Positions 1-49,171 of a DNA stretch of 49,171 bases are shown in pieces. A model generated the notes under the pieces. The model made no database searches. It saw only the letters and a program-made list of their open reading frames with translations, and was not told the DNA's origin. A program made the position numbers and the translations under genes. The stretch is from contig CAIWNX010000056.1 of NCBI GenBank assembly GCA_903914175.1, forward strand, positions 1 to 49,171, written 5' to 3'. Each line of letters begins with the position of its first letter. Within the stretch, counting starts at the first letter, position 1. The DNA comes from an uncultured beta proteobacterium. Lineage in GTDB: Bacteria; Pseudomonadota; Gammaproteobacteria; Burkholderiales; Burkholderiaceae_C.

Positions 1-128
1 GATGCCGTATCCATCAGAGGATCCACCTCGATCACTCGAAGTCTCTTCCTGAAAGACGGCTGTTCATGCTCCTGGCGTTCAACGCTCTCGTGTTTACCCC
101 GTGGGAGGGAGGCATCCATAGCATCTTG
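1..128. other. left-edge sequence without a recognisable gene
   Basis: No frame gives a protein I recognise. One plus-strand frame stays open from the edge to about position 134 and another to about 190, but the latter's end is just a read-through of the dispersed repeat that starts near 129. It may be the 3' flank or tail of a gene outside the window. I assign nothing here. Confidence 0.3.
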
Positions 129-184
129 ATCCGCAATCCATGCTTCGTGTGGCACTGGATCCCGGATCGAGTCCGGGATGACAA
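129..184. repeat. dispersed two-hairpin repeat, copy A (partial)
   Basis: This copy has the GATCCGCAAT half-arm, a linker containing GTGGCACTGGATC, and the hairpin CCCGGATCGAGTCCGGG followed by ATGACAA. The left hairpin is shortened compared with the copies at 6010, 9100 and 12134. It lies downstream of the minus-strand lipoprotein gene and may serve as its transcript end. Confidence 0.75.
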
Positions 185-213
185 TCCTTGAGTTGATAAC
201 TGTTTGGGCGGCG

Positions 214-753
214 TTACAACTGGCCTTCCGTCAGCGTATCGAGTTGGAAGCGTCCGCTCTTGTGCCAGAGCCAGGTGTCGGTGTAGGTGACGTGGCCCAG
301 GCGAACCGGGCGCGGGAAGGGCGCGGCCTGACGCACGGTGCGCTCAATTTCAGCCATCACTTCGGGTGCCTGCCGGGGCGCGCGCATCCAGTCCAGGCGG
401 GAGACATGGCCCTTTTCGTCCAAGTCAACCTGCAGAACGCCAACGGCATAAAGCAGGGGCGGCATCTTGCCGGCGTAGATGCGGTGCCCGTTCTGGCTGT
501 AGAGGTGGTGTGCCGCGTCGCGGCGATAGTCCTTGGCGGTGCTGGCGTTGGAGGCGGGTGTCATGGGTTCGAGCTTTGCAACCGGCGGGGTGGGCGGCGC
601 CAGTGGTGGTGGTGGCGGCGGGGCCGGGATGGCGGCCACGGGCGCTGGTGGTTTGGGCGGCACGCCACAGGCGGCCATGATGGCGCCCAGCACGACTACC
701 GTGGCAGCGCGGGTCAGGCGCCAGACATTCGTCAATTCAAGCTTAAGCTTCAT
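214..753 (-). CDS. proline-rich lipoprotein with TonB C-terminal-like domain
   Basis: This 179-residue protein has a basic N-terminus, a hydrophobic stretch and a lipobox-like MAAC ending at Cys29, so it is probably a lipoprotein. A linker of proline runs at about residues 30-65 suits spanning or extending into the periplasm. The C-terminal part (about 95-165) has the LQVDLDEKGHV pattern and the run of charged and proline residues seen in TonB C-terminal or TonB-like domains; that assignment is by pattern only. The start at 753 is chosen because the signal peptide begins there and GGAG lies just upstream; a longer frame to 1143 has no support. It is transcribed divergently from xdhC. Partner and role are unknown. 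Confidence 0.7.
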   Translation of the reverse strand: MKLKLELTNVWRLTRAATVVVLGAIMAACGVPPKPPAPVAAIPAPPPPPPLAPPTPPVAKLEPMTPASNASTAKDYRRDAAHHLYSQNGHRIYAGKMPPLLYAVGVLQVDLDEKGHVSRLDWMRAPRQAPEVMAEIERTVRQAAPFPRPVRLGHVTYTDTWLWHKSGRFQLDTLTEGQL

Positions 754-876
754 GTGGAGTCTCCGGATAGCGCGAGTGTATTGGATTGACGCGCTACAGT
801 GTCGGCAGTGGCACAGGAATCGACTGTGTCTGAAAAACAGTGACTTGTGGGTTCTATTTGGTAGCAAAAGGTAATG

Positions 877-1674
877 ATGAGGGCTGAGAGTTTGTTCAAT
901 CGATTGGTTTCGCAGAACGCCTGTCTGGTCACGGTGCAGGCAACGCGCGGTTCGGTGCCGCGCGAAGCGGGTGCCTGGATGGTGGTGTTTGACACCGACA
1001 CGCTGGGCAGTATTGGCGGGGGTCATCTTGAATTTCAGGCCATTGCGCAGGCGCGTCATCGGCTCGGCGGTGGCACTGGCGAGCCCATGCTGCGTTACCC
1101 CCTGGGGCCGGCGCTGGGCCAGTGCTGTGGTGGCGAGGTGCAACTGCGCTTCGAGTTGCTTGGCGCGACCGATGTTGATGCGCTACAGCTTCGCCTGGCC
1201 CAGCAGCGCACGCCGCTGGCCTTGTTTGGCGGTGGCCATGTCGGGCAGGCCCTGGTGCAGGTGCTTGCGTCGCTGCCCTTGCAGTTGCGTTGGATCGACA
1301 GTCGCGATCAGATCTTTCCGGCCGACCTGCCGCAGCATGTTGTAACGGAGCATTCGGACCCTGTACAGGCAGCCGTGCCGGAGCTGGCGCGGCAGAGCCG
1401 CGTGCTGATCATGAGTTTCAGCCACGCCGAGGATCTGGAAGTGGTGGCCGCCTGTCTGCTGCGCCAGCGTCAGCACGGTGATCTTCCCTATGTTGGGTTG
1501 ATTGGCAGCAAGACCAAGTGGGCGAGTTTCTCGCACCGTTTGCAGTCGCGTGGTTTTACTGCGCGCGAACTCTCCCATGTCACCTGTCCGATTGGCGTGG
1601 CAGGGATCTCGGGCAAGGCGCCCGAGGTGATCGCAGTGGCGGTTGCGGCACAGATATTGCAGACATTGCCGTAG
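877..1674 (+). CDS. xdhC: xanthine dehydrogenase accessory protein XdhC
   Basis: XdhC binds molybdenum cofactor, promotes its sulfuration and delivers it to xanthine dehydrogenase in the cytoplasm. Family marks visible are the N-terminal TVQATRGSVPRE block, GSIGGGHLE, the GQCCGG cysteine pair at about residues 86-91, a central GGGHVGQAL nucleotide-binding loop and the C-terminal GLIGSKTKW and PIGVAGISGKAPEVIA blocks. The length of about 265 residues is normal. Two ATG codons lie side by side at 874 and 877; AAAAGG just upstream is better spaced for the second. The structural genes xdhA and xdhB are not in the window. puuD begins 35 bases downstream on the same strand, which supports a purine catabolic unit. 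Confidence 0.92.
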   Translation: MRAESLFNRLVSQNACLVTVQATRGSVPREAGAWMVVFDTDTLGSIGGGHLEFQAIAQARHRLGGGTGEPMLRYPLGPALGQCCGGEVQLRFELLGATDVDALQLRLAQQRTPLALFGGGHVGQALVQVLASLPLQLRWIDSRDQIFPADLPQHVVTEHSDPVQAAVPELARQSRVLIMSFSHAEDLEVVAACLLRQRQHGDLPYVGLIGSKTKWASFSHRLQSRGFTARELSHVTCPIGVAGISGKAPEVIAVAVAAQILQTLP

Positions 1675-1709
1675 GCTTGAATTTTCACGCACGAATAAGG
1701 GGCAGACCA

Positions 1710-2903
1710 TTGGAAAGCTACTACCTCGATTGGGCTAATCTGCTGTTGCGCTGGACGCACGTCATCACGGCCATCGCCTGGATCGGCTCATCTTTTTATT
1801 TTGTTTTTCTCGACAGTAGCCTGACGCCACCGGTGGACGCTGATCTCAAGCAGCAGGGCGTTAGCGGCGAACTGTGGGCGGTGCACGGCGGCGGTTTCTA
1901 CCACCCGGTCAAGTTCAATGTCTCGCCGCGCGAGTTGCCCGCGCACCTGCACTGGTTTTACTGGGAGAGCTATTCCACATGGCTGACCGGCTTTGCCCTG
2001 TTCACGGTGAGCTATCTGTGGAGCGCCAGCACGTATCTGATCGACAAGTCCTTGATGGACTGGCCCCCGGCGACGGCGATTGCCGTGGCGCTGTCCTTTT
2101 TGGTGCTGTTCTGGTTGTTGTACGACCGGATCTGCCGCATCTTTGGCCAACGCCAGCATGGTGACGCCATCGTCGGTGCGCTGGTTTTTGTGCTGGTGTG
2201 CGTTGCGTCCTGGGCTGCCTGCCACTGGTTTGCCGGGCGCGCTGCTTTCCTGCTGGTGGGCGCCATGCTGGCCACCAGCATGAGCGCCAATGTGTTCTTC
2301 TGGATCATCCCGGGGCAGAGGAAGGTGGTGGCAGCACTCAAGGCCGGGCAGCCGGTGGATCCGATGCACGGCAAGCGTGGCAAGCAGCGCAGCGTGCACA
2401 ACACCTACTTCACGCTGCCGGTGCTGTTTGCCATGCTCAGCGGGCATTACAGCTTCACCTTCAGCCATCCGCAGAACTGGTTGGTTCTTATTCTGATGAT
2501 GTTTGCCGGTGCCGCGATCCGCCAGTTCTTTGTCATGCGCCACAGCTATCTGCTGGGACGCAGCGGCAATCCCTTGGGTTATGCGCTGTGGGGCATCGCG
2601 GCCTTGTTCGGTTTGATGGTCTGGCTGGCGCCCGCGCCGTCAAAGGCGGTGGCAGCGCGCCAGATCGGATACCAGGAACTGCAACCGGTGCTGCAGCGGC
2701 GCTGCTATTTGTGCCACGGTGAACAGGTTCAGATGAAAAACGTCCGTCTCGACTCCAGGCAGGGCGTCAAGGCCTACGCCCAATACATGTACCAGCAGGC
2801 GGTAGTCTTGAAGCTGATGCCGATGAACAACGCCACCGGCATCACCGAGGACGAACGGCTGCTGATCAAGCAGTGGTTCGAGGGCGGCGCGAAAACGGAC
2901 TGA
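1710..2903 (+). CDS. puuD: membrane urate hydroxylase PuuD with C-terminal cytochrome c
   Basis: PuuD-type proteins oxidise urate to 5-hydroxyisourate and pass electrons to the respiratory chain through a fused cytochrome c, instead of making peroxide as cofactor-free uricase does. The 397-residue protein opens with the family's LDWANLLLRWTHVITAIAWIG block, has about eight hydrophobic segments in the first 310 residues with conserved histidines, and ends in a cytochrome domain with CYLCH (Cys332, Cys335, His336) and a likely Met ligand in LKLMPMN. The start is a TTG at 1710: AAGGGG sits about eight bases upstream and the alignment to family N-termini fits. No ATG gives a sensible start. It lies directly behind xdhC, so xanthine-to-urate-to-hydroxyisourate is the likely pathway. 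Confidence 0.86.
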   Translation: MESYYLDWANLLLRWTHVITAIAWIGSSFYFVFLDSSLTPPVDADLKQQGVSGELWAVHGGGFYHPVKFNVSPRELPAHLHWFYWESYSTWLTGFALFTVSYLWSASTYLIDKSLMDWPPATAIAVALSFLVLFWLLYDRICRIFGQRQHGDAIVGALVFVLVCVASWAACHWFAGRAAFLLVGAMLATSMSANVFFWIIPGQRKVVAALKAGQPVDPMHGKRGKQRSVHNTYFTLPVLFAMLSGHYSFTFSHPQNWLVLILMMFAGAAIRQFFVMRHSYLLGRSGNPLGYALWGIAALFGLMVWLAPAPSKAVAARQIGYQELQPVLQRRCYLCHGEQVQMKNVRLDSRQGVKAYAQYMYQQAVVLKLMPMNNATGITEDERLLIKQWFEGGAKTD

Positions 2904-2909
2904 GCGCGT

Positions 2910-3878
2910 TCAATCCACCCGCGCGCCCGAGGCCTTCACCAGTTTCTCGTATTTGGCGCGCTCATTGGCCATGAGCTTGCCAAATTCTTCGCCCGTGCTG
3001 GGCACGGGTTCGGCCAGCAGGATGGCAAAGCGGGTTTTGGTCTCAGGCGCATTGAGTGCTGCGACGAAGGCTTGATTGAGCCGGTTCAGAACGTCTTTTG
3101 GCGTGGCCGCTGGCGCCACCAGACCCCACCAGGTATCGATGGCAAAACCCTTCAATGTGTCGGCAACCGGCGGTATATCGGGCAGGGCGCTGGAGCGTGT
3201 CAGCGTGGTCACGGCCAGCGCGCGCAGTTTACCGGAGCGGATATTGGGCGCGGCGGTGGCCAGGTTGTCGAAGTTGAAATCGACCTGTGCACCCAGTAGT
3301 GCGAGTTGGGCCGGGTTGCCGCCGTTGTAGGGGATGTGCACGGCAAAGATGCCGGCGTCGCGCTTGAACATCTCGCCCGCCAGATGGCCGGCACTGCCGT
3401 TGCCGCCGCTGCCATAGTTGAGCTTGGCCGGATTGGCCTTGGCGTAGGCGATCAGGTCCTGCAGGGTGTGGATGTTCAGGCGCTGCGCCACTTCGGCGTT
3501 CATCACCAGCACGTTGGGCACGCGCACCATTTGCGTGATGGGGGCGAAATCAGTCGCCGCGTTGTAGGGCATCTTGCTGTAAAGCCAGGGGTTCACTGCG
3601 TGCGTCGCGGTGGCGGCGATGCCGATGGTCAGGCCATCGGGTGCGGCCTTGGCGACGGCGTCGGCGCCGATGTTGCCGCCGGCACCGGGTTTGTTCTCGA
3701 TGATGACGGTGCCCAGGGTGTCACGCACGCGCTCGGCCAGTGCGCGCGCCGTGACGTCGAGCGGGCCACCGGCAGCATAGGGAACGATCAGACGGATCGG
3801 CTTGGTCTGAGCTTGCGCCATCGGTGTTGTGACGGCGCCCAGCAGGGCCAGGGCGGTCAGGAGAATTTTGTAACGCAT
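2910..3878 (-). CDS. Bug/TctC-family periplasmic solute-binding protein
   Basis: This 322-residue protein belongs to the Bug family of tripartite tricarboxylate transporter receptors, which bind carboxylates or related organic acids in the periplasm. It has a signal peptide ending near AQAQ (about residue 24), followed by the family's KPIRLIVPYAAGGPLDVTAR opening, the ENKPGAGGNIGADAVAKAAPDG block and YGSGGNGSAGHLAGEMFK. No TctA/TctB membrane genes are nearby, as is usual for the large orphan Bug sets of Burkholderiales. It follows the ferredoxin-reductase gene by nine bases on the same strand and is probably co-transcribed. The ligand cannot be read from the sequence. Confidence 0.9.
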   Translation of the reverse strand: MRYKILLTALALLGAVTTPMAQAQTKPIRLIVPYAAGGPLDVTARALAERVRDTLGTVIIENKPGAGGNIGADAVAKAAPDGLTIGIAATATHAVNPWLYSKMPYNAATDFAPITQMVRVPNVLVMNAEVAQRLNIHTLQDLIAYAKANPAKLNYGSGGNGSAGHLAGEMFKRDAGIFAVHIPYNGGNPAQLALLGAQVDFNFDNLATAAPNIRSGKLRALAVTTLTRSSALPDIPPVADTLKGFAIDTWWGLVAPAATPKDVLNRLNQAFVAALNAPETKTRFAILLAEPVPSTGEEFGKLMANERAKYEKLVKASGARVD

Positions 3879-3887
3879 GGGGTTCTT

Positions 3888-4970
3888 TCAGGAAGGGTTT
3901 GTCGGATTTGCCGTGTCGCGTGTCTTGTCGGCTTCGCTGGTAAAGGCGTCGGAATAGAACTCTCCCTCGGGCAAGCCGGCTTCTGCAAAATCGGCGCGGG
4001 CGGCCTCCACCATGAGGGGTGTGCCGCAGGCATAGACCTGGTAGGCCGAGAGATCGGGCAGATCCTGCAGCACGGCGCGGTGCACGAAACCATCGCGTCC
4101 GTGCCAGTCGTCTGTGGCCTGCGCGTCCGACACCACCGGCACATAGCGCAGTTGCGGCATTTCGGACAGTTTGGTTTTGACCCAGGCGTCGAGGTACAGG
4201 TCCGCCGGGCGCCGACCGCCCCAGTAGAGCCGGACCGCGCGCGTGCTGCCCTTGAGCTGCAACTGTTCGATGATCGCCTTGATCGGTGCAAATCCGGTGC
4301 CGGCAGCCAGCAGCACGATCGGCTTGTCGCTGTCTTCACGCAGGGAAAAACTGCCGTAAGGGCCTTCGATGCGCAGGATGTCTTTTTCCTTCATCGTGCC
4401 AAAGACCTGGTCGGTGAACTGGCCACCCGGCATGTGCCGGATGTGCAGTTCGATTCCGCCGCAGCTTGCCAGCGTATGCGGCGCATTGGCCATCGAATAG
4501 CTGCGCCGCAGCCCACCTGGCAGCAGGAATTCGACGTACTGGCCGGCGTGGTAGGCGAAGCTTTCGGTGGCCGGCAGTTGCAGCCGCAGCAGCATGACGT
4601 CGGGCGAGAGTTTTTCCAGGAAGCTGACGCGGGTCGGCATCTTCTTGATCGGGATGGCGCCGACTTCGGTCACCTGGCGCGACTCCAGCACCAGGTCGCT
4701 CATCGCGACGCCGCAACACGTCAGGATCAAGCCCCTGGCCTCTTCGTCCGCGCTCAAGGCCTTGTCCTGGTGGGCGCTGTGCACGACGCCGCCTTCGAGC
4801 TTTTTGCACTTGCAGGAGCCACAGGCGCCATCCTTGCAGCCATAGGGCATGCCGATGCCCTGGCGGATGGCCGCTGCCAGAATGGTTTCGCCAGCATCAC
4901 TCGTGAAGGTGCGACCGCTGGGTTGAACCGTGATCTGGAACGCAGAGGTCCCGGTTATGCTGCTCGTCAT
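3888..4970 (-). CDS. 2Fe-2S ferredoxin/flavin oxidoreductase (E3/AscD-like)
   Basis: This 360-residue cytoplasmic electron-transfer protein has an N-terminal plant-type 2Fe-2S domain with ligands Cys45, Cys50, Cys53 and Cys85 or Cys86 (GCKDGACGSCKC, then LTCC). A ferredoxin-NADP reductase module follows, with the FAD-binding RSYSMAN and the NAD(P)-binding LAAGTGFAPIKAI. Proteins of this layout are commonly annotated as CDP-6-deoxy-delta-3,4-glucoseen reductase, but they also serve as reductases for oxygenases. No CDP-sugar or oxygenase partner is adjacent, so the substrate is open. The neighbouring Bug gene is probably in the same transcript. Confidence 0.88.
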   Translation of the reverse strand: MTSSITGTSAFQITVQPSGRTFTSDAGETILAAAIRQGIGMPYGCKDGACGSCKCKKLEGGVVHSAHQDKALSADEEARGLILTCCGVAMSDLVLESRQVTEVGAIPIKKMPTRVSFLEKLSPDVMLLRLQLPATESFAYHAGQYVEFLLPGGLRRSYSMANAPHTLASCGGIELHIRHMPGGQFTDQVFGTMKEKDILRIEGPYGSFSLREDSDKPIVLLAAGTGFAPIKAIIEQLQLKGSTRAVRLYWGGRRPADLYLDAWVKTKLSEMPQLRYVPVVSDAQATDDWHGRDGFVHRAVLQDLPDLSAYQVYACGTPLMVEAARADFAEAGLPEGEFYSDAFTSEADKTRDTANPTNPS

Positions 4971-5045
4971 CTTTTATGTATCCTTGGGGTAGCTGGAAAT
5001 TCCAACCTTTGCGCGACACTGCGCAGCACTTGAAAAACACCGATT

Positions 5046-6008
5046 TTGCCTTCAAACCAAAGCCCGCATGCCAGTTTGTACGCGACACGCCCTGGCGCGC
5101 TGCCGAGCCGTTTTCGCCGCACGCGTGTGCTGATTGTCGGTTGCGGCGATGTCGGCTTGCGCGTGGCGCAGGCCTTGCCACCGCGGGTGCGCGTCATCGC
5201 ACTGACATCGAGCGCCGAACGCAAGGCGCAATTGCGCGCGCGGGGCATCACGCCGCTGACAGGCGATCTGGACCAGCCCGATACGCTGCGTCGCCTCGCC
5301 GGGCTCGGTCAGCGCGTCATCCACCTGGCGCCGCCGCCCGGCCAGGGCTGGGGCGATCCGCGCACGCTGGCCCTGACGCGTGCCCTGCGCCGGCGCAGCA
5401 AGCCGGTGGCGGTGGTCTATGGCTCGACCAGTGGCGTTTATGGCGACTGCCAGGGTGCGTTGGTCGATGAAACGCGCGCCCCTGGTGCCGATTCGCCACG
5501 GGCGCAACGTCGGCTGGCCGCCGAAAATGCCATGCGTTTCCTGGGGCGATCGGCCAATCTGCGCGCCAGCATTCTGCGCATCCCCGGCATCTACGCCGTG
5601 GACCGCGTCGACGGCACGCCGCGTGCGCGGCTGCAAAAAGGCACGCCGGTGCTGCAGGCGGCTGATGACGTCTATACCAACCACATCCAGGCCGATGACC
5701 TGGCGCGCGCCTGCCTGGCGGCGCTGTGGCGCGGCAAGCCGCAGCGCATCTACAACGTCAATGACGACACTTGCCTCAAGATGGGCGATTATTTTGACTT
5801 GGCAGCCGACCTGTACGGCCTTGCGCGCCCGCCGCGCGTGCCCCGCGACACAGCCAAGGACAAGCTGCCGCTGTTGCTGCTGAGCTTTATGAGCGAGTCG
5901 CGCCGCATGGACAACACGCGCCTGACACAGGAACTGCGCCTGCGCCTGCGTTATCCGACCGTCAGAGAGGGCTTGGTGGCTATTGACCTGTCATTGCGGG
6001 ACCTTTGA
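5046..6008 (+). CDS. YeeZ-like SDR-fold NAD(P)-binding protein
   Basis: This extended short-chain dehydrogenase of about 320 residues has a Rossmann motif (VLIVGCGDVGLRVA) about 27 residues in and a GSTSGVYGDCQG strand/active-site region, and resembles YeeZ-type NAD(P)-dependent oxidoreductases. The catalytic Tyr-x3-Lys of classical SDRs is not obvious, as in other YeeZ-like proteins. There is no ATG near the 5' end: TTG at 5046 and 5076 and a GTG just before the Rossmann loop are the options, so the start is uncertain and the first 25 basic residues may not be translated. It is divergent from the 2Fe-2S reductase. The physiological substrate is unknown. Confidence 0.75.
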   Translation: MPSNQSPHASLYATRPGALPSRFRRTRVLIVGCGDVGLRVAQALPPRVRVIALTSSAERKAQLRARGITPLTGDLDQPDTLRRLAGLGQRVIHLAPPPGQGWGDPRTLALTRALRRRSKPVAVVYGSTSGVYGDCQGALVDETRAPGADSPRAQRRLAAENAMRFLGRSANLRASILRIPGIYAVDRVDGTPRARLQKGTPVLQAADDVYTNHIQADDLARACLAALWRGKPQRIYNVNDDTCLKMGDYFDLAADLYGLARPPRVPRDTAKDKLPLLLLSFMSESRRMDNTRLTQELRLRLRYPTVREGLVAIDLSLRDL

Positions 6009-6009
6009 C

Positions 6010-6083
6010 TTGTCATTGCGGACCAGATCCGCAATCCGTGCTGCGCGTGGCACTGGATCCCGGGTCAAGCCCGGGATGACAAC
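6010..6083. repeat. dispersed two-hairpin repeat, copy B
   Basis: A full copy: TTGTCATTGCGGACCAGATCC opens the first hairpin arm, a GTGGCACTGGATC linker follows, and the second hairpin CCCGGGTCAAGCCCGGG ends in ATGACAA. The outer ends form an inverted repeat (TTGTCAT and ATGACAA). It lies just after the stop codon of the YeeZ-like gene, and its right end has been amplified into a tandem array. Confidence 0.85.
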
Positions 6084-6143
6084 CATGTTGCCGGGATGAC
6101 AACCATGTTGCCGGGATGACAACCATGTTGCCGGGATGACAAC
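6071..6143. repeat. 20-bp tandem repeat, 3.6 copies
   Basis: The unit CCGGGATGACAACCATGTTG occurs at 6071-6090, 6091-6110 and 6111-6130 without change, followed by a partial unit of 13 bases. The first 12 bases of each unit are the right end of the dispersed repeat, so the array arose by local amplification of that end. It lies 114 bases upstream of the ppdK start. Confidence 0.95.
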
Positions 6144-6256
6144 TTTGGTCGCCTGGCGACGGGTTAGGTCAAAGGTCGCTCACATAGCTTTTGGGTTCAG
6201 GCAAAACCCGCTTAAACTAAAACTTGGATTCACAACGCATCAACAGGGGAAAGACC

Positions 6257-9052
6257 ATGGCCAGCAGCAAGAAATACGTTTTTTCATTTGAAGAGGGTGA
6301 TGGCAAGAACAGGATCCTGCTGGGGGGCAAGGGTGCGAATCTGTGCGAGATGACGCAGATTGGCCTGAATGTGCCGCCCGGCTTTACCGCCACCACCGAC
6401 GCCTGCAATGCCTATCTGGAAAAGAACCAGTTGCCGCCGGGGCTGATGGATGAAATCCGCAGCCACATGACGGCGCTGGAGAAGAAGACCGGCAAGGGTT
6501 TTGGCGATGCCAAGAATCCGCTGCTGATTTCCGTGCGTTCGGGTTCAGCCATGTCCATGCCCGGCATGATGGACACCATCCTCAATCTCGGGCTCAACGA
6601 CGTTTCGCTCAAAGGCCTGATTGCGCTGACCGGCAACGAGCGTTTTGCCTACGATGCTTACCGCCGCTTTATCCAGCTTTTCGGCAAGATTGCACTCAAC
6701 ATCAGCGATGAGCATTTTGACGAACACATGGCGGCCATCAAGCGCAAGTACGGCGCCGCGCAGGATGTGGACCTGCAGACCGAACACCTGAAGGAACTCT
6801 CCAACGAGTTTTTGCACATCATCGAGCAGCACACCGGCAAGCCGTTTCCGCAGGACCCTTACGAGCAGCTTGAAATCTCGGTTGGCGCGGTGTTCCGCTC
6901 CTGGATGGGCAAGCGTGCCGTTGATTACCGCAAACAGTTCCGCATCACCAAGGACCAGGCCAACGGCACCGCCGTCAACATCTGCACCATGGTGTTTGGC
7001 AACATGGGCAACGACTCGGGCACTGGCGTGGGCTTCACGCGCAACCCGGGAACCGGCGAGAACGTGATCTACGGTGAGTACCTGGTCAACGCCCAGGGCG
7101 AGGACGTGGTGGCCGGCATCCGCACACCGAAGGCGATTGCCGAGATGGAGCAGGAGATGCCCGAGATTTACCGTCAGTTGATGACGCTGCACCACCGGCT
7201 TGAATCGCATTACCACGAGGTGCAGGATTTTGAGTTCACGATCGAGAAGGGCATTCTTTATTGCCTGCAAACGCGCAACGGCAAGATGAATGCGCGCGGC
7301 ATGGTGCGCTCTTCGGTCGAGATGTTCCACGAGGGGCTGATCAGCAAGGAGCGCGCGCTGCTGCGCGTTGACCCGGCGGTGCTGGAACAACTGCTGGTGC
7401 CGCAACTGGCGCCCAATTTCCACGGCAAGTCGCTGGCGCAGGGGCTGGCAGCCTCGCCCGGCGCGGCATCGGGCAAGATCGTTTTTGACGCTGACACAGC
7501 CGAAGCGCGTGGCCGTGCCGGCGAAAAAATTATCCTGGTACGCGAAGAAACCAAGCCCGAAGACATTCACGGCTTCTTCCAGGCGCAAGGCATTCTGACC
7601 AGCCGTGGCGGCAAGACCTCGCACGCGGCCGTGGTGGCGCGCGGCATGGGCAAGCCCTGCGTCTCAGGCTGTGAACAGATCGTTATCAACGATGTGTTGC
7701 GCAGCGCGCAGATCGGCGACACCACCTTGCAGGAAGGTGACATCATCACCATCGACGGTGGCAGCGGCCATGTCTACGCCGGCGAAGTGCCGACGGTGGA
7801 GGCTGAATTTTCAGAGGAAATGAACACGCTGCTGCACTGGGCTGACGCGGTCGCCACGCTCAAGGTGATGGGCAACGCCGACACGCCCGAAGATGCGCAG
7901 CGCGCCCGCGAGTTCGGTGCCATGGGCATCGGCCTGTGCCGTACCGAGCGCATGTTCAACAGCACCGACCGCCTGCCGATCGTGCAAGAGATGATTCTGG
8001 CCGAGACGCTGGAGGAGCGTCAGGCCGCGCTGGAGCGCCTGCTGCCAATTCAGCGCTCCGACTTCAAGGGCATCTTCAAAGCCATGAAAGGCCTGCCGGT
8101 GACGGTGCGCCTGCTCGATCCGCCGATGCACGAGTTCCTGCCGACGGCCGCTCAACTCGAGCTTGAAATTGCACACCTGCATCAGTTGCGCGACACCATC
8201 AAGGGTTTGGAAGAACTGCCTGACACGCTCAAACTGCTCAACCCCAAGCTCTATCAGCAGTACGCCGACGGCCTGACCAAGCTGATGGACGGCTTGCACA
8301 CTTTCAAGGATTCGCACCTGGAAGAAGACGTGATCGTGCGCAAGGAGAAGATTCTCAAGAAGGTGCGCGCGCTGTCTGAAGTCAATCCGATGCTGGGCCA
8401 TCGCGGCGTGCGTCTGGGTATCACCTACCCCGAGATCTACTCGATGCAGATCCGCGCCATTCTGGAAGCCGCAGCCCTGTGCGCCAAGGAGGGGCTGGAA
8501 ATCTACCCCGAGATCATGGTGCCGCAGGTGGCAACGGTGGAGGAGCTCAAGCGCATCCACAGCTATGTGCAGCGCATCCGCCAGGAGGTCAAAGCGACGC
8601 ACGGCATCAACGTGCAATTCAAGTTCGGCTCCATGCTCGAAGTGGTACGCGCCTGCATGCGTTCCGGGCGCATGGCCGAGATTGCCGAGTTCTTCTCGTT
8701 CGGCACCAACGACCTGAGCCAGGCCACGTTCTCCTTCAGCCGTGAAGACGCCGAGAACAAGTTCCTGCCTTTCTACAACGAAACCGGCATTCTCGAAGAC
8801 AACCCGTTTGAGGTGCTCGACATCAAGGGCGTTGGCCAGTTGATGAAGATGGCGGTCAAGCAGGGTCGCGAGACCAATCAGGACCTGAAAGTCGGTATCT
8901 GCGGTGAGCACGGCGGGCATCCGGGCTCGATCCACTTCTGCCATTACATCAAGCTCAACTACGTGTCCTGCTCCGGTCCGCGTGTGCCGATTGCGCGTCT
9001 CGCGGCAGCGCAGGCCAAACTGACGGAAGACCAGTACCGCGAACCGGTTTGA
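6257..9052 (+). CDS. ppdK: pyruvate, phosphate dikinase
   Basis: PpdK interconverts pyruvate, ATP and phosphate with phosphoenolpyruvate, AMP and pyrophosphate in the cytoplasm, serving gluconeogenesis or PPi-linked glycolysis. The 931-residue protein shows the N-terminal ATP-grasp region (FEEGDGKNRILLGGKGANL, then SVRSGSAMSMPGMMDTILN), the swivelling phosphohistidine domain with GGKTSHAAVVARGMGKPC (catalytic His456) and the C-terminal TIM barrel with GICGEHGG (Cys882). It is somewhat longer than the roughly 875-residue clostridial enzyme, but all key residues are present. The start at 6257 has AGGGGAAAG in front; a TTG frame extending to 6224 is not needed. No PpdK regulatory protein gene is adjacent. 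A weak hairpin follows at 9060. Confidence 0.97.
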   Translation: MASSKKYVFSFEEGDGKNRILLGGKGANLCEMTQIGLNVPPGFTATTDACNAYLEKNQLPPGLMDEIRSHMTALEKKTGKGFGDAKNPLLISVRSGSAMSMPGMMDTILNLGLNDVSLKGLIALTGNERFAYDAYRRFIQLFGKIALNISDEHFDEHMAAIKRKYGAAQDVDLQTEHLKELSNEFLHIIEQHTGKPFPQDPYEQLEISVGAVFRSWMGKRAVDYRKQFRITKDQANGTAVNICTMVFGNMGNDSGTGVGFTRNPGTGENVIYGEYLVNAQGEDVVAGIRTPKAIAEMEQEMPEIYRQLMTLHHRLESHYHEVQDFEFTIEKGILYCLQTRNGKMNARGMVRSSVEMFHEGLISKERALLRVDPAVLEQLLVPQLAPNFHGKSLAQGLAASPGAASGKIVFDADTAEARGRAGEKIILVREETKPEDIHGFFQAQGILTSRGGKTSHAAVVARGMGKPCVSGCEQIVINDVLRSAQIGDTTLQEGDIITIDGGSGHVYAGEVPTVEAEFSEEMNTLLHWADAVATLKVMGNADTPEDAQRAREFGAMGIGLCRTERMFNSTDRLPIVQEMILAETLEERQAALERLLPIQRSDFKGIFKAMKGLPVTVRLLDPPMHEFLPTAAQLELEIAHLHQLRDTIKGLEELPDTLKLLNPKLYQQYADGLTKLMDGLHTFKDSHLEEDVIVRKEKILKKVRALSEVNPMLGHRGVRLGITYPEIYSMQIRAILEAAALCAKEGLEIYPEIMVPQVATVEELKRIHSYVQRIRQEVKATHGINVQFKFGSMLEVVRACMRSGRMAEIAEFFSFGTNDLSQATFSFSREDAENKFLPFYNETGILEDNPFEVLDIKGVGQLMKMAVKQGRETNQDLKVGICGEHGGHPGSIHFCHYIKLNYVSCSGPRVPIARLAAAQAKLTEDQYREPV

Positions 9053-9059
9053 GTTTGGC

Positions 9060-9088
9060 CCCGTATGAAGCCTTTGGCTTCATACGGG
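9060..9088 (+). terminator. hairpin after ppdK, probable terminator
   Basis: A 13-bp perfect stem (CCCGTATGAAGCC pairing with GGCTTCATACGGG) with a TTT loop begins eight bases after the ppdK stop. No clear T-run follows, so it may be a 3' stabilising hairpin or a weak terminator rather than a strong intrinsic one. Confidence 0.6.
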
Positions 9089-9099
9089 CCAGCCTTAGC

Positions 9100-9185
9100 T
9101 TGTCATCCCGGGCTTGACCCGGGATCCATGACTTCTGCCAGTGCCATGTGAACCCTGGATTGCGGATCAGGTCCGCAATGACAAC
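9100..9185. repeat. dispersed two-hairpin repeat, copy C
   Basis: Full-length copy in the opposite orientation to copies A and B: TTGTCAT, hairpin CCCGGGCTTGACCCGGG, a linker with GCCAGTGCCATGTG, hairpin ATTGCGGATCAGGTCCGCAAT, then GACAAC. It lies between the convergent ppdK and peroxiredoxin genes, where it could end transcription from either side. Confidence 0.88.
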
Positions 9186-9214
9186 GAAGAAGTGACCTCG
9201 CGTGGCGCCGACTT

Positions 9215-9769
9215 TTACTGCGGCGTGCTGGCGCGCCAGGTTTGCACCGCCTTGAGCGTGTTCTCCACATGCTGGTCCGGGCTCAGGCTGGAGAAAACGT
9301 AAAGCACCTTGCCTTGCGGGCTGATGACGTAGGAAATTCGGTCTGCCATGTCGGGCTTGACCCACAGGGCGGCGTCGTATTGCTTCATGATGCGCGCGCC
9401 GTAGTCGGCGGCCACGGCAAACTTGTCGCGGCAGGCCTCGACCGAGAATTTTTTCAGGGTTTCAATCTCGTCGTTTGAAATGCCGACCACGGTGGCGCCC
9501 AGCGCATTGAACTTCGGCGTGGCTTCGGCAAAATTGTGCGCTTCGATTGTGCAGCCGCTGGTAAAGGCTTTCGGGTAGAAGTACAGCACCACCGGCCCCT
9601 TCTTCAGGGTGTCTGCCAGTGAAAATTTGAAGGGCTGACCGGCACGTGCGGCGTCGGTTGTGAAATCAGGCGCCGGCGCACCCACGGCCAGGGCCGCCAG
9701 TGCGTTGCTGCCAGCAGTTGCCAGAACCAGGGACGTGATGGCCGACAGGAGCGGGTGCTTGAGTTTCAT
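9215..9769 (-). CDS. exported peroxiredoxin (AhpC/TSA, Bcp-like)
   Basis: This 184-residue thiol peroxidase of the AhpC/TSA family carries a signal peptide (first 25 or so residues, ending near NALAALA) and should act in the periplasm against peroxides. The core shows APAPDFT near the mature N-terminus, the VVLYFYPKAFTSGCTIE active site with the peroxidatic Cys, and VVGISNDE. The usual Thr-Pro-Gly-Cys is Thr-Ser-Gly-Cys here. A second Cys in SVEACRDKF may act as the resolving residue. The start at 9769 is chosen because the signal peptide begins there; an in-frame start at 9811 would put 14 polar residues in front of it. It stands alone between two dispersed repeats. Confidence 0.87.
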   Translation of the reverse strand: MKLKHPLLSAITSLVLATAGSNALAALAVGAPAPDFTTDAARAGQPFKFSLADTLKKGPVVLYFYPKAFTSGCTIEAHNFAEATPKFNALGATVVGISNDEIETLKKFSVEACRDKFAVAADYGARIMKQYDAALWVKPDMADRISYVISPQGKVLYVFSSLSPDQHVENTLKAVQTWRASTPQ

Positions 9770-9848
9770 AGCATTGATCCGAATGAATGGTGAGCGATCA
9801 CGGTAACTCAAACGGCAATACCCGCTCTGCTTCGCGGGTAATCAGGGT

Positions 9849-9926
9849 TGTCATGCCGGACTCCGATCCGGCATCCAGTGCCAGGCGCACCATGGATTGC
9901 GGATCAAGATAGGTCCGCAATGACAG
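9849..9926. repeat. dispersed two-hairpin repeat, copy D (diverged)
   Basis: TTGTCAT is followed by a changed first hairpin (GCCGGACTCCGATCCGGC), the linker with CCAGTGCCAGGCGCACC, and the second hairpin ATTGCGGATC...GGTCCGCAAT with a 5-base enlarged loop, ending TGACAG. Compensated changes on both arms keep the stems paired. It lies downstream of the minus-strand PaaK-like gene. Confidence 0.82.
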
Positions 9927-9934
9927 TGTCAAAC

Positions 9935-11194
9935 TCAGCTGTAGCTGCGCGCGTCCTCGATCACCTTGCCGTCATTGGGCAGGCTGCCCGGCAGCAGGAA
10001 CTCAACCGTACCGCGCAGTTTGGTGATGTCGCGGATGGCTTCTCCGATTTTGGTGGCCAGCGCATCCGGGCCACCGCAGGCGGTCTCGACCTTGAGCGTC
10101 ATGGTGTCGTTGGCCATGGCGCCGGTGACGACCAGGCGCGCGCGCGCCACTTCGGGGAAGCGTTTGACGATGTCGGCCACCTGGCCCGGATGCACGAACA
10201 TGCCGCGGATCTTGGTGGTCTGGTCAGCGCGCCCCATCCAGCCCTTGATGCGCAGGTTGGTGCGCCCGGTTGGGCATGGCCCCGGCAGAACGGCCGAGAG
10301 GTCGCCAGTGCCAAAGCGGATCAGCGGGTAACAGGTGTTCAGCGTTGTCACCACGACTTCACCGACCTCGCCTGGCGCGACCGGGTCACCGGTGCCTGGA
10401 CGTACGATTTCGACGATCACACCCTCGTCGATTACCAGTCCTTCACGCGCCGCGGTCTCGTAGGCAATGGAGCCGACGTCAGCCGTGGCATAGCACTGGT
10501 AGCCGGCAACGCCGCGCTCGGCAAACCAGTCGCGCAGCGAGGGCGGAAAGGCCTCGCCGCCAAACATGGCCTTGGTGACGCTGGGCAGGGACACGCCCAT
10601 CTCGGCGGCTTTGTCCAGAATGATCTTGAGAAAACTCGGCGTGCCGATGTAACCGGCTGGCCGCAGTTCGGCCATGGTCTGGACCTGTTGTTCGGTCTGG
10701 CCGGTACCGCCGGCAAACACGGTGCAGCCCATGGCATGGGCGCCCGATTCCATCATCGAGCCGGCGGGCACAAAGTGGTAGCTGAAGCAGTTGTGGATCA
10801 GTTCGCCCGGGCGAAAGCCGGCAGCGAAGATGGCGCGTGCCATGCGCCAGTAGTCTTTGGCTGCGCCCTCGGGCTCATAAATGGGACCGGGGCTGGAAAA
10901 GATGCGTGGCATCTGCGCGCCGTAGCCGACGGCTGCGAAACCGCCGAAGACATCGGCGCCGCCATTGGCACGGCCCGCCTGTTGGCGTTCCAGCAACTCG
11001 TGCTTGCGTGTCACCGGCAGACCGGCCAGCGCTTGGCGAGTGCTGACGCTGGCAGGGTCAACGTCTTTCAGGATTTGCTGCAAGGCTGGGGAAGATTTTT
11101 TGGCATGGGCGACTTGACCCGGCAAAGCCGCCATCAAGGCCGCTTCACGGGTGGCGCTGTCGCGCGTCTCCAACGCATCGAAATAGTCAGACAT
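9935..11194 (-). CDS. phenylacetate-CoA ligase (PaaK)-like adenylate-forming enzyme
   Basis: This 419-residue enzyme resembles PaaK-type aryl-CoA ligases, which activate an acid with ATP and CoA in the cytoplasm. Visible family blocks are the central FSSPGPIYEPEG, TPSFLKIILDKA, a MFGGEAFPP strand, the GEVGEVVVTTLN region, LIRFGTGD and the C-terminal GRADQTTKIRGMFVHPGQV. The start at 11194 has AAGGAAG six bases upstream. It is the last gene of the Liv transporter unit, 57 bases after livF. The acid it activates cannot be read from sequence; an aromatic or aryl-aliphatic acid is a reasonable guess from the family and context. Confidence 0.85.
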   Translation of the reverse strand: MSDYFDALETRDSATREAALMAALPGQVAHAKKSSPALQQILKDVDPASVSTRQALAGLPVTRKHELLERQQAGRANGGADVFGGFAAVGYGAQMPRIFSSPGPIYEPEGAAKDYWRMARAIFAAGFRPGELIHNCFSYHFVPAGSMMESGAHAMGCTVFAGGTGQTEQQVQTMAELRPAGYIGTPSFLKIILDKAAEMGVSLPSVTKAMFGGEAFPPSLRDWFAERGVAGYQCYATADVGSIAYETAAREGLVIDEGVIVEIVRPGTGDPVAPGEVGEVVVTTLNTCYPLIRFGTGDLSAVLPGPCPTGRTNLRIKGWMGRADQTTKIRGMFVHPGQVADIVKRFPEVARARLVVTGAMANDTMTLKVETACGGPDALATKIGEAIRDITKLRGTVEFLLPGSLPNDGKVIEDARSYS

Positions 11195-11251
11195 ATCTTT
11201 CTTCCTTTGAGGCAGTCCGTGCTGCCGTGCCAAACCGTTGGGTGTAAAAAA

Positions 11252-12061
11252 TCAGGCGAGCCAGCGTTTGCGGCGCTTGTAACTCTTGACGTCCTTGAAG
11301 CTCTTGCGCTCACCACCACCGACGCCCAGGTAGAACTCCTTGACGTCCTCGTTATTGGCCAGATCGTTGGCGGCGCCGTCCATCACGACGCGGCCCGACT
11401 CCATGATGTAGCCGTAGTCGGCGTACTTCAAGGCCATGTTGGTGTTCTGTTCCGCCAGCAGGAAGGTGACTTTTTCCTTGATGTTGAGGTCCTTCACGAT
11501 CTCGAACACTTCTTCCACGATCTGCGGTGCCAGACCCATCGACGGTTCGTCGAGCAGCACCATGCTGGGGTTTGCCATCAGGGCGCGGCCGATGGCGCAC
11601 ATCTGCAGCTCACCGCCCGAGGTGTAGGCGGCCTGGCTGGTGCGCCGTGTCTTCAGACGCGGAAAGTAGGTGTAGACCTTTTCCAGGTTGCGTGCGATCT
11701 CGGCCTTGTCCTTGCGCGTGTAGCCGCCAGTGAGCAGGTTCTCTTCGATGGTCAGGTGTGCAAAGCAATGCCGCCCTTCCATCACCTGCACCACGCCGCG
11801 CTGCACCAGATCAGCCGGTGTCAGGTTTTCGATGCGCTCGCCGCGCAACTCGATCGAGCCTTTGGTCACTTCACCGCGCTCACCCTGCAGCAGATTCGAT
11901 ATCGCGCGCAAAGTTGTGGTCTTGCCGGCACCGTTGCCACCCAGGATGGCCACGATCTTGCCTTCGGGCACGTTGAGCGAGACGCCCTTGAGCACCAGAA
12001 TGACGTGGTTGTAAATGACTTCGATGCCATTGACGTTGAGAACGATGTTTGTGGGTTCCAT
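11252..12061 (-). CDS. livF: branched-chain-type ABC transporter ATPase LivF
   Basis: This 269-residue ABC ATPase is the LivF-type subunit of a HAAT family importer. The Walker A is GGNGAGKTT (about residues 41-49), Walker B is MVLLDEPS and the switch His region is read as AEQN. The ABC signature is TSGGELQM rather than the usual LSGGEQQ. The C-terminus carries a basic tail of some 20 residues (KSFKDVKSYKRRKRWLA), making it longer than typical LivF of about 235 residues. The start at 12061 is preferred over one at 12121 because it matches family N-termini. A dispersed repeat separates it from the binding protein gene, so its level may differ from that of the upstream genes. Confidence 0.9.
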   Translation of the reverse strand: MEPTNIVLNVNGIEVIYNHVILVLKGVSLNVPEGKIVAILGGNGAGKTTTLRAISNLLQGERGEVTKGSIELRGERIENLTPADLVQRGVVQVMEGRHCFAHLTIEENLLTGGYTRKDKAEIARNLEKVYTYFPRLKTRRTSQAAYTSGGELQMCAIGRALMANPSMVLLDEPSMGLAPQIVEEVFEIVKDLNIKEKVTFLLAEQNTNMALKYADYGYIMESGRVVMDGAANDLANNEDVKEFYLGVGGGERKSFKDVKSYKRRKRWLA

Positions 12062-12133
12062 AGCGTTTTTACCTTTACCAATCGGAAGCACTGCACGCAG
12101 TGCTTCGGGTTGGACTGTCATTGCCTGCTTGGT

Positions 12134-12192
12134 TTGTCATCCCGGGCCTGACCCGGGATCCATGGATTGCGGATCAGATCCGCAATGACAAA
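12134..12192. repeat. dispersed two-hairpin repeat, copy E, inside the liv unit
   Basis: A compact copy: TTTGTCAT, hairpin CCCGGGCCTGACCCGGG, a short ATCCATGG linker, hairpin ATTGCGGATCAGATCCGCAAT and GACAAA. A partial echo (CGGGAATGACAAA) follows at 12201-12213. It sits between the stop of the binding-protein gene and the start of livF within one transcription unit. Confidence 0.9.
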
Positions 12193-12217
12193 CTAACAAG
12201 CGGGAATGACAAATCGA

Positions 12218-13531
12218 TCAGGACTGGCAGTCCGCTGCAACGCGGCGTGTCATCTTCTTGTCGGCCAGGTATTTCTCGCCGCCTTCCTTGATCATGGGCT
12301 TCAAGATCTGCTCATCGGCCTGATACCAGTCAGAGGATGGTGCCCACTTGGCGCCGTCCCAGTCCTGGATGCGAGCCCAGGTCGAGCCCATGTGATCCTG
12401 GCAGGATGAACTGAGCGGGCGAATCACGCCGTTGAAGCCCAGGGCGTCGAGTTTCTTCTGGTCGAGTGCCAGATTTTCCAGGCCCCAACGGATTTGCTCG
12501 GTGGTCATGACCTTGCCTTTGCCAAAGCGCTCCTGTGCACGGCGTACGGCTTCCACCGACAGCATCGAGATCACAACACCACGGGTGTACAGCACTGCGC
12601 CGACATCGTCCTTCGGGCCCGAGCCCTGGCCCTTGGCATGGACGAATTTCAGGATGTCTTGCATGACTTTGGGTTGCTGACCTGAGCTGTGCATGGCCAG
12701 CGCGTGGTAGCCCTTGGCACCGGCACCGACGTCCTTGACGTCCGGCTCAGCACCCGCCCACCAGACACCGTACATCTTGTCGCGCGGGTAGCCGGTGGCT
12801 TGCGCTTCTTTCAGCGCCGTCGAATTCATCACACCCCAGCCCCACAGCAACACATAGTCAGGCTTGGATTGACGCACTTGCAGCCAGGTCGCTTTTTGCT
12901 CCACGCCGGGTGCGGTCACAGGCAACAACTGCAACTCGAAACCGTGCATCTTGGAGCGCTCCTGCAGCAGCGGGATCGGCTCTTTGCCAAACGGACTGTC
13001 GTGGTAGACCAGCGTAATCTTCTTGCCCTTGAGTTTGTCCACGCCGCCCAGGCTCTTGCCAATGTGCTGGATCAGGATGTCGGAGCCGGTCCAGTAGCTG
13101 CCCAACAAGGGGAAGTTCCACTTGAAGGCCATGCCGTCCTGCGCGACCGACAGGCCGTAGCCAACGGTCAGCAGGGGAATCTTGTCGCCCGGTGCTTTTT
13201 CGGTCAGGGCAAAGGTGATGCCGGTGCTCTGCGGGTCAATCATGGTGACGCCGGGGCGGCTCTTCAGACGCTCGTAGCATTCCACGCCGCGGTCGGTTGC
13301 ATAGGCGGTTTCGCATTCCTCGAAGGTAATCTTCACGCCGTTGATGCCGCCATCGCGTGCGTTGACCATCTTGAGATAGTCCTGCTTGCCGTCAGCCCAT
13401 GGGATGCCGTTCGGGGCATAGGCGCCAGTGCGGTAGGACAGTAGCGGAAAGAACTGCTCCTTGGCCTGCGCGAATGCCGTTGATCCAACGGCCGCAATCA
13501 AGGCTGCCGCTGCCAGATTTCTAATTTTCAT
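12218..13531 (-). CDS. ABC transporter periplasmic substrate-binding protein (Liv/HAAT type)
   Basis: This 437-residue periplasmic binding protein feeds the LivHMGF membrane complex. It has a signal peptide of about 24 residues ending in STAFAQA and a type I periplasmic fold with the MIDPQSTGITFALTEKAPGDKIPLLTVGYG block and WLQVRQSKPDYVLLWGWGVMN. It is longer than LivK/LivJ (about 370 residues) and belongs to the subgroup found with acyl-CoA or aryl-CoA ligases, so its ligand is probably an organic acid rather than leucine. The start at 13531 has CAGGAG at good spacing. It follows livM by 72 bases. Confidence 0.88.
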   Translation of the reverse strand: MKIRNLAAAALIAAVGSTAFAQAKEQFFPLLSYRTGAYAPNGIPWADGKQDYLKMVNARDGGINGVKITFEECETAYATDRGVECYERLKSRPGVTMIDPQSTGITFALTEKAPGDKIPLLTVGYGLSVAQDGMAFKWNFPLLGSYWTGSDILIQHIGKSLGGVDKLKGKKITLVYHDSPFGKEPIPLLQERSKMHGFELQLLPVTAPGVEQKATWLQVRQSKPDYVLLWGWGVMNSTALKEAQATGYPRDKMYGVWWAGAEPDVKDVGAGAKGYHALAMHSSGQQPKVMQDILKFVHAKGQGSGPKDDVGAVLYTRGVVISMLSVEAVRRAQERFGKGKVMTTEQIRWGLENLALDQKKLDALGFNGVIRPLSSSCQDHMGSTWARIQDWDGAKWAPSSDWYQADEQILKPMIKEGGEKYLADKKMTRRVAADCQS

Positions 13532-13603
13532 GCTTGTCTCCTGAGTGGATAGCACCGGGGGTGCTTGGGTTAACGAACGAATAACTACTGACGGAAAACG
13601 TTT

Positions 13604-14680
13604 TCAATGCGGGAATGGCCATAGACGCAACTTCTGCTTGCCGATCGACCACAACTTGGCCAGGCCGTGCGGTTCCACAATCAGGAACCAGACGATCAGG
13701 GCGCCGAAGATGATCAGTTCAGCGTGCGAGGTCACTGCCGTCGAAATCGTAAGGCCCACCACAGCGCCGATCACAGGCAGGAACTGATTCAGGGCAATCG
13801 GCAGGACCACGATGAAGGCGGCGCCGAAGAAAGCGCCCATGATGGAACCCATGCCGCCGATGATGACCATGAACAGCAGCTTGAATGAGAGGTCGACCGA
13901 GAATGCGGCCGGCTCCCAGGCGCCGAGATAAATGAAGCCCCACAGTGCGCCAGCGACGCCGATGATGAAGGAACTCACGGCAAAGGCGGTGAGCTTGGCG
14001 TACATCGGGCGAATGCCGATCACGGCGGCTGCCACGTCCATGTCGCGGATCGCCATCCACTCGCGGCCGATGGCCGAGCGCACCAGGTTCTTGCACAGCA
14101 GTGCCAGCACCACCAGAATCGACAGACAGAACAGGTACTTGGAGAGCGGGGAATCGATGGGCATACCGAATACCTGCAGACCGTTAACCGAGACTGAGCC
14201 CGACGTGGATTCGTTGGTAAACCATTTGATGCGCAGGAACATCCAGTCGCTGAAGAACTGTGCTGCCAGTGTCGCCACCGCCAGGTACAGACCCTTGACG
14301 CGCAGACTCGGCAGCCCGAACAGAATGCCGAAAGCACTGGAACACAGGCCGCCCAGAATCAGCGCGGGGATCAGTGGCATGTTCGGAATCCGGACAAAGA
14401 AATTGAAGGCGGCGTAGGCGCCGACCGCCATGAAAGCGCCGGACCCCAGCGAGATCTGGCCACAGTAGCCAACCAGGATGTTCACGCCCAAGGCAGCCAG
14501 CGCCATGATCAGGAACGGGATAAAGATGGCGCGGTACATGTAGCCGCTGGTCAGCATGGGCACCACGATGTAGGCGGCTGCGATCAGCAGCAGAATCGCC
14601 CAGCGGTCCTGCGCAATCGGAAAGATCTGCTGGTCAGCACGATAAGTTGTTTTGAACTGGCCGTTTTCTCTGTAGAACAT
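13604..14680 (-). CDS. livM: branched-chain-type ABC transporter permease LivM
   Basis: This 358-residue inner-membrane permease has roughly nine to ten hydrophobic segments. It carries the LivM signature stretch NILVGYCGQISLGSGAFMAVGAYA, the cytoplasmic coupling region around VRSAIGREWMAIRDMDVAAAVIGI and the GGMGSIMGAFFGAAF helix. The N-terminus has about 25 extra polar residues before the first helix. It pairs with LivH to form the translocation pore and lies 23 bases after livH. Confidence 0.92.
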   Translation of the reverse strand: MFYRENGQFKTTYRADQQIFPIAQDRWAILLLIAAAYIVVPMLTSGYMYRAIFIPFLIMALAALGVNILVGYCGQISLGSGAFMAVGAYAAFNFFVRIPNMPLIPALILGGLCSSAFGILFGLPSLRVKGLYLAVATLAAQFFSDWMFLRIKWFTNESTSGSVSVNGLQVFGMPIDSPLSKYLFCLSILVVLALLCKNLVRSAIGREWMAIRDMDVAAAVIGIRPMYAKLTAFAVSSFIIGVAGALWGFIYLGAWEPAAFSVDLSFKLLFMVIIGGMGSIMGAFFGAAFIVVLPIALNQFLPVIGAVVGLTISTAVTSHAELIIFGALIVWFLIVEPHGLAKLWSIGKQKLRLWPFPH

Positions 14681-14703
14681 GATGTTTCTTTTCTTGGTTG
14701 CGG

Positions 14704-15639
14704 TCAGACACGGTCAATGATTTTCTCGCCGAACAAACCTTGCGGCCTGAACAGCAGGAACACCAGGGCCAGTACGTAGGCAAACCAGATCTCGATGCCG
14801 CCACCCACGTACGGGCCGAGGAAAACCTCCGACAGCTTTTCGCCAACGCCGATGATGAGTCCGCCCAGAATGGCGCCCGGCACCGAGGTCAGGCCACCCA
14901 GGATCACGACCGGCAGTGCGCGCATGGCCACCGTGGTGAGCGAAAACTGGACGCCGAGTTTGCTGCCCCAGATGACGCCAGCGACCAGTGCCACGACGCC
15001 GGCCACGCACCAGACGATGAACCAGATGCGGTTCAGTGGAATGCCAATCGATTGCGCTGCCTGGTGATCATCGGCCACGGCACGCAGGGCGCGACCGGTC
15101 GCCGTCTTCTGGAAGAACACGCTGAGCAACGTCACCAGCACGGCGGCGATCAGCGCCGCGTAGAGGTCTTCCTTGTTGATCAGAATGCCGCCCTCGAACA
15201 CGTTCTCGAACGCCATGATCGGATCCTTCGGCATGCCGATGTCGATCTTGTAAATGTCGCTACCGAAAATGGTCTGGCCGATGCCGTCCAGAAAATAGCT
15301 GATACCCAGGGTGGCCATCAGCAGTGTGGTGGCTTCCTGATTGACCAGATGACGCAAGGCCAGTCGCTCAATCAACCACGCCACAATGAACATGATGGCG
15401 CCAGCCACGACGAAGGCGCCCAGGCCCGCCAGCACCGGGTTGTGGATGCCAGTCCAGGCCGGTATCCATTCGGCAAAGCGCGCCATGGCCAGAGCTGCGA
15501 ACAGCACCATCGCGCCTTGCGCAAAGTTGAAGACACCGGAGGCTTTGTAGATCAGCACAAAGCCCAGTGCGACCAGTGAATACAGCATGCCGACCATCAG
15601 GCCGCCGAGCAGGGTTTCCAGAAAAGAAGCAATGTTCAT
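14704..15639 (-). CDS. livH: branched-chain-type ABC transporter permease LivH
   Basis: This 311-residue LivH permease has about eight hydrophobic helices. The N-terminal LLGGLMVGMLYSLVALGFVLIYKASGVFNFAQGAM is the family's most conserved stretch; RALRAVADDHQAAQSIGIPLNRI is the coupling loop and GLTSVPGAILGGLIIG the late helix. It lies 19 bases downstream of livG and is the partner of LivM in the same unit. Confidence 0.93.
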   Translation of the reverse strand: MNIASFLETLLGGLMVGMLYSLVALGFVLIYKASGVFNFAQGAMVLFAALAMARFAEWIPAWTGIHNPVLAGLGAFVVAGAIMFIVAWLIERLALRHLVNQEATTLLMATLGISYFLDGIGQTIFGSDIYKIDIGMPKDPIMAFENVFEGGILINKEDLYAALIAAVLVTLLSVFFQKTATGRALRAVADDHQAAQSIGIPLNRIWFIVWCVAGVVALVAGVIWGSKLGVQFSLTTVAMRALPVVILGGLTSVPGAILGGLIIGVGEKLSEVFLGPYVGGGIEIWFAYVLALVFLLFRPQGLFGEKIIDRV

Positions 15640-15658
15640 TATTTTTTTCTCCGCGGCT

Positions 15659-16465
15659 TCAGTGGTCGGTGCCCAGATAGGCGCTGATCACTTCTTCGTT
15701 GTTGCGTACTTCATCGGGTGTGCCGTCGCCGATCTTCTTGCCGTAGTCCAGCACCACGACGCGGTCGGAAATATCCATCACGACGCCCATGTCATGCTCG
15801 ATCAGGACCACGGTGGTGCCAAATTCTTCGTTGACATCAAGCACAAAGCGGCACATGTCCTGCTTTTCTTCGACGTTCATGCCGGCCATTGGTTCGTCGA
15901 GCAGCAATACCTGCGGCTCCATCGCCAGGGCGCGACCCAGGTCAACGCGTTTTTGCAGGCCGTAAGGCAGTTGGCCGACCGGGGTTTTGCGATAGGCCTG
16001 GATTTCCAGGAAGTCGATGATGAGTTCGACTTTTTCGCGGTGCATTTCCTCTTCGCGCTGGGCCGGGCCGATGCGCAGGGCCTGCATCAACAGGTTGCTT
16101 TTGATCTTCAGGTTGCGCCCGGTCATGATGTTGTCGATCACGCTCATGCCTTTGAACAAGGCCAGATTCTGGAACGTGCGGCCAATGCCCATGACCGCCA
16201 CCTGGTGGCTGTCCATGTGGTTGAAGGTCTTGCCGCGGAAGGTGATGGCGCCCTGCTGCGGCGTGTAGACGCCGTTGATGCAGTTGAGCATGGAACTCTT
16301 GCCGGCGCCGTTGGGGCCAATGATGGCGCGGATCTCGTGCTCGCGCACGTTGAATGAAATATCGGTCAGCGCCTTGGCGCCACCGAAACTCAGGGAGATG
16401 TTGCTGACGTCAAGAATGACCTCGCCAATCTTCTTGCCGCCTTGGGCTGGCGCCGCCTGGCTCAT
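15659..16465 (-). CDS. livG: branched-chain-type ABC transporter ATPase LivG
   Basis: This ATPase subunit of about 268 residues shows Walker A GPNGAGKSS, Q-loop FQNLALF, the LivG-type signature LPYGLQKRVDLGRAL, Walker B VLLLDEPMAG and switch histidine IEHDM. Two starts are possible. 16465 has an AGGA box at ideal spacing and is used here. 16489 forms an ATGA overlap with the stop of the upstream synthetase gene and would add eight residues. Either way the gene is translationally close-coupled to the synthetase. Confidence 0.92.
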   Translation of the reverse strand: MSQAAPAQGGKKIGEVILDVSNISLSFGGAKALTDISFNVREHEIRAIIGPNGAGKSSMLNCINGVYTPQQGAITFRGKTFNHMDSHQVAVMGIGRTFQNLALFKGMSVIDNIMTGRNLKIKSNLLMQALRIGPAQREEEMHREKVELIIDFLEIQAYRKTPVGQLPYGLQKRVDLGRALAMEPQVLLLDEPMAGMNVEEKQDMCRFVLDVNEEFGTTVVLIEHDMGVVMDISDRVVVLDYGKKIGDGTPDEVRNNEEVISAYLGTDH

Positions 16466-16485
16466 GCTTGTTTCCTGTGTTGTTG

Positions 16486-18432
16486 TCATGCTGCCGCCTT
16501 GACCGGTGTGAAGGTTTTCGCATCGTCGATGCGCAGCGTAGCGCTGACGCTGCCGGTACGGCCGTCTTCGAACTTGACCTGGGTTTCAATGAACTGCGTG
16601 GTCTTGCCGCCGTACAGGGCATCGATCAGCACATCGTATTTTTCTGCAATGAAGCCGCGGCGTACTTTGTTGGTACGGGTCAGTTCGCCATCGTCAGCGT
16701 CGAGTTCTTTGTGCAGAACCAGGAAGCGACTGACCTGCGAGCCGGCCAGCAGCGCGTCCACGCTCAGGTCGGCGTTGACCTTTTCCACGCATTCCTTGAT
16801 CAACTGGTAGACCTCCGGCTTTTGCGCCAGATCGGTGTAGCCGGCGTACGGCAGGTTGCGGCGCTCGGCCCAGTTGCCGACGGCGTCGAAGTCGATGTTG
16901 ATCATGACGCAGACTTTTTCACGTCCGTCGCCATAGGCCACCACTTCCTTGATGTGCGGGAAGAACTTGAGTTTGTTCTCGACGTACTTGGGTGCAAACA
17001 TGGCACCGTCGTTGGCGCCGCCCTTGATGCGGCCCACGTCTTTGACGCGGTCAATGATCTTGAGGTGGCCGTTGGCGTCCAGGAAGCCGGCATCGCTGGT
17101 GTGGTACCAGCCGTCGGCGCTCAGCACTTCGGCAGTGGCTGCCGGATTCTTGAAGTATTCCTTGAGCAACCCTGGTGACTTGACCAGAATCTCGCCGTTC
17201 TCGGCAACCTTGATTTCAACGCCGGGGCAGGGCACGCCAACGGTGTCGGCGCGCGCTTCGTTGTCCGGCTGCAGGCAGACAAAAACGGCGGTCTCAGTGG
17301 AGCCGTAAAGTTGCTTCAGGTTGATGCCGATGGAGCGGTAGAAACTGAACAGGTCCGGGCCGATGGCTTCACCGGCGGTGTAGGCGACACGCACGCGGCT
17401 CATGCCCAGGTTGTTGCGCAGGGGGCCGTAGACCATCAGGTTGCCCAGTGCGTAGAGCACGGTGTCTTTGAGACCCAGCGATTTGCCATCGGTCCTGGCG
17501 GGACCCACGCGCTGCGCCACTGACATGAAGTAGTGGAACATGCGCCGCTTGATGGCGCCTGCGTCTTCCATGCGGATCATCACGCTGGTGAGCAGGCCTT
17601 CAAACACGCGCGGTGGCGCGAAGTAATAGGTGGGCCCGACTTCCTTGAGGTCGATGGTGACCGTGGCTGCCGACTCCGGGCAGTTGACGACGTAGCCACA
17701 GGCCAGCCATTGTGCGTAACTGAAAATGTTCTGGCCAATCCAGGCTGGCGGCAGATAGGCCAGCACTTCTTCGGTGTGGGTTAGCTTGTCAAAATCAGCG
17801 CCAGCCTTGCCCCGGTTGAGCAGCGAGTTGTGCGTGTGCACGACACCCTTTGGGTTGCCGGTGGTGCCGGAGGTGAAGAACATGGCGCCAACATCGGAGG
17901 CCTTGATCTGGTCAACGGACTTCCTGAAAAAATCGGTGTGGGCGGCGGCAAAGGCCTCGCCGCTGGCGAGCAGGTCGTCAATCGCCGCCAGCCCAGGCTC
18001 GGCGTAGTTGCGCAGGCCGCGCGGATCGTCAAAGTAGATGTTGCTCAGTTGCGGGCAGTCATCGCGAATTTCCAGCAACTTGTCGACCTGCTCCTGATCT
18101 TCGGCGAAAGCAAAACGCACCTCGGCGTTGTTGATGGGGAATACGCACTCGGGAGCTGCAGCGTCCTGGTAGAGCGGAATCGGCACGGCGCCAAGGGACT
18201 GCACTGCCAGCATGGTGGCGTACAGGCGTGGGCGGTTGGCGCCGATCACGATCATGTGATCGTCCCGGCGCAGACCGGCCTGGTGCAGGCCGCAGGCCAG
18301 TCGTTCTACCATCTTTGCCAGATCGGCCCAGGACAGCGCCTGCCAAATGCCATATTCTTTTTCACGCATCGCCGGCTCGGTCGGTCGCTGTGCGGCGTGA
18401 TCAAGAAGAAGTCGAGGAAATGTGGTCTGCAT
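16486..18432 (-). CDS. AMP-dependent acyl-CoA synthetase (long-chain type)
   Basis: This 648-residue adenylate-forming enzyme activates a carboxylic acid with ATP and CoA. The P-loop-like MFFTSGTTGNPKGVVHTH, the YGSTETAVF block, GWYHTSDAGFLDANGHLKIIDR and a late lysine region (GELTRTNKVRRG) are the standard motifs. Length and the N-terminal HAAQRPTEPAMREKEYGIWQALSW fit the FadD15/long-chain subgroup, but those enzymes also take aryl acids. It is the first gene of the Liv unit, with livG overlapping or 20 bases behind. Expression probably starts in the palindrome-rich gap shared with the Crp/Fnr-type regulator. A second, unrelated CoA ligase closes the same unit. Confidence 0.88.
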   Translation of the reverse strand: MQTTFPRLLLDHAAQRPTEPAMREKEYGIWQALSWADLAKMVERLACGLHQAGLRRDDHMIVIGANRPRLYATMLAVQSLGAVPIPLYQDAAAPECVFPINNAEVRFAFAEDQEQVDKLLEIRDDCPQLSNIYFDDPRGLRNYAEPGLAAIDDLLASGEAFAAAHTDFFRKSVDQIKASDVGAMFFTSGTTGNPKGVVHTHNSLLNRGKAGADFDKLTHTEEVLAYLPPAWIGQNIFSYAQWLACGYVVNCPESAATVTIDLKEVGPTYYFAPPRVFEGLLTSVMIRMEDAGAIKRRMFHYFMSVAQRVGPARTDGKSLGLKDTVLYALGNLMVYGPLRNNLGMSRVRVAYTAGEAIGPDLFSFYRSIGINLKQLYGSTETAVFVCLQPDNEARADTVGVPCPGVEIKVAENGEILVKSPGLLKEYFKNPAATAEVLSADGWYHTSDAGFLDANGHLKIIDRVKDVGRIKGGANDGAMFAPKYVENKLKFFPHIKEVVAYGDGREKVCVMINIDFDAVGNWAERRNLPYAGYTDLAQKPEVYQLIKECVEKVNADLSVDALLAGSQVSRFLVLHKELDADDGELTRTNKVRRGFIAEKYDVLIDALYGGKTTQFIETQVKFEDGRTGSVSATLRIDDAKTFTPVKAAA

Positions 18433-18467
18433 CCCGGTACCTTGTCTTCAAACGAATGAACTAAGGG

Positions 18468-18481
18468 AGCAAAATTTTGCT
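18468..18481. promoter_or_regulatory. 14-bp perfect palindrome upstream of the acyl-CoA synthetase gene
   Basis: AGCAAAATTTTGCT is a perfect palindrome centred about 42 bases upstream of the synthetase start. Its A/T core and symmetry suit a dimeric regulator. Which protein binds, if any, is not known. Confidence 0.45.
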
Positions 18482-18558
18482 TCTGCCCCACACTGGCTAA
18501 CTGCAGCGCGAACCCCTGGAGTCCGGCCGCTGGTGTGGGGTGAATAATAGAACTTCAT

Positions 18559-18587
18559 TTGACGTCAAGTTGTCGTTTGGACGACAA
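18559..18587. promoter_or_regulatory. pair of palindromes between divergent genes, candidate Crp/Fnr-type operator
   Basis: TTGACGTCAA (18559-18568) is a perfect 10-bp palindrome. One base later, TTGTCGT and ACGACAA form perfect 7-bp arms around TTGG (18570-18587). Half-sites beginning TTG fit the Fnr-like TTGAT/ATCAA style but are not a match to it. The pair lies 64-92 bases before the regulator start and overlaps possible -35 elements for both directions. Autoregulation by the adjacent regulator is an inference. Confidence 0.5.
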
Positions 18588-18650
18588 TTAGCACTATTCT
18601 TGCTAGGTGTTTTCCCTGCATTTATCACGAGCCACAGGAGTGCCAGTCCC

Positions 18651-19376
18651 ATGAGCGATGACCAATCTCTGCATCAGCGCCGACGCACCTTGACGACGTC
18701 CGAACTCGACGCCATTCCCTGGATTCATCTGCTGACGCCGTCAGAACGCCAGCGGGCCGTCGACGACTTGAAGATCACGGAAGCAGCACCGGGTGAGTAC
18801 GTGTGTCGCACCGGGCGTCAGGTGACCTACTGGTTTGGCGTGGTCGACGGCCTGCTCAAGATGAGCAGTGACAACGCCGAGGGCAAGACCATGACCTATA
18901 TCGGTATGCCGCCCGGTGGCTGGTTTGGAGAGGGCACGGCCTTGAAGCGTGAAAGTTACCGCTACAACATTCAGGCCTTGCGCAGCAGCCGCGTGGCAGG
19001 CTTGCACGTGGACACTTTTCACTGGCTGCTGGACCATTCGATTGGTTTCAACCGCTTCATCATGAACCAGCTCAACGAGCGCCTGGGCCAGTTCATTGCC
19101 GCGCGTGAAATCGATCGCTTGAACAGCCCGGATATTCGTGTGGCGCGCAGTCTGGCGGCACTGTTCAATCCGATTCTGTACCCGGGTGTCGGCCAGGTGC
19201 TGCACATCACGCAGCAGGAATTGGCCTACCTGGTGGGGCTGTCACGACAGCGCGTCAACGAAGCCTTGAACGCGCTTGCCGCTCAGGGCGCCATTCGGGT
19301 CGAATACGGGGGGCTGCGGGTTTTGGACCTGGCAGCTTTGCGCGCTGTCGTATTCACAAGCAGCTCCGGTGTCTAA
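18651..19376 (+). CDS. Crp/Fnr-family transcriptional regulator
   Basis: This 241-residue regulator has an N-terminal cyclic-nucleotide-binding-fold domain (about residues 25-140, with the [12 protein letters not shown] loop) and a C-terminal winged helix with [24 protein letters not shown] as its recognition region. The N-terminus has no FNR-type cysteine cluster, so oxygen sensing through an iron-sulfur centre is unlikely. The loop lacks the Arg-Ser/Thr pair expected for cAMP binding, so the effector is unknown. The start at 18651 is preceded by ACAGGAG. It faces the acyl-CoA synthetase/Liv unit and is its most likely regulator. A Bug gene follows 52 bases downstream on the same strand. Confidence 0.88.
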
Positions 19377-19428
19377 TGGCGTTCGTCGGCTTGTTGATTT
19401 ATCGGCACTTAAATTCAAGGAGACTTTC

Positions 19429-20439
19429 ATGTCATCACACATGCAACCGTTGCGGCGCCTGATGCTCAGCGCGCTGGCGGGCATCACTGTTTTTTCAGTC
19501 GCTAACCCGGTGTTGGGCCAGAGTGCCTGGCCGACCAAACCGGTCAAGATCATCGTGCCGTTTGCGGCCGGTGGCACAACGGACATTCTGGCGCGTGCCG
19601 TGGCGCCAGAGTTGTCACGCGCCTTTGGACAGTCCTTTATTGTGGAGAACCGGGGCGGCGCCGGTGGCAATTTGGGGGCCGACATCGTGGCCAAGTCGCC
19701 AGCAGACGGTTACACCCTGCTGATGGGCACCGTGGGAACCCAAAGCATCAACAAATCGCTCTACAGCCGCATGCCGTTTGACCCGCAGAAAGATTTCGCG
19801 CCCATCACCCTGGTAGCGGGCGTGCCCAATGTCATGGTGATGAATACTGAAAAGGCCAAGGCGATGGGCATTAACACGGTGCTCGATTTCATTGCCTACG
19901 CCAAGGCGCATCCGGGCCAGCTGAACATGGCTTCGAGCGGCAACGGCACTTCGATTCACCTGGCCGGCGAATTGTTCAAGACCCAGACCGGCATCTTCAT
20001 GACGCACATCCCTTACACCGGCTCCGGCCCGGCCATGATGGGCATGTTGTCAGGCGTGGTCGATGTCATGTTTGACAACCTGCCTTCTTCCATGGCCCAG
20101 ATCAAGGGCGGCAAATTGAAGGCGTTTGCCGTGACCAGCTCGCAGCGTTCGGCGGCACTGCCGGATACGCCGACGGTGGAAGAAGCCGGCAAGCTCAAGG
20201 GCTTTGAGGCCAGCAGCTGGTTTGGCTTGCTTGCGCCCGCTGGCACGCCAGCCGATGTGGTGTTGCGCCTTCAGCAGGAAACGGCCAAGGCGCTCAAGAC
20301 GCCGGTGATGATGGAAAAACTGCTGGCGCAGGGGGCGATTCCGAGTGGCAATACGCCGCAGGAATTTGCCGCCGTGATTGACGCAGAAATTAAAAAGTGG
20401 GCGCCGGTGGTGAAAGCCTCTGGCGCCAAGGTTGACTGA
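19429..20439 (+). CDS. Bug/TctC-family periplasmic solute-binding protein (second)
   Basis: This 336-residue Bug receptor has a signal peptide ending about residue 30 (PVLGQ), then [42 protein letters not shown] and [17 protein letters not shown]. It is a clear homologue of the Bug protein at 2910-3878 but not a recent copy. AAGGAG lies nine bases before the start at 19429; 19441 is an alternative. It follows the Crp/Fnr-type regulator and could be co-regulated with the Liv unit, possibly binding a related acid. No TctAB partners are in the window. Confidence 0.9.
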
Positions 20440-20451
20440 GTACAGACCGGC

Positions 20452-20796
20452 TCAGACGCCCCAGACGATTTCGTTTCCCTTTTGCTCGCAGCGTTGCAGC
20501 ATGGTGATGAAGGGCAGCGTGCGTTGACGCAGCGAAATGACCTCGAAGCGCGGCACGGCTTCGTTGCGCGCCAGTGCTTGCGCCTTGGCCGCGGCCTGCT
20601 CGGCCTCTTCCTTGACAATGGCCGCTTCCAGGGCAGTTACGGCGGCAGCCATCTGATCGGGCAGGATGATGCCTTTGACGCCGGCGTCGGCATTGTCCTG
20701 CGGCGCAATTTTGCCGATGATCTCTAGCACGCGTCTGCCATTGGGCTGCAGCATGATGAGGTCGCCGGTGTTTTTGGATTTGAATTTGTAGAGCAT
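20452..20796 (-). CDS. DUF1840 family protein
   Basis: This 114-residue soluble protein opens with LYKFKSKNTGDLIMLQPNGRRVLEIIGK and continues GIILPDQMAAAVTALEAAI, matching the DUF1840 family common in betaproteobacteria. An alanine/glutamate-rich central helix follows. The function of the family is unknown. The start at 20796 gives the family N-terminus; the preceding in-frame codons are not needed. It converges with the Bug gene and diverges from the PHA-system gene. Confidence 0.82.
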   Translation of the reverse strand: MLYKFKSKNTGDLIMLQPNGRRVLEIIGKIAPQDNADAGVKGIILPDQMAAAVTALEAAIVKEEAEQAAAKAQALARNEAVPRFEVISLRQRTLPFITMLQRCEQKGNEIVWGV

Positions 20797-20872
20797 AGGG
20801 TGCATCGTAAACTTATGCGCCGGGTTGCGCGTCAGTTGGCCGGCCTTGCTTGAATATCAACGGAGCACAAAC

Positions 20873-21199
20873 GTGGCAGAACTTCACATCTCGCGCGAGC
20901 ACACGCTGGGCTTGCATGCAGCACGCAAACTGGCCTTTACCTGGGCCGAGCATGTGGAAGCGCAGTTCGGTATGGTCTGCACTTACGAAGAGGGAAGATC
21001 CCGGGATGAGGTCTGCTTTACGCGCAGCGGCGTCGATGGCACCTTGACCGTCACCAAGGACCGGTTCGAACTCCGGGCGCAACTCGGGTTTTTGGTCGGT
21101 GCATTCAAGGGCCGGATCGAGAGTGAAATTGTGAAGAATCTCGATGACCTGCTCAAACCCGCTCCCGCCGCGAAAAAGACGCCCGTGCGAAAAGCTTGA
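20873..21199 (+). CDS. polyhydroxyalkanoic acid system family protein
   Basis: This 108-residue protein has the HISREHTLGLHAARKLAFTWAE opening, a GVDGTLTV segment and FELRAQLGFLVGAFKGRIESEI, matching the PHA system/granule-region family (PHA_gran_rgn type). Such proteins are encoded near PHA genes; their biochemical role is not settled. The start is a GTG at 20873 with CGGAG eight bases upstream; no ATG fits. The C-terminus is Lys/Ala/Pro-rich. It marks the start of the storage-lipid gene group. Confidence 0.82.
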   Translation: MAELHISREHTLGLHAARKLAFTWAEHVEAQFGMVCTYEEGRSRDEVCFTRSGVDGTLTVTKDRFELRAQLGFLVGAFKGRIESEIVKNLDDLLKPAPAAKKTPVRKA

Positions 21200-21214
21200 G
21201 CGTTGGCGTCAGAC

Positions 21215-21469
21215 TCAGCTTAGAGATTTGATCAGGTCGATATAGGCCTGCATCGCATCCTTGTTGCTGGTGCCTTTCAGGCCGTTCCAGGCATCCCATT
21301 TGGCGCGACCGATCATGTCGCCAAAGCCCGGCTTTTTCTCGCTGTTGTCTCCGGCGCTTCCTTGCTTGTAGAGGGCGTAGAGTTTGAGCAGCGTGGCGTT
21401 GTCAGGGCGCTCGGTCAAATTCTTCGAGTTGGCAACTGCGGCCTCGAATTTTGTTTTCAGGTCTGACAT
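21215..21469 (-). CDS. acyl-CoA-binding protein (ACBP)
   Basis: This 84-residue protein is a complete ACBP domain: FEAAVANSKNLTERPDNATLLKLYALYKQGSAGDN, GFGDMIGRAKWDAWNGLKGTSNKDAMQAYI. The lysine and tyrosine residues that hold the CoA 3'-phosphate and adenine in known ACBPs (YALYKQ, KWDAW, Y near the end) are all present. It should sequester and carry long-chain acyl-CoA in the cytoplasm. It is divergent from the WS/DGAT gene, which consumes acyl-CoA, with a shared 146-base gap. ACBP is common in eukaryotes but patchy in bacteria. Confidence 0.93.
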   Translation of the reverse strand: MSDLKTKFEAAVANSKNLTERPDNATLLKLYALYKQGSAGDNSEKKPGFGDMIGRAKWDAWNGLKGTSNKDAMQAYIDLIKSLS

Positions 21470-21489
21470 GATTCTCTCCAGAATAAGGC

Positions 21490-21512
21490 AATACTCCAGC
21501 CATTGGGGTATT
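21490..21512. promoter_or_regulatory. inverted repeat in the ACBP-WS/DGAT divergent gap
   Basis: AATACTCCA and TGGGGTATT form 9-base arms with one mismatched pair around a 5-base centre. It lies 21 bases upstream of the ACBP start and 104 bases upstream of the WS/DGAT start. A role as operator for the nearby TetR protein is speculative. Confidence 0.3.
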
Positions 21513-21615
21513 TGCTCGGTATCTTAAGCTGCGTTTTGGTTACAGAATACAAAATATGTGGGCTTTGCTGAACCGCATATTTATTGCTTCCAATTTTTTC
21601 GAGTCTGGAGTTTTT

Positions 21616-23199
21616 ATGGTTACCCGAATCGTTGCCAAGAGTGCCGCCAACAAGAACGCGAGCCGGGGGGCGGGTGCTGGACCGGTTGCAGACCGTGCCG
21701 GCAAGACGGTGCGCCGCGCTGCCAGGGTGGTTCAAAAGAATGTGTCGGACGCCGTCAGCGGCACGCTGGGCTTGACCGGCGAGCGCATGAGCAAGGTGGA
21801 TACAGCCTGGTTGCGTATGGACTCCCCCTGCAATTTGATGATGATCGTGGGTGTCTGGATTGTCAAACCCGGTCTGGCTTACCAGGCGGTATGTGAGCGC
21901 ATCGAGGAGCGGCTTCTCAAATACCCGCGTTTTGGCCAACTGGCGCAGCAGGATGCGGCCGGCGCTACCTGGATCAAGGACCCGGACTTCCAGATCGAGC
22001 ACCATGTGGTGCGCGAGACGCTGACGGCCAAATCGCGCGATCAGGAACAGAAAGCATTGCAGCAGCGACTGGGCGAACTGGCCGTGACGCCGCTGGACAT
22101 GAAGCGTCCCTTGTGGCAGTTTCACCTGGTTGAACATTACCAGGGCGGCTCGGCGCTGATGGTGCGCATGCACCACTGCATCGCCGACGGGATTGCCCTG
22201 ATTTCGGTCACCCAGTCGATGGTCGATGGCGGTACCGCACCGCCCAAACGCCGCAGCCGGGGCGTACACCACACCGGGATCGAGGGAGCCGAGGAATGGC
22301 TGGCCGACAGTCTGCTGCGACCCTTGACCGATGTGGCCGTGAAGGCCTTGGGTGCCGCTGGAGACCGCGCGGTCGACGCCATGGAAATGATGACGGAGCC
22401 GCAGAAGGGTCTGTCGGGCTCGCTGGAACTGGCCAAACTGGCATATCAAGTGCTGCGCGACGGTGCGGCTCTGGCGCTCATGCCTGACGATTCGCCAACC
22501 CGGCTCAAGGGTACCCCTGGTACCAGCAAACGGGTGGCGTGGTGCCAGCCGATCCCGCTGGAGGAAGTCAAGGCGGTTGGCAAGGCCTTGAATTGCTCGA
22601 TCAATGATGTTCTGCTGAGTTGTGTCGCTGGCGCCATCGCTCAGTATTTGAAGCAGTTTGGCGATGAGGTTGCCGGCAAGGAAATCCGTGCCATGGTGCC
22701 GGTCAACCTGCGGCCGCTGGAGCAGGCCTACAAACTGGGTAACCGTTTTGGTCTGGCGCCGGTCGTGCTGCCGATCGGCATTGAAAACCCGGTTGAGCGG
22801 GTCTACGAGGTGCGCCGACGCATGAGTGAAATGAAAGGCAGCATGCAGCCGCTTTTGGCTTTTGGTTTGTTGGCAGTGGCCGGGCTTTTGATCAAGCCGG
22901 CGCAGGACGCCATGCTTGGCCTGTTTTCGAAGAAAACCACGGCCGTCATGACCAATGTGCCAGGGCCGCGCGAAAAGTTGAAGTTCTGCGGTTCCACGCT
23001 GGAACAAAGCCTGTTCTGGGTGCCGCAGTCCGGCACCGTCGGTCTGGGGGTCTCGATTCTGAGCTACGGCGGCGGTGTGCAGTTCGGCGTCATCAGCGAC
23101 GCCACGCTGTGTCCGGAGCCGCAAAAAATTATCGATCAGTTTGAGCCTGAATTTGCCAAGTTGGCCTTGATCGCCTTGATGCTGCCCTGGGGTGAATGA
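21616..23199 (+). CDS. wax ester synthase/diacylglycerol acyltransferase (WS/DGAT)
   Basis: WS/DGAT enzymes esterify a fatty alcohol or diacylglycerol with acyl-CoA at the inner membrane, making wax esters or triacylglycerol. The 527-residue protein carries the active-site HHCIADG (His186, His187, Asp191) of the HHxxxDG family, the preceding PLDMKRPLWQFHLVE block, the NDVLLSCVAGAIAQYL segment, VPVNLR and the late TNVPGPREKLKFCG block. It has an unusually long basic, alanine-rich N-terminus of about 55 residues before the domain starts at MSKVDTAWLRMDSP. The start at 21616 has TGGAG nine bases upstream. Neighbours are ACBP, a lipase, a phasin and a fatty acyl-CoA reductase. Confidence 0.93.
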   Translation: MVTRIVAKSAANKNASRGAGAGPVADRAGKTVRRAARVVQKNVSDAVSGTLGLTGERMSKVDTAWLRMDSPCNLMMIVGVWIVKPGLAYQAVCERIEERLLKYPRFGQLAQQDAAGATWIKDPDFQIEHHVVRETLTAKSRDQEQKALQQRLGELAVTPLDMKRPLWQFHLVEHYQGGSALMVRMHHCIADGIALISVTQSMVDGGTAPPKRRSRGVHHTGIEGAEEWLADSLLRPLTDVAVKALGAAGDRAVDAMEMMTEPQKGLSGSLELAKLAYQVLRDGAALALMPDDSPTRLKGTPGTSKRVAWCQPIPLEEVKAVGKALNCSINDVLLSCVAGAIAQYLKQFGDEVAGKEIRAMVPVNLRPLEQAYKLGNRFGLAPVVLPIGIENPVERVYEVRRRMSEMKGSMQPLLAFGLLAVAGLLIKPAQDAMLGLFSKKTTAVMTNVPGPREKLKFCGSTLEQSLFWVPQSGTVGLGVSILSYGGGVQFGVISDATLCPEPQKIIDQFEPEFAKLALIALMLPWGE

Positions 23200-23205
23200 A
23201 GCCGG

Positions 23206-23988
23206 TTATTCGTCTTCGTCTTCGAGTTCGACTTTTGCCATTTCTACATCCAGGCGTTCCATGGCGTCCAGCGGTTTGGTGGCAGCGGCCTGCTGGTAGA
23301 GACGGGTCGCTTCCAGCATCATCTTGTCGCCTTCGAGCATGAGCATGGCGTTGGCATATTCGATCATGCCGATGACCGATTCGAAATTGAGCTTGAGCGC
23401 CTGCTGCAGCAGCGCCAGGCCGGTGTCCTTCTTGGCGCCATAGGTCATGCCGCCAATGAGGGAGCCGACCTTGTCGATGACCTCGGCGTGAAATGACCCC
23501 AGTGCGATGTGGGCATCGGCGTGGTTCGGCTGCAGTTTGATAACGTTTTCCAGAGACACCTTGACCTTGCTGCCCAGACCCTGGGCCAAGGCCTTGGCCA
23601 CGCTGATGCCCTGGCTGTAGCGGCTCAGGGCATAGGCCTGCCAGTAGTGGGCGTTGATATTCAGGGGGTTGCTCTTGGCCTGCGCCTCGGCCCGGCGGGC
23701 CACTTCCAGAAACAGTTCAAGGCGGGCCTTTTCCTGCTTTTCAAGGTAGGTGGCGTAGACGCATGCCGCCTTGTTGGCTACGGTCAGGCCGTCGCCACCA
23801 ATTTTGAGTCCCAGGTCCACCGCTTTCTGGAATTCGCCGCTATGGAACAGGGCCCATGCCTGTAGCACCTTGACATCTTTCGGCAAGGGTTCGGCGTCAC
23901 CGGCGTGCAGGCGTGCCCAGTTCTTTTTGACACTGGCTGCGTCAAACCTGTAGTCGCCGGTATAGGGAAAGGCGGTCCATTGGGCCAT
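23206..23988 (-). CDS. TPR-like hypothetical protein
   Basis: This 260-residue soluble protein is predicted to be almost all helical. It has tetratricopeptide-like repeats, e.g. around VLQAWALFHSGEFQKAVDLG, NINAHYWQAYALSRYSQG, NHADAHIALGSFHAEV and NFESVIGMIEYANAMLML, and an acidic C-terminus (ELEDEDE). No signal peptide is seen. I do not recognise a named family. It is the third gene of a patatin-TetR-TPR unit and ends six bases from the convergent WS/DGAT gene, so a link to lipid storage is plausible but inferred. Confidence 0.75.
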   Translation of the reverse strand: MAQWTAFPYTGDYRFDAASVKKNWARLHAGDAEPLPKDVKVLQAWALFHSGEFQKAVDLGLKIGGDGLTVANKAACVYATYLEKQEKARLELFLEVARRAEAQAKSNPLNINAHYWQAYALSRYSQGISVAKALAQGLGSKVKVSLENVIKLQPNHADAHIALGSFHAEVIDKVGSLIGGMTYGAKKDTGLALLQQALKLNFESVIGMIEYANAMLMLEGDKMMLEATRLYQQAAATKPLDAMERLDVEMAKVELEDEDE

Positions 23989-24008
23989 TGCTGTCTCCTC
24001 CTACCGAG

Positions 24009-24674
24009 TTATTTTTTGTCGTCGTCATTGTAGGCTCCAACCAGTTTGAGCAAGTGTGTACGCTGGCTTTGTTCGAGATAGGGCACTAGCAAATTGAGAA
24101 CGTGTTGTGCGCCGCGCAACAACGCTGCCTGGGCGTTTTCGGGTTCGAGGGCCCGGCGTGGATCGCGTACATATTCAAAACTGAGCCAGTAGGTCAGCAC
24201 CACGACCATGCTGGTGGCCGTGGCCTCGACTTCACGTGTGTCGATGGTGATGGCGCCGCTGCGACTCATGCCGTCGAGCAGGGCGCGCACGGCGCGCGTC
24301 TTGTTTTTCAGGACCGACTGGAAGTGGGTTTCCAGGCGCCGGTTTTTGCTCAGCAGATCGTTGAGGTCGCGGTAAAAGAAGCGGTACTGCCAGATCAATT
24401 CGAACAGGGTGTGCATGAAAAACCAGGCGTCCTCCACGTCACGCACGCCGTCGCTGGCGTTGAGCAGTTCGTTCAAGGCGTGCTCAAAGCGGTCGAAGAG
24501 GGAATTGATCAGTTCGTCTTTGGCCGGGTAATGGTAATAAAGGTTTCCCGGGCTGATGCCGAGTTCGGCCGAGATCAGCGTGGTCGATACATTGGGCTCG
24601 CCGAAGCGGTTGAAGAGCGCGAGTGTGACTTCCAGAATTCGCTCAGCTGTGCGTCGCGGCGCCTTTTTTACCAT
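24009..24674 (-). CDS. TetR-family transcriptional regulator
   Basis: This 221-residue regulator has the N-terminal HTH (RILEVTLALFNRFGEPNVSTTLISAELGISPGNLYYHYPAKDELI) and a C-terminal ligand domain. Its start overlaps the patatin stop by seven bases, so the two are translationally coupled. Proteins of this subgroup sit next to lipid or PHA genes in other betaproteobacteria. The effector may be an acyl-CoA, by analogy with other TetR lipid regulators; the sequence does not prove it. Likely targets are the genes of this island. Confidence 0.88.
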   Translation of the reverse strand: MVKKAPRRTAERILEVTLALFNRFGEPNVSTTLISAELGISPGNLYYHYPAKDELINSLFDRFEHALNELLNASDGVRDVEDAWFFMHTLFELIWQYRFFYRDLNDLLSKNRRLETHFQSVLKNKTRAVRALLDGMSRSGAITIDTREVEATATSMVVVLTYWLSFEYVRDPRRALEPENAQAALLRGAQHVLNLLVPYLEQSQRTHLLKLVGAYNDDDKK

Positions 24675-25921
24675 GAAGGGATTCCCGTATGTGCGACGGA
24701 GCGCACGGTATGGCCCAAATCGTCCATGATTTCCTGCAGTTTGGTAATGGCTTGTCCGACCTGGGTCGGCGCCTTTGCGGGAGCGCTCAAATGGCGCTTC
24801 GGATCATCGAGTGCCTCGTGGTGCAGTGTGATGCCATGGCGCCACAGCTTTTCGGACAGGCCCGTCTTGTGCGAACGCAGCATCCGGCGCGTTTGCTGAT
24901 AGGCGTGTTCGGCCAGTTCGCGCCGCTGGCGGTAGCTGAAGGTGTTGGCCAGATAGAGCTCGGGGTCGCGGTGATCGGGCTCGATCAGGATGATGTCGGT
25001 GTCCGGGTAGACGCGCTCATACTGCCGCATGCCCAGAACCATGCGCGAGTGAATCAGAGAGCGGAAGGTTTGGCTTAGCACAGCCGGCAATCCGCCATCC
25101 ACGATGTGGGGAATGTGGTGCTTTTCAGATGGCAAGCCACGGCGCATGACTTTGGCTACCTGCGGCGCGGTGGCGTTAAACGGCACCAGCGGGTTTAGGC
25201 ATAGCATCAGGTCAACCCCTTGCTCCAGGGCAACCGAGGCATGCATGGTCTTCTTCAACGCGCCGTCGACGTAGTAACTGTCGTCAATTTCCACTGGCGG
25301 GAACAGACCTGGCAGCGCAGCGCTGGCCTGCACCGCTTTGGAGATTGGCACATGATCCCATCCGGGCCGACCAAAAGGCGCAATCTCGCCGCTGTCCAGA
25401 TTGGTCGCCACCAGCGTGAGTTGCGTCTTGAGTTGTCGGAAATCGTTGGTTCGCCCGCCTTGCGAAAACAGTCGCGCCAGTTGCGTGTCGACTTGAGCGT
25501 TAGAAAATATTCCGGCCGGCAGCGCCGGGCTCAGGCGTTCCAGCGCAGAGGTTAGCGACTTGCCACCTACCGTGAACTGCCACAGCGCGGAGACCAGCAG
25601 CGCCGGCGCCATGATGCCGCGGCGGGCAAACTCACCGTAGGCCGGCGCCATTAGCCAAGCCGGGTCGAAACTGTCGGTCGGTTGTCGGTCGCTCTCAATA
25701 AACGAAGCACACAGCTCGCGCGGACTGATCCCGTTGGCCAGTCCGGCAGCGATGAAGCCGCCAGCGGATACACCCACGTAATGCTGCAGGCGTGTGAAGT
25801 CAATTCCGTTGAGCGAATCGTCGAGGGCGCACAGGGCACCAATCTCGTAGATGGCACCGAGCGGTCCGCCACCCGCCAAGGCGAGTCCAATTCTGGGTGC
25901 GAGTGCTGGTTTGTGTTGCAT
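24668..25921 (-). CDS. patatin-like phospholipase/acyl hydrolase
   Basis: This 417-residue patatin-fold serine hydrolase has the oxyanion loop LALAGGGPLGAIYEIG, the nucleophile elbow GVSAG (Ser52) and the DG(A) catalytic Asp (Asp219) in YYVDGALKK. The C-terminal 150 residues form an extra helical region seen in bacterial patatin proteins. No clear signal peptide is present, so it should work in the cytoplasm, and hydrolysis of storage lipid or phospholipid acyl esters is the expected activity. It heads the patatin-TetR-TPR unit. A link to mobilising wax esters/TAG is inferred from context. Confidence 0.88.
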   Translation of the reverse strand: MQHKPALAPRIGLALAGGGPLGAIYEIGALCALDDSLNGIDFTRLQHYVGVSAGGFIAAGLANGISPRELCASFIESDRQPTDSFDPAWLMAPAYGEFARRGIMAPALLVSALWQFTVGGKSLTSALERLSPALPAGIFSNAQVDTQLARLFSQGGRTNDFRQLKTQLTLVATNLDSGEIAPFGRPGWDHVPISKAVQASAALPGLFPPVEIDDSYYVDGALKKTMHASVALEQGVDLMLCLNPLVPFNATAPQVAKVMRRGLPSEKHHIPHIVDGGLPAVLSQTFRSLIHSRMVLGMRQYERVYPDTDIILIEPDHRDPELYLANTFSYRQRRELAEHAYQQTRRMLRSHKTGLSEKLWRHGITLHHEALDDPKRHLSAPAKAPTQVGQAITKLQEIMDDLGHTVRSVAHTGIPSW

Positions 25922-25992
25922 ACAAACAAAGTGTAGGTCTGATCAAGACAGATGGTTGCTGCAATGCAGCATTAAAGCTTGCGCTACCAAGC

Positions 25993-26020
25993 AAAAGAGG
26001 ACGCCACAGCGTCCTCTTTT
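25993..26020. terminator. bidirectional intrinsic terminator after the phasin gene
   Basis: A perfect 12-bp stem (AAAAGAGGACGC pairing with GCGTCCTCTTTT) with a CACA loop and T-runs on both strands lies about 60 bases beyond the phasin stop. It should end the minus-strand phasin transcript before it runs into the patatin promoter region. Confidence 0.88.
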
Positions 26021-26080
26021 AGCAATGCCTGCGCCAATCATTGATCGCAAGCCCCAACGCTGGCGGCCAGCCAGCCAGCA

Positions 26081-26620
26081 TCAATCTGCCGCGACGGCCG
26101 CACTCGGCTTGGACGCTTTGCGTGCGGGTGTGCGCTTGGCAACTGGCTTGACGGCTGGTGCCTTCTTGGCAACGACCTTCTTGGCTGCCTTGGGCGCAGC
26201 GCCTTTGGCTGACAATTTCTGGACGCTCTTGTTCAATGCGTCGATGCGGGCGATCAGGGCGCTGACGTCTTTGGCGGAGGGAACACCGAGCTTATTCAAG
26301 GCCTTGGCCACGCGATCTTCAAAAATGCTTTCCAGTTTGTCCCATTGGCCCGAGGCTTTGGACGAAATGTCGGTCGCCATGCTTGACATCTTGCTGCTGG
26401 CTTCCGAGATCTTTTCTTCGGCAACCGATTGCGTCTTGCGCTGCATATTGACGCCTTCCTTGATGAGAGCCTCGATCGCTTTAGAGCCTTCAGCCTGGGC
26501 CTTGGTGAAGGCGCCGACGCCGGCTTGCCAGATCTGTTGTGCAGAGTCTTTGACCGACCCGGCCAGCGGCAGGGCACTCTTGTTTGTTGATTTGGATCTT
26601 TTTTGCAGTTTTGTGACCAT
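26081..26620 (-). CDS. phasin (PhaF/PhaI type) with histone-like tail
   Basis: This 179-residue granule-associated protein has an N-terminal phasin domain (about residues 18-130: SVKDSAQQIWQAGVGAFTKAQAEGSKAIEALIKEGV, then VEDRVAKALNKLGVPSAKDV-like PHA-granule segment) with coiled-coil helices. A C-terminal tail (about 138-175) rich in Lys, Ala and Pro with AKK/AKR repeats resembles histone H1 and PhaF of Pseudomonas. The domain coats storage granules; the tail probably binds DNA and could tether granules to the nucleoid. The start at 26620 follows CTGGAG. It is divergent from the fatty acyl-CoA reductase gene, across a gap with an 18-bp palindrome. Confidence 0.88.
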   Translation of the reverse strand: MVTKLQKRSKSTNKSALPLAGSVKDSAQQIWQAGVGAFTKAQAEGSKAIEALIKEGVNMQRKTQSVAEEKISEASSKMSSMATDISSKASGQWDKLESIFEDRVAKALNKLGVPSAKDVSALIARIDALNKSVQKLSAKGAAPKAAKKVVAKKAPAVKPVAKRTPARKASKPSAAVAAD

Positions 26621-26734
26621 GGGAAACTCCAGGGAGGTTGAGAAATTTGACCTTGCCGCACACAGCAACTCGGCTTGGTGGTTTGGACTTTAAGGCTTGC
26701 GCACGGCGCTGTGTAGGTGGGGACTCCTAAATTC

Positions 26735-26752
26735 CTAGGGCGCGCGCCCTAG
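26735..26752. promoter_or_regulatory. 18-bp perfect palindrome in the phasin-reductase gap
   Basis: CTAGGGCGCGCGCCCTAG is perfectly symmetric and lies 70 bases upstream of the reductase start and 115 bases upstream of the phasin start. Placement between two divergent lipid-storage genes suggests a shared operator. The binding protein is unknown; the TetR protein encoded at 24009 is one candidate. Confidence 0.55.
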
Positions 26753-26821
26753 CGCGGGTTTACGCTGAAGCATCAAGGTCCGGATTTCGGCAAGAATGCG
26801 TTAATTCAAATGGGGTGTTCT

Positions 26822-28819
26822 ATGCATTACTTCGTCACCGGCGCCACCGGTTTTATCGGCAAACGCCTGGTCAAAAAATTGCTGGCGCGCAAGGGCTCGG
26901 TGGTTTATTTCCTGCTCCGTAAAGAGAGCGAGGCCAAGCTTGCTGATTTGCGCCAGTACTGGGGCGCCAGTGCGACGCGCGTGGTGCCGGTCTTTGGCGA
27001 CCTGACCAGCAAGAAGCTCGGGGTTTCGGCTGATAGTCTGAAACAGCTCAAGGGCCAGATTGATCACTTCTACCACCTGGCAGCGGTGTATGACCTTGGC
27101 GCCGACGAAGCCAGTCAGATCGCTGTCAACATTGACGGCACGCGCAACACGGTGGAGTTGGCCAAGGCGCTGGACGCCGGGCATTTTCACCTTGTCAGTT
27201 CGATCGCTGCGGCCGGACTCTACGAAGGCGTGTTCCGCGAGGACATGTTTGACGAGGCTGAAAACTACGATCACCCCTACTTCATGACCAAGCATGAAAG
27301 CGAAAAGATTGTGCGCCAGGAATGCAAAGTGCCGTGGTCGGTGTACCGACCGGCGATGGTGGTGGGCGACAGCACAACGGGCGAGATGGACAAGATTGAT
27401 GGCCCTTATTACTTCTTCAAGCTGATCCAGCGCATGCGCCAGTTGCTGCCGCCCTGGATGCCCTCGGTCGGTCTGGAGGGTGGTCGCATCAACATCGTAC
27501 CGGTGGACTTTGTGGTCGATGCGCTGGACGTCATCAGCCACAAAGCGGGGATCGCCAAGAAGTGCTACCACCTGGTTGACCCGGTCGGTTACCGGGTGGG
27601 AGATGTGCTCGACATCTTCAGCCGCGCCGCCCATGCGCCCAAGATGAACCTGTTTGTCAATGCTGCGTTACTGGGCTTTATTCCGCGCAGCGTGGTCAAG
27701 GGCCTGATGGCGCTGGCACCGGTGCGCCGGGTGCGCAATGCCGTCATGAAAGATCTGGGGCTGCCGGCGGACATGCTGACCTTTGTTAACTACCCGACAC
27801 GTTTTGATTGCCGCGAGTCGCTCGCCATGCTCAAGGGTTCGGGTGTGGCTTGCCCTAACCTCAAAGATTACGCCTGGCGACTGTGGGATTATTGGGAGCG
27901 TCATCTGGATCCCGATCTGCACATCGACCATTCCCTGCGCGGCACGGTGAGCGGCAAGGTGGTGCTGATCACGGGCGGTTCGTCGGGGATCGGCCTGGCG
28001 GCCGCGCACAAATTTGCCGAAGCGGGTGCCATCACACTGATTTGCGGACGTGATCAGGACAAACTCAATGATGCTTGCAAGGAAGCCAAAGCCAAGGGCT
28101 ACAGCTTTGAGGCCTATCCGGTGGACATTGCCGAAATGGGCGATTGCGATCGTTTCATCAAGCAAGTCGTCGCTGACCATGGGGGTGTTGATTTCCTGAT
28201 CAACAACGCGGGCCGCTCGATTCGCCGCGCCATCGAGTCCAGCTACGACCGCTTTCACGATTACGAGCGCACCATGCAGCTCAATTATTTTGGGTCCCTG
28301 CGCGTCACGATGGGCTTGTTGCCGGGCATGGTTGCGAAAAAAAGGGGCCATGTCGTCAATATCAGTTCAATCGGTGTTCTGACCAATGCGCCACGGTTCA
28401 GCGCCTATGTCGCTTCCAAGGCGGCGCTCGATGCCTGGACGCGCTGTGCGTCCAGCGAGTTTGCGGATCAGGGAATTTCCTTTACGACCATCAACATGCC
28501 GCTGGTGCGCACACCCATGATCGCGCCCACCGGTCTGTACAACAACGTGCCGACCCTGTCGCCGGAAGAAGCGGCCGACATGATTGCCCAGGCCTGTATC
28601 TTCAAGCCGGTGCGTGTGGCGACAAGGCTCGGTATCACGGGGCAATTGCTGCATGCTTTGCTGCCGCGTGTGGCGCAAATCGCCATGAACACCAGTTTTC
28701 GCATGTTCCCGGACTCCGGCGCGGCCAAGGGGGCCAAGCCCGGCGACAAACCGGTCCGTCAGCAACTGTCGCCGGAGGCGATTGCGCTGCAGCAGATGAT
28801 GCGGGGCATCCATTTCTGA
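26822..28819 (+). CDS. two-domain fatty acyl-CoA reductase (alcohol-forming, Maqu_2507 type)
   Basis: This 665-residue protein fuses two reductase domains. The N-terminal extended SDR domain has GATGFIG (residues 7-13), HLAAVYDLGADE, VSSIAAAGLYEG and Tyr153-x3-Lys157. The C-terminal classical SDR has GGSSGIG (385-391), NNAGRSIRR, NISSIGVLTNAPRFSAY and Tyr529-x3-Lys533. Order, length and these blocks match the Marinobacter fatty acyl-CoA reductase Maqu_2507 as I remember it, which reduces acyl-CoA through the aldehyde to the fatty alcohol with NADPH. The start at 26822 has TGGGGTG upstream; 26810 is also in frame. The alcohol product is the substrate for the WS/DGAT 3.6 kb away. An intrinsic terminator follows. 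Confidence 0.92.
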   Translation: MHYFVTGATGFIGKRLVKKLLARKGSVVYFLLRKESEAKLADLRQYWGASATRVVPVFGDLTSKKLGVSADSLKQLKGQIDHFYHLAAVYDLGADEASQIAVNIDGTRNTVELAKALDAGHFHLVSSIAAAGLYEGVFREDMFDEAENYDHPYFMTKHESEKIVRQECKVPWSVYRPAMVVGDSTTGEMDKIDGPYYFFKLIQRMRQLLPPWMPSVGLEGGRINIVPVDFVVDALDVISHKAGIAKKCYHLVDPVGYRVGDVLDIFSRAAHAPKMNLFVNAALLGFIPRSVVKGLMALAPVRRVRNAVMKDLGLPADMLTFVNYPTRFDCRESLAMLKGSGVACPNLKDYAWRLWDYWERHLDPDLHIDHSLRGTVSGKVVLITGGSSGIGLAAAHKFAEAGAITLICGRDQDKLNDACKEAKAKGYSFEAYPVDIAEMGDCDRFIKQVVADHGGVDFLINNAGRSIRRAIESSYDRFHDYERTMQLNYFGSLRVTMGLLPGMVAKKRGHVVNISSIGVLTNAPRFSAYVASKAALDAWTRCASSEFADQGISFTTINMPLVRTPMIAPTGLYNNVPTLSPEEAADMIAQACIFKPVRVATRLGITGQLLHALLPRVAQIAMNTSFRMFPDSGAAKGAKPGDKPVRQQLSPEAIALQQMMRGIHF

Positions 28820-28845
28820 TGTCGGTCTGAGCGCGGCGATAATCG

Positions 28846-28871
28846 GGGGCGCTTTCGGCGCCCCTTTTTTT
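28846..28871 (+). terminator. intrinsic terminator after the fatty acyl-CoA reductase
   Basis: GGGGCGC pairs with GCGCCCC around TTTCG and is followed by seven T residues. It separates the storage-lipid island from the polysaccharide cluster. Confidence 0.93.
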
Positions 28872-28900
28872 GAGTGTTTTTGCAGCGGAGAGCGACAACA

Positions 28901-29965
28901 ATGATTCTGGTAACCGGTGGCGCAGGCTTTATTGGCGCCAATTTTGTGCTGGACTGGCTGGCCCAGTCCGATGAACCCGTTCTTAATCTGGACAAACTGA
29001 CCTATGCGGGGAACCCGGAGAATCTGGCGTCCCTGCAGGGCGATTCGCGCTATCTGTTTGTGCAGGGCGATATTGGCGACGCACCACTGGTGGAGCGCCT
29101 GCTGGCCCAGCATCAACCACGTGCAGTAATCAATTTTGCGGCCGAGAGCCATGTTGACCGCTCCATTCACGGCCCCGAAGACTTTATTCAAACCAATGTG
29201 GTGGGCACGATGCGCTTGCTGCAGAGTGTGCGCGCCTACTGGCAGGCTTTGACCGATGCCCAGCGCATCGAATTCCGCTTTCTGCACGTCTCGACCGACG
29301 AGGTTTATGGCAGTCTGTCACCCACGGACCCGGCGTTCACCGAGGGCAACAAGTTAGAGCCGAATAGCCCGTATTCGGCCAGCAAGGCGGCCAGCGATCA
29401 TCTGGTGCGAGCTTGGCTGCATACCTATGGCCTGCCGGTTCTGACCACCAACTGCAGCAACAATTACGGGCCGCTGCATTTTCCCGAGAAACTGATTCCG
29501 CTGATCATCGTCAATGCCCTGGCCGGCAAACCCCTGCCGGTCTACGGCGATGGCCTGCAGGTGCGCGACTGGCTTTATGTGAAGGACCATTGCAGCGCCA
29601 TTCGCCGTGTGCTGGCAGCCGGGCGGGTTGGTGAGATCTACAACGTCGGCGGCTGGAACGAGAAGCCCAATATCGAGATCGTGAAGACCATTTGCACCCT
29701 GCTCGACGAGTTACGCCCCAAGAGTGATGGCAGCAGCTACCAGACGCAGATTACTTATGTGCAGGACCGCCCGGGGCACGACCGGCGTTATGCCATCGAC
29801 GCCAGCAAAATCGAGCGCGAACTGGGCTGGAAGCCGGCAGAGACTTTTGCCACTGGCATCCGCAAAACCGTGCAGTGGTACCTGGACAACCAGGACTGGG
29901 TGACCCATGTGCAGTCCGGCGCGTACCGCGACTGGGTGCAAACGAATTACGCGGGTCGCGGATGA
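28901..29965 (+). CDS. rfbB: dTDP-glucose 4,6-dehydratase
   Basis: RfbB/RmlB converts dTDP-glucose to dTDP-4-keto-6-deoxyglucose, the second step to dTDP-L-rhamnose. The 354-residue protein has [10 protein letters not shown] near the N-terminus, the [11 protein letters not shown] loop, the dehydratase triad STDEVYG (Thr-Asp-Glu) and [12 protein letters not shown] (Tyr-x3-Lys). The start at 28901 is chosen over a frame extending to 28874, which lies in the terminator. Its stop overlaps the rfbD start as ATGA. Confidence 0.97.
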
Positions 29966-30852
29966 AGCTACTGCTTTTTGGCAAGGGCGGGCAGGTTGGC
30001 TGGGAATTGCAGCGCAGCTTGGCGCCGCTGGGCGAGATCGTCGCGCTGGACTTTGACAGCACGGATCACTGTGGCGACTTCTCTAATCTCGCGGGTCTGG
30101 CCGACACGGTGCGCGCGGTCAAGCCCGATGTCATTGTCAACGCGGCCGCGCACACGGCAGTCGACAAGGCTGAGAGCGAACCTGACTTGGTGCGCACGCT
30201 CAACGCGCTGGCGCCTGGCGTGCTGGCGCAGGAGGCGGCACGCATCGGGGCCTGTCTCGTGCACTACAGCACCGACTATGTTTTTGACGGCAGTGGCACA
30301 CGGGCCTGGCGCGAAGCGGACAAACCAGCACCGCTCAATGTCTACGGCCAGACCAAGCTCGAAGGCGAGCAGTTGATTCAGGCCACCTGCCCGCAGCATC
30401 TGATTCTGCGCACCAGTTGGGTTTATGCCGCACGTGGTGGCAATTTTGCCAAGACCATGTTGCGCCTGGCGCAGGAGCGCGAAAGGCTGACGGTGATCGA
30501 TGACCAGTTCGGCGCACCGACGGGCGCTGAGTTACTGGCCGACGTGACGGCGCACGCCATTGCCCAGTTGTGCCAGCGTCCCGAAGATGGCGGCCTGTAC
30601 CATCTGGTTGCCAGTGGCGAAACCAACTGGCATGCCTACGCAAACTACGTGCTGGCGCAGGCCAAGCTGCTGCAACCTGAGTTGCAGTTCAAAGCCACTG
30701 AAGTGCTGCCCGTTGCCAGCAGCGCCTTCCCGACCCCGGCCCGACGGCCGCACAATTCGCGACTGGATACGCGCAAGTTGCAAACCACCTTTGGTTTAAG
30801 CTTGCCCCATTGGCAACAAGGCGTGACCCGCATGCTGGCAGAAACGCTTTAA
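29962..30852 (+). CDS. rfbD: dTDP-4-dehydrorhamnose reductase
   Basis: RfbD/RmlD is the last enzyme of dTDP-L-rhamnose synthesis. It has 296 residues with [10 protein letters not shown] (nucleotide loop), [23 protein letters not shown] and YGQTKLEGE (Tyr-x3-Lys). The ATG at 29962 overlaps the rfbB stop, so translation is coupled. rfbA follows after 18 bases. Confidence 0.96.
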
Positions 30853-30870
30853 CCTGAAATGCAGAGAAGA

Positions 30871-31764
30871 ATGACACAACGCAAAGGCATCATCCTGGCA
30901 GGCGGCTCCGGCACGCGACTGCACCCGGCCACACTGGCCATGAGCAAGCAACTGCTGCCGGTCTACGACAAGCCGATGATCTATTACCCCTTGAGCACGC
31001 TGATGCTGGCCGGGATACGGGACATTCTGGTCATCAGCACGCCGCAGGACACGCCGCGCTTCCAGCAGTTGCTCGGCGATGGCGCGCAGTGGGGGCTGAA
31101 CCTGCAGTATGCGGTGCAGCCCAGCCCCGATGGTCTGGCGCAGGCCTTCATCATTGGGGACAAATTTCTGGGCAATGCACCAAGCGCGCTGGTGCTGGGC
31201 GACAACATTTTCTATGGACACGACTTTGCGCCACTGCTGGCCAGGGCCGATAAGAATGAGAGTGGCGCCACTGTTTTTGCTTACCATGTGCAAGACCCCG
31301 AGCGCTACGGTGTGGTCGCGTTTGATGCCCAGGGCAAGGCCAGCAGCATCGAAGAAAAGCCGCTGGAGCCCAAAAGCAACTATGCCGTGACTGGCCTGTA
31401 TTTTTACGACGATCAGGTCGTGGACATCGCCAAGGCCGTCAAACCCAGCGCCCGTGGCGAACTGGAAATTACGGCGGTCAATCAGACTTACCTGGAACAG
31501 GGTCAGCTCAATGTGCAAATCATGCAGCGTGGCTACGCATGGCTTGATACCGGTACGCACGACAGTCTGCTCGAAGCCAGTCAGTTCATTGCGACGCTGG
31601 AGCGTCGTCAGGGGCTGAAAGTGGCCTGTGTCGAAGAAATCGCCTGGCGCAACGGTTTTATTGACGATGTCCAATTGCAAAAGCTGGCGCAGCCGCTGGC
31701 AAAAAATGGCTACGGCCAGTATCTGATGCGCATGTTGGTCGAGCGCAGCCGCCACGAACCCTGA
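30871..31764 (+). CDS. rfbA: glucose-1-phosphate thymidylyltransferase
   Basis: RfbA/RmlA joins glucose-1-phosphate to dTTP, giving dTDP-glucose, the first step to dTDP-rhamnose. The 297-residue protein shows the [13 protein letters not shown] nucleotide loop, [20 protein letters not shown] and LGDNIFYG, then [20 protein letters not shown]. The start at 30871 matches family N-termini; another ATG at 30859 is in frame. It lies in the rfbBDAC order, with rfbC 14 bases on. Confidence 0.96.
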
Positions 31765-31778
31765 TTGGTAGTATTTCG

Positions 31779-32348
31779 ATGAACGTCATCCCCACAGCCA
31801 TTGCCGGCGTTTTCATCATTGAGCCCAAGGTGTTTGGTGACGCACGCGGTTTCTTCTTTGAGAGTTTCAATCACAAGGTCTTTCAGCAGGCTACGGGTCT
31901 GGACCTTGATTTTGTGCAGGACAACCACTCGCGCTCGGCCAAGGGCGTGTTGCGCGGCCTGCACTACCAAATCGAACAGGCCCAGGGAAAACTGGTTCGG
32001 GTCGTGCGTGGCGCTGTGTTTGACGTGGCGGTTGACCTGCGCAAAGGCTCGGCAACTTTTGGCCAATGGGTAGGCGCCGAACTGTCCGAAGACAACAAGC
32101 GCCAGATGTGGGTGCCGCCGGGTTTTGCACACGGCTTTTTGACACTAAGCGAATCAGCAGACTTCCTCTACAAAACGACCGACTATTACGCGCCGCAGCA
32201 TGAGTGTTGCATCGCCTGGAACGATCCGATGTTGGCCATCGACTGGCCACTGGCTGGCGTTCAACCGCTGATCTCAGTCAAGGATCAGGTGGGCCTGGCA
32301 TTGGCGGATGCGCCAGTGTTTTCTGATGCTGGGGGTGCAGCGGCGTGA
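31779..32348 (+). CDS. rfbC: dTDP-4-dehydrorhamnose 3,5-epimerase
   Basis: RfbC/RmlC is a cupin epimerase acting on C3 and C5 of dTDP-4-keto-6-deoxyglucose. It has 189 residues with [29 protein letters not shown] (catalytic His), [19 protein letters not shown] and [16 protein letters not shown]. The stop overlaps the GTG start of fcl. This completes the rhamnose set in one run. Confidence 0.96.
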
Positions 32349-33298
32349 GGCAGACTCGAATCTATGTTGCGGGACATCACGGCATGGTCGGTTCGGCCAT
32401 CGTTCGCGCTTTGCAGCAGCGAGGGCAAACCAGCATCATCACCCGCACGCGCGCCGAACTCGACCTCACCGATCAGGCTGCCGTGCGCGATTTCTTTCAG
32501 ACCGAAAATCCTGATCAGGTTTATCTGGCTGCAGCCAAAGTCGGCGGCATTCATGCCAACAACACGTACCCGGCCGAGTTCATCTACGAGAACCTGATGG
32601 TTCAGTCCAACGTGATTCACCAGGCCTGGGTCGCCGGTGTGCGCAAACTGCTGTTTCTGGGTTCGAGTTGCATTTATCCCAAGTTGGCGCCACAACCCAT
32701 GCGGGAAGACGCCTTGTTGACTGGCGTGCTGGAACCCACCAATGAGCCCTATGCCATCGCCAAAATTGCCGGCATCAAGCTGTGCGAGAGCTACAACCGC
32801 CAGTACGGCGTTGACTACCGCAGCGTGATGCCGACCAACTTGTATGGGCCGGGCGACAACTACCACCCGGAAAACTCGCACGTTATTCCCGCGCTGATCC
32901 GGCGCTTTCATGAAGCCCAGGTTAGCAAAGCCCCCGCCGTCACGATCTGGGGCAGCGGCACGCCACGGCGCGAATTTTTGTATGTGGATGATATGGCGGC
33001 GGCCAGCGTGCATGTGATGAATCTGCCCAAGGTCAGCTACGACGCCAACACGCAGCCGATGCAAAGTCTGATCAATGTTGGCTACGGTGAAGACATCACC
33101 ATTGCCGAACTGGCGCATGCCGTCGGCCTGGCCGTTGGCTACCAGGGCGGCATTGAATTTGACTCCAGCAAACCGGACGGCACACCGCGCAAACTGATGG
33201 ACAGTGGTCGAATCAAAGCGCTGGGCTGGCAAGCCCGTGTCAGCCTGCGCGACGGCTTGGCGCTGGCCTACCAGGATTTTTTAAGGCAAACCGCATGA
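32345..33298 (+). CDS. fcl: GDP-L-fucose synthase
   Basis: Fcl (WcaG) epimerises and reduces GDP-4-keto-6-deoxymannose to GDP-L-fucose. It has 317 residues with the [15 protein letters not shown] loop, [38 protein letters not shown] and [17 protein letters not shown] (Tyr-x3-Lys), and [19 protein letters not shown]. The start is a GTG overlapping the rfbC stop (GTGA). Here fcl precedes gmd, the reverse of the order in the E. coli colanic acid cluster. Confidence 0.95.
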
Positions 33299-34383
33299 GC
33301 ACCCAAAAGACCGCTCTCATCACCGGCATCACCGGCCAGGATGGCTCCTACCTGGCGGAACTGCTGCTTGAAAAAGGCTACCTTGTGCACGGGATCAAGC
33401 GCCGCGCCAGCTCTTTCAACACCCAGCGGGTCGACCATATCTATCAGGACCCGCACATAGAAAACGCCAGCTTCAGACTGCACTACGGTGACCTTACCGA
33501 CACCAGCAACCTGATTCGCATCATTCAGGAGACTCAGCCTGACGAGATCTACAACCTGGGGGCCCAGTCCCACGTGGCGGTCAGCTTTGAGAGCCCCGAA
33601 TACACCGCTGACGTCGACGCCCTGGGCACGCTGCGCATTCTGGAGGCGATTCGCATCCTGAAAATGGAGAAGAAGACCCGCTTCTACCAGGCCTCTACCT
33701 CCGAACTCTACGGCCTGGTCCAGGAAACACCGCAGACCGAAACAACGCCGTTCTACCCACGCAGCCCGTACGCCGTGGCCAAGATGTACGCCTACTGGAT
33801 TACGGTCAACTACCGCGAAGCCTATGGCATCTACGCCTGCAACGGCATCCTGTTCAACCACGAGAGCCCGCGCCGTGGTGAAACCTTTGTCACACGCAAG
33901 ATCACGCGCGGCCTGGCCAATATCAGCCAGGGACTCGAAGACTGCCTCTATATGGGCAACCTCGATGCACTGCGCGACTGGGGCCATGCCAAGGACTACG
34001 TGCAGATGCAGTGGCTCATGCTGCAGCAGGACAAGCCGGAGGACTTCGTGATCGCCACCGGTGTGCAGTACAGCGTGCGTCAGTTCATCGAGAAGGCCGC
34101 CACCGCGCTGGGCATACATATCCGCTGGGAAGGGGAAGGTGTCAATGAGGTCGGTTACTGGAACACGCAGGCAGTCGTCCGCATCGACCCACGCTACTTT
34201 CGCCCGACCGAAGTGCAGAGCCTGCTCGGGGACCCGACCAAAGCCAAGGAGAGACTGGGCTGGGTCCCGCTGATCACGCTCGATGAAATGGTCCAGGAAA
34301 TGGTGGCAACCGATCTGGCCGAGGCCAGGAAGCAGTCCCTGTTGAAGCAGCATGGGTACGACATTGCAGTGAGCGCGGAGTGA
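33295..34383 (+). CDS. gmd: GDP-mannose 4,6-dehydratase
   Basis: Gmd makes GDP-4-keto-6-deoxymannose from GDP-mannose, supplying fcl. The 362-residue protein opens [24 protein letters not shown] and has the [17 protein letters not shown] insert of the long E. coli-type enzyme, ASTSELYG (catalytic Ser/Thr and Glu) and [13 protein letters not shown] (Tyr-x3-Lys), then [21 protein letters not shown]. Its ATG overlaps the fcl stop. GDP-mannose supply genes (manB/manC) are not in the window. Confidence 0.96.
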
Positions 34384-34464
34384 TTTGGCGCAGCAATACG
34401 GTCGCGGGAATTGGCCGCCCCTGCACAGCGTTGTCGCAGTAACTGCTGCTTGGAGCGCACGCGC

Positions 34465-35838
34465 ATGAACCCGTTTCGGTACCTGCGACGCCAATCTTTC
34501 GATCGTTCGACCGAGGACGGCCGAACCGCAGAGCGCTACCGGCTGGCAGCCTGGGCCACTCTTGCCAACGTGGGCAGCCGGGGTGCCGCCATGGCGGTCA
34601 TGGTGCTCAGTGTCAGCCTCACAATTCCTTATCTGGGCGCGCCGCGTTTTGGCGTCTGGATGACGGTGGCAAGCTTTGCGACCATGCTCTCGTTTTTGGG
34701 TCTGGGTGTTGGTAATGCCCTGACCAACCATGTTGCAGTGCGTGCTGCGCAGGCTGACCCCGCGTTGCTGCGGCGCGCCATCAGTGGCGGTCTGGGTTTC
34801 CTGATGCTCATGGGCCTGGTGGCTGGTGCGGGCCTGTTTCTGCTGGCAAGCTTTCTGCCCTGGTCGGGATTGATCAAGGTTGACGATGCCCAACTGCTGC
34901 TGGAGGCCAGAGACGCCGCCCGACTGTTTGCACTGCTTTTTGGTTTGAGCCTTTTGACAACGGGTATCCAGAGCGTTTTTGCGGGTCTGCAGCGCAGCTT
35001 TGAAGTGCATCTGGCAGCCATGCTGGGCAGTCTGGTTTCACTGCTGGCGCTGGCCCTTGCGGCCGACCGGCAGGCTGGCATCCCGGTGTTGCTGGCGGCA
35101 AGCTTCGGTATCCCGCTGCTGTCGATCCTGCTGCTGCTTGTCTTGCTGGCGGGGCGGCGTCTTTTTTCATTTCGTGAGATCGGACTGGCTTTGCCAAAGG
35201 AGACCGCCGGGCTGATTCGGATGGGCGGTCTGTTTCTCCTATTGCAGTTGGGCGCCATGATTGGCTGGGGCGCCGACACGTTGATCATTTCCAGTGCGCT
35301 GGGACCGGCCCAAGTGGCCGTCTACAGTATGGGGCAGCGGCTGTTCCAGTTTGTCAGTCAACCGCTGGCGATGGTCAACGCGCCTCTTTGGGGGGCCTAC
35401 GCCGATGCCCAGGCCAAAGGCGATGCCGCCTTCATTCGTCGCACCTTGAAAGCCAGTATGCTTGCGACCGTGGCGGCGTCGCTGATCGGGGTTGCGATTA
35501 TTTTTGTGGCGAGCCAGTGGCTCTTGTTTCACTGGACTCGTGGCGCGTTGCAGGTGCCGGTTCTTTTGATCGCCGCCATGGCGTGCTGGACCGTTCTGGA
35601 ATGCTGCGGCGGTGCTTTTGCCATGTTCCTTAATGGCATACACGTCGTGCGGCAACAGGTCGTTGTTGTGACCCTGTTTTGTGTCCTGGTGTTGCCGCTG
35701 AAGATCGTTGGTATTGGTCAGTTTGGCCTGATTGCGATCCCGCTGGCGGCAGTGCTGGTTTATTCGCTGACGCACATCTATTTTTATGGTTTTGTTTTTT
35801 ATTCAAAAATAAGATCATTCGTGACAACCGCAGATTAA
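34465..35838 (+). CDS. polysaccharide flippase (Wzx/MATE-fold)
   Basis: This 457-residue inner-membrane protein has about 12 hydrophobic helices of the oligosaccharide flippase type, starting around residue 25 with AAWATLANVGSRGAAMAVMVLSVSLTIPYLGAPRFGVW. It should move a lipid-linked glycan repeat to the periplasmic face. Sequence is poorly conserved in this family, so the exact cargo cannot be inferred. TTGGAG lies ten bases upstream of 34465. An 81-base gap separates it from gmd, the first break in the coupled chain. No Wzy polymerase is found with it. Confidence 0.87.
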   Translation: MNPFRYLRRQSFDRSTEDGRTAERYRLAAWATLANVGSRGAAMAVMVLSVSLTIPYLGAPRFGVWMTVASFATMLSFLGLGVGNALTNHVAVRAAQADPALLRRAISGGLGFLMLMGLVAGAGLFLLASFLPWSGLIKVDDAQLLLEARDAARLFALLFGLSLLTTGIQSVFAGLQRSFEVHLAAMLGSLVSLLALALAADRQAGIPVLLAASFGIPLLSILLLLVLLAGRRLFSFREIGLALPKETAGLIRMGGLFLLLQLGAMIGWGADTLIISSALGPAQVAVYSMGQRLFQFVSQPLAMVNAPLWGAYADAQAKGDAAFIRRTLKASMLATVAASLIGVAIIFVASQWLLFHWTRGALQVPVLLIAAMACWTVLECCGGAFAMFLNGIHVVRQQVVVVTLFCVLVLPLKIVGIGQFGLIAIPLAAVLVYSLTHIYFYGFVFYSKIRSFVTTAD

Positions 35839-35842
35839 GAAC

Positions 35843-36634
35843 ATGACATGTCCGGTTTGTTCAGGGCCGATGAAGTCCGCTTTCGAAGCCCAGGTGCTGG
35901 GCAAATACCTGGCTCGCTATGAGGTCTGCGCGGGTTGTGGTTTTCTGCGCGCGCACGAGCCGCACTGGCTCGATGAAGCCTACTCCCAGGCCATTGCGGT
36001 TGCTGACACGGGATTGCTCAAACGTAACTTCTCGCTGGCTGCCAAGGTGGCCGGTGCGCTTTACTGGGCGCTGGATGAACGCGGCCAGGGGCCCTACCTG
36101 GATGTTGCGGGTGGTTTTGGTATCTTGACGCGCCTGTTGCGCGATATGGGTTTCAATTTCTTTTGGGCTGACAAGTACTGTGCCAATTTGCTGGCGCAAG
36201 GCTTTGAGTACCGCTCGGAGCTCGGAGCCTGCCATGCCGTCACGGCGATGGAAGTGCTGGAACACCTCACGGACCCGCTGGCATTCATTAACGACGCGCT
36301 GCTCAACTCAGGTGCTCAAACCCTGCTGTTCAGTACCGAACTTTATGAAGGGTCGCCGCCGGACCCCGCTGCGTGGTGGTACTACAGTTTGGGAACCGGA
36401 CAGCACATTGGTTTTTTTCAAAGACGCACACTGGAAGTTCTGGGGCGAAGGTTGGGCCTGCATCTGACCAGCGCTAACGGGCTTCACGTTTTGTCAAAAG
36501 CAGTCGTCAGCGAACGTCGCCTGGCGCTCGCGACCGGCCGCCTGGCTTCCCTTTGGGGCCCACGCTGGATTGGCCGGCAGTTGGGATCAAAGACCATGAG
36601 TGATCACAACGCCTTGCTGCGTGGGTTGGCGTGA
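35843..36634 (+). CDS. class I SAM-dependent methyltransferase with zinc-ribbon N-terminus
   Basis: This 263-residue protein has an N-terminal Cys-x2-Cys pair (MTCPVCSG) and a second pair (EVCAGCGFLRAHEP), then a Rossmann methyltransferase domain with YLDVAGGFGILTRLL as motif I and AVTAMEVLEHLTDP as a motif III-like acidic block. It resembles the NDP-sugar methyltransferases of glycan clusters. It starts four bases after the flippase gene. O- or C-methylation of a sugar in the repeat is likely; the exact position is not known. Confidence 0.82.
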   Translation: MTCPVCSGPMKSAFEAQVLGKYLARYEVCAGCGFLRAHEPHWLDEAYSQAIAVADTGLLKRNFSLAAKVAGALYWALDERGQGPYLDVAGGFGILTRLLRDMGFNFFWADKYCANLLAQGFEYRSELGACHAVTAMEVLEHLTDPLAFINDALLNSGAQTLLFSTELYEGSPPDPAAWWYYSLGTGQHIGFFQRRTLEVLGRRLGLHLTSANGLHVLSKAVVSERRLALATGRLASLWGPRWIGRQLGSKTMSDHNALLRGLA

Positions 36635-36656
36635 TGGCGCAACGCGGTGCCTGTTC

Positions 36657-37760
36657 ATGAAGCTTGTTTACGACGCACAGGTTTTTGTCGAACAGGAGTA
36701 CGGTGGTATTTCCCGTTATATCTGTGCGCTGGCCTCGCAAATGGCGCGCCTGCCGGGTATGGACGTCAAGGTGGTAGCGCCGCTGCACATCAATCGCTAC
36801 CTCCGGGATTTGCGGCAAGACATTGTGGTGGGCTGCTACGTCCCCCGATTGCCGCGCACGGCCCGCATCATGAAGACGCTGGGTTCGGCCCTGTGCCGGC
36901 CGGTTGCCGCCTTGATGCGGCCAGATCTGGTTCATGAAACCTATTACGCAGAGCAAGCGTTGTGTGGTGCCAGAGTGGCGCGGGTTCTGACCGTCTACGA
37001 CATGATCGAGGAGCGCTTCCCGGAGAGCTTTGTTGCCGGCTACACCCTGACCGAGCGAAAGCGCGCTGCGGTGGCCCGTGCCGACCACATCTTTTGCATC
37101 TCGGAGAGCACCCGGTGCGACCTGCTCGACAGGTATCCCGTGTCCGAGGACCGCGTCAGTGTTACTTATCTTGGTTGTGATGCCCTGTCGCAGTCGGGCC
37201 TGAGGGCTGCGGATCTGGTCGGGGCAGCCCCTTATATTCTTTACGTGGCAGGTCGCCACGGCTATAAGAACTTTGAAGGACTTCTTAAAGCCTATGCGGC
37301 GTCGGACTGGTTGCGCAGTGGCTTTCGCATCGTCTGCTTTGGCACCGCGGGGTTCTCGCCTGAGGAACGCAGCTTGATGTCCCGTCTTGGCGTGAAAGCT
37401 GAACAGGTTCTGCATGTCGGAGGCAGTGACGAACGCCTCGCCGCCCTGTACCTGGGCGCGGCGGCTTTGGTCTATCCGTCAAAATACGAGGGTTTCGGGA
37501 TTCCGCCGCTGGAGGCGATGTCGCTGGATTGTCCGGTGATTTGCAGCAACACCAGTTCGATACCCGAGGTGGTCGGTGAGGCCGGCGAGTATTTTGATCC
37601 GATGGATCCAGAGTCCATCCGGGTCTCCATTGAGCGGGTGCTGCAGTCGAGTGAGCGGCGCCAGCAACTGATTGCCTTGGGTCGCGTTCGTTGTGGACTA
37701 TTTACCTGGGAGCGCTGCGCAGAGCAGACCGCTGCTGTTTACCGGAGGCTAGTGGCATGA
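36657..37760 (+). CDS. glycosyltransferase family 4 protein
   Basis: This 367-residue GT-B enzyme opens MKLVYDAQVFVEQEYGGISRY and has the GT4 donor-site blocks ILYVAGRHGYKNFEGLLKAY and LVYPSKYEGFGIPPLEAMSLDCPVICSNTSSIPEVVGEAG (the E-x7-E pair). It adds one sugar to the lipid-linked repeat from a nucleotide donor, in the cytoplasm. The start at 36657 gives the family N-terminus; a frame extending to 36600 only overlaps the methyltransferase gene. The ribosome site is weak. Its stop overlaps the next gene as ATGA. Confidence 0.9.
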   Translation: MKLVYDAQVFVEQEYGGISRYICALASQMARLPGMDVKVVAPLHINRYLRDLRQDIVVGCYVPRLPRTARIMKTLGSALCRPVAALMRPDLVHETYYAEQALCGARVARVLTVYDMIEERFPESFVAGYTLTERKRAAVARADHIFCISESTRCDLLDRYPVSEDRVSVTYLGCDALSQSGLRAADLVGAAPYILYVAGRHGYKNFEGLLKAYAASDWLRSGFRIVCFGTAGFSPEERSLMSRLGVKAEQVLHVGGSDERLAALYLGAAALVYPSKYEGFGIPPLEAMSLDCPVICSNTSSIPEVVGEAGEYFDPMDPESIRVSIERVLQSSERRQQLIALGRVRCGLFTWERCAEQTAAVYRRLVA

Positions 37761-38749
37761 AGGCTTTGATTTGTGGTGTTGGGGGGCAGGATGGTGCCTA
37801 CCTGGCGCGCCTGCTTTTGAGCAAGGGCTATGAAGTTTGGGGGACTTCGCGCGACGCCCAGATGAGCGGGTTTCAAAACTTGCAGGCACTGCAGTTGGTA
37901 GAGCGACTCCAGCTCTGTTCCATGGCGCCGACCGATTTTCGCAGCGTGCTTTCGGTGCTGGCGAAATGTCAACCGGACGAAGTGTATTTTTTGGCCGGGC
38001 AAAGCTCGGTTGGCCTGTCGTTTGAACAACCCGTTGAAACGCTGGAAAGTATCACGGTGGGTACGCTCAATATGCTGGAGGCGATCCGGTTTTTGGGCGG
38101 CAGGATCAAGCTCTACCACGCCAGTTCCAGCGAATGCTTTGGGGATGTTGGCCAAAGACCTGCCGACGAAAGCACACCCTTTCATCCGCGCAGCCCTTAC
38201 GCCGTTGCAAAAGCCTCGGCACACTGGATGGTGGCCAATTACCGGGAGGCTTATGGTTTGTTTGTCTGTAATGGCATCCTGTTCAACCACGAGTCCCCGC
38301 TGCGTCCGGCACGCTTTGTTACGCGCAAGATTATCGACAGCGCGGTGCGGATTGCGCGCGGGTCGGAAGAAAAACTGGTGCTCGGGCGTCTGAATATCGT
38401 GCGCGACTGGGGCTTCGCACCTGAGTATGTGGATGCGATGTGGCGCATGCTGCAGCAGGAGCAGCCGGAAGATTTTGTCATCGCCACGGGTAGCTCCGCA
38501 TCGCTGGAAGATTTCGTTCGAATTGCTTTTATGAGCCTGGACCTGGATTGGTCCGCGCATGTGGTGAGCGATCAACGGTTTTTTCGGCCCTCGGACATTG
38601 ACTGGAGCCAGGGCAATCCGGAACGTGCCAGCAAGCGTCTCGGATGGGAGGCGAAAACCAGGATGCCCGAGTTGGTCAAGCTAATGCTTGATGCCGCCGG
38701 TAAGGGCCTGGATTTGACGCCGCCGGACAAGAAGACCGGTGCAACATGA
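37757..38749 (+). CDS. second, shorter GDP-mannose 4,6-dehydratase-type enzyme
   Basis: This 330-residue extended SDR is clearly a paralogue of the gmd product ([70 protein letters not shown]). It lacks the [10 protein letters not shown] insert and is the size of the Pseudomonas A-band Gmd. The catalytic patch ASSSECFG keeps Ser and Glu, and Tyr-x3-Lys is intact, so dehydratase activity rather than a reductase is likely. Having a second Gmd apart from the gmd-fcl pair suggests a separate sugar (e.g. a D-rhamnose or perosamine-type derivative), but no partner enzyme is adjacent. It overlaps genes on both sides by ATGA. Confidence 0.83.
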   Translation: MKALICGVGGQDGAYLARLLLSKGYEVWGTSRDAQMSGFQNLQALQLVERLQLCSMAPTDFRSVLSVLAKCQPDEVYFLAGQSSVGLSFEQPVETLESITVGTLNMLEAIRFLGGRIKLYHASSSECFGDVGQRPADESTPFHPRSPYAVAKASAHWMVANYREAYGLFVCNGILFNHESPLRPARFVTRKIIDSAVRIARGSEEKLVLGRLNIVRDWGFAPEYVDAMWRMLQQEQPEDFVIATGSSASLEDFVRIAFMSLDLDWSAHVVSDQRFFRPSDIDWSQGNPERASKRLGWEAKTRMPELVKLMLDAAGKGLDLTPPDKKTGAT

Positions 38750-39594
38750 TTCGTGAAGGGCGGCCGCTGTTCAGTGTGGTCATCGCTGTTTACGACGGCG
38801 AGTCCACCTTGCAGCAATGCCTTGACAGCGTCATTGGGCAGAGTTACCGCGATACGGAGCTGATCGTTATTGACGGCGGCTCAAAGGACGGCACGCTTGA
38901 TTTGCTGAAGAAGAATTCGCAGCAGATTCGCTATTGGATTTCCGAGCCGGACCGTGGCATTTACCACGCCTGGAACAAGGCCCTGGCGCAGGCCAAAGGG
39001 GAGTGGATCTGCTTTCTGGGCGCTGACGATTTTCTGTGGGATGAACAAGTGCTGTCGCGCGTTGCCAATCAGTTGGCGCAAGTGCCCGACGATATCAATG
39101 TGGTTTACAGCCAGGTCAGCCTGCTCGGCGCCGATGCGGGCGTGCTGTACTCGATTGGTGAGCCCTGGCCGCAGGTGCGGGAACGATTCAGGCAACTGAT
39201 GTGCATACCGCATCCATCGGTAATGCACCGCAGTCAATTGTTCAAGAAACATGGTGTTTTCGATGAGTCGTTTCGCATTGCCGGCGATTACGAGTTGTTA
39301 CTGCGCGAGTTGAAAACAAAGGATGCTTTCTTCATGCCCGACATCATCTTCTCTGCCATGCGTCAGGGTGGCGTTAGCAGCGCGCTCGGCGCGACGCTGG
39401 CGGCTTTGCGTGAGGTCCGGGCGGCGCAGCGCAAGAACGGATTGAGGTGGCCGGGTCGGGTCTGGCTGTTGGCGCTGGGCCGTGCCTACCTGCGCGCGCT
39501 GTCGAGGATTGTGCTGGGTGAAAAGAGAACACGGGTCATGCTTGACTGGGGCCGACGGCTCCGGGGTTTGCCTGGGCACTGGACCAAGGCATGA
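38746..39594 (+). CDS. glycosyltransferase family 2 protein (1)
   Basis: This 282-residue GT-A enzyme has FSVVIAVYDGESTLQQCLDSVIGQSY at the N-terminus, IDGGSKDGT and the FLGADDFLWD metal-binding DxD-type site, followed by PHPSVMHRSQLFKKHG. This last block and GIYHAWNKAL place it with the group including WcaA/WcaE-type transferases. Cytoplasmic, membrane-near sugar transfer is expected. Its ATG overlaps the previous stop and its own stop overlaps the next start. Confidence 0.9.
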   Translation: MIREGRPLFSVVIAVYDGESTLQQCLDSVIGQSYRDTELIVIDGGSKDGTLDLLKKNSQQIRYWISEPDRGIYHAWNKALAQAKGEWICFLGADDFLWDEQVLSRVANQLAQVPDDINVVYSQVSLLGADAGVLYSIGEPWPQVRERFRQLMCIPHPSVMHRSQLFKKHGVFDESFRIAGDYELLLRELKTKDAFFMPDIIFSAMRQGGVSSALGATLAALREVRAAQRKNGLRWPGRVWLLALGRAYLRALSRIVLGEKRTRVMLDWGRRLRGLPGHWTKA

Positions 39595-40415
39595 TGGGAC
39601 AAGACCTGTCGGCACCGGTTAGCGTGGTGATACCTTGTTATCGTTGCAGTCTGACGATAGGGCGCGCGCTCGCGTCCGTCGTGCAGCAGTCCCTGAAGCC
39701 GGCTGAAGTTATTTTGATTGACGATGCCAGCGGGGATGAAACATGGAATGTGCTGAGGACAATGGAAAGCACTTATCCGGGCTGGGTGCGGGCCATTCAA
39801 TTGAAGAGTAACCGCGGGGCCGCTTCTGCACGCAATGCGGGATGGGCTGCGGCCAGGCAGCCATTTATCGCATTTCTTGACGCCGACGATGCCTGGCACC
39901 CGGAAAAAATTGCAATTCAATACGAGTACATGAAGCGTCATCCGCAAGTTGTGCTCAGCGGCCATCAGCATCGGGTGCTCACGCAAATGGATGCCAGACT
40001 CGAGTGGATGCTGGGCCAAGGGGCGGAAAAGTCCATCCACAAGTGGCAACTGCTTTTGGAGAATCAATTCGTAACCCCCTCGGTTATGCTGCGCGCTGAT
40101 ATCCCGCAACGCTTTGCCGAAGGCCGACGCTATATGGAAGATCGCTTGCTATGGCTTGAGATTGTTTGTGGCGGCGCCGCCGTTGTGCTGCTTAATGTTG
40201 ACCTGGCGGCCACCTACAAGTTGCCCTATGGATCGGCTGGTCTGAGTTCCAATCTATGGCAGATGGCCCGATCCGATATTGATAATTACCGTGTCTTGCG
40301 AAGGTCTGGCGCACTGTCATGGTTGACTTCCCTTTTTTTAATGGTGTTTTCGATATTGAAGTTCGTGCGAAGAATGGGTCTCGTCCTGGTCTGGCGCACG
40401 AGTGGACGAGGTTAA
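39591..40415 (+). CDS. glycosyltransferase family 2 protein (2)
   Basis: This 274-residue GT2 enzyme has VSVVIPCYRCSLTIGRALASVVQQSL, LIDDASGDET, NRGAASARNAGWAAA and FLDADDAWHPEK (DxD). An ATG overlapping the previous stop is followed directly by a second ATG at 39594. The C-terminus has a hydrophobic helix (LTSLFLMVFSILKFV) that may anchor it to the membrane. Donor and acceptor are unknown. Confidence 0.89.
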   Translation: MMGQDLSAPVSVVIPCYRCSLTIGRALASVVQQSLKPAEVILIDDASGDETWNVLRTMESTYPGWVRAIQLKSNRGAASARNAGWAAARQPFIAFLDADDAWHPEKIAIQYEYMKRHPQVVLSGHQHRVLTQMDARLEWMLGQGAEKSIHKWQLLLENQFVTPSVMLRADIPQRFAEGRRYMEDRLLWLEIVCGGAAVVLLNVDLAATYKLPYGSAGLSSNLWQMARSDIDNYRVLRRSGALSWLTSLFLMVFSILKFVRRMGLVLVWRTSGRG

Positions 40416-40418
40416 GGC

Positions 40419-41408
40419 ATGAGGTTTGATACCCCGCAGAATCAAACGGATGTCTTGCCAGGTTTGCAGCATCAAACCCAGGCAGCCACGCCGCGCTTCG
40501 CAGTATGTTTGGCAGCCTATAACGGCATGGCTTTCATCGCGGAGCAAATTGAATCGATACTGGGCCAGTCGAACGTTGTGTTGCAGTTGTTTATCAGTGT
40601 GGATCAATCGATCGACGGCACCGAGGACCGGTTGACAGATTGGGCAAAAACCGATTCACGATTGACCCTGCTGCCGTTTGGGCGTCGTTTTGGTGGCGCT
40701 GCGCCCAATTTTTACCGACTCCTGCGCGAAGTCGATCTGAGCGGCTTTGATTATGTGTGTTTCGCCGATCAGGATGATCTCTGGCATGGCGAGAAGTTGT
40801 GGCGGGCCAGCCAATTAATGACGCGCAAAGGTGCCGTCGGGTATTCGAGCAATCTCACCGCTTTTTGGCCGTCTGGCAAAGAGCGCTACATCAATAAAGC
40901 CTGGCCGCAGCGGGAATGGGATTATTTGTTTGAGTCGGCAGGTCCGGGTTGCACCTACGTTCTCGATCGTGGTTTGGCGCTAGCCGTGCAGGCCTTGGTG
41001 CGTGGTGCGAACGAGAAATTGCTGCGCATTGATTTTCATGATTGGCTTGTCTATGCATTTGCGCGCTCGCGCAATCAGACCTGGATCATCGATGATTGGT
41101 CGAGCCTGAAATACCGGCAACACGGTCAAAATCAGATCGGCGTCAATGCCGGATGGCAGCCGTTCCGGTTGCGCGCACAAAAGATTCTGAACGGATACGG
41201 TTTCGAGCAGGCGCGCCTGATCGCCGATGTTATCGGCGTGTCGTCATTGCCGATTGTGGAAAAGGGTTTGCGCGACGGGCGTTTTGGCTGTTTGTGGCTA
41301 GCATTGCAGGCCCGGCAGTGTCGACGAAAGCCGTTGGAGCAGTTGTGGTTCTTTTTTTCCTGCTTGGCCTTGGCGTTGTTCAAGCCGGTTGCCAAGGGTG
41401 ACGCATGA
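40419..41408 (+). CDS. glycosyltransferase family 2 protein (3), rhamnosyltransferase-like
   Basis: This 329-residue GT2 enzyme carries FAVCLAAYNGMAFIAEQIESILGQ, SVDQSIDGTEDRL and FADQDDLWHGEKL. The Asp-Gln-Asp-Asp pattern and the KYRQHGQNQIG block are typical of rhamnosyl- and related transferases, which fits the rmlBDAC genes upstream. It has about 25 extra residues before the domain. It lies three bases after the previous gene and overlaps the next one by ATGA. Confidence 0.88.
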   Translation: MRFDTPQNQTDVLPGLQHQTQAATPRFAVCLAAYNGMAFIAEQIESILGQSNVVLQLFISVDQSIDGTEDRLTDWAKTDSRLTLLPFGRRFGGAAPNFYRLLREVDLSGFDYVCFADQDDLWHGEKLWRASQLMTRKGAVGYSSNLTAFWPSGKERYINKAWPQREWDYLFESAGPGCTYVLDRGLALAVQALVRGANEKLLRIDFHDWLVYAFARSRNQTWIIDDWSSLKYRQHGQNQIGVNAGWQPFRLRAQKILNGYGFEQARLIADVIGVSSLPIVEKGLRDGRFGCLWLALQARQCRRKPLEQLWFFFSCLALALFKPVAKGDA

Positions 41409-42364
41409 TGCGGCGGATTCTGGTGACCGGCGCTTCTGGTTTTGTCGGACACGCTCTGGTTTCCCGATTGGTTGCGCTTGACAATTGCCAGGTGATCGCG
41501 ATGACGCGCGTGAATCCCGGCAATCCGGTTTCTGGTGCCATCTACCGACCGATCGGAGACTTGGCCTTGCAGATGCATTGGCCGCAGGAGTTGGTGGGTG
41601 TCGACACAATTGTGCATGCGGCCGCACGCGTGCATATCATCAACGACCGATCGGCCCGCTCCATCCATGAGTTTGAACGGATTAACGTCACGCCAAGCTT
41701 GCAATTGGCGCGGCACGCCGCAGCAATGGGTGTGCGGCGTCTGGTCTTCCTGAGTTCCATTGGTGTCAATGGCGTTCAAACTGGCGTAGCAACTGCCTTC
41801 ACGGAAACCGACAAGCCCAATCCGCACAATGCTTACGCACTGTCGAAACTGAAGGCCGAACGTGGCTTGCTTGAAATTTCGGCTGCGACAGGGCTGGAAT
41901 TGGTGATCATCCGCCCGCCCCTGGTTTACGGCCCTGGCGTGCGAGCCAACTTTGCTGCCTTGATGCATGCGGTGCAAAACGGCTGGCCGCTGCCATTGGG
42001 CGCCGTGCGCAATCGCCGCAGTCTGGTGGCACTGGACAACCTGGTTGATTTCATTTTGACCTGCATCGATCATCCGCAGGCCACCAACCAGACGTTTCTG
42101 GTCAGTGATGGGCAGGATGTATCAAGCCCTGAACTGGTGCGCGGCCTGGCGCACGCAGCGGGGGTGTCAGCGCGTCTGGTGCCGGTGCCACCCTGGGCTT
42201 TGTGGGCCGTTGCGGCTGTGCTTGGCAAGCGCGAGTTCATGCAACGCTTGTGTGGCAGTTTGCGGGTCGATATTTCAAAGGCAAACAAAGTGCTGGGTTG
42301 GGCGCCACGGATTTCCGTCGAGGAGGGCTTGCGGCGTGCGGTTGTGGGCATACAAAGGCCATGA
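41405..42364 (+). CDS. NAD-dependent epimerase/reductase, WreQ/WbpV-like
   Basis: This 319-residue extended SDR has RRILVTGASGFVGHALVSRL, AARVHIIND, FLSSIGVNG and YALSKLKAERGL (Tyr-x3-Lys), then IIRPPLVYGPGVRANF. These blocks match WbpV/WreQ-type enzymes, which reduce the 4-keto group of UDP-6-deoxy-HexNAc to UDP-QuiNAc or UDP-FucNAc. This assignment is strengthened by the initiating transferase next door, the partner of WreQ in Rhizobium. The UDP-GlcNAc 4,6-dehydratase needed for its substrate is not in the window. A UDP-sugar 4-epimerase is the alternative. Confidence 0.78.
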   Translation: MMRRILVTGASGFVGHALVSRLVALDNCQVIAMTRVNPGNPVSGAIYRPIGDLALQMHWPQELVGVDTIVHAAARVHIINDRSARSIHEFERINVTPSLQLARHAAAMGVRRLVFLSSIGVNGVQTGVATAFTETDKPNPHNAYALSKLKAERGLLEISAATGLELVIIRPPLVYGPGVRANFAALMHAVQNGWPLPLGAVRNRRSLVALDNLVDFILTCIDHPQATNQTFLVSDGQDVSSPELVRGLAHAAGVSARLVPVPPWALWAVAAVLGKREFMQRLCGSLRVDISKANKVLGWAPRISVEEGLRRAVVGIQRP

Positions 42365-42526
42365 CTGCACGATTCAATACCGCTGCCGCTGCCGATTTTC
42401 GGATAGATAATCCCGATTCCGATGCAGTGAAACCAATCAGCAATAGGTGCTCACAGGGTTTTTCCGCCTACCATCATCAGAAATTTCGTTGCGCCGTCAG
42501 CTCCTGTGCAACAGCTTCGAGATACC

Positions 42527-43087
42527 ATGAAACGCGCCCTTGATCTGATATTCGCGTTACTTGCGTTTATATTAATCCTGCTGCCACTTGCGTTGCTTGC
42601 CCTGGCAGTGCGCCTGACATCAAACGGTCCGATACTTTACTGGTCCGATCGGGTCGGGCGTGATAATTTGATTTTCAAAATGCCCAAGTTTCGCAGCATG
42701 CGCGTTGACACGCCTGCTTTGGCGACGCATTTGCTTGGTGATCCCAGGGCGTATCTGACCGTGATTGGCAGTTTCCTGCGCAAGAGCAGCCTGGATGAAC
42801 TGCCACAGTTATGGAGCATCATCCGCGGGGATATGAGTTTGGTCGGCCCAAGACCTGCCTTGTTCAACCAGTATGATTTGATTGAGGCGCGCACTCAATG
42901 TGGTGTACATAAACTGATGCCCGGCCTGACCGGTTGGGCGCAGATTAATGGGCGTGATGAATTGCCAATTCTCCAAAAGGTGGCGCTGGATGTGGAGTAT
43001 CTTGCGAGACGTTCCTTTTGGTTTGATATGAAGATACTATTTCTGACCGTTATAAAGGTGCTGACACGGGATAATGTGGCGCATTAG
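42527..43087 (+). CDS. initiating sugar-phosphate transferase (PglC/WreU-like)
   Basis: This small monotopic phosphoglycosyl transferase of 186 residues starts with one re-entrant helix (KRALDLIFALLAFILILLPLALLALAV), then KMPKFRSMRVDTP, KSSLDELPQLWSIIRGDMSLVGPRPAL (the DE catalytic pair and PRP) and MPGLTGWAQINGRDELP. It transfers the first sugar-1-phosphate of the repeat to undecaprenyl phosphate. It lacks the large N-terminal membrane part of WcaJ/WbaP. The start at 42527 fits the family; GTG at 42506 is in frame. A 162-base gap separates it from the epimerase gene, so it may have its own promoter. Confidence 0.92.
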   Translation: MKRALDLIFALLAFILILLPLALLALAVRLTSNGPILYWSDRVGRDNLIFKMPKFRSMRVDTPALATHLLGDPRAYLTVIGSFLRKSSLDELPQLWSIIRGDMSLVGPRPALFNQYDLIEARTQCGVHKLMPGLTGWAQINGRDELPILQKVALDVEYLARRSFWFDMKILFLTVIKVLTRDNVAH

Positions 43088-43147
43088 ATGCATAATATGC
43101 CGTCTGCACGGTGCAGGACTATTAATTTAAACGGAAGGACACTTACC

Positions 43148-43513
43148 ATGAGTAATCTGATCGATATTCAAGGACAGATCGAGAAATTGCAGAAGCAGGC
43201 TGCTGAAATCAAGAGCCGCGAGTTTGACAAAACCGTGCAGGAGATTCTGGCCAAGATGAAGGCTTTTGGCATTACGCTGAAAGATTTGCAGCCCGGCAAG
43301 GCACGTGGCGCAAAAGGTAAAGCAAAAGCTGCGGCTGGCGCCAAAAGCGCAGGCGCCAAAGGTGTGAAGAAAGCCAAAAGTGCGGCCGTGGTGGCCGCCA
43401 AATTCAAGGGGCCAAACGGTGAAACCTGGAGTGGCCGGGGCTTGGCACCGCGCTGGTTGGCCGCTCTGCTTGCGCAGGGGCGTAGCAAGGAAGAATTCGC
43501 GATCAAGAACTGA
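43148..43513 (+). CDS. H-NS family nucleoid protein
   Basis: This 121-residue DNA-binding protein has an N-terminal coiled-coil oligomerisation region (about 1-50), a linker of Ala/Gly/Lys repeats (GAKGKAKAAAGAKSAGAKGVKKAKSAA) and the C-terminal H-NS core WSGRGLAPRWLAALLAQGRS. H-NS binds and silences AT-rich DNA. The linker is longer and more basic than in E. coli H-NS, as in many betaproteobacterial relatives. The start at 43148 has GGAAGGA at good spacing. It follows the polysaccharide genes and may silence them or others. A hairpin follows. Confidence 0.92.
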   Translation: MSNLIDIQGQIEKLQKQAAEIKSREFDKTVQEILAKMKAFGITLKDLQPGKARGAKGKAKAAAGAKSAGAKGVKKAKSAAVVAAKFKGPNGETWSGRGLAPRWLAALLAQGRSKEEFAIKN

Positions 43514-43525
43514 AAGTGCTCGAAA

Positions 43526-43560
43526 GCCAGTGCGGTTCAGTCTGTTGAACTGTCACTGGC
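43526..43560 (+). terminator. two-step hairpin after the H-NS-like gene
   Basis: GCCAGTG pairs with CACTGGC and, inside, GTTCA pairs with TGAAC around GTCTGT. It begins 13 bases after the stop. There is no T-run, so it may be a weak terminator or an RNA-stabilising hairpin. Confidence 0.5.
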
Positions 43561-43614
43561 CTGCGTGGGTATGATTCAATCCAGTATCCCCCACACCTCG
43601 AAATAATCTCTACG

Positions 43615-44505
43615 ATGACTGACGTTAGCAAAATCCTTCCGCGCGAGAAAGCTGAAATTCTGGCTCAGGCTCTGCCCTATATCCGTAAATTCCATGGCAA
43701 AACCATGGTCATCAAGTACGGTGGCAATGCCATGACCGATCCGGATTTGCAGGCCGACTTTGCCGAAGACGTGGTCCTGCTCAAACTGGTCGGCATCAAC
43801 CCGGTAGTGGTCCACGGTGGTGGTCCGCAGATCGAGACCGCCCTCAAGCGGCTCGGGAAGAAGGGCGAATTTGTCCAGGGCATGCGGGTAACCGATGCTG
43901 AAACCATGGAAGTGGTGGAGTGGGTGCTTGCTGGTGAAGTTCAGCAGGACATCGTGGGGCTGATTAACCAGGCCGGTGGCAAGGCGGTCGGTCTGACCGG
44001 TCGTGATGGCGGCATGATTCGCGCGCAAAAGCTCAGGATGGTCGACAACAACGACCCGAGCAAGGAGCACGACGTGGGTCAGGTTGGCGACATCGTCAGT
44101 GTTGATCCAAGCGTCGTCAAGGCCTTGCAGGATGACGCCTTTATTCCGGTCATCAGTCCGATCGGGTTTGGTGAAAATAATGAGAGTTACAACATCAACG
44201 CCGATGTTGTGGCAGCCAAACTGGCCACCGTCCTGAAAGCCGAAAAACTTCTGATGCTGACCAATATCAGCGGCGTTCTGGACAAGGCAGGCAATCTGCT
44301 GACCAACCTGAGTGCGCGCCAGATTGATGAACTTTTTGCCGACGGCACGATTGGCGGTGGCATGCTACCGAAAATCAGTGGGGCCCTGGATGCTGCCAAG
44401 AGCGGTGTCAACTCGGTTCACATCATCGACGGACGGGTGCCGCATGTGCTGTTGCTTGAGATCCTGACCGATCAGGCGTTTGGGACGATGATCCGGTCAA
44501 AGTAG
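43615..44505 (+). CDS. argB: acetylglutamate kinase
   Basis: ArgB phosphorylates N-acetylglutamate in arginine biosynthesis. The 296-residue protein has [32 protein letters not shown], the [17 protein letters not shown] block and [11 protein letters not shown] of the amino-acid kinase family. Length and motifs are normal. The N-terminal extension with a helix before the kinase core (about 25 residues) is the type found in arginine-sensitive hexameric enzymes. slmA follows on the same strand. Confidence 0.97.
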
Positions 44506-44599
44506 ATTGCCCGCAGGCGCCGCACTGTGTAGTGCCCAGCCCCCTCGAAAACCCTCGGGTCGGCTGTGCGAGAATGAATTTATCATTCTGCCTGTGACC

Positions 44600-45286
44600 A
44601 TGTCTGACGTCGAATCCTCCCCTCCGGTGCCTGCCGCAAGTTCTGTGGCTGTTGAGCGCGTCTCGGCGCCGCGCAAGCGCCCCAAGCCTGGTGAGCGCCG
44701 GGTGCAGATATTGCAGGCGCTGGCGAGCATGTTGGAGCAGCCGGGGTCCGAGCGCATCACCACTGCGGCTTTGGCGGCGAGGCTGGATGTGAGCGAGGCG
44801 GCCTTGTACCGCCACTTTGCCAGCAAGGCGCAAATGTTTGAAGGTCTGATCGAATTTATCGAGCAGACCGTTTTTTCGCTGGTCAACCAGATTGCTGATC
44901 GTGAGAGTTCGACAGAGCCACTGGCCGGGATGCCTGACGCCGGCGCCGGGCGCCGCCAGGCGATCAAGGTGGTCACCATGCTGATGCAGTTCGCGGAAAA
45001 GAATCCCGGCATGACGCGCGTCATGGTGGGCGATGCGCTGGTATTCGAAAACGAACGCCTGCAGCAACGCATGAACCAGTTTTTTGACAAGATTGAAGCC
45101 ACTCTCAAGCAGAGTCTGCGCAGCAGTGCCGAGTCGGGTGGTTCGGCGACACCCAGTGTCGATACGCAGGTGCGGGCTTCGGTCCTCACTGCTTTTCTGG
45201 TGGGACGCTTGCAGCGCTTTGCGCGCTCGGGTTTCAGGCGCCTGCCTTCAGAACATCTGGAAGCCAGCCTGGCGCTGATTCTTTGA
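44600..45286 (+). CDS. slmA: nucleoid occlusion factor SlmA (TetR fold)
   Basis: SlmA binds specific DNA sites across the chromosome and blocks FtsZ ring assembly over the nucleoid. The 228-residue protein has a disordered Pro/Ser/Ala-rich N-terminus of some 30 residues, then the HTH (RRVQILQALASMLEQPGSERITTAALAARLDVSEAALYRHFASKAQMFEGLIEFIE) and the helical dimer domain. The argB-slmA order is common in betaproteobacteria. A short GCGGG/CCCGC hairpin follows at about 45289. Confidence 0.88.
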   Translation: MSDVESSPPVPAASSVAVERVSAPRKRPKPGERRVQILQALASMLEQPGSERITTAALAARLDVSEAALYRHFASKAQMFEGLIEFIEQTVFSLVNQIADRESSTEPLAGMPDAGAGRRQAIKVVTMLMQFAEKNPGMTRVMVGDALVFENERLQQRMNQFFDKIEATLKQSLRSSAESGGSATPSVDTQVRASVLTAFLVGRLQRFARSGFRRLPSEHLEASLALIL

Positions 45287-45360
45287 CTGCGGGTAAACCC
45301 GCGCTACCCTTAGAAAATTCCCTCTAGAAACGGAGGCTGCCGTCGGATGGCGGCGCAAAT

Positions 45361-45394
45361 GATGCAAAATAGCACGATCGTTCTATTTTGTATC
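45361..45394. promoter_or_regulatory. 34-bp near-perfect palindrome, candidate TetR operator
   Basis: Fifteen of 17 base pairs are symmetric: the left half reads GATGCAAAATAGCACGA, and its right counterpart ends two bases before the TetR ATG at 45397. The inner core ACGATCGT is fully symmetric, and the mismatched pairs are 45364/45391 and 45373/45382. This is the size and form of a TetR-family operator, and its place at the start codon would block transcription or translation initiation. Confidence 0.75.
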
Positions 45395-45396
45395 CT

Positions 45397-46110
45397 ATGG
45401 CTCCGTCTGAAACCGCTGTTAAACCTCCCGTCAAACAAACCCGCAGGGTTACCGACGGCGGGCGCGCATTACAAAAAGGTGAGCAAACAAAGCAGGCCAT
45501 CATTGACGCTGCCCTTGGTTTGGCAGCGCAGATCGGCCTGGAAGGCCTGAGCATTGGCGCACTGGCTGAAGTGATGCGGATGAGCAAGTCTGGCGTATTT
45601 GCCCACTTTGGTTCGCGTGAAGAACTCCAGATTTCCGTGATTCGCGAGTATTACGCCCGTTTTTCCGACGAAATCTTCGTGCCGGCGATGAAAGAAGCCC
45701 GTGGATTGCCTCGGGTGCGCGCATTGTTTGACAACTGGATGAAGCGGGTCACCGTCGAATTGCAGTCGGGATGCATTTTCATTAGCGGCGCTGTCGAGTT
45801 TGATGACCGTCCGGGACCGGTGCGCGATGCCTTGGCGGGTTCGGTCCGGATCTGGCTGGAGGCCATGTACCGTGCCGTCGTTCAGGCCAAGGAAGAAGGA
45901 CAACTCAATCCCGATGCCGACGAGGAGCAGATGGCCTTCGAGATCCACGGACTTATTCTCGCGCTGCACTATGAAGCTCGATTTTTAAAGAACCCCGAGG
46001 CGATCCATCACGCCAACAAGGGCTTCGAGAATATTCTCGCGCGCGACGGCAAGAAAGCCGTCGCTGCATCACCTGTTTCCGAAAAACAAAACCCACATAC
46101 CAAGGAGTAG
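45397..46110 (+). CDS. TetR-family transcriptional regulator (fatty-acid oxidation unit)
   Basis: This 237-residue regulator has a basic N-terminus, the HTH (QAIIDAALGLAAQIGLEGLSIGALAEVMRMSKSGVFAHFGSREEL) and a ligand domain with SGCIFISGAVEFDDRPGPVRDAL, found in the TetR subgroup beside acyl-CoA dehydrogenases. The ATG at 45397 directly follows the palindrome; an in-frame TTG at 45388 lies inside it. The acyl-CoA dehydrogenase starts five bases after its stop, with its ribosome site inside the regulator's last codons. An acyl-CoA ligand is likely by family and context. Confidence 0.9.
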   Translation: MAPSETAVKPPVKQTRRVTDGGRALQKGEQTKQAIIDAALGLAAQIGLEGLSIGALAEVMRMSKSGVFAHFGSREELQISVIREYYARFSDEIFVPAMKEARGLPRVRALFDNWMKRVTVELQSGCIFISGAVEFDDRPGPVRDALAGSVRIWLEAMYRAVVQAKEEGQLNPDADEEQMAFEIHGLILALHYEARFLKNPEAIHHANKGFENILARDGKKAVAASPVSEKQNPHTKE

Positions 46111-46115
46111 CCAGC

Positions 46116-47912
46116 ATGCCCACCTATACCCCCCCCCTTCGCGATATGCAATTTGTCATGCACGAAATGCTCAAGGTCACTGAGGATTTCAAGCAGATGC
46201 CGCTCTATGCCGACATGGACGCGGAAACGATCAATGCGGTACTGGAGGAAGGCGGAAAGTTCGCAGCCGAGGTCATTTTCCCGCTCAACGTCAGCGGTGA
46301 CGCTGAGGGTTGCGGGTACGACGCAGTGACCCATGCTGTGACGACGCCCAAAGGCTTCAAGGAAGCCTATCGCCAGTACATCGATGCCGGTTGGGCCGCG
46401 TTGGCCTGCGACCCCGAGTTCGGCGGCCAGGGCTTGCCGCTGGTGGTCAACCAGTGCTTTTATGAAATGCTCAACAGCGCCAATCAGGCCTGGACCATGT
46501 ACCCCGGTCTCACGCATGGCGCCTACGCCTCTCTCATTTCGCATGGCACGCCGGAACAAAAGCAGACCTATCTGCCCAAGATGATCAGCGGCGAGTGGAC
46601 CGGCACCATGTGCCTGACCGAAGCGCATTGCGGAACGGACCTGGGCCTGATGCGCACCAAGGCCGATCCGCAGGCTGATGGCACATTCAAGCTTACCGGC
46701 AACAAAATCTTCATCAGCGCCGGTGAACAGGACATGACGGCAAACATCGTTCACCTGGTGCTGGCGCGACTGCCCGATGCCCCTCCCGGCATCAAAGGGG
46801 TCAGCCTGTTCATCGTGCCCAAGTTCCTGGTCAACCAGGACGGATCGCTGGGTGCGCGCAACGGCATTTACTGCGGTGGCCTGGAACACAAGATGGGCAT
46901 CAAGGGCAACGCGACCGCCCAGATCGTGCTTGAAGATGCGGTGGGCAGCATCGTGGGGCAACCCAACAAGGGCATGAACGGCATGTTTGTGATGATGAAT
47001 GCGGCCCGGCTCGGCGTCGGCAATCAGGGACAGGGCTTGATCGAAGTGGCCTACCAGAACGCGCTGGCCTATGCCAAGGACCGCATTCAGATGCGCTCAC
47101 TCACGGGGGCGAAGGCCAAGGACCAGGCGGCCGACCCGATCATCGTGCACCCCGATGTGCGCAAGATGCTGCTGACGGCCAAGGCCTATTCGGAAGGCGG
47201 GCGCGCGCTGCTGTGCTTCAGTTCGATGCTGCGCGAAAAAGAGCACAACCACCCGGATGAAAAAGTGCGCCAGGACTCCGGCGAAATGCTGGCCATGCTC
47301 ACGCCCATCGTCAAGGCCTTCAGTACCGACAACGGCTGGACCGCTACTTCGGCCTGCCTGCAGGTCTTCGGCGGCCACGGCTACATCAAGGAATGGGGCA
47401 TGGAGCAGTTTGTGCGCGACGCCCGCATCAACATGATTTATGAGGGCACGAACACGGTCCAATCGCTCGACCTGCTGGGGCGCAAGATTCTCGGCAACAA
47501 CGGCGCTACTTTGCGCAAGTTCGGCAAACTCATTGGCAAACTGGTGGAAGAAGAGGGCAGCAATGCGAAGATGGCTGAATTCATCACGCCGATTGCGACC
47601 CTCGGTGAGCAGATGACCAAGTTCACGACCGAGATCGCCATGAAGGGTATGCAAAACCCCGATGAGGTGGGCGCTGCCGCGGTGGACTACCTGCGTGTCG
47701 CCGGTCATCTGGTGTTTGGCTATTTCTGGGCCCGCATGGCACAGGTCGCGCTGCGCGAGATCGCCGCTGGCAACGCTGACCCGTTCTACCTGGCCAAAGT
47801 GCAGACGGCACGCTTTTATTTCGCCAAACTGTTCCCCGAGACCGCAACTTTGATGCGCACCGCGCGTGCCGGCAGCGCCGTCTTGATGGATACTAATGAG
47901 GCGTTGCTGTAA
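46116..47912 (+). CDS. acyl-CoA dehydrogenase (approx. 600-residue, FAD type)
   Basis: This 598-residue flavoprotein catalyses alpha,beta-dehydrogenation of an acyl-CoA. Visible features are the CLTEAHCGTDLGLMRTKA flavin-binding block, KIFISAGEQDM, the MGIKGNATAQIVLEDAVG strand, VFGGHGYIKEWGMEQFVRDARI and the catalytic base in IYEGTNTVQ (Glu443). A C-terminal domain of about 110 residues follows, as in the long ACAD class that also includes DmdC (3-methylmercaptopropionyl-CoA dehydrogenase). Medium- or long-chain fatty acyl-CoA is the more likely substrate here, since TetR and thioesterase genes flank it. AAGGAG lies before the ATG. Confidence 0.92.
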   Translation: MPTYTPPLRDMQFVMHEMLKVTEDFKQMPLYADMDAETINAVLEEGGKFAAEVIFPLNVSGDAEGCGYDAVTHAVTTPKGFKEAYRQYIDAGWAALACDPEFGGQGLPLVVNQCFYEMLNSANQAWTMYPGLTHGAYASLISHGTPEQKQTYLPKMISGEWTGTMCLTEAHCGTDLGLMRTKADPQADGTFKLTGNKIFISAGEQDMTANIVHLVLARLPDAPPGIKGVSLFIVPKFLVNQDGSLGARNGIYCGGLEHKMGIKGNATAQIVLEDAVGSIVGQPNKGMNGMFVMMNAARLGVGNQGQGLIEVAYQNALAYAKDRIQMRSLTGAKAKDQAADPIIVHPDVRKMLLTAKAYSEGGRALLCFSSMLREKEHNHPDEKVRQDSGEMLAMLTPIVKAFSTDNGWTATSACLQVFGGHGYIKEWGMEQFVRDARINMIYEGTNTVQSLDLLGRKILGNNGATLRKFGKLIGKLVEEEGSNAKMAEFITPIATLGEQMTKFTTEIAMKGMQNPDEVGAAAVDYLRVAGHLVFGYFWARMAQVALREIAAGNADPFYLAKVQTARFYFAKLFPETATLMRTARAGSAVLMDTNEALL

Positions 47913-47948
47913 ACGCATTTGCTCAAATCAATAATTCGGAGGCAAACC

Positions 47949-48401
47949 ATGAAAGTTGTTCAAATTCTCAGTTCTGCTGTTCTGGCTGTCGCGGCCTTGG
48001 GTGCTGTTGGCAGCGCACAGGCACAAATGACGCCGGTCGGTTTGTGGAAGACCATTGACGACGACGGCAAGACCGAGAAGTCGCTGGTGCGCATCACTGA
48101 AAAGGACGGCGCCCTGTCGGGCGTGGTGGAGAAAGTGTTTGATCCCAGCAAGCAGGATTCCAAGTGCGACCAGTGCACCGATGAACGCAAGGACAAACTT
48201 GTGCTGGGGATGACCATCATTCGAAACGTGCGCCAGGACGCAGGTGACAAAGAGGTGTGGACCGGCGGTGAAATTCTTGACCCCAACAATGGCAAGACCT
48301 ACAAGACCCGGCTCAAACCGGTTGATGGTGGCAAGACGATGCAGATGCGCGGATACATTGGATTTTTTTACCGCACACAGATCTGGCACCGGGTTGAGTA
48401 G
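47949..48401 (+). CDS. DUF2147 family exported protein
   Basis: This 150-residue protein has a signal peptide ending at SAQAQ (residue 26), then GLWKTIDDDGKTEKSLVRITEKDGALSG, Cys-x2-Cys in SKCDQCTDERKD, and GEILDPNNGKTYKTRLKPVDGGKTMQMRGYIGFF. These are the DUF2147 blocks. Role unknown; a periplasmic lipid-binding or envelope function has been suggested for similar folds but is not shown here. GGAGG precedes the start. It follows the acyl-CoA dehydrogenase gene by 36 bases and is likely co-transcribed. Confidence 0.87.
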   Translation: MKVVQILSSAVLAVAALGAVGSAQAQMTPVGLWKTIDDDGKTEKSLVRITEKDGALSGVVEKVFDPSKQDSKCDQCTDERKDKLVLGMTIIRNVRQDAGDKEVWTGGEILDPNNGKTYKTRLKPVDGGKTMQMRGYIGFFYRTQIWHRVE

Positions 48402-48505
48402 GGTGCGCGGCTGAGCTGGGCGCGGCCGATATCGTTGAGTGTCGAACAGCAGGCGGCGTCACGCACCGGACTGCGGCGTTCTGGCATGCGCGGCATACTG
48501 GCGGC

Positions 48506-49171
48506 ATGAACAATCATCCGTTTGACCAGGCGCTGGCCTTGACTTTGACCGATGTGCCGGGCGTTTACCACGGCAGCACGTCGGCCGCTTACTGGAACAT
48601 GGTCGGACCCTTTGGCGGCATCACGGCCGCCATCGCGCTCAAGTCTGTGCTACAGCACCCGGCGCTGTTGGGCCAACCGATTGCACTGACCGTCAACTTT
48701 GCCGGTGCGGTTGTGGACGGTCCGTTCACCGTTTCGGCCACACCCCGCCGTACCAACCGCTCGACCCAGCATTGGGTTATTGAGTTGACGCAGATCGGCT
48801 CAAGCGGACAGGTCGAGGTCATGCTGACCGGCACGGCGGTTACCGCAGTGCGGCGCAACACCTGGAGCAGCGACGAGATTGCGATGCCAGTGGTGCCCCG
48901 CCCGGAAGGTCTGCTCGAGGAAAAGCCGATGACCGGTGTCGAGTGGATTCATCGCTACGACATGCGTTTTGTTGAGGGCGCGTTTCCGACTGAATGGAAG
49001 GCTCAGGGCGACACAAGTCAGTCCCGACTCTGGATGCGCGACAGCCCGCAGCGCTGCCTTGACTTCTGCGCGCTGGCGGCCATGGCCGATATCTTCTTCC
49101 CGCGTGTCTATCTGCGCCGGGCTTTGCGCGTGCCGGCCGGCACCGTGGCGCTGACGGTTTACTTTCATGCC
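48506..49171 (+). CDS. acyl-CoA thioesterase family protein (TesB-like, truncated at the window edge)
   Basis: The reading frame is open for 222 codons to the end of the window, so the C-terminus is missing. It has the hotdog-fold blocks WNMVGPFGGITAAIALKSVLQHP near residues 31-53 and TVNFAGAVVDGPFTV, matching the TesB-like/4HBT_3 thioesterase family, which hydrolyses acyl-CoA to free acid and CoA. A double hotdog of about 270 residues would be expected. The ribosome site before 48506 is weak, and a 104-base gap precedes it. It belongs to the same fatty-acyl group as the ACAD gene by context. Confidence 0.82.
   Translation, partial: MNNHPFDQALALTLTDVPGVYHGSTSAAYWNMVGPFGGITAAIALKSVLQHPALLGQPIALTVNFAGAVVDGPFTVSATPRRTNRSTQHWVIELTQIGSSGQVEVMLTGTAVTAVRRNTWSSDEIAMPVVPRPEGLLEEKPMTGVEWIHRYDMRFVEGAFPTEWKAQGDTSQSRLWMRDSPQRCLDFCALAAMADIFFPRVYLRRALRVPAGTVALTVYFHA

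Follow-up and report, generated by a model that had tools for sequence, protein, structure and literature searches.

The block of genes considered here combines enzymes of neutral-lipid synthesis with proteins that bear polyhydroxyalkanoate (PHA) names, and it raises the question of which carbon store these genes serve. The original prediction was an island with a two-step wax-ester pathway and PHA machinery, in a cell that makes mixed inclusions. The analysis described below indicates that the block is most probably a module for the synthesis, storage, and turnover of wax esters.

Composition of the block and the proposed pathway

The window, i.e. the whole stretch of DNA analysed, comprises 49,171 nucleotides from an uncultured beta proteobacterium. 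Gene families were assigned by Pfam and NCBIfam profile searches with curated cut-offs. The features of the block are as follows.

20873-21199, plus strand: PHA_gran_rgn ("polyhydroxyalkanoic acid system") protein, 108 aa; PF09650, 100.6 bits; TIGR02610 above cut-off
21215-21469, minus strand: acyl-CoA binding protein (ACBP), 84 aa; PF00887, 101 bits
21616-23199, plus strand: wax ester synthase/diacylglycerol acyltransferase (WS/DGAT), 527 aa; PF03007, PF06974; TIGR02946
23206-23988, minus strand: TPR-fold protein, 260 aa; PF13431, 24.9 bits (cut-off 24.4)
24009-24674, minus strand: TetR-family regulator, 221 aa; PF13972, PF00440
24668-25921, minus strand: patatin-like hydrolase, 417 aa; PF01734, 107.5 bits; motifs GVSAG at residue 50 and DGA at residue 219
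26081-26620, minus strand: phasin with a Lys/Ala/Pro-rich tail, 179 aa; PF05597, 159.4 bits; TIGR01837
26755-26769, plus strand: conserved word CGGGTTTNNGCNGAA, 52 bases upstream of the FAR start; may be a promoter or operator element
26822-28819, plus strand: two-domain fatty acyl-CoA reductase (FAR), 665 aa; PF07993 and PF00106; NF005539

The seven genes named in the original prediction are all present and intact, each with a Pfam match above the curated cut-off; the TPR-fold protein is an eighth, absent from that list. The motifs of WS/DGAT, FAR, and the patatin-like hydrolase are intact by a sequence check, and the start of the TetR gene overlaps the end of the patatin gene by 7 bases.

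In the proposed mechanism, FAR would convert acyl-CoA to fatty alcohol, and WS/DGAT would esterify this alcohol with a further acyl-CoA, yielding a wax ester. ACBP would buffer the acyl-CoA pool, the phasin would coat the resulting neutral-lipid droplet, and its basic tail may tether the droplet to DNA. The patatin hydrolase would free acyl chains; TetR would control a phasin-patatin-TetR-TPR unit, in which the TPR protein may serve as the carrier of a hydrophobic intermediate. We infer each of these biochemical steps, as well as the roles given to ACBP, patatin, TetR, TPR, and PHA_gran_rgn. The starting points, established below, are the gene identities, the conserved order, the presence of FAR, WS/DGAT, and phasin in the same genomes, and the lack of this phasin in most genomes with a PHA synthase (PhaC).

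The two predicted biosynthetic enzymes

In a 669-aa form of FAR, PF07993 (NAD_binding_4) spans residues 9-238 and PF00106 (SDR) residues 383-572. The nucleotide motifs GATGFIG and TGGSSGIG are present, and YxxxK is found in both halves; the alignment comprised 14 sequences. An alternative in-frame ATG lies at 26810. The protein matches NF005539 (PRK07201), a model that presumably covers MAQU_2507, over its full length (residues 5-669; 1017.1 bits versus 549). Judged by architecture, FAR is of the MAQU_2507/FCR1 type, and its activity, acyl-CoA to fatty alcohol, is predicted from these relatives. The passages of PMC3522743 on Mycobacterium tuberculosis FCR1 (Rv3391) report that it is 40% identical to MAQU_2507 in an alignment over 639 residues and yields fatty aldehyde and alcohol using NADPH. 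Two-domain relatives, namely FCR1 and Burkholderiales SDRs, support a fatty-alcohol step in the block. Among the 60 of 411 phmmer matches listed from the PDB (E 1e-10), the best stretch in each covers only one half of FAR.

WS/DGAT scores 357.6 bits with TIGR02946 (NCBIfam cut-off 309.95). Its catalytic motif HHCIADG, which had been reported as intact, is indeed so (residues 186-192); the HH, C, D, and G are invariant across 13 aligned relatives, and the further motifs PLW, ND, and NVPGP are present. The open frame starts at 21556, ahead of the called start at 21616. The same genome encodes two further WS/DGATs, with scores of 254.2 and 181.5 bits for the catalytic Pfam model versus 118.8 bits for the block copy. 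Given these higher-scoring paralogues, the block enzyme may contribute only part of the host's activity, a point that counts against the wax-ester module.

Conservation of gene order

Gene order was compared in the named loci, the best 80 of 585 confirmed FAR loci, a set that leans to close kin. Among these best 80, 56 have a full upstream flank (at least 9.5 kb upstream of FAR). The same order of all eight genes is found in 15 of the 56 and TPR-TetR-phasin-FAR in 43, while the phasin adjoins FAR in every one. The phasin is likewise the neighbour of FAR in 77 of the 78 loci, again from the best 80 of 585, that have at least 1 kb upstream. Both order and orientation recur across the named genera.

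WS/DGAT is not near FAR in 35 of the full-flank loci (best 80 of 585). In all 27 of these that were tested, a copy with 59-67% identity lies elsewhere in the genome; adding L078 and L085, which do have WS/DGAT nearby, to the off-locus search gave matches in 29 of 29. Where WS/DGAT sits elsewhere, FAR stays with the phasin.

Thus, the block is a conserved unit that recurs more than chance would give. A neighbourhood without conservation had been named as grounds against the predicted island; the order in fact repeats in other genomes. The idea that unrelated lipid genes came together here by chance is at odds with this repetition of order and orientation across genera and with the near-constant pairing of phasin and FAR, and, given the conserved order, it is rejected as having virtually no probability.

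Co-occurrence of FAR and WS/DGAT

Presence lists for 250 Burkholderiales genomes were compiled by hand from per-family searches, and wide FAR neighbourhoods were examined in 20 of the 33 FAR-positive genomes. A genome was scored as WS/DGAT-positive by a match to the window protein at E 1e-10, a threshold that misses some distant paralogues (e.g. the C100 copy in the block's own genome); the positive set includes one genome, G003, that holds distant WS/DGATs only. Phasin matches under the curated cut-off (G139 and G168) were excluded.

FAR is present in 33 of the 250 genomes, WS/DGAT in 35, and both in 32. Three WS/DGAT-positive genomes have no FAR (G083, G159, and G195), and one FAR-positive genome, G052, has no WS/DGAT (84% complete).

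This pattern bears on the possibility that the block mainly provides a triacylglycerol (TAG) store, with WS/DGAT acting as a DGAT and FAR serving a different purpose, for instance detoxification or the supply of membrane fatty alcohols. DGAT activity occurs within the WS/DGAT family, and G083 keeps a WS/DGAT-phasin-patatin-TetR-TPR block with no FAR detected. However, the sharing of 32 genomes by the two enzymes, the retention of FAR beside the phasin when WS/DGAT is elsewhere, and the lack of any Pfam match to a Kennedy-pathway enzyme among the eight block genes all argue against a TAG store, which we consider improbable. The wax-ester module has its own exception in G234, where phasin and TetR are retained without FAR or WS/DGAT.

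The phasin: wax-droplet coat or PHA protein

The phasin is well above the cut-off for PF05597 (28.8 bits) and passes that of TIGR01837 (99.6 versus 94.7). Its open frame extends to a TTG at 26668. PF05597 is the family of the Pseudomonas PhaF/PhaI-type phasins, and a Lys/Ala/Pro-rich tail is a PhaF trait.

Under the mixed-inclusion reading of the original prediction, the phasin and PHA_gran_rgn would act on PHA granules or mixed inclusions, and their place next to the wax genes would reflect joint management of the two stores. PF05597 and PF09650 carry PHA names, PhaC is present in all 37 phasin-positive and all 43 PF09650-positive genomes of the 250, and the block's own genome holds one PhaC. 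Yet this PhaC is on another contig, with none within the block, and 133 of the 170 PhaC-positive genomes lack the PF05597 phasin. Furthermore, among PhaC-positive genomes the phasin follows WS/DGAT: it is found in 35 of 35 WS/DGAT-positive genomes (and 33 of 33 FAR-positive ones) versus 2 of 135 that are WS/DGAT-negative. The contrast persists within the seven families that contain both kinds of PhaC-positive genome (11 of 11 versus 2 of 28). PHA_gran_rgn is present in 33 of 35 WS/DGAT-positive versus 10 of 135 PhaC-positive, WS/DGAT-negative genomes; it tracks WS/DGAT less strictly than the phasin does. We regard joint management of the two stores as rather unlikely, though appreciably more plausible than a TAG store.

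The original prediction is supported in its wax-ester part, through the gene families, the conserved order, and the genomes shared by FAR and WS/DGAT. Its PHA part is less well supported, given that WS/DGAT is a better guide than PhaC to where the phasin and PHA_gran_rgn occur, although PhaC accompanies them throughout.

The link of the PF05597 phasin to the wax genes in Burkholderiales is new here. Its distribution suggests that a wax-droplet coat is a more likely role than that of a general PHA protein. The two roles are not fully separable, since PhaC is present in all 35 WS/DGAT-positive and all 37 phasin-positive genomes; no WS/DGAT-positive genome without PhaC was found among the 250. 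We tentatively propose, at slightly under an even chance, that the phasin, and probably PHA_gran_rgn as well, is a dedicated wax-ester droplet protein in Burkholderiales, whose gene neighbours supply a hydrolase, a regulator, and a TatT/BstC-like lipid carrier of its own. The block would then specify a self-contained droplet module that is separate from PHA granules, and the cells could make PHA as well.

In a wider sample, 303 genomes of the class were searched (of 330 requested), and 11 have FAR at E 1e-80. The phasin is above the cut-off in six of the seven with FAR at 55% identity or more (the exception is G289; two of the seven, G000 and G049, are from the block's own family) and in none of the four at 46-50% identity. 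Eight of the 14 phasin genomes have no FAR. The association is thus weaker outside the order, and the claim is limited to Burkholderiales.

The TPR-fold protein and regulation

The AlphaFold2 model of the TPR-fold protein has a pLDDT of 92.7. Its best structural matches are 8g52 (a TPAT protein), BstC (7t1s), TatT (3u64 and 4di3), and PTPIP51 (7cc7), and the top matches are mostly carriers of hydrophobic ligands. By this structural likeness, the protein is possibly a hydrophobic-ligand carrier, at 14-20% identity to BstC, TatT, 8g52, and PTPIP51. Pfam at E of 0.001 or below gives TPR_17 only, with no match to PF16811, the TatT/BstC family. BstC and TatT are exported proteins; unlike them, the block protein has no obvious signal peptide by eye.

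The word CGGGTTTNNGCNGAA is found in 45 of 79 upstream regions of named FAR genes (best 80 of 585), versus 0.00 in shuffles, but in 0 of 26 ACBP-WS/DGAT intergenic regions. Both sets of regions contain conserved words, each its own. A TetR operator common to the two sets was sought by this comparison, and none is shown.

Significance and relation to known systems

Work on the wax-ester enzymes cited here concerned Acinetobacter, Marinobacter, and mycobacteria. Should Rhodoferax, Acidovorax, Hydrogenophaga, Ramlibacter, and their relatives share a conserved wax module, wax esters would be a carbon store that has drawn too little notice in bacteria common in the environment. Were the phasin to coat wax droplets, automatic PHA-granule annotation would mislead in Burkholderiales, and one cell would have two protein-marked storage compartments whose sorting is directly testable.

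The block WS/DGAT shares family, catalytic motif, and NVPGP with the Acinetobacter and Marinobacter enzymes (PDB 7nxg and 6chj). Unlike those, it is extended at the N-terminus, and its alignment falls into two separate stretches, at a distance reflected in phmmer E-values of 1e-22 to 1e-24. FAR resembles Marinobacter MAQU_2507 and M. tuberculosis FCR1 in size and architecture, as a reductase of about 650 residues. The phasin belongs to the same Pfam family as the Pseudomonas PhaF/PhaI-type proteins, but in Burkholderiales this family goes with WS/DGAT and FAR, an association that the class-wide phasin genomes without FAR do not share.

The grouping of WS/DGAT, ACBP, FAR, and PHA system protein in Burkholderiales is already published. 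The scaffold descriptions of Galvan et al. 2023 (PMC10351704) give WS/DGAT with an adjacent ACBP, and two scaffolds add, as in the block, a polyhydroxyalkanoic acid system protein and an SDR, the latter with 58.8 and 59.2% identity to MAQU_2507. There the phasin is on a separate scaffold and is read as part of PHA synthesis, and the main text mentions neither "patatin" nor "TetR". Finally, the passages of PMC5676593 on Rhodococcus describe MLDS, a DNA-binding droplet protein whose regulator, MLDSR, is encoded in the same operon. By analogy only, the block phasin has a basic tail and shares its gene run with a TetR regulator.

Genes of the block and their arrangement

Eight genes lie in positions 20873-28819 of the window. 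The original prediction had described seven of them as a storage-lipid island with a two-step wax ester pathway, and all seven (7/7) exceed the curated Pfam cut-offs, four of them the NCBIfam cut-offs as well. The eighth gene, which encodes a TPR-fold protein, was absent from that list.

Genes of the block (each within 20873-28819 of the window)
Plus strand: PHA_gran_rgn, the 'polyhydroxyalkanoic acid system' protein (PF09650); above curated Pfam and NCBIfam cut-offs
Minus strand: ACBP, acyl-CoA binding protein; above curated Pfam cut-off
Plus strand: WS/DGAT, wax ester synthase/diacylglycerol acyltransferase; above curated Pfam and NCBIfam cut-offs, motifs intact
Minus strand: TPR-fold protein; absent from the original list
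Minus strand: TetR regulator; above curated Pfam cut-off
Minus strand: patatin; above curated Pfam cut-off, motifs intact
Minus strand: phasin (PF05597); above curated Pfam and NCBIfam cut-offs
Plus strand: FAR, two-domain fatty acyl-CoA reductase; above curated Pfam and NCBIfam cut-offs, motifs intact

The phasin, patatin, TetR and TPR genes share one strand, with a gap of 159 bases between phasin and patatin, a 7-base overlap of TetR and patatin, and a gap of 20 bases between TetR and TPR. Two pairs are divergent: phasin and FAR, 201 bases apart, and ACBP and WS/DGAT, 146 bases apart.

Both divergent intergenic regions contain conserved words. The word CGGGTTTNNGCNGAA lies at 26755-26769, 52 bases upstream of the FAR start, and precedes 45 of 79 named FAR genes (from the best 80 of 585 confirmed loci) at a comparable distance, with a value of 0.00 in shuffles. 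It could be a promoter or regulator site, and it is present in 0/26 of the ACBP-WS/DGAT intergenic regions. The latter region, at 21470-21615 in the window, has its own words conserved across relatives: CA.AATAG in 20/26 and GTATCTTA[AC]G in 10/26.

Conservation of gene order

Relatives of FAR were collected, 14 sequences were aligned, and the window proteins were placed by tblastn on 100 loci. For gene order we used the 56 of the 80 named loci (the best 80 of 585) in which the sequence extends 9.5 kb or more upstream of FAR. All seven FAR partners are found in the window's order in 15 of these 56 loci. Individually, the partners upstream of FAR fall from phasin (56), TetR (45), TPR (43) and patatin (39) to WS/DGAT (21), ACBP (21) and PHA_gran_rgn (18). 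Where the sequence reaches 1 kb or more upstream (78 named loci), phasin adjoins FAR in 77, the sole exception being L111. Within 20 loci of Burkholderiales, the surroundings of FAR include a close WS/DGAT in 13 and phasin in 15.

Patatin and WS/DGAT are missing from the fetched stretches, some of which are truncated, of 11/11 loci named Acidovorax, as is WS/DGAT from those, again some truncated, of 9/10 loci named Hydrogenophaga. All 27 tested genomes that have no WS/DGAT near FAR carry one elsewhere, at 59-67% identity. The reverse split occurs in genome G002, where WS/DGAT-TPR-TetR-patatin-phasin and FAR are on different contigs; G083 keeps the block, and FAR was not detected in that genome. 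Outside the order, at L164 (G487:C30:115000-134900), phasin is located about 0.6 kb from FAR, and a TetR gene is found on the opposite side of FAR.

Co-occurrence of phasin and WS/DGAT

A single sample of 250 Burkholderiales genomes was searched with cut-offs of E 1e-100 for FAR and E 1e-10 for WS/DGAT. Carriers number 33 for FAR, 35 for WS/DGAT, 37 for the PF05597 phasin, 43 for PF09650 and 170 for PhaC_N (PHA synthase, PhaC), and FAR and WS/DGAT occur together in 32 of the 250. Phasin is present in 35/35 genomes with WS/DGAT and in 33/33 with FAR. Only two genomes of the sample have phasin without WS/DGAT: G052, an 84% complete genome that carries FAR, and G234. Among the 135 genomes with PhaC and without WS/DGAT, phasin is found in 2 and PF09650 in 10. 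Fisher p values for these associations are only indicative, because the sampled genomes are kin. The pattern repeats inside families: in the seven families that contain both kinds of PhaC-positive genome, phasin is present in 11/11 with WS/DGAT vs 2/28 without it, which counts against a one-lineage effect. Since all 35 WS/DGAT-positive genomes also carry PhaC, the phasin may act on both kinds of inclusion.

In G234, FAR and WS/DGAT were not detected, and phasin and TetR adjoin rmlB/rmlD (L173, G234:C1:645000-664900). This pair is perhaps a remnant of the block. Genes of the rml type adjoin the window block as well.

Flanking genes and host genome

Directly after FAR, at 28898-31764, are rmlB/D/A-like sugar nucleotide genes. 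RmlB adjoins FAR in 27 of the 67 named loci (from the best 80 of 585) with at least 1.3 kb downstream; thus, the block frequently sits beside surface-polysaccharide genes. Upstream of the block, a gene for an AMP-binding protein that resembles acyl-CoA synthetases (PF00501, 16486-18432) adjoins an apparent ABC transporter gene pair. The synthetase-like product might supply acyl-CoA.

Among the matches listed, the closest named FAR loci belong to uncultured betaproteobacterial MAGs (98 and 93%), followed at 92% each by two further MAGs, one of Rhodoferax and one labelled Aquabacterium. The host is probably a Rhodoferax-like Burkholderiales bacterium. Its assembly (4.05 Mb, 322 contigs, completeness 96.88%, contamination 5.26%) contains one PhaC, on a contig other than that of the block, and two additional copies of WS/DGAT, on contigs C119 and C100.

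Comparison with known systems

A 2023 study (Galvan et al., PMC10351704) already describes a Burkholderiales WS/DGAT with ACBP, an SDR and a PHA system protein. As given there, the SDR has 58.8-59.2% identity to the Marinobacter acyl-CoA reductase MAQU_2507, and a phasin is on a separate scaffold. In the open-access literature, judged by titles and abstract openings, an assignment of phasin or PHA_gran_rgn to wax esters was not found. The pathway itself is of an already known kind; what is new is the proposed assignment of phasin to wax esters, together with the lead on the TPR protein.
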